Below are positions 1 to 25,537 of a DNA stretch of 25,537 nucleotides, in pieces. A program made the position numbers and the translations under genes. The DNA comes from a virus, in the IMG/VR virus record IMGVR_UViG_3300042462_000571, positions 1-25,537 of that record, one strand, 5' to 3'. Numbering within the stretch: the stretch's first letter is position 1; each line of letters starts with the position of its first letter. The notes beneath the pieces are model-generated. The model saw only the letters and a program-made list of their open reading frames with translations. It had not been told where the DNA came from and made no database searches.

Positions 1-1658
1 GAAGTATCCAAGAAACTGTTTTACAGTACGCTCAACAAAAATCGTCTGTTTATAACATTGCAAGAACTTACGGTTTGAAAATTCCTGGAGCCAGACCTTC
101 AGTTGCTTTAGTTGATTTTTCTATTACAGTTCCTGCACTTGGGGACCAAGAAGATTTAAGATATTGTGGAATATTAAGAAGAGGGGCACAAATAAATGGT
201 GCTGGTCAACCATTCGAAACTGTTTATGATATAGATTTTTCTTCACCAATAAATGCCGAAGGTTCCCCAAATAGATTAAAGATTCCAAATTTTGATCAGA
301 ACGGTACATTGATAAATTACACCATAACTAAAAGAGAAGTTGTGGTCAATGGGATTACAAAAGTTTTCAAAAGAGTCATTACACCAAATGATGTAAAACC
401 ATTTTTCGAGTTATTTTTACCCGAAAAAAACGTGTTAGGTGTCACAAGTATTCTTCTTAAGGATGGTACAAGTTATGTTGCTCCTCCACCAACCCAGGAA
501 TTTTTGGGACTAGAGAATAGGTGGTATGAAGTACCAGCATTGGCCCAAGATAGAGTTTTTATTGAAGATCCTACTAAACCATCCGATCAACCTGGGGTTA
601 AGGTTGGTAGATATATTCAAACAAATGATCGGTTCATCACAGAAAATACCCCAGAAAATTTTACAAAACTGACATTTGGTGGTGGGAATGTATCTGCAGA
701 TGAGCAACTAAGAGAGTTTACACGCACAGGAAATAAAATGGATTTGAATAAATACATTAATAATTTTTCCTTAGGTAGTTCTCTTAAGTCTAATTCTACA
801 TTGTTTGTTCAGTACAGAGTTGGTGGTGGTCAGGCAACAAATGTGGGAGTTAATGTAATCACTCAATTCGGTACAATATCATTTTTTGTAAATGGTCCTG
901 TCGAAAGTTTAAATAATACTGTTATTAATTCATTAAGATGTAATAATGTTACTGCGGCAATCGGAGGGGCAAACGCACCTTCGACTGAAGAAGTTAGACA
1001 ATATGTAACATTTAATTTCGCGGCACAAAACCGAGCGGTCACTGTAAACGATTATGAGTCGGTAATTAGAAACATGCCTCCTCAGTTTGGTGCTCCCGGA
1101 AAAGTTGCAATAGTTGAAGAAAATAATAAAATTAAAATTAAAATGTTATCATATGATATAAATGGTAACTTGACTGAGGTAGTTTCAAATACTTTAATGA
1201 GTAATGTTGCTAATTACTTGTCCAATTACAGAATGATAAATGATTACATATCCCTCGAAACGGCAAATGTTATTGACTTGGGTGTTGATGTTGATGTAAT
1301 ATTAGATGCTAGTCAAAATCAAGGGGCAATTGTTTCAAGAATAATTGAAATTGTAACCGCATTTTTCAGTCCGCTTGATAGAGGGTTAGGACAAAACATA
1401 AATGTGTCTGCATTAAGATCACAAATCCAACAAGAAAATGGTGTAATTTCCTTATCTGGCATATTCTTTTTCAATAAAGTTGGAGGTGAGTATTCTTCAT
1501 CTCAAACTTCTCAACAATATGAAGATCCAGAAACAAAACTAATTAAACTAATTGCAGATACAATTTTTGCGGAACCATCACAAATTTACCAAGTAAGATT
1601 TCCTTCTAAGGACATTAGAGTTAGTGTATTAAATTTAAAGACAGTCAACTTTAGTTAA
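1..1658 (+). CDS. Baseplate wedge protein, baseplate J / T4 gp6-like (5' partial)
   Basis: Probable wedge subunit of a contractile-tail baseplate; in T4, gp6 forms the ring holding the wedges together. The frame is open from base 3 through the whole 5' edge, so the gene begins outside the window and the TTG at 75 is just an internal Leu codon. The visible start reads YNIARTYGLKIPGARPS, then VALVDFSITVPALGD, the proline- and glycine-rich entry typical of gp6-like wedge proteins. The most diagnostic part is NRAVTVNDYESVIRN at about nt 1030-1075, matching the R-AVT-x-x-DYE signature of the baseplate J family, followed by a short beta-strand segment (GKVAIVEE). The C-terminal part (about nt 1230-1650) has the VDVDVILD strand and the repeated loop expected of a J-like C-terminus. 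It ends TAA at 1656-1658, 93 nt before the next gene. The family call is fairly secure; equating it with gp6 rests on gene order and contractile-tail context. Confidence 0.8.
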   Translation, partial: SIQETVLQYAQQKSSVYNIARTYGLKIPGARPSVALVDFSITVPALGDQEDLRYCGILRRGAQINGAGQPFETVYDIDFSSPINAEGSPNRLKIPNFDQNGTLINYTITKREVVVNGITKVFKRVITPNDVKPFFELFLPEKNVLGVTSILLKDGTSYVAPPPTQEFLGLENRWYEVPALAQDRVFIEDPTKPSDQPGVKVGRYIQTNDRFITENTPENFTKLTFGGGNVSADEQLREFTRTGNKMDLNKYINNFSLGSSLKSNSTLFVQYRVGGGQATNVGVNVITQFGTISFFVNGPVESLNNTVINSLRCNNVTAAIGGANAPSTEEVRQYVTFNFAAQNRAVTVNDYESVIRNMPPQFGAPGKVAIVEENNKIKIKMLSYDINGNLTEVVSNTLMSNVANYLSNYRMINDYISLETANVIDLGVDVDVILDASQNQGAIVSRIIEIVTAFFSPLDRGLGQNINVSALRSQIQQENGVISLSGIFFFNKVGGEYSSSQTSQQYEDPETKLIKLIADTIFAEPSQIYQVRFPSKDIRVSVLNLKTVNFS

Positions 1659-1664
1659 TACAAC

Positions 1665-1680
1665 ACCTTTCAAAGGTTTT
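1665..1680 (+). terminator. Weak hairpin after the gp6-like gene
   Basis: ACCTTTCAAAGGT (1665-1677) is an inverted repeat that can form a 5-bp stem with a 3-nt loop, followed by only four T residues. It is too short to be a convincing terminator. It may cause partial attenuation or be chance. It lies in the largest gap of the + strand gene array (1659-1751). Confidence 0.2.
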
Positions 1681-1730
1681 CATTACACTTTTCAAAAATT
1701 GATTATATCTTTTAAAAATACGAAATAAAC

Positions 1731-1738
1731 TATTTATT
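1731..1738 (+). promoter_or_regulatory. TATTTATT box, possible late promoter or A/T translation enhancer
   Basis: TATTTATT lies 13 nt before the start of the 1853-residue gene. Similar boxes occur in the gaps at 11060 and 21080. They recall the T4 late promoter element TATAAATA, whose reverse complement is TATTTATA. The same string also occurs inside coding DNA here, so chance in AT-rich sequence is likely. Confidence 0.2.
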
Positions 1739-1751
1739 TTTAAAAGACCAA

Positions 1752-4700
1752 ATGCCTAAATCTGTAAGGATTAAAACTACCCCGGGAAACGAAAAAAGTC
1801 TCAAAGTAATGTTAGAACAGGACTTCGAGTTTCTGGAAATTCTTTCTCTAAAACTAAATCAAGCAGACATATACACTAGAGTTTGTTCTGATTATGGAGT
1901 TGTAGTAGGTAGAGTATTTGTTAACGGAGGATATGGTTTACCAAATGCACGAGTTTCAGTTTTTGTCCCAATCGAAGATGTTGATTTAAATAACCCTATA
2001 ATTTCTGAATTATACCCTTACACATTTATTTCAGATGTAAACGAAGAAGGTTATAGATATAATTTACTCCCGAAAGAACCACAGTACAATGGACATGTAC
2101 CAACAGGTTCTTTTCCAACAAAACAAGAAGTTCTTATAGACAACACTTATATTGAAGTTTTTGACAAATATTATCGTTATACAGTTAAAACTAATGAAAG
2201 TGGGGATTACATGATTTTTGGTGTTCCAGTAGGTACTCAAACATTGGTAATGGATGTTGATCTTTCAGACATTGGTTGTTTTTCCTTAAGTCCACAGGAT
2301 TTAATACAGGCTGGGGTGGCAAGTGAAGATCAAGTAAATGGATCTAAATTTAAAAGTTCCACTAACTTAAATGAATTACCTCAAATAATTTCACTAAACA
2401 AAATATTAGAAATTGCACCTTTATGGGGAGAACCTGAAATTTGTCAATTGGGTATTACAAGAGCGGATTTTGATTTAACGGCATCTGCAAATATATCAAT
2501 ACAACCAACCTCAATTTTTATGGGATCTGTCATATCTACAACAGATGACGATTCGGTAAAACCAAGTTGTAAACCAAAAAATAATACTGGAAACCTGTGT
2601 GAATTAGTGGCAGGACCCGGTCAAATTTTATCTATTCGACAGACAATCGACACAGACCAATACGGATATCCAATATTAGAACAATATGATTTAGAACAAA
2701 ACGGAAAAATTATTGATGACAACGGTACATTTTTAGTTAATTTACCAATGAATTTGGACTATGTTTACACTAATGAATATGGTCAACAAGTTCTATCAAA
2801 CGATCCCAAAATAGGAATACCCACTACTGGAAAATATAGATTCAAGTTCAAATGGCAAAATGAACAAGGTCTAAAGAATAATTTTTTAAGGGGTAATTAT
2901 TTAGTACCAAATGTTAAAGAGTATGGTTGGTCAAATGCGTCAAATGACCCATTTATTACCCAACCACCAACCGTTCTCAGTTATAATTTGGTTCCTGGTT
3001 TCACTATCCAAACAATACCCATTGCTACAAATGGTGGTTTAGTTCTTGACAATTCAGTTAATTCACAAAGTATTTCTGTTACAATTGGTGGTATACCATA
3101 TTTTGGTGATGTAAATGTCATTCCAATTACAACGGCACCAACTAACGTGGTTGTGACTTCAATACCTCAAGATGTTAACAGTTCTCAAATATTGAACTTT
3201 TTATTTTATGATCAGGGACCTTTTGACGTTTTAAGATCTTATGCTTTTTCATTAGATTGGGACGATTATGGTGATTCAAATATGATCCAGGAGGCAATAA
3301 ATTGTGAAGATAGATTCTATTTGTTTAACTACAATAAAGTTTACACAACATCTTTATTTTTAGATCGATACAAAAATGGAGTAGGTAGAGCGAGACATCT
3401 AGGTATAAAAGAAATTGATAATAGAACATGTAAGTCGACGGTTAATACGTTCCCTGCAAATGACATCATAAGAAACTTTGATTTTTTGTTTTTTCTTTTC
3501 AATTTTTTATTGAATGTTTTAACCCCGGCACTTTTGGCCGTGCTTTGGTTGGCTCACTTTATTGCTAAGTTTTGGCCTGTTTTTAAAAATTTAGGAAAAA
3601 CACTTAGAAGATTATTAATAATTGGAACTGTTTATTATTGGGCACTTGTGGTTTGGAATCTTTCCGCTGCTATAGTAGCATTACTGCCCATTCCTTCAGG
3701 CCTATCTATTTCGTTTTATGTGGGTTTTGGAATTTCACTTGTAAAGGCTATAGGGGTAAGTATTCTTCTTAGATTTTACAACCAAAGAGTTTATCCTTTT
3801 TTACAACATGTTATTCTAGACCTTAGAAGAATAGGTCTTCCTATGATTTCTTATCCTGAATGTGAGTCATGTGATTGTAATTGCGGATTTGCTGAAATAG
3901 GAGAACAATTTACCCCGGACACATTTGATCAAGAATTGCAAGCCGAACTATCAGTTTATTCACAAACAGGAGTACAAATTTTGGGTCAATCGACTTCATT
4001 TCTGGCACCAGTTAACATGTCATCTGCGTATGATGTCACTCACCCAAATTTAGAAATTATACCAGGTTATCAATATGGTGATGCTGATAATGGATATTTC
4101 AGGTGTGGTGGTACCGGTCAATACAAATCATTAGCATGGGCAATCGACAATAATCAAGTGGATCAAACAGTTGTGACTAAAGCCCAGGCAGATTTTTTAA
4201 GATTATTTTCGGGTTACGATGTTTTAGGAGGTAGTGAATTTAATAAGTATCACGCACCTCAACCATTTTTATTCGCGGCAGACAAAAGTCCTGGTCAGGA
4301 TGATAGGTGGTTTGGATTCCCAACAAAACAGACTTATCCTCAAAGATTAAATGAATTTAATTTAAGAGACAAATATTTTAACCCAAATCCAGGAACTCCT
4401 GGAGTAAATCAAATTACAACTACAGTGAACCCTCAACTTGCGGGGTCACAACCTTTCAAAGATCAGGTTGTAATTCTATTAGCAAGACCTGGTACAATAG
4501 ATACAGTGTTTCCAGGGGATTTAATAACTTTTCAGGATCCAAATTTTTCGAACGGACAAGTTGTGTCCAGAAAAGTAAACTTAACAGGTGCAACTTCGAA
4601 CCAATTTTTAAATAATGCGGTAACAGGAACAACACTATTATCACCATTTCCATTAGGTTCATTGACACCAACACCTATTTCTCAAACCATTTCATATGCA

Positions 4701-7313
4701 AATCCAAACAACCAATCTAATAATTTATTTTCAACAATTAAAATATTACAAACAGGAACCACTAGTCCCGCACTTACAAAAGAGGATTTTTTAAAATACG
4801 ATACAGATGTTGAATATTTTCAGTTATTAACGGGATTAACAGTAAATCAATTTTATGCATTAGATTCAAATACACTTGGTTATTTTCCGCAATCCTATTT
4901 GAAACACCAAATTCAAATTGTTATTTTAGATCCATGTGGACCATCAACTACTTTTCCTACCAATGGTAATCCAGTTATTCTACCTACAAATATTTCTTCC
5001 AACTATAATCCAAATGCAGGAGCAAATTCAATACAATCAAACAACTTTGTTGCATTGGAAAATATGGCTAATTACGATTCATATGAAGTTTTAATTTTAA
5101 CAAGAGGAGTCGATCCTCATACCACAAAACAAAATATTGAATACGATTTATCGGTTTTATTTGGTTATCCCTCCGCACCTGGAACAGTTATGGTTTCAGG
5201 TGACTACTATCTTAATTATCCAATCCAAGGGGTTGGTGTCAATGCACTTTCCCACATTTCAACAAATAACACAACAAACTTACTTTATTTTCCATCTTTT
5301 ACTTTTTCAATTTCCCCACCAACACCAGGAAATCCAAATTATACTGCTTTTACATCTCCACTACCATATTATTATCTTGCTACTAGTGATACAACAGTAC
5401 CTTCTGGTCTTGCATATGTTCCAGTAAATAACTTTCAAACGGTATCTTCATTAACCTTCCCTGGTAATAATTCAATCACAACTGCGAATAATTTTGTTTT
5501 ACCACAGTCGGTATCTAGATATATAGGAGGTGGACCATTTATTGCGGCAGAATTTAATGTACCGATTAATTCATTGAGTTTTTATGATAACGTACCTAAT
5601 TTAAGTGATTATGGTTATCCATTGACTAACTCGGTATCTGTAAATATTTATGCACTTTATTCACAGGCATATTTTAAATACACATTGTCACAAGTAAATT
5701 TCTCAGATAGAACAAGGATTGTTATGAGGAGTGATAGATTACCAACATCTACTTGTATAGAAGATGGTCCTGGTATTAGAACAAGTTTTGCACTGCACCA
5801 AAACAATAATTTTTGTTACTTCTTAGATGCTGGTGTTGGTTTCGAACAAAGTCAAAATTTTGGAGGTTCTTTTGACCCATCTGAATTCTTGGATCAATTT
5901 AGTGGAAATACATCACTGACAAATACCTTTACATGTGAAGGTATGAAACCGTTACAATGTTACACCGGAAGTGGTAGAAATGTGGGGGTTTATCCTACGG
6001 GCCAATGTCCAGTTCCAGATGACATCATGATAAATGGTTGTTACTGTCTTTTAAATGAAGAATATCTTTTCGAGGGATATAAAAGAGATGTTAGATATTT
6101 TTTAGAATGGAAAGCAAGATTTATTTTGATGTATGCGTTATGTAGAGGAGTTTTCGCACAAACATTTCAAAACAATTGGATTAATGGTGTTTTGTACATG
6201 CCGTCGTTTACCAAACGTTCTGTATATCCATCTTTAAATAATATATCAAATCCAACGTATGTGTTCTGTAAAGATTTTATTTATTTTAATACCGCATCTA
6301 ACAACTTTTATTATAGAAGTTCACCATACAGTAAATCTTTGAATTCTTTTATTGGAAAAAAAATGAATCTTCCACCATTAACTTTGGGTGTGAATCCTGG
6401 ATATAACGACAAACAAATACAATTTCCAACAACCATACTCGATTTGGGACCGAGAGACTTCTTTATTAAAGAAATTTGTAGTAACCCCGCTTTTGGATCA
6501 TATTTTTCAAATGAACTTGTTTCTACTTCATATAATGATCAAGGTGAAATTGTACAGTTCGGATTTTTGTCTAGATTATTGAATTCTTGGTTCAGAGGAC
6601 TAATGATTCCTGATTCCAGTGGTATTTTATTCAACTGGGACACAGGACTAAACAAGTTCTTTGATAGTGCACGAGGGGGGTCAAGAATAGATGGGGACAT
6701 AGCACAATCAATATCCATTAATTCTGAGTTCAAAATAAATCCTTTTTATGATGAAAATTACCCACTACCAACGGATGTTTATCTAGGAGATGATGGTATA
6801 CCACCTAACTTTAAACCTGTATTTGGTGTTTTTTACAGATCTAATTTTGATGAGTATAGTACTAGAAGAGAAATGAGTCCCGGATTACAAATTTACAACT
6901 TATTACCATTAATTCAAACACCTTTTGGTTATCCAAACTCACAAGAAGTACCAACTTATAAGTGGCAACTTACCACGTCACTAAGAATATTTGGTACAGA
7001 AAACAACAATTGGTATACTCAGGCAAACCAAAACGTGACTAACAATGGATTTATATCCAAAAAATACCAATCATTTGATTTCAACACCGATTATTTCACA
7101 ACCGCAACACTTGTTTCACCAAACTTTTTACCTAACTTACCTCAAGGTTATATTACAAATTTTAATGCATTGGGACAAACGGACGAAAACGTACCTCAAA
7201 ACAATAACTTAGTGGTTGTTGGATTACCTAATCACATGTATTTTGGTTTGAACAATGGAAAAACCGCAGTAAATAGGTTTATTAAACTTTATGTAGACAC
7301 AGCAGAACAATAA
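1752..7313 (+). CDS. Giant virion structural protein with internal membrane-helix-like region
   Basis: 1853 residues, probably part of the baseplate or tail periphery given its place after the gp6-like gene; exact role unknown. Residues about 45-70 (GVVVGRVFVNGGYGLPNARV) and 145-175 (TNESGDYMIFGVPVGT) look like the two halves of a carboxypeptidase-regulatory-like / transthyretin-type beta-sandwich. Residues about 574-690 are strongly hydrophobic: three helix-length segments near 577-607, 619-645 and 651-672, separated by a basic KNLGKTLRR loop. A Cys cluster CESCDCNC follows at residues 704-711. The remaining 1100 residues are Asn-, Pro- and aromatic-rich, as in beta-rich fibre or baseplate proteins, with no family I recognise. 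There is no N-terminal signal peptide. ATG at 1752 is the first Met in frame after the gap. The stop at 7311-7313 overlaps the next ATG as TAATG, so translation is probably coupled. The structural role is inferred from context; the membrane-like region is seen directly in the sequence. Confidence 0.75.
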   Translation: MPKSVRIKTTPGNEKSLKVMLEQDFEFLEILSLKLNQADIYTRVCSDYGVVVGRVFVNGGYGLPNARVSVFVPIEDVDLNNPIISELYPYTFISDVNEEGYRYNLLPKEPQYNGHVPTGSFPTKQEVLIDNTYIEVFDKYYRYTVKTNESGDYMIFGVPVGTQTLVMDVDLSDIGCFSLSPQDLIQAGVASEDQVNGSKFKSSTNLNELPQIISLNKILEIAPLWGEPEICQLGITRADFDLTASANISIQPTSIFMGSVISTTDDDSVKPSCKPKNNTGNLCELVAGPGQILSIRQTIDTDQYGYPILEQYDLEQNGKIIDDNGTFLVNLPMNLDYVYTNEYGQQVLSNDPKIGIPTTGKYRFKFKWQNEQGLKNNFLRGNYLVPNVKEYGWSNASNDPFITQPPTVLSYNLVPGFTIQTIPIATNGGLVLDNSVNSQSISVTIGGIPYFGDVNVIPITTAPTNVVVTSIPQDVNSSQILNFLFYDQGPFDVLRSYAFSLDWDDYGDSNMIQEAINCEDRFYLFNYNKVYTTSLFLDRYKNGVGRARHLGIKEIDNRTCKSTVNTFPANDIIRNFDFLFFLFNFLLNVLTPALLAVLWLAHFIAKFWPVFKNLGKTLRRLLIIGTVYYWALVVWNLSAAIVALLPIPSGLSISFYVGFGISLVKAIGVSILLRFYNQRVYPFLQHVILDLRRIGLPMISYPECESCDCNCGFAEIGEQFTPDTFDQELQAELSVYSQTGVQILGQSTSFLAPVNMSSAYDVTHPNLEIIPGYQYGDADNGYFRCGGTGQYKSLAWAIDNNQVDQTVVTKAQADFLRLFSGYDVLGGSEFNKYHAPQPFLFAADKSPGQDDRWFGFPTKQTYPQRLNEFNLRDKYFNPNPGTPGVNQITTTVNPQLAGSQPFKDQVVILLARPGTIDTVFPGDLITFQDPNFSNGQVVSRKVNLTGATSNQFLNNAVTGTTLLSPFPLGSLTPTPISQTISYANPNNQSNNLFSTIKILQTGTTSPALTKEDFLKYDTDVEYFQLLTGLTVNQFYALDSNTLGYFPQSYLKHQIQIVILDPCGPSTTFPTNGNPVILPTNISSNYNPNAGANSIQSNNFVALENMANYDSYEVLILTRGVDPHTTKQNIEYDLSVLFGYPSAPGTVMVSGDYYLNYPIQGVGVNALSHISTNNTTNLLYFPSFTFSISPPTPGNPNYTAFTSPLPYYYLATSDTTVPSGLAYVPVNNFQTVSSLTFPGNNSITTANNFVLPQSVSRYIGGGPFIAAEFNVPINSLSFYDNVPNLSDYGYPLTNSVSVNIYALYSQAYFKYTLSQVNFSDRTRIVMRSDRLPTSTCIEDGPGIRTSFALHQNNNFCYFLDAGVGFEQSQNFGGSFDPSEFLDQFSGNTSLTNTFTCEGMKPLQCYTGSGRNVGVYPTGQCPVPDDIMINGCYCLLNEEYLFEGYKRDVRYFLEWKARFILMYALCRGVFAQTFQNNWINGVLYMPSFTKRSVYPSLNNISNPTYVFCKDFIYFNTASNNFYYRSSPYSKSLNSFIGKKMNLPPLTLGVNPGYNDKQIQFPTTILDLGPRDFFIKEICSNPAFGSYFSNELVSTSYNDQGEIVQFGFLSRLLNSWFRGLMIPDSSGILFNWDTGLNKFFDSARGGSRIDGDIAQSISINSEFKINPFYDENYPLPTDVYLGDDGIPPNFKPVFGVFYRSNFDEYSTRREMSPGLQIYNLLPLIQTPFGYPNSQEVPTYKWQLTTSLRIFGTENNNWYTQANQNVTNNGFISKKYQSFDFNTDYFTTATLVSPNFLPNLPQGYITNFNALGQTDENVPQNNNLVVVGLPNHMYFGLNNGKTAVNRFIKLYVDTAEQ

Positions 7314-9064
7314 TGGCAGTAAATGATTCAGATAGAATAATTTTAGGATCTAAAAGATACGCATCGGCACCAAATACTTTGTTGTCAACAATTTTGTCTT
7401 TATCACAAAATCAAAAAGAAATTATAGAGTTTGATAGAAATGTAGACATAAGTTTACAAGAAACTTTTAATGAAGAAAGACAAATTTCCACAACTTTCAG
7501 ACCAACTGGAAAGTTTTATTTGGTTTTTAAAAATTCCTATACTGGAAAAACTTCTTATACCCCTTTCAGAAATAATTTGTACTACACAAATGCAGTACAA
7601 AATGCTGTAGCGTCTTTTCCACCGCCAGTACCATTTAATTCGCCTATTTTATGGGAAGGGTTTCCTCAATTTTTTGAGTTTGATTTTATCAGATTGGATA
7701 ACAATGTTCCTGGATATACACAACCCCCAAATAATCATTTAACTTTTGTTAATAAAAGTGCTTCAACATATAATTGGACTCACTATTTGAGTTATGCCTA
7801 TGATAATGATTTCAATAAACAATTATATACAGTCGACCCCAATTCACTAGTTTCTTGGTCATGGCAAGTTCAGGATGGAATACCATTTGTAATTACGGTA
7901 GGTAATAATGATTTGACAAGAGTTATTAGATTTAAATGTCCAATGAAACACGGTCTTACTGAAGGGGAGTTTGTTGAATTGTCATTTAGTTATAATGGAA
8001 ATAATCTGTTTCAAGTTTCAAGTCTTGGAGATCCAAACTTTGGCAGTGATGAATACATTTTTAATATCACAAATGTTGGATTTGTAGGTTTAACTTTTAA
8101 TTCTGGAAATATTGGATTATTCAAAAGAGTTATAAATAATCAAAATATATCTGAAACAAAATCAATTTATTATGTGAGAAGACACAAAATTTTAACAAAT
8201 GTTGAGGATTCTGTTTTGATGAACGCTGGTTTTGAAAAAAACATATATGGTGATAAAACCAAAACTGAGGAAGCGGTTTTAACTCCTAACAACCAAACGA
8301 GAACCTCTGTTTTGGAGGGGTCTCAATCTTATACATTATCTTTTAATACTGACCTTGATACTTCACCATTTAGAGATAATCAAAAAAGACCTATAACTGA
8401 AATATTTTTTACAACGATTTGGAAAGGTTATTTTGGTTGGACTAAAAATCTTAAACAGGGGTATAAGTTTAATTTACCCTTAATTAATAATTCACCGAAT
8501 CCTTGGTGGGACACTTTCAACCCTTTTTCAAATTCTAACTTAAACACAGGAACCTATAATAGTTCTACTTTACCTAGTGCTGGACCTTTCATTTATACGG
8601 AAAATCTAAAAAGAGGTGACATACTTGATGGTGATGTATGTGAATGGAATAATTACGATCAAAAAGAAAGAGTTGTTTCAACCCTATTTCATAAAATCAA
8701 TTTTAATACAAATTGGTTTTCTTTAATGAATATGGGACCTAAGACAAATCAATTCGGATATTATTATCAACCACATCAAACATTAACTTTAAAAACATAT
8801 TCTACATATATTGAAGAAGGTTTTACTAATGATATAGTAAATATGCCTGATTATGCATATTATTCAAATCTTTCAGATGGATTCAGATGGAGAGACATCT
8901 ATCCCTATGGATTCATAGATAATGAAGGGGTTGGAGTTGATTATCCATTCATGAACGGAAAACATTATCCTTTTAAAGATATAATATTTAGAATTATACC
9001 AGAAGGAACCAATGTTGATAACTTAGATGTAATTTCAGATCCTATTATAGATGAGTGTGAATAA
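7313..9064 (+). CDS. Virion structural protein, unassigned (583 aa)
   Basis: No family recognised. The N-terminus (SDRIILGSKRYASAPNTL) is polar, and residues about 40-70 contain a Gln/Glu-rich stretch (SLQETFNEERQ). The rest is rich in Asn, Phe, Tyr and Trp with alternating beta-strand patterns, fitting a tail or baseplate component and not an enzyme. No signal peptide, membrane helix or catalytic motif is visible. The start overlaps the stop of the giant structural gene by one base (TAATG), and the end overlaps the next gene by 14 nt, so it is embedded in a translationally coupled series. By position it falls where T4 keeps wedge-periphery genes, but its length (T4 gp8 is 334 residues) and sequence give no support for a specific equivalence. 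Confidence 0.7.
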   Translation: MAVNDSDRIILGSKRYASAPNTLLSTILSLSQNQKEIIEFDRNVDISLQETFNEERQISTTFRPTGKFYLVFKNSYTGKTSYTPFRNNLYYTNAVQNAVASFPPPVPFNSPILWEGFPQFFEFDFIRLDNNVPGYTQPPNNHLTFVNKSASTYNWTHYLSYAYDNDFNKQLYTVDPNSLVSWSWQVQDGIPFVITVGNNDLTRVIRFKCPMKHGLTEGEFVELSFSYNGNNLFQVSSLGDPNFGSDEYIFNITNVGFVGLTFNSGNIGLFKRVINNQNISETKSIYYVRRHKILTNVEDSVLMNAGFEKNIYGDKTKTEEAVLTPNNQTRTSVLEGSQSYTLSFNTDLDTSPFRDNQKRPITEIFFTTIWKGYFGWTKNLKQGYKFNLPLINNSPNPWWDTFNPFSNSNLNTGTYNSSTLPSAGPFIYTENLKRGDILDGDVCEWNNYDQKERVVSTLFHKINFNTNWFSLMNMGPKTNQFGYYYQPHQTLTLKTYSTYIEEGFTNDIVNMPDYAYYSNLSDGFRWRDIYPYGFIDNEGVGVDYPFMNGKHYPFKDIIFRIIPEGTNVDNLDVISDPIIDECE

Positions 9065-9875
9065 ATATAAAATATTATTACCCGAGAACAACAAATATTT
9101 AGATATCCCTTTGGAAATGAATTGGGATTTTTTAGGTAGAGATGATTCAATTCAGACCTATCAAAATGAGATTCTCAAAGACATTATAGGTAATGCTAAT
9201 GACTTTGAAATATTACAATTTACCCATAAAGAATATATAGATAGTTCTGGATATAAAAAAAGTGCGGTAAATTATGAATTTTATTTTTATGACAATTCAA
9301 ATCCCGTTACAAGTCCAGTAGTGACACCAGCAAATTGGATTAATAGTTATTTGGATGAAGGGTTTACCACCCAAGAAGTCTATTATTACTCGAATTCGTT
9401 TACGAAATCATTTTTTAAATTAGATTTTTATGATACACCACAAGACCAAACCCAAAAGAATTATTTTACAATTATATTACCTGTTCAACAAGGTTTTACA
9501 CAGAGCGTATCAATATCTCCAGTGTTTCCCCTGGTAGACATAAAAAAACCAAAATTTCAATTAGACTTTATTGGTGACAAAGAGGGATTTAACATTTATT
9601 GGTTAAGAAAAAAAGATTATGTCGATATCAGTACTTTTTATATGAGTGCAAAATTCTTTAATGCAAAGACCGGTGAATATGTAAAAATGACAAATACACC
9701 GCAACCCTCTATAGGAAACCTTTTTACTTTTAATCCAGAAGATTACTTTTATTATAAAGTAAATTTAGATTATCCCAAGTTCAATTATGAAGTATTAACA
9801 ACTTCCACTCCAAATATTGTAATTGGATTGGATGGGGGATTACCCATAAGATGGTATGAATATATAAATCCTTAA
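9051..9875 (+). CDS. Virion structural protein, unassigned (274 aa)
   Basis: Function unknown. The protein starts MSVNKYKILLPENNKYLDIPLEMNW in frame at an ATG inside the preceding gene, giving a 14-nt overlap; a GTG two codons downstream (9057) is an alternative start. It is acidic and aromatic, with a Phe/Tyr-rich middle (YEFYFYDNSNP, SYLDEGFTTQEVYYYSNSF) and no recognisable enzyme motif or membrane segment. It is flanked on both sides by probable baseplate genes with at most a 4-nt gap to the next. The coupling suggests it is made together with them and is likely a small baseplate or tail accessory subunit. That role is inference from context only. Confidence 0.65.
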   Translation: MSVNKYKILLPENNKYLDIPLEMNWDFLGRDDSIQTYQNEILKDIIGNANDFEILQFTHKEYIDSSGYKKSAVNYEFYFYDNSNPVTSPVVTPANWINSYLDEGFTTQEVYYYSNSFTKSFFKLDFYDTPQDQTQKNYFTIILPVQQGFTQSVSISPVFPLVDIKKPKFQLDFIGDKEGFNIYWLRKKDYVDISTFYMSAKFFNAKTGEYVKMTNTPQPSIGNLFTFNPEDYFYYKVNLDYPKFNYEVLTTSTPNIVIGLDGGLPIRWYEYINP

Positions 9876-9879
9876 TAAA

Positions 9880-11052
9880 GTGGAAGAACAAAGATATTAT
9901 TTTAAGATTTCTCCGGAAAATATAATTGGTGATATTTTTCAGGTCACGTATGTTGGTGGAGTTGATGTAAAATCAATTATAGATCCCTGTTGTTCTACAA
10001 CAGCATTTACCTCGACAACAATAACAGGTATCACAGGTGTATATTCGGGAATGTCTCAAGTCTTATCTGGAGGAACAAACGGTAATTCATTACTTACGGG
10101 ACTGACTGTTCCAATAGTATTAACTCAAGTTGCAACCGACATTGGATACTACTCACTTTTTGATGGTGCTATTCTACAAAAAGATGTTATAACAAATTTT
10201 GTTTTCTCAGGATTAACAGGAACCCCTTATACATATTTTGTTTTAAATAGTTCAGATACGGAGTTCAAAAAGTTTCTAAGTTTAACAACATTTACTATTG
10301 ATTGGGGCGATGGTACTGCACTACAAACAATAACTGGAAATTTACCCATTTCTCACACCTATCCCGTAACATCACAAACTTATCAAATTACTTTAAAGGC
10401 AAATTCACCATGGGGAATTTCCACGGTAACAAAAACCATAACAATACCCTACACAAATGTTACAATAAGTAACCCAAATGGGACGGCAACATTCCAACCA
10501 GCAGGAGGTAGTTGGTCGGCAACATCATTTAGTTATGATTATATTTACACAGGAGACTCTAATACAAACATAAATGATTATTACAGTTCGAATTATACAA
10601 CAGTACCCTTTTTGGTTACAGGTTACACACAAAGTCAAGTTAATGATCTAAAACAATATGGACCAGCATCATCCCTTTACGCGAGTAAATTTAAAGTCGG
10701 TGTCCCAGTTACTGGTAGTTCTGGTACTATTGGTGTTTTCTGGGGACCAGATCCAACAGGATCCTACACAGCATATACTATAAATAATATTGATTATTAT
10801 GATTATGTGGATGGAACAACTATTTTCATTGTTAGTTCATCAGGTTATACTTCAGATAATATAATATTATCGGCAATCACAAAAAATGAGGCATTACTAA
10901 ATGTAATTGATGAGGCTGAAATTTTAAGTAGTGTTTTTGTCGAAAGGGGTAAAAACTCGGCATATGAGAGTGTCCAAAGATTGGGTGAAGTGGATACATT
11001 GGGGGATTTACAAAAATACGGTTATGGTTTTTTTAATATAGAAAAACAGTGA
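9880..11052 (+). CDS. PKD-domain virion protein (390 aa)
   Basis: Probable tail or baseplate surface protein. Residues about 128-190 form a PKD-type immunoglobulin-like domain: FTIDWGDGT, then HTYP at the turn, YQITLKA, and closing strand TVTKTITIP. PKD domains are extracellular beta-sandwiches used in protein or glycan contacts. The N-terminal 120 residues are Gly/Thr/Ser-rich with a CC pair near residue 38. The C-terminal 45 residues change character to a charged segment (VFVERGKNSAYESVQRLGEV, then DTLGDLQKYGYGFF) that may be the part docking to the baseplate. The start is GTG at 9880, four bases after the preceding stop; the in-frame alternatives are far inside. A 43-nt gap follows before the next gene, holding a TATTTATA box. 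The PKD call is fairly firm; the virion location is inferred. Confidence 0.7.
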   Translation: MEEQRYYFKISPENIIGDIFQVTYVGGVDVKSIIDPCCSTTAFTSTTITGITGVYSGMSQVLSGGTNGNSLLTGLTVPIVLTQVATDIGYYSLFDGAILQKDVITNFVFSGLTGTPYTYFVLNSSDTEFKKFLSLTTFTIDWGDGTALQTITGNLPISHTYPVTSQTYQITLKANSPWGISTVTKTITIPYTNVTISNPNGTATFQPAGGSWSATSFSYDYIYTGDSNTNINDYYSSNYTTVPFLVTGYTQSQVNDLKQYGPASSLYASKFKVGVPVTGSSGTIGVFWGPDPTGSYTAYTINNIDYYDYVDGTTIFIVSSSGYTSDNIILSAITKNEALLNVIDEAEILSSVFVERGKNSAYESVQRLGEVDTLGDLQKYGYGFFNIEKQ

Positions 11053-11059
11053 AATTAGG

Positions 11060-11067
11060 TATTTATA
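11060..11067 (+). promoter_or_regulatory. TATTTATA box, possible late promoter element
   Basis: TATTTATA lies 28 nt before the GTG start of the 302-residue gene and is followed by an A-rich leader (AAAATAAACAAGAAAAAATT). It is the exact reverse complement of the T4 late promoter box TATAAATA, and a near match TATAAAAATA reads on the + strand at 11064-11073. This is the best spaced of three such boxes in intergenic gaps. Promoter function is a guess; an A-rich translation-enhancing leader is the alternative. Confidence 0.25.
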
Positions 11068-11095
11068 AAAATAAACAAGAAAAAATTAGAAATAA

Positions 11096-12004
11096 GTGGC
11101 AACAGGTAATTACGGAACTATAAGAAGTGCTGATGTCAGTCCAGATGATGTTGAAATCATCTTGAATTATACACCATCAAGAGATGAAACAAATAATTTT
11201 GTATTAACAAAATTAAATGCAAGTCAAATTTTGAGACCATACTTCCATAACAATCAAACAGGTGGAAACGCTAATGTTGAGGTATTAGGTGGTTTATATA
11301 ACCTACAATTACCGGCAGACAGATTTAACCAACTTGGTATTTATACACTTTATATAAGACCTGCTGAAATTAGAACTAGAATAACTGATTGTGGTATTTT
11401 ATCGGCTCTTCCGAATGTGAAAGGAATTGTTATTGACATAAACAATGTTCCATCACAATACCGTAATAAGTTTATAAATCAAGGTTTAGTGGGATTCAGA
11501 GTTGAGTATCTGAATCCTGATGGGTCGAAAATACCTAATTTTTTTAGAATTGTTACTTCCTCATTTTATTGTGAACCAGTGATTGAAAATTTAACAAACA
11601 CATCTCAGAAGGCAATCAGATACAGATATGTGGAAACCTCATCAAATTTAATGTTTTGTACTCTATCACCATCTTCATCTCCTACTAATAAACCAAACGC
11701 AACACCTTTCATTGGACAACCAGATCAAAACATAATAATTACTAATACCTTTTTCAACCCCACCACAGTTGAGGTTGAAATTGTTGATCAGGATATTTCC
11801 ACACTTGCAATTGCACTTTATGGTAATCAAACTAAGTCGATGGACGATGGAATTTATACAATCTATGACTCTAACAATAACATTTACAAACAATACAATT
11901 TATATGAAATTAGGGGTCAATTTAATGATCTTCTTTATGAAGTGAGACAAGATAGGGGATCTAATATTGATTTCAGTAAAAACTTTACAAATATTACAGG
12001 ATAA
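11096..12004 (+). CDS. Virion structural protein, unassigned (302 aa)
   Basis: No family recognised. The start is GTG at 11096 (ATGNYGTIRSADVSPDDVEI follows the initiator), the second GTG start in a row in this operon. The N-terminal half has a regular beta pattern (LGIYTLYIRPAEIRTRITDC, then VKGIVIDINNVP), and residues about 130-180 read as a sheet-rich core (VGFRVEYLNPDGSKIPNFFR). The C-terminal 80 residues include TKSMDDGIYTIYDSNNNIYK and a charged end. There is no membrane segment or catalytic motif. It ends in a TAATG overlap with the 1004-residue gene, so the two proteins are likely produced in coupled amounts and may bind each other. A baseplate component is the likeliest role, from context. 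Confidence 0.65.
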   Translation: MATGNYGTIRSADVSPDDVEIILNYTPSRDETNNFVLTKLNASQILRPYFHNNQTGGNANVEVLGGLYNLQLPADRFNQLGIYTLYIRPAEIRTRITDCGILSALPNVKGIVIDINNVPSQYRNKFINQGLVGFRVEYLNPDGSKIPNFFRIVTSSFYCEPVIENLTNTSQKAIRYRYVETSSNLMFCTLSPSSSPTNKPNATPFIGQPDQNIIITNTFFNPTTVEVEIVDQDISTLAIALYGNQTKSMDDGIYTIYDSNNNIYKQYNLYEIRGQFNDLLYEVRQDRGSNIDFSKNFTNITG

Positions 12005-15000
12005 TGGCGTTGACAACTTATAAATGTCCTCCACAACCAGCGGCAGGATCAGGAACATTCTCGAACAATCTAGTTGGGTTACAATTAGTTGATGGGGGAG
12101 GACTGACCCAAGCCAATTTTCAATTTACAACCAACATAACTCAAAAACAGAATAGAAACTTTATAATTGGTTCGTTCTCAGATCCCATTTCATTGAGGTC
12201 TATGAATCTTGAAAACGTCGAAGAGACTAGGATGATCTTGGCAAAAAATTATAAAGTTTACCCGAATTATGATTTGTCAGAAATTACAAACATTACGATG
12301 TTTGGTTCACTTGTCAAAAGAATATCAGTTTCGGTTGAAAAGATTATTAATTATTTCCCAGCGGCATTAGAATCTAAAAATTTATCGTCAAGTTTTTTGA
12401 CTACAGAAACGGCATCCAACATATCATTTGATCCAGTAGAAAATGAAACTTATTTGGAAATACCAATTACCGCACTACAAAATCCGTTTGGTATCGATTT
12501 TACAACTAATGCAACTAGAAACCTTTCATTAAGGGAAAATCCTGTCTCGGGTCTTAGGAATTTTACAACTCAGAATTTGAAATATTCTTTGTTTATTTTT
12601 GACCAAGAATATAGAGTGGTTGATTACGTACAATTCCAAGATGGAGACACAAGTCTTAAGTTATATGTGAATGGAAATCCATTTAGCGGTCAAAGTATAA
12701 GTTATGATAATTTTATTGTTAGACCCCAAGATTTGTATGTGAACAAAGTGTTCAGTGAGGATTTTGATACTGTAGAAAATTTTTTATTAAATAGGACTGT
12801 AGTTCCAAAGTATTCTTCAAATTTTACAGTACCAATAGAAACCGAGGCCGGAACATATGTTTATAGTGACAAAATTATAACATTTCCACTCAATGGTATT
12901 TGGAACCTCGACATATTTACAGTAAAATTTACTAATTATCTTAATGATTTAAATTCAGTTGCAATCAATTTAGATGAGTATAAAACTAATTTAATTGTTA
13001 GATTTTTGACTGCAGAAGCAATCAAAGAATTTGACACTCCTGATCAAAAAATACAGAAGGTTCTACAAATCTATGGTAGAAGTTTCGATGAAACCAAACA
13101 ATTTATTGGGGCATTGGCCAATATGACTTCAGTTCATTACAACGTACAAAATGATATACCATCACAACTACTTAAAAATTTGGCACAAACCCTAGGATGG
13201 ACAATTAATATTTCACCAATCACAAATGACCAATTATTAAACTCGGTTTTTATAAATGGATCCAATCAATTTACTGGTTTACCACAAGGACAAACTCCGG
13301 AAGAATTGAACTATCAATTTTATAGAAACCTAATTATGAATTCCGCATTCCTGTTTAAATCAAAAGGGACTAGAAAATCAATAGAAACTTTATTAAGAAT
13401 GGTAGGAGCACCAGAAGCAATTACTGAGTTTAATGAACATGTTTATTTGGCCGATCAGAAAGTTAACATGAGTCAGTTTGATTCACAGTTTATAAATTTG
13501 AGTGGGGGAACCTGGGTTCAAAATTTACCAGTTTTAGAGATTGGAAATATCTTTTCTATTTACGGTGTACAATATACAGGATACACTACAGCACAAATTA
13601 TTCAAAATGTAACAACAACCTTAATAGACTATCCGGTGGATATAGATGGATTCCCAAGTATGCCACTTGAAACCGAAAGTTTCTTTTTTCAAATTGGAGG
13701 AGGATGGTTCGAATCTACACCACAACATAGAATGCCTGAAGAGGTAGACTTAACAAATAGTGTTTTCACGGGAAGTAATCCAAATTATCAAACACAACTT
13801 TTACCTTTCAACTATGGTCAAGAATATCTAGATAGATACCGTCAATTTCCATTTATGGATTTGGGATTTACTCTTACAAAAGAAATAGATAATAATAAAA
13901 GTTGGACCCCAACAGAAATTGGACAAAGAAATTCATCTGATGCTGGTTTCAATGCATATTACCAAGTTCAAAACGAAAAGTTTGTACTAAATGTAAAAAA
14001 CGTAGATCTTTTTATGAATCCGGGTCAAGGACTTTTATATGATGTATGGACTATGTCTAGATCATATAATTACCCCATACCAGAACAGGGATTATTTTAT
14101 CAGGAACCAACTTTTTGTAATCCATACCCTAACATTACTTATCCTATAATTGGAGGTATAGACTGGACAGTAATTGATCCAAAACCCCAACAAAAAACGT
14201 TTTTCGAATTTGCCCAAACATTTTGGAAAAATATGATCAATGTTAGAAGTCGAATGTATTCTAATGATGGTAAGACAAGTGGATACCCAACTCTATCCTC
14301 AATATACTGGAAGTATTTAGAATCGGAATATGCGATCAACGTAAAAAATGATAATTTCACATACAAGTCTTTGATTGAATATGTTGATGGTATGGGAGAC
14401 TATTGGATTAGACTTGTTGAACAAATGATTCCTGCAACAACAATCTGGGAAACTGGAGTTAGATATGAAAATTCAATATTCCATAGACAAAAGTTTATAT
14501 GGAGAAGACAACGAGGATGTCAATTAATACCTATTGAGTGTAAACCTTGTAAGTTAATAAATCAAATATTCAGTTATGACTGTCCGGTTTTATTTACCGA
14601 AATTGGGTTGTATCCTTGGAACAATTCACCAAATATTTTGTCATTTGGTGCATTATTAGGACAAACTTTATCTAATTACGGAACTCAAAATGGAATAGAT
14701 TTATTTAATGACTGTAATATATCTACTCTTCAAACACAATGGTATGTTGATGTTAGACTTAACGGTGTTCCGATCATTGTTTATGAGTTTTTCAATGGAG
14801 TTGGATATTCTAATCCCACATTAAGTGTTCCAACATCACAGGACTGGTTGGATGGTCTTAACACTGGACTTACAAATTTAATTGACTTCGGTTTAGGATT
14901 TAATATAGACACTTCAAATAATATTCTTACAATTTTTAATAATAATTGTTTACCTGATGACGTACAATACAATTTCGAATTGAACGTAGGTATAAACTTC

Positions 15001-15018
15001 GATATTTTATGTAATTAA
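12004..15018 (+). CDS. Large baseplate protein with tail-protein-I / gp7-like region
   Basis: 1004 residues. Residues about 330-490 contain a helical region resembling phage tail protein I (P2 gpI), the family to which the core of T4 wedge protein gp7 is related: an IPSQLLKNLAQTLGW helix near 385-399, then FLFKSKGTRKSIETLLRMVG near 449-468 and ITEFNEHVYL near 473-482. The KGT followed by a small helix and an acidic-aromatic EF/EW pair is the recognisable part of that family. The flanking N- and C-terminal regions are beta-rich and specific to this protein. A Cys-rich strip (CQLIPIECKPCKLI, near 839-852) precedes a C-terminal domain. The protein is far longer than P2 gpI and near T4 gp7 size (1032 residues). 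It is joined on both sides by TAATG overlaps. The assignment is moderate: motif-based, supported by the upstream J/gp6-like gene. Confidence 0.65.
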   Translation: MALTTYKCPPQPAAGSGTFSNNLVGLQLVDGGGLTQANFQFTTNITQKQNRNFIIGSFSDPISLRSMNLENVEETRMILAKNYKVYPNYDLSEITNITMFGSLVKRISVSVEKIINYFPAALESKNLSSSFLTTETASNISFDPVENETYLEIPITALQNPFGIDFTTNATRNLSLRENPVSGLRNFTTQNLKYSLFIFDQEYRVVDYVQFQDGDTSLKLYVNGNPFSGQSISYDNFIVRPQDLYVNKVFSEDFDTVENFLLNRTVVPKYSSNFTVPIETEAGTYVYSDKIITFPLNGIWNLDIFTVKFTNYLNDLNSVAINLDEYKTNLIVRFLTAEAIKEFDTPDQKIQKVLQIYGRSFDETKQFIGALANMTSVHYNVQNDIPSQLLKNLAQTLGWTINISPITNDQLLNSVFINGSNQFTGLPQGQTPEELNYQFYRNLIMNSAFLFKSKGTRKSIETLLRMVGAPEAITEFNEHVYLADQKVNMSQFDSQFINLSGGTWVQNLPVLEIGNIFSIYGVQYTGYTTAQIIQNVTTTLIDYPVDIDGFPSMPLETESFFFQIGGGWFESTPQHRMPEEVDLTNSVFTGSNPNYQTQLLPFNYGQEYLDRYRQFPFMDLGFTLTKEIDNNKSWTPTEIGQRNSSDAGFNAYYQVQNEKFVLNVKNVDLFMNPGQGLLYDVWTMSRSYNYPIPEQGLFYQEPTFCNPYPNITYPIIGGIDWTVIDPKPQQKTFFEFAQTFWKNMINVRSRMYSNDGKTSGYPTLSSIYWKYLESEYAINVKNDNFTYKSLIEYVDGMGDYWIRLVEQMIPATTIWETGVRYENSIFHRQKFIWRRQRGCQLIPIECKPCKLINQIFSYDCPVLFTEIGLYPWNNSPNILSFGALLGQTLSNYGTQNGIDLFNDCNISTLQTQWYVDVRLNGVPIIVYEFFNGVGYSNPTLSVPTSQDWLDGLNTGLTNLIDFGLGFNIDTSNNILTIFNNNCLPDDVQYNFELNVGINFDILCN

Positions 15019-17981
15019 TGAGTTGCGGTGCTATTATACCTTCGTATTCAATAACCGGAGATTGTTCAAATACTAACTCTGGAGGTATTTCTATAAACAT
15101 AACTGGAGGTACAGCACCTTATACTGTTTTTGAAATTTCATCTTCAGGACTACTACCCACTTCTGCGGCTACTACATACTATGAATTCTCTGGGTTGTCA
15201 GGTGGATCGTATGTATTACAAATACAAGATTCTTGTTCAGCAATCACTTCTTATTATGTTTCATTCGATATATCAACAGGTACGACTGTAGATATTTTAT
15301 CTTATTCTAACACCGTTTGTGGTCCTGGTGGAGGGGGATCTCTTCAGGTCCAACTTCCAGTAATTTATGGAGGTTGCGAGTATTATCTATATGAAGTCAC
15401 TAACGGATTTATAACTAGTGCATTTACTTCATCGAACACTCAAACCTTTTCAAACCTTGGTGTTGGAAATTATTATGTAATTGCAGATAATTCGGGAGGT
15501 TGCACTGGATCAAGTGCAAATGTGATAATTATGTCGTCTACAACACTGGATTTTGGTCTATACATCGTAGACGATGCAAGTTGTATACCATTAGCGGGTT
15601 CTGGTAAAGTTTTTGTAACTGGAGTAACTGGAACACCTCCTATTTCTTATTTGTGGTCAAATGGACAAACTGGTTCTACGGCAACTGGATTGACTGCAGG
15701 GTATTATACTGTTACAGTCTCCGACAGTAATAGTTGTTCACTTACAAGTGGTTTCACAATCACTAATATTCCACCAGTTGGTGTTACCCCAATCACATAT
15801 GTAACAGGATCAACTTGTTTCAATAGTGATGGTGCTGTAGAAGTTATTGTTACTGGGGGGACTGCACCTTACTTTTTCTCAGGATCTAATGGTGATACAC
15901 AAATCACATTTAGTAACTCTTATATTTTTGAAAATTTACCGTCTGGAGTTTTTAACGTGATTGTAACTGATAGCGGTCTTTGTACTTCATTTGGTTCAGT
16001 CAATTTACTTACACCAAATGGATTTTCAATTGCATCAATTACGTCAACAAATTCAACCTGTAATAACAATGGTACTATAAACATTGTTGTAAATACCGGA
16101 AGTCCGGGTGCAACCTTTCTATATACACTCTATGACAGTTCAGGAAATACTGTTACAACAGTTACAACTGGAACAATTGTTAATTTTACTAATTTACCAT
16201 CAGACACGTATGTCTATACTATTGATAACAGTGGATGTCTATTCACTGGAACAACAACTATTAATAATACTAGTTTATATTCGATATCGGCATCTACCAC
16301 AGGAACAACTTGTGGTTTAAATAATGGTAAAGTTGTAATAACTGCATCTTCAGGAGGTACGTTACCATATACTTACCAAATTAATGGTAATCCAACCCAA
16401 CCAACAGGTTTATTTAACAACCTATCAAGTGGAATCTATACGGCTACCGTAACTGATGCAAATGGTTGTACTCAAACTCAAAATTTTTTAATCACACCTT
16501 CTTCCCAATTATTTTTTCTCACAAGTACAGTTCCATGCGTTGTAGGTAATGATGGTGAAATTTCAACCTTTATAACATCAGGAACACCACCATTTACTTA
16601 TAACTGGAGTGCAAATGTTGGTCCTCAAACAGGACCAGTTGTTACAGGACTTACAGTTGGAACTTATTTAATAGAAATAACAGATGCAGATGGATGTGTG
16701 TCAAAAAGGACTGTAACCTTGGGGGGAACTAATTTGGTGACTGGTTATCAAATATTTACACTTAGTGATAGTGTATTCGTAAATTCTGGAATTTCCGGTA
16801 AAAGGGGAATTCCGCAAATGTATTATGAAGGATTTTCGGATCTAACATATAATGACTATGGATGTGTTGTCAATTCTGCTGATTTTATATTAGAGACAAT
16901 AGTAAATGGAATTGCAAAACAAACAATATTTTACAGATCTTCAGGGATTTATGATTATCCGAATGATATTCAGTGGTCAAATGCTGTTACAGATCAATTA
17001 TTAAGTTATCCAGACATTGGAAATGTATCTATAGATTTGCTAAAAAACAAAATAACTATAAGTAATTTTTGTGACAAACTTGACAAAAGTTGTAAACAAT
17101 ACGATTACAATACATTACAAGATGCAAAAGTAATAATTAACTTATTAATTGATTACGACATATCATGTATTGAATGTGATATCCCACCACCAACACAATG
17201 TTGTCCACAAACTTATGATTTACCACTGAATAAACTTTCCACAATAATCGATGGAGTTTCTATGACCGCAGTGACTACAGGGGATGTGTCTAAAATAACT
17301 CCAATTAATGATTTTTTACCGGCTTGTTTTTCTGATGAAGCAAATACTGGTGATTTAGTGGCTTTGGGTTATAATAATGGTCCTTACACTTATACACTAA
17401 ATTTTGATACACCGATTAATAACTTAAAGTTAAGGTTAATCAATTATAGTTCTTCAGTTGATTCTTTAGGTAATATAGTTCAACAAGAAATATTGAATTT
17501 TACTACTAATTCAGGAACACCAAGTTTAACTGTATGTCAAGGTTGTTGTTACACAATAGAAGGAAATCAATTCAAAGCATTCCCAACGGACACAAGTTGT
17601 ATTTCGGAAGATGGTGTACATACTGAAGGAAGTGCGGTGATCACAATCGAGTCAATAACAAACTTCACTTCAATAACCATAACGGGATCTTCAAATACAA
17701 CTTCACTCAATGGAACTTTTATAGATCTTTGTAGTTTTGATTTTGAACCAACACCCACACCTACCCCAACACCAGTTAGTGGTTGTTCCCAATATTGGGT
17801 TTCGAACTCATCCTCAGATGTAAATGCTCGAATAACATTTACACCTTGCTGTGGTGAAAGTAAAACTTCACCTTATATGTTAGTAGGTGGTACTAGTGCA
17901 TCAATTTGTTCATCAACCCCAATATTAGTGACATCGGGAAGTGCTTCCATAGTTTCCGCTGGGTCTTGCCCAAGTTGTTAA
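15018..17981 (+). CDS. Tail adhesin with SprB-like repeats
   Basis: 987 residues, probable long tail fibre or host-binding protein. Residues about 8-572 are seven tandem SprB-like repeats of 75-85 residues. Each reads roughly: Cys entry, N-x-G-x-[IV] strand, TGGTAPY-type turn, a strand with a [WY]-S/N-x-G pattern, [FG]-x-NLxxG-x-Y-x-[VI] and a closing D-x-x-[GS]-C. SprB repeats are known from Bacteroidota gliding adhesins. Residues about 573-720 form a second domain with NAVTDQLLSYPDIGNVSIDL and paired Cys (SCIEC). Residues 724-905 are a third Cys-rich beta domain starting CCPQTYDLP. A PTPTPTPTP linker (911-919) leads to a terminal Cys module (923-987) shared with two other genes here. It has no signal peptide, as expected for a virion protein assembled in the cytoplasm. 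ATG at 15018 overlaps the previous stop. Receptor binding is inferred. Confidence 0.8.
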   Translation: MSCGAIIPSYSITGDCSNTNSGGISINITGGTAPYTVFEISSSGLLPTSAATTYYEFSGLSGGSYVLQIQDSCSAITSYYVSFDISTGTTVDILSYSNTVCGPGGGGSLQVQLPVIYGGCEYYLYEVTNGFITSAFTSSNTQTFSNLGVGNYYVIADNSGGCTGSSANVIIMSSTTLDFGLYIVDDASCIPLAGSGKVFVTGVTGTPPISYLWSNGQTGSTATGLTAGYYTVTVSDSNSCSLTSGFTITNIPPVGVTPITYVTGSTCFNSDGAVEVIVTGGTAPYFFSGSNGDTQITFSNSYIFENLPSGVFNVIVTDSGLCTSFGSVNLLTPNGFSIASITSTNSTCNNNGTINIVVNTGSPGATFLYTLYDSSGNTVTTVTTGTIVNFTNLPSDTYVYTIDNSGCLFTGTTTINNTSLYSISASTTGTTCGLNNGKVVITASSGGTLPYTYQINGNPTQPTGLFNNLSSGIYTATVTDANGCTQTQNFLITPSSQLFFLTSTVPCVVGNDGEISTFITSGTPPFTYNWSANVGPQTGPVVTGLTVGTYLIEITDADGCVSKRTVTLGGTNLVTGYQIFTLSDSVFVNSGISGKRGIPQMYYEGFSDLTYNDYGCVVNSADFILETIVNGIAKQTIFYRSSGIYDYPNDIQWSNAVTDQLLSYPDIGNVSIDLLKNKITISNFCDKLDKSCKQYDYNTLQDAKVIINLLIDYDISCIECDIPPPTQCCPQTYDLPLNKLSTIIDGVSMTAVTTGDVSKITPINDFLPACFSDEANTGDLVALGYNNGPYTYTLNFDTPINNLKLRLINYSSSVDSLGNIVQQEILNFTTNSGTPSLTVCQGCCYTIEGNQFKAFPTDTSCISEDGVHTEGSAVITIESITNFTSITITGSSNTTSLNGTFIDLCSFDFEPTPTPTPTPVSGCSQYWVSNSSSDVNARITFTPCCGESKTSPYMLVGGTSASICSSTPILVTSGSASIVSAGSCPSC
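15040..16735 (+). repeat. Seven SprB-like protein repeats
   Basis: Coding array of about seven diverged units of 75-85 codons. Recurring markers are TGGTAPY / SGGTLPY / SGTPPFTY turns and G-x-Y-x-[VI]-x-[VI]-x-D closures (GYYTVTVSDSNSC, GIYTATVTDANGC, GTYLIEITDADGC). The units differ widely at DNA level, so the array looks old, with no sign of recent duplication. Confidence 0.75.
17748..17774 (+). repeat. Pro-Thr linker
   Basis: Nine codons alternating Pro and Thr with mixed synonymous codons (cca/aca/ccc/cct/acc). It separates the third domain of the 987-residue adhesin from its terminal Cys module and probably acts as an extended, stiff spacer. Confidence 0.85.
17784..17978 (+). repeat. 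Shared Cys module, copy ending the 987-residue adhesin
   Basis: Residues 923-987. CSQYWVSNSSSDVNARITF leads to TPCC, then ASICSS, and a terminal GSCPSC. It aligns end to end with the module in the 681-residue adhesin (CRSYQITNESS, YPCC, SVCSS, GDCPTC). The four Cys positions and the closing CPxC are conserved while most other residues differ. Confidence 0.6.
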
Positions 17982-18021
17982 ATTTAATATACTTTTGAAA
18001 AAAAGAAAATATATTTAATTT
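17980..18021. other. AT-only imperfect hairpin between adhesin and glycosyltransferase genes
   Basis: The 41-nt gap consists of two 16-nt arms (17980-17995 and 18006-18021) that are complementary at about 14 positions, around an A-rich loop. With nearly all A-T pairs the stem is weak. It could be a processing or attenuation site ahead of the glycosyltransferase gene, or chance in AT-rich DNA. Confidence 0.25.
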
Positions 18022-18022
18022 A

Positions 18023-19015
18023 ATGCAAAAAATTCAATTTGTTTCAGCACAACCAGATGTTCCATACTTTCATTGGCAGACTAAATTGTACGTTTCAAAT
18101 TTTTTAGAATTGGGAATTGATCCTTGTAATATTCATGTAATTTTTGGTCTGACAAATGGACAAGATAAACCATCGGAAGAATCAAAAAAATTATGTAATT
18201 TTGGAATTAATGTTCATTATTATGTTGATAACAGAATTAATAAATCTTACATACCAAGTATAAAACCTTATTTGATTTCACAATGGTTATGGGAAAATCC
18301 GGAACTGGGTGAATTGTTTTTTTTACATGATGCGGATATAATTTTTAGAAAATTACCTAATTTTGAATCACTATTAAATGATAATATAAATTATCTTTCG
18401 GATACTATAAATTATATAGGGTTTGATTATATACAAACTTGTTGTGAAAAATATGAAGGGGCACATCCGAACCAAGAAAAAAATTCACTTTTGAATGAAA
18501 TGTCCAAAATTATTCAAATTGATCCTGATTTAATAAAACAAAACCAATTGAATTCTGGTGGTGGACAATATCTTTTGAAAAATACAAATTATGATTTGTG
18601 GACTAAAATTTATGTGGATTGTGTTCCACTTTATAAACAAATGCTCAATTATAATAGAAGAAACCCAATTAGAGGTGGTGAAATACAGTTTTGGACTGCG
18701 GAAATGTGGTCTTTGTTATGGAATCTCTGGAGGTCTGGTTATGAAACTAGAGTTACACCTGAATTAGATTTTTCTTGGGCAACAGACGATATAAAAACCT
18801 ATGAATCAAAACCCATACTTCACATGGCTGGAGTTACTGAGGACATTAGAACTACTAAGTTTTATAAAGGAGGTTTCATTCACGAAGACCCAATCAAATT
18901 ATTAGTTGAGAACCAAAACTATTTTGATTATGTGGATAAAAATAGTGCAACTTTAAAATATATTGATTTGATTAGAAATTTTATCCAAAAATACAATAAC
19001 GAATTATTTATATAG
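18023..19015 (+). CDS. GT-A-fold glycosyltransferase
   Basis: 330 residues. Likely transfers a sugar from a nucleotide-sugar donor, in the cytoplasm. The N-terminus IQFVSAQPDVPYFHWQTKLY resembles the opening of GT-A enzymes of the hydroxyproline-arabinosyltransferase type, where a Trp-containing helix follows strand 1. FFLHDADIIF at residues 99-108 carries the DXD motif (D103, D105) that binds metal and the sugar nucleotide. NSGGGQYLL (177-185) and the acidic, aromatic segment E220 to W233 (with AEMW) sit where acceptor-site and catalytic residues are expected. HMAG (267-270) supplies a late His, typical of a metal ligand. No signal peptide or membrane helix is present. The gene lies between two Thr/Pro/Ser-rich adhesin genes, 41 nt after one and 12 nt before the other, suggesting it modifies those proteins. 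Alternative roles are modification of host surface glycans or of phage DNA bases. The fold call is fairly good; the acceptor is inferred. Confidence 0.7.
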   Translation: MQKIQFVSAQPDVPYFHWQTKLYVSNFLELGIDPCNIHVIFGLTNGQDKPSEESKKLCNFGINVHYYVDNRINKSYIPSIKPYLISQWLWENPELGELFFLHDADIIFRKLPNFESLLNDNINYLSDTINYIGFDYIQTCCEKYEGAHPNQEKNSLLNEMSKIIQIDPDLIKQNQLNSGGGQYLLKNTNYDLWTKIYVDCVPLYKQMLNYNRRNPIRGGEIQFWTAEMWSLLWNLWRSGYETRVTPELDFSWATDDIKTYESKPILHMAGVTEDIRTTKFYKGGFIHEDPIKLLVENQNYFDYVDKNSATLKYIDLIRNFIQKYNNELFI

Positions 19016-19027
19016 AACATATTATCA

Positions 19028-21073
19028 ATGGCAACACTTTTCAAAGTAGAAAATACCGGAACTACAATTTATTCTAATTTTTTATTTGTAGATGGTAATG
19101 GAAATATAAAGACATTTGACATTTTACCTAACGTTGAGTATTATGTTAACGCAAATTCCATTTCATTAACTCCCGGTATTAGTATCATAAATTTAGGACT
19201 TGACGATACAAGATATTGTTTTGTGAGTTGTTGCGGTTCCCACACTTTTAGTTTTAATGGAAATTTTAATTCAGTCGCATTTTCAAACTATTCGGTTGGA
19301 GAAGTTCTTAATTTTAATGTTTTAATATCTTCTTTAAATCCATCCGAATATAAAAGTGGATGTTATGAACTTGTAAGTTCGGGAAGTTCGGATTCATATG
19401 CGTGTGGTATAACTGGTTACGATGAATTTTCAATTATAAATTTCGATAATGGATCTTTTTATAATTGTGAATCGTGTCAAGTTTATTCAGATTGTTGTAG
19501 ATCCTATCAAATAACAAATGAATCATCAGTAACCACAGCGTCTGTTTATATTTATCCATGTTGTGATGAACCCCAGGGACCAAAAATTACCCTTCCCCCA
19601 CAAACCTCTATATCGGTTTGTTCATCAAGGGGTGTCGATACAATTGCAGGAACAATATTGGTATTAGACTCTGGAGATTGTCCAACTTGTTCGACAGCAA
19701 TTACAACAACACAACTTATTACCACCACAACAACCTATCAACCTCAAAATAATATAATATCCCCTAGAAACGAGTGTGATGTAATTACATTATTTCCAAT
19801 GGAAGTTGAATGTTTTGTAATTAATCCAACAAGTCCAACATCTTTTGATGGGGCTATTTCATTAGGTATTACAGGAGGAACCCCACCTTATGAAATACTA
19901 TGGGAAACAGGGGCTTTAAGTCAGGCAATTACAAACCTTGGTCCAGGAATATATTCGGCAACTGTGATAGATTCTTACGGTGATTTTACCGCAACAACCG
20001 CATGTAGACTAAGAACAATAGAACCAATTACAACTACAACAACAACTTTATCACCATATCCTCAATATGATGATATTTGTTTGTCAATTATAAAATCCGA
20101 TAAAAATGGTAGTTTTGTTGAATATTATACTTTCGAATTCCAAGGATTTGAAAATTACCACCCACTCTGGACTGAAAGTGGAAACACCTATAGTATAATA
20201 TGGAATATTAATCAATGGGAAGTTTCTGGGTGGACCATGGGTCAAATTGTGAATATTGATCCGGCTGAACCACCAATCGTAGGATGGCAAATTCTTGGAA
20301 GTTCTGGTCCTGTTGTTGTAAATCAGGTTATAGCAAATAATAACGATTGTCTAATAATTAAAAAACCTCTTTTCAGATATACTACAGATGACGCAACTTG
20401 TCAATGTGACGGTAATATAAGTATTATTCCTTTTGGAGGTTTTCCACCTTATCAATATTCTATTGATGGGGGCATAACTTTTTCTAATTTTCCTTTTTTT
20501 ACTAACTTGTGTGGTGGACAATATATCACAGTATTAAATGATTCTTCAGGATTTACAAACACACAAGTTATTAATTTAAATCAATTAAATCAAATACAAA
20601 ACTATATATTAACTCTTTCATATACTGGACTTTCGTTTGAAGTTAAAATAAATCCACCTTTACCTTCGGGATGTACTATAAACTTTGATTTGGTACACAC
20701 TAATTCATTTACTGTTGGCCCAACCTATTCGGCTGCAACATATTTGAATACGGTAACGTTAAATGTTGATGGTAATCCTGTAGGGTTTGACACACCAATA
20801 AATATAATAAACTACCCACCAGTTCCTCTACAATTCCCATGTCAATCATTGAATAGTTATACAACAAATAAAACTTACACATGGAGTAATTTAACAATGG
20901 GTGGACCATCAATTTCAGGGCCAGCAACGACTATAACCGGAACAATAACAGATGCAATATCACCTGTACTACCAACACCACAATGTTTTTACGTTGATAA
21001 TTATTATCAGGTGTATTTGATTAACCCAAGTATTGAATGCGATTGTAGTACAGTTGAAGCACAAAATAGTTAA
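19028..21073 (+). CDS. Cys- and Thr-rich tail adhesin with SprB-like repeats
   Basis: 681 residues, likely a second host-contact protein. Residues 1-65 are a short beta domain (MATLFKVENTGTTIYSNFLF). Residues about 66-155 are a Cys-rich domain with CC pairs. The shared Cys module runs 156-221 (CRSYQITNESS, YIYPCC, ISVCSS, CPTC). A poly-Thr linker (226-236) follows, then a SprB-like unit (261-329: GITGGTPPYEILWE, GIYSATVIDSYGD). A second Thr linker is at 335-340, then an unassigned aromatic domain (341-450). A second SprB-like unit (454-517: GGFPPYQYSIDGG) precedes an unassigned C-terminal domain ending CDCSTVEAQNS. The domain order is a mosaic of parts also present in the 987-residue adhesin and in the - strand gene. 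No signal peptide or transmembrane helix. It starts 12 nt after the glycosyltransferase stop, so both are likely on one transcript. Confidence 0.75.
   Translation: MATLFKVENTGTTIYSNFLFVDGNGNIKTFDILPNVEYYVNANSISLTPGISIINLGLDDTRYCFVSCCGSHTFSFNGNFNSVAFSNYSVGEVLNFNVLISSLNPSEYKSGCYELVSSGSSDSYACGITGYDEFSIINFDNGSFYNCESCQVYSDCCRSYQITNESSVTTASVYIYPCCDEPQGPKITLPPQTSISVCSSRGVDTIAGTILVLDSGDCPTCSTAITTTQLITTTTTYQPQNNIISPRNECDVITLFPMEVECFVINPTSPTSFDGAISLGITGGTPPYEILWETGALSQAITNLGPGIYSATVIDSYGDFTATTACRLRTIEPITTTTTTLSPYPQYDDICLSIIKSDKNGSFVEYYTFEFQGFENYHPLWTESGNTYSIIWNINQWEVSGWTMGQIVNIDPAEPPIVGWQILGSSGPVVVNQVIANNNDCLIIKKPLFRYTTDDATCQCDGNISIIPFGGFPPYQYSIDGGITFSNFPFFTNLCGGQYITVLNDSSGFTNTQVINLNQLNQIQNYILTLSYTGLSFEVKINPPLPSGCTINFDLVHTNSFTVGPTYSAATYLNTVTLNVDGNPVGFDTPINIINYPPVPLQFPCQSLNSYTTNKTYTWSNLTMGGPSISGPATTITGTITDAISPVLPTPQCFYVDNYYQVYLINPSIECDCSTVEAQNS
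19493..19690 (+). repeat. Shared Cys module, copy in the 681-residue adhesin
   Basis: About 66 residues following the plan C-x(2-5)-[YF]-x-[VI]-x-N-x-S, a [VI]-[TY]-[FY]-x-P-CC strand end, [IV]-C-S-S, and a closing C-P-x-C. Matching copies lie at 17784-17978 (+ strand) and, in more diverged form, twice on the - strand (24705-24908 and 24908-25116). Confidence 0.6.
19703..19735 (+). repeat. Poly-Thr linker 1 of the 681-residue adhesin
   Basis: Codons for TTTQLITTTTT, made of aca/acc repeats. It separates the Cys module from the first SprB-like unit and is a candidate O-glycosylation target, given the neighbouring glycosyltransferase. Confidence 0.75.
20030..20047 (+). repeat. Poly-Thr linker 2 of the 681-residue adhesin
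   Basis: Six Thr codons (aca/act) directly after the first SprB-like unit, followed by LSPYPQYDD. It marks a domain boundary. Confidence 0.7.
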
Positions 21074-21079
21074 AAATAA

Positions 21080-21087
21080 TATTTATT
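21080..21087 (+). promoter_or_regulatory. TATTTATT box just before the 844-residue gene
   Basis: It lies 5 nt before the ATG at 21093, in a 19-nt A/T-only gap. It is too close for a promoter with a normal leader, so an A/T-rich initiation region replacing a Shine-Dalgarno sequence is the more likely reading. Confidence 0.2.
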
Positions 21088-21092
21088 AAAAA

Positions 21093-23627
21093 ATGGCATA
21101 TATAATTAAAAATACTTCAGGGTTAATCAACACTAGAGTCACTGATACAGGTAGACAAAAAATGTCACAAGGAAATTTTAACGTTGCATATTTCCAACTT
21201 GGAGATTCTGAGGTTTCATATGACAAACACAATTCAAATTATAATCAGTTCAATAGTTTTGTCCAATTACCCCCATTTGGAAGTCAAAATAGTGGTGGTT
21301 ATCCAAAATCAAATAAACAAAATGTGAAGTATCCATATTATGTTGATGGTAACACAGGAAATACATATGGAATACCTTTTATGGATTCATCAATCGAATC
21401 TGTTTATAATAGTGCACCACTAAGAGGTTTTTTTACCGGAAACACTACCGCAACTACAATTAGTTGGAGTGCATTTACAAACGACTATTATGTTGTATCG
21501 GCAAATTATACAATTGATTTATCTCTATTAAATGGTACTAATGAAATTGATTTAATATATGATCCATGTAACCCGACGAATGTAAGAACTCCAAGAGTAG
21601 GTGATTTTATAACAATTTATTACGATGGGTTTGGGTGTACTAATTGTAATTGTAGTAATTTACCAACACCAACACCCACAAGTTCCAATCAATCTACCCT
21701 AACCCCCACCCCAACACCATCTGTAAGTACAGGAACAATTAATTGTGCCAGCCCAACACCAACCCCTACACCCACTAGAACAGAGTGTTTAACACCAACA
21801 CCATCAAGACAATGTCCTCCACCACCAGAATCGGTTTGTTTATCAAGGGTGTTTAGTTGTTACCCAATATTGACTTATCGGATTATTGCAGTTTGTGAAA
21901 ACAAAATCACTTTAGACAGACCAACACCGAATTTCATGGGACTAGCACCAAACTGTGAGGCGAGAGTGATAATTTATCCTCCATCCATGACGGATCAATA
22001 TGATAGTCTTACACCGAGTCCTCACTGGTATTCTGATGTGATAAATTATGAATCACTTTGTGAACTTGACCAACTTGAAGTTAAAATTTGGAACATGAAT
22101 ATTCCATGGACCGAAAGTCCGGCAGGATTAAATTCTAATTTCTTTTTGGATTACAACAATTTCGGATCAGTTGATTATATTGGTAGTAAAGAATATTTTG
22201 GTTACTCAACAAGTGAGGGTCAATCATTTTATGTGAGTTCTATTCTCAGTGCTGAAACTACTGATACATATTTTTATAATTCATTTGATGATATTGTAAA
22301 AGTCCAACCAGAAGAACAAAAAGCAATAGCAATTATTCATTATACAAACCAAACTATTGATTTGTTTTATGGGGAGAAATTTGCTGCAGAACCATTCGAT
22401 AGTACAAACCCCGGAGCAACTGGACAAGCAAGAAACTTCAGATTACATATTCCGTGGTTGATGTGGCATAAAAATCCTGAATGTTGTTTTGGTCAAACAT
22501 TTTGGATAGATCCTCCAGGATTTGATGGATTAAATTTAGCGGAACCACATTATATGCAATCAACACCTAATCAAGATATGAATTATCCTGGTTTGAGATA
22601 TTATGTTTTGTGGGACACATTTAGAAATAAAGATGGTTTCCCAAGTAGAATAGGGAAAGTATTTCCTGATAGTCAAACTATTGTAATAGATGATGAAGAA
22701 ATAGTCGCAGCATTAAGTTATAAATCAAACAGAAACTGGACACTACCTGCACCTCAAGTTTCATTGATCGAACCAAATTCCTGTGGATCGGAAAGTTCTA
22801 CTGGGGTGGGAGTTATTTCTGGGGCAAATGAAACGATGTACATTACTTACAGATTATCAAATGATTTTGAATTTACAAATTCACTACATTGTAATTATTA
22901 TATACCAATAGTTGGTAACAGTAATGTTTGTGTTCCAGACACAAGTAAGGATGTTGCAATCAGATTTGGAGGGGAATTTAATTGTTTAGTTGTACCAGGA
23001 TTTAATCCTACAACTACAACAACAACACATAGTCCAGTAACTACGACTACTACTATCTATCACCCAACCACCACGACAACAACTCAGTGTCCTTTAGTAT
23101 GTGACGTACCAAATGGATTTTACGCAACTGAATTCCAAGTTCTGGCACAAAAAGTTGTAACAGGAGAAAGACCTGATCCGACAAAATGGAAAATCATTGA
23201 TTTCACAAATAATTTAAGTGGTGAAACTATTAATGGATATGTTACACAACAATCATTAACAGCAAATACATTTGTTATTACCGATACGATATATAATAAT
23301 GCACCAACTTATAATTTGGATAATTTTGTTCCATTAGTTCCCCTCGGGACAACAACTCCCCAGTTGAACTTTGGTGATGAATACTATTTTTACGGATCAT
23401 TACAAACAGACATTGAGGCTAGTATCTATGAAATGAGATATAAAATTAACTTAAGTTACAATGAGTTCCAAACAACAACAAATCCAACATGGACTCCAGG
23501 TACAAATTCTTATATAACTGAAATCGCGTTGTTGGATCGAAACAAAGATGTATTGGTTGTTTCCAAAATGCAGTCCCCAGTTCTTCGACAAGGAATCCAA
23601 CAATTTTTGATCAAGTTTGATTTTTAA
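21093..23627 (+). CDS. Large tail protein with Pro-Thr and poly-Thr linkers
   Basis: 844 residues, probable tail fibre or neck/tail-tip protein. Its N-terminal domain (about 1-185) starts MAYIIKNTSGLINTRVTDTG and continues with a QLGDSEVSYD strand; no signal peptide, consistent with virion attachment. Residues 191-239 are a Pro-Thr-rich linker interrupted by Cys segments. Residues about 240-635 form a large domain containing CLSRVFSC, IIAVCENKITLDRP and WLMWHKNPECCFG; I do not recognise its family. Residues 640-664 are a Thr linker in three TTTTT runs. Residues 670-844 are a C-terminal domain ending in TEIALLDRNKDVLVVSKMQS, then PVLRQGIQQFLIKFDF, a pattern like that closing many phage tail-side proteins. 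It shares linkers but not the Cys module with its neighbours. It is the last structural gene before the resolvase. Confidence 0.7.
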   Translation: MAYIIKNTSGLINTRVTDTGRQKMSQGNFNVAYFQLGDSEVSYDKHNSNYNQFNSFVQLPPFGSQNSGGYPKSNKQNVKYPYYVDGNTGNTYGIPFMDSSIESVYNSAPLRGFFTGNTTATTISWSAFTNDYYVVSANYTIDLSLLNGTNEIDLIYDPCNPTNVRTPRVGDFITIYYDGFGCTNCNCSNLPTPTPTSSNQSTLTPTPTPSVSTGTINCASPTPTPTPTRTECLTPTPSRQCPPPPESVCLSRVFSCYPILTYRIIAVCENKITLDRPTPNFMGLAPNCEARVIIYPPSMTDQYDSLTPSPHWYSDVINYESLCELDQLEVKIWNMNIPWTESPAGLNSNFFLDYNNFGSVDYIGSKEYFGYSTSEGQSFYVSSILSAETTDTYFYNSFDDIVKVQPEEQKAIAIIHYTNQTIDLFYGEKFAAEPFDSTNPGATGQARNFRLHIPWLMWHKNPECCFGQTFWIDPPGFDGLNLAEPHYMQSTPNQDMNYPGLRYYVLWDTFRNKDGFPSRIGKVFPDSQTIVIDDEEIVAALSYKSNRNWTLPAPQVSLIEPNSCGSESSTGVGVISGANETMYITYRLSNDFEFTNSLHCNYYIPIVGNSNVCVPDTSKDVAIRFGGEFNCLVVPGFNPTTTTTTHSPVTTTTTIYHPTTTTTTQCPLVCDVPNGFYATEFQVLAQKVVTGERPDPTKWKIIDFTNNLSGETINGYVTQQSLTANTFVITDTIYNNAPTYNLDNFVPLVPLGTTTPQLNFGDEYYFYGSLQTDIEASIYEMRYKINLSYNEFQTTTNPTWTPGTNSYITEIALLDRNKDVLVVSKMQSPVLRQGIQQFLIKFDF
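21663..21810 (+). repeat. Interrupted Pro-Thr linker
   Basis: Three Pro-Thr runs (PTPTPT, LTPTPTPS, SPTPTPTPTR) and a short TPTPS, with Cys between them (NCAS, TEC, RQC). At DNA level they are imperfect ccaacacc/cctacaccc repeats, prone to slippage and recombination. Confidence 0.8.
23010..23084 (+). repeat. Poly-Thr linker
   Basis: Three Thr runs (six, five and six Thr) separated by HSPV and IYHP, directly after the large central domain of the 844-residue protein and before a Cys-flanked C-terminal domain. Confidence 0.8.
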
Positions 23628-23644
23628 AAAATAACAAGGCTTCA

Positions 23645-23663
23645 TTTTTTTTTATATTTTTTT
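23645..23663 (+). other. T-rich spacer before the RuvC-like gene
   Basis: Nine T, then ATA, then seven T in the 49-nt gap between the 844-residue gene and the resolvase gene. No GC-rich stem precedes it. Only a weak A-tract/T-tract pairing with 23626-23633 is possible, so it is at best a poor terminator. Confidence 0.3.
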
Positions 23664-23676
23664 ATTCTTAATTTGT

Positions 23677-24276
23677 ATGAATAGAATTAAAAACACACCC
23701 AAAGTTCTTGGACTTGATATCTCAACCAAAACTATTGGTTGGGCTTTATTTGATATGCAATCACAACAATTACTAGAGTTAACTCATATATCACCAAGAC
23801 CAAAATTAAACACAGAAGATAAATTACATGAACTACTTTTAAAATCCGAAGTATTTGCAAGTAAATTGGAAACATATAAAAATTTGGGAATAATGAGAGT
23901 CATTATAGAAGAACCTTTATTAAACTCTAACAATGTTTATACAATTCAAACATTGTTAAGATTCAACAGTTTCTTATTTAAAGAAATATATAATATATTA
24001 GGTATAGTTCCTGAATTTATATCGACTTATAATGCTAGAAAATACGCATTTCCGGAATTAGTCCAGGAAAATGATAAAAAGAAATTTGTTTTGTTTGGAG
24101 GTCTGCCCAAAGACATCGATAAAAAAATGATTATATGGGAAAAAGTTGCAAAAAAAGAACCCCAAATCACTTGGCAGTTCACTAAAAATAATACTTTGAA
24201 AAAAGAAAACTTTGATCAAACAGATGCGTACACTTGTGTTTTAGGGTATATGAGATTTAAAGAAATCTGGAAATAA
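23677..24276 (+). CDS. RuvC-like Holliday junction resolvase / nuclease
   Basis: 199 residues, the normal size for RuvC-type enzymes. It should cut four-way or other branched DNA, resolving recombination or replication intermediates before packaging, the job done in T4 by the unrelated endonuclease VII. The RNase H-like fold markers are in order: VLGLDISTKTIGWAL with D14, MRVIIEEP with E78/E79, and FDQTDAYTCVLGY with D180 and D183, giving the D-E-D-D metal-binding set of the RuvC family. The middle (RFNSFLFKEIYNILG) matches the helix lying over the active site. ATG at 23677 is the only start ahead of the first catalytic Asp other than internal codons. It stands apart functionally from the tail genes and is followed at once by a terminator, so it closes the + strand transcript. 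The call is confident at superfamily level; the true substrate is not visible. Confidence 0.8.
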   Translation: MNRIKNTPKVLGLDISTKTIGWALFDMQSQQLLELTHISPRPKLNTEDKLHELLLKSEVFASKLETYKNLGIMRVIIEEPLLNSNNVYTIQTLLRFNSFLFKEIYNILGIVPEFISTYNARKYAFPELVQENDKKKFVLFGGLPKDIDKKMIIWEKVAKKEPQITWQFTKNNTLKKENFDQTDAYTCVLGYMRFKEIWK

Positions 24277-24277
24277 G

Positions 24278-24295
24278 ATCGTTTGAAATAACGAT
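24278..24295. other. Upstream hairpin ATCGTT / AACGAT
   Basis: A 6-bp perfect stem with loop TGAAAT, beginning two bases after the resolvase stop. No T-tract follows. It forms a tandem pair with the terminator hairpin at 24306 and shares the ATCGT sequence. Confidence 0.5.
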
Positions 24296-24305
24296 AATTT
24301 GAAAT

Positions 24306-24329
24306 ATCGTCTTTTTAGACGATTTTTTT
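24306..24329 (+). terminator. Intrinsic terminator after the RuvC-like gene
   Basis: A perfect 7-bp stem ATCGTCT / AGACGAT (24306-24312 with 24317-24323) with loop TTTT, followed by T residues to 24329. This is a standard Rho-independent terminator for the + strand operon. Its T-tract abuts the - strand gene's stop codon (24328-24330). Read on the - strand, the hairpin is followed by ATTTC and not a T-run, so termination there would be weaker. Confidence 0.85.
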
Positions 24330-25537
24330 ATGGACAAACAATCACATTTATAATAGTTCCATTCACGTCAACCTGGACTGCATATATTACAACTCCAGGA
24401 TTTGACACACTAGAAATGGCAATCCAGTTGTTTGCTTGTCCACTCACAGGTAAACCAGTTGAATTATTAATCAATGAAGTTGATGTTGTTGGAATTGGCA
24501 TTGAGGTTGCCCAATCACCACCACTAAATGATGAGTAATTTGAACAAGCCAAATCTGGTGCTGTAAACCAACTTGCACCTCCAGTCCATAAAAATGAAAC
24601 ACTACTTGGGGTTGGAGTTAAAGTTTTGGTTATAGAAGGCGTTGGTGTTGGAGTTCTTGTTGGTGTTGGCGTAAGATAATTAGTTGGTGTTGGTGTTGGG
24701 GTATTACATAATAATCCAGTTACAGAAACAAAAACATTAGAATATTGATCAACAATAGGCGTGCTTATTGAACAAATTATTATACCAGATCCACCATTAA
24801 CTGTTCCTGAAATCTCAAGACCAGTATTACAATCAATATAAGTAAAATTTCCTTCAGTTATTGGGTCATTATTTTGAACATAAAACTGAAAGCAATTGTT
24901 TGAGTAACAGCAATTATCAATAATGTCAATTGTACAGTTTCCACTACTCAATGTTGGAGTTGTTTTTGAACAGATTATAATGACTTCATTAATTGTTGTA
25001 CCAAACTCTGCAGGGGTTCTTGTTACTACAGTATTTGACAAACAATCAGTATATGTGATATTTGAAGTTTCACCTTCGTCGTTAAAATCAAACAGTTTAA
25101 ATTGGTTACATGGACATATACTACTAGGTGTTGGAGTAGGCGTTGAAGTACTAACTGGTGTCTTAGTTATTGGAATACACTCCAAACATTTTCCCTGGCT
25201 TGATGGTCCATATTCTGTTGTAATTAACACATTATCGATTCCACTTACGTAATCTACAATTTCAGTAAAAATGAAACATGAACTCACACCATTTATAAAA
25301 CCACCATAAACGTCACCAAGTATCAAAGGATATCCATTAGAATCGAATATTGACTGGCTTGTAAAGAAATCCGCACCAGAAAAACAGTCTTCAAACTTTT
25401 TACTATTTGCACATGTTATCCTACCGTCAACATTGTTGAATTTGGCAACACCACCAAAATTACACGGTCTTGTTTGTTCTAATGAAACAGTTGGGGTAAC
25501 AGTAATGGTAGGTGTTGGTGTAGGTGTAAAACCAGTT
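24328..25537 (-). CDS. Pro-Thr-linked Cys-rich adhesin-like protein (5' partial)
   Basis: Convergent to the tail operon. The frame stays open to the window end, so the N-terminus is missing; the TTG at 25324-25326 is an internal codon. From the edge inwards it reads a TPTPTPT linker, a Cys domain (CNFGGVAKFNN, ITCANSKKFEDCFSG), a segment with CFIFTEIVDYVSGIDN ending CLECI, then a STPTPTP linker. Two copies of the Cys module follow (CPCNQFKLFDF at about 25116-24908, and CFQFYVQNNDP at about 24890-24705). A long interrupted Pro-Thr linker comes next, and a C-terminal domain (WTGGASWFTAPDLACSNYSS) that ends NVIVCP. The domain vocabulary matches the + strand adhesins, so it is likely another tail fibre or an alternative receptor-binding protein. 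It has its own transcript, ending at the shared terminator region. Confidence 0.75.
   Translation of the reverse strand, partial: TGFTPTPTPTITVTPTVSLEQTRPCNFGGVAKFNNVDGRITCANSKKFEDCFSGADFFTSQSIFDSNGYPLILGDVYGGFINGVSSCFIFTEIVDYVSGIDNVLITTEYGPSSQGKCLECIPITKTPVSTSTPTPTPSSICPCNQFKLFDFNDEGETSNITYTDCLSNTVVTRTPAEFGTTINEVIIICSKTTPTLSSGNCTIDIIDNCCYSNNCFQFYVQNNDPITEGNFTYIDCNTGLEISGTVNGGSGIIICSISTPIVDQYSNVFVSVTGLLCNTPTPTPTNYLTPTPTRTPTPTPSITKTLTPTPSSVSFLWTGGASWFTAPDLACSNYSSFSGGDWATSMPIPTTSTSLINNSTGLPVSGQANNWIAISSVSNPGVVIYAVQVDVNGTIINVIVCP
24605..24712 (-). repeat. Interrupted Pro-Thr linker, - strand
   Basis: Coding for PTPTPT, LTPTPTRTPTPTPS and TLTPTPSS runs. On the + strand it appears as ggtgttggtgttgg-type repeats. 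It separates the second Cys module from the C-terminal domain. Confidence 0.8.
24705..25116 (-). repeat. Two tandem copies of the shared Cys module
   Basis: Copy 1 (about 25116-24908): CNQFKLFDFND, NITYTDC, VIIICSKTTP, SGNCTIDII. Copy 2 (about 24890-24705): CFQFYVQNND, NFTYIDC, GIIICSISTP, closing GLLC. Both keep the C / [FI]-T-Y-x-D-C / I-I-I-C-S order. They are closer to each other than to the + strand copies, which points to a tandem duplication in this gene. Confidence 0.6.
25126..25165 (-). repeat. Short Pro-Thr linker, - strand
   Basis: Codes for TPVSTSTPTPTPSS, directly ahead of the first Cys module copy. Confidence 0.75.
25490..25530 (-). repeat. Pro-Thr linker at the window edge, - strand
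   Basis: Codes for TPTPTPTITVTPT, showing that at least one further domain of the adhesin lies beyond the window. Confidence 0.7.

Follow-up and report, generated by a model that had tools for sequence, protein, structure and literature searches.

A predicted glycosyltransferase of a freshwater phage belongs to a family whose genes accompany poly-threonine tracts on virion proteins

What does a phage do with a putative sugar-transferring enzyme encoded in the middle of its adhesin genes? The question is raised by the window analysed here, a 25.5-kb viral record from a freshwater phage, which has the following layout:

75-1658: baseplate J-like gene, by profile match
12004-15018: large tail gene, followed by a run of adhesin-like genes
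15018-17981, + strand: SprB-repeat adhesin of 987 aa with a PT linker and no run of five or more threonines; upstream neighbour of the enzyme gene
18023-19015, + strand: predicted glycosyltransferase gene, 330 aa, ATG start, phrog_4417 member, modelled GT-A fold
19028-21073, + strand: SprB-repeat adhesin of 681 aa whose linkers contain poly-Thr; probable substrate
21093-23627, + strand: putative tail adhesin of 844 aa carrying a poly-Thr linker as well as PT tracts; probable substrate
24328-25326, - strand: PT-linked protein; probably not the enzyme's specific partner

Since SprB repeats were found by Pfam in both the 15018-17981 product (E 1.2e-19) and the 19028-21073 product (E 3.8e-10), "adhesin" is a fair name for the two. 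The first-pass annotation had described an enzyme with a DXD motif whose gene is separated by 41 nt from the preceding PT-linked adhesin gene and by 12 nt from the following poly-Thr-linked one, and these coordinates and residues agree with ours (gaps at 17982-18022 and 19016-19027, respectively).

We examined whether the enzyme could be assigned to a family. Residues 5-319 matched positions 2-290 of the 293-position phrog_4417 profile (E 7.7e-66), a family that carries no assigned function ("unknown function"). Neither Pfam-A nor NCBIfam gave a glycosyltransferase family at E <= 1, and a PDB search with the single sequence and with a profile returned no characterised glycosyltransferase by sequence. 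A match to ribosomal mS42 (E 0.0025) was dismissed as spurious. The AlphaFold2 model, built from an alignment of 35 sequences (A5), had a mean pLDDT of 94.1 and was placed in the GT-A fold by Foldseek and by a second structural aligner; a comparison of a predicted structure with GT-A families had been proposed in the first-pass annotation. The best solved matches were glycogenin (Z 15.5), UGGT (Z 14.4) and LgtC (Z 13.8), with Streptococcus GlyE also matching (Z 13.4); 813 of 999 chains reached Z >= 8, and the top rows were all GT-A enzymes. The annotation had also likened the opening of the protein to hydroxyproline-arabinosyltransferases. This likeness found no support: there was no Pfam match at E <= 1, and such enzymes were absent among the structural matches listed, an absence that by itself is no evidence against them.

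Two conserved elements are relevant to activity:

18329-18337, + strand: D-A-D, residues 103-105, the DXD metal/nucleotide-sugar site, within FFLHDADIIF
18821-18871, + strand: C-terminal motif HMAG ... KG (H267, G270, K282, G283), invariant in alignments A1 and A5

D103 and D105 were likewise invariant in the 17 (A1) and 35 (A5) aligned relatives. With these six residues conserved, the protein has the residues required of a functional metal-dependent GT-A enzyme, and on the basis of fold and conserved residues we predict that the 18023-19015 product is a metal-dependent GT-A glycosyltransferase. In our view the C-terminal motif resembles the HxxG...K of GT8 enzymes. The enzyme is thus like the GT8/GT24-type proteins (glycogenin, LgtC, GlyE, UGGT) in fold, in its DXD and in this HxxG...K-like motif, but differs from them in sequence, with an identity of about 10% and no Pfam GT8 match. 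HMAG at 267-270 fits HxxG, and the invariant lysine lies at 282 and is followed by glycine, which departs from the full HxxGxxKPW motif. Because this exact signature is missing despite the GT8-like fold, we did not file the enzyme as GT8.

The window holds two kinds of threonine-rich tract that might receive a sugar:

17748-17774, + strand: PTPTPTPTP linker, residues 911-919 of the 15018-17981 adhesin
19721-19735, + strand: poly-Thr tract TTTTT, residues 232-236 of the 19028-21073 adhesin
20030-20047, + strand: poly-Thr tract TTTTTT, residues 335-340 of the same adhesin
21663-21803, + strand: PT/TP tracts of the 844-aa protein, kept in the homologues of enzyme-less phages
23010-23084, + strand: poly-Thr linker TTTTTT-HSPV-TTTTT-IYHP-TTTTTT of the 844-aa protein, residues 640-664

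When the proteins were shuffled, 0.012 runs of five or more threonines were expected in the 19028-21073 product and 0.008 in the 21093-23627 product; the observed numbers were two and three, the latter alongside PT tracts. Runs of three PT units occurred once in the 15018-17981 product and three times in the 21093-23627 product, for an expectation of at most 0.004 per protein. The threonine codons (ACN) are mixed, and the tracts are therefore no simple DNA repeat.

Next, relatives of the enzyme and their gene neighbourhoods were compared. Close relatives were drawn from 254 IMG/VR stretches, and those kept (60-67% identical) mostly preserve the order of a variable fibre, the enzyme, an adhesin and a protein of the 844-aa type with PT and poly-Thr tracts. 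Distant relatives, with 29-37% identity to the window enzyme, occur in phages and prophages whose hosts are Lactobacillaceae, Enterococcus, Staphylococcus, Lactococcus, bacilli and Chryseobacterium, and are mostly annotated "hypothetical protein" among the records listed. Among the distant relatives, 38 non-redundant loci from Firmicutes and Chryseobacterium have the enzyme gene 3' of structural genes, and in Firmicutes phages it usually starts no more than about 150 nt downstream of a major tail or major capsid gene. A gene annotated as major tail protein directly precedes it in phiFL2A, 1706 and Semele, a major head protein gene precedes it in bIL285, and in Staphylococcus phage SA2 it lies just downstream of the major tail protein gene. 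Among 36 upstream neighbours, 20 matched the major tail family phrog_88 and most others matched major head or other major tail families. Poly-Thr was present in 32 of these 36 proteins, usually at the C-terminus, with tails such as PYPTTTTTTTTTSA; the tail protein of Lactococcus phage 1706 has the C-terminal end TTTTTTTTTTHHD. Hence, relatives of the enzyme across many unrelated phages adjoin particle-protein genes with threonine runs. The tracts are internal adhesin linkers in the window and usually C-terminal in the distant relatives, whose tails mostly carry no PT repeats.

Some loci depart from this arrangement. Four of the upstream proteins are without poly-Thr; in their loci, L087, L088, L174 and L180, the poly-Thr stands on a protein of major-tail (tail-tube) size three to five genes downstream. 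At three further loci a separate 115-122-aa protein, composed of a small domain and long threonine runs, precedes the enzyme, and two of these proteins match the Pfam mucin model weakly, below its cut-off. In contig L074 the enzyme lies outside the usual gene order. The genes next to it there, all on the opposite strand, encode two sulfotransferases (Pfam E 1.7e-5 and 5.9e-12), a GT25 enzyme (5.4e-12) and a protein with leucine-rich repeats and four threonine runs, which suggests that the glycan is extended and sulfated. In a separate observation, the SA2 tail protein ends at CCC TAA within its threonine run, and the +1 frame past this stop encodes about 75 more residues rich in threonine runs; we take this to resemble the +1 frameshift of the SPP1 tail protein.

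As a control, 80 loci of one tail-protein family were gathered irrespective of the enzyme. The enzyme was present in all 15 loci with a poly-Thr tail and absent from 64 of the 65 without one (Fisher P 2.4e-15, a value that ignores kinship); some of these loci are short, and a distant enzyme copy could be missed in them. At the one exception (L329), the enzyme gene starts 3 nt after a gene for a protein of 83 aa that contains an fn3 domain and threonine runs. On a tree of the tail-protein body both traits change nine times, always jointly, and at least three of these joint changes are forced by starred branches. The second control covered 76 loci of an unrelated structural protein family, the capsid, with those having less than 1.5 kb of downstream sequence set aside. 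In all 18 capsid loci with poly-Thr the enzyme gene follows 56-69 nt downstream; of the 47 loci lacking poly-Thr, 46 also lack the enzyme. In the exceptional locus (L544) the capsid end reads as an out-of-frame threonine tail and the enzyme is split into two frames, which we read as joint decay of the two.

The window's own clade was covered by 70 loci with the tail gene 12004-15018. Among loci with at least about 9 kb of downstream sequence, 32 had the enzyme, all of them with a gene containing a run of five or more threonines; in L437 and L461 the enzyme lies further along the record, bringing the total to 34 enzyme loci or records, all with such genes. Three enzyme-less loci that end before the enzyme's expected place (L426, L427 and L447) were set aside. 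Six others, which fall into two groups on the basis of similarity and gene order (L420/L462/L469 and L440/L441/L444), had neither the enzyme nor a seven-threonine tract in the whole record and no genes with runs of five or more threonines in the stretches examined; the 35 window-clade records are fragments, and absence of the enzyme from a record is accordingly provisional. Both lineages encode a homologue of the 844-aa protein (56-64% identical over aligned residues) in which the poly-Thr linker at 640-664 is missing and the PT linkers are kept. Because the enzyme-less lineages keep PT and lack poly-Thr, we consider poly-Thr, not PT, to be the enzyme's partner. Co-occurrence of enzyme and linkers in related phages, for which the first-pass annotation had proposed a search, holds for poly-Thr on both the tail and the capsid counts and not for PT. 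PT repeats had been tried first as the partner and were dropped on these loci. In the other direction the pairing is not obligatory: in a reverse scan for a poly-Thr DNA pattern, which yielded a short stretch per virus locus, 13 of 94 loci had the enzyme within that stretch, so that poly-Thr does not always need it. A few neighbours at the enzyme-less poly-Thr loci were other glycosyltransferases (Glycos_transf_2, Glyco_trans_1_4, PF11397) or dioxygenases, too scattered for a conclusion.

Given that the enzyme and poly-Thr appear and vanish together, the enzyme very probably sugars the virus particle. We rate it as highly likely, from comparative sequence analysis, that it O-glycosylates poly-Thr tags on virion proteins encoded in the same late operon. 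The first-pass annotation had proposed that the enzyme sugars the Thr-rich linkers of the phage's own virion proteins; comparative genomics strongly supports this for the poly-Thr linkers and disfavours it for the PT linkers, which persist without the enzyme.

Four other readings deserve weighing. Both the window and its relatives are rich in PT tracts, and the enzyme could glycosylate these repeats (or proline or hydroxyproline) in place of poly-Thr; with PT linkers present in two enzyme-less lineages and the distant relatives paired with poly-Thr tails mostly devoid of PT repeats, we regard this as improbable. About equally improbable is a role in modifying a host surface glycan (teichoic acid or LPS) for superinfection exclusion, with the poly-Thr pairing incidental. 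Phage glycosyltransferases that change the host serotype are well known (PMC12619734), but the enzyme gene sits within late structural operons and tracks poly-Thr tails on two unrelated structural families, and host-surface modification predicts no co-loss of the threonine tract.

Phage DNA as the target seems extremely unlikely: DNA glycosyltransferases of phages do exist, as far as Pyle 2024 is cited in PMC12619734, but most loci examined have the enzyme next to structural genes rather than to genes for nucleotides or DNA modification. This also bears on a pattern that the first-pass annotation had named as adverse, homologues found mainly beside DNA-modification or LPS genes in linker-less phages; their neighbours proved to be mostly structural genes instead. 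Finally, the enzyme and the poly-Thr protein might form a co-travelling mobile cassette held together for another reason, for example with a different target for the enzyme and poly-Thr serving as a linker only. Co-inheritance alone does not prove contact between enzyme and substrate, and the distance between the two genes varies in L087, L088, L174 and L180; these same four loci, however, keep both in one phage with other genes between them, and the protein that bears the tract may belong to the capsid, the tail tube or a fibre, or be a small one, with poly-Thr as the sole common element. We consider such a cassette unlikely.

For glycosylation of poly-Thr tags, the mechanism that we propose is as follows. 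The enzyme would be cytoplasmic, made together with its partner from adjacent late genes, and would use a nucleotide sugar of the host to glycosylate consecutive threonine side chains of the nascent or assembled particle protein. We infer that threonine is the acceptor, that glycosylation occurs before or during assembly, and that the phage benefits. The targets in the window would be the poly-Thr linkers of the 19028-21073 and 21093-23627 adhesins, and it is uncertain whether the 15018-17981 adhesin is a substrate. Poly-Thr may act as a transplantable tag, carried by the major tail protein, the major capsid protein, a small separate protein or fibres. From general knowledge of tailed phages we expect poly-Thr C-termini and linkers to be exposed on the particle; if they are, the outcome would be a dense, mucin-like sugar brush outside the particle, around tail, capsid or fibre. 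Such a brush may stiffen the linkers and shield them, the roles that had been suggested in the first-pass annotation. On balance, we lean towards a broader reading, in which a poly-Thr tag, transferable to any particle protein, and a dedicated adjacent glycosyltransferase form a mobile two-part module. Phages of Firmicutes and Bacteroidota would gain and lose this module as a whole, and it would give a mucin-like coat that a second glycosyltransferase and sulfotransferases probably extend in some phages (as at L074).

To our knowledge, virion glycosylation has been demonstrated so far mainly for some mycobacteriophages and a few actinobacteriophages. In mycobacteriophages, phage-encoded glycosyltransferases glycosylate the virion, and the glycans sit on the C-terminal ends of the capsid and tail tube subunits, as far as Freeman et al. 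2023 (PMID 37329881) is reported in PMC13313380 and PMC12619734. Like these phages, the window phage encodes a glycosyltransferase (by fold, not by activity), and relatives of its enzyme are paired with capsid and tail tube proteins whose C-termini carry acceptor-like poly-Thr. Unlike the mycobacteriophages as reported there, the tag is a threonine run, most hosts are Firmicutes or Bacteroidota, and fibres and adhesins are also partners. The 74 phage records that tblastn matched (E <= 1e-3) included no mycobacteriophage, a result compatible with remote kinship. A second parallel is 2p72 of PBCV-1, a virus-encoded GT-A glycosyltransferase tied to glycosylation of a virion protein, the major capsid protein, as we propose for particle proteins here; it is an algal virus enzyme, and its structural match to our model is weak (E 2e-5). 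In the open-licence literature we found no report linking poly-Thr to phage glycosylation or describing this enzyme family as glycosyltransferases, although prior publication is possible. The principle is known from mycobacteriophages; what looks new is the enzyme family, together with the tag and the range of hosts.

These results would give the orphan phage family phrog_4417 a proposed function. Poly-Thr together with a phrog_4417 gene would be a simple sequence signature that predicts virion glycosylation in hundreds of phages that infect lactic acid bacteria, enterococci, staphylococci, bacilli and Bacteroidota, some of them cultivable isolates. The pairing also suggests a compact tag-and-enzyme pair for protein O-glycosylation in bacteria, and may bear on how phage particles encounter mucus, proteases and host defences.

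In one relative, some subunits of the major tail protein appear to gain a Thr-rich extension, and two further loci carry a damaged gene for the predicted GT-A fold glycosyltransferase:

L084:5117-5930, major tail protein of Staphylococcus phage VB-SauS-SA2, ending ...DDSTTTTTTTTP at CCC TAA
L544 (IMGVR_UViG_2728369672_000003), capsid gene whose end gives an out-of-frame poly-Thr tail when read
L083:5001-5910, interrupted enzyme gene of Enterococcus phage phiFL2A, left as a 248-aa frame and a remnant that carries the annotation gp49

Past the CCC TAA of VB-SauS-SA2, the +1 frame reads on as KPTTTTTTSSTTTTTTTT... for ~75 residues. This gene looks like a case of programmed +1 frameshifting, by which some of the subunits would gain a long extension rich in Thr. 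In SPP1, a programmed +1 frameshift likewise extends some tail protein subunits. In L544, the enzyme gene adjoining the capsid gene is split over two frames, and tail and enzyme read as decaying together. In phiFL2A, the tail protein still bears its poly-Thr tail despite the interrupted enzyme gene.

Two genes near the 3' end of the window also stand out:

23677-24276 (+), gene directly 3' of the adhesin genes, a RuvC-like Holliday junction resolvase by its PHROG match (E 1.8e-4)
24328-25326 (-), opposite-strand adhesin with apparent Cys-containing repeats

Relatives with and without the enzyme have a similar-size gene at the resolvase position. These small beta-type repeats (C..Y.v.N.s ... 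G.C) seem to turn up again and again between the PT linkers of several adhesins, the C-terminus of 15018-17981 among them.

Other genes of interest neighbour poly-Thr genes or relatives of the enzyme:

L074:9959-17456, enzyme relative with two sulfotransferases, a GT25 glycosyltransferase and a leucine-rich-repeat protein (1472 aa, with poly-Thr runs)
L207:5995-10797, distant family member in an Arachidicoccus MAG

The L074 group is a possible glycan-extension cluster. Among the loci collected by poly-Thr DNA pattern (L208-L327), poly-Thr genes without the enzyme have a few GT2, GT1-type and PF11397 glycosyltransferases as neighbours, together with PhyH/2OG dioxygenases, and poly-Thr tags may be served by other enzyme families. 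Close to the L207 member is a gene whose product begins MSFPYYKQLNAMDCGPTCLRMVAKY and looks like a C39-peptidase ABC exporter, so the role of the enzyme family may extend beyond phage particles.
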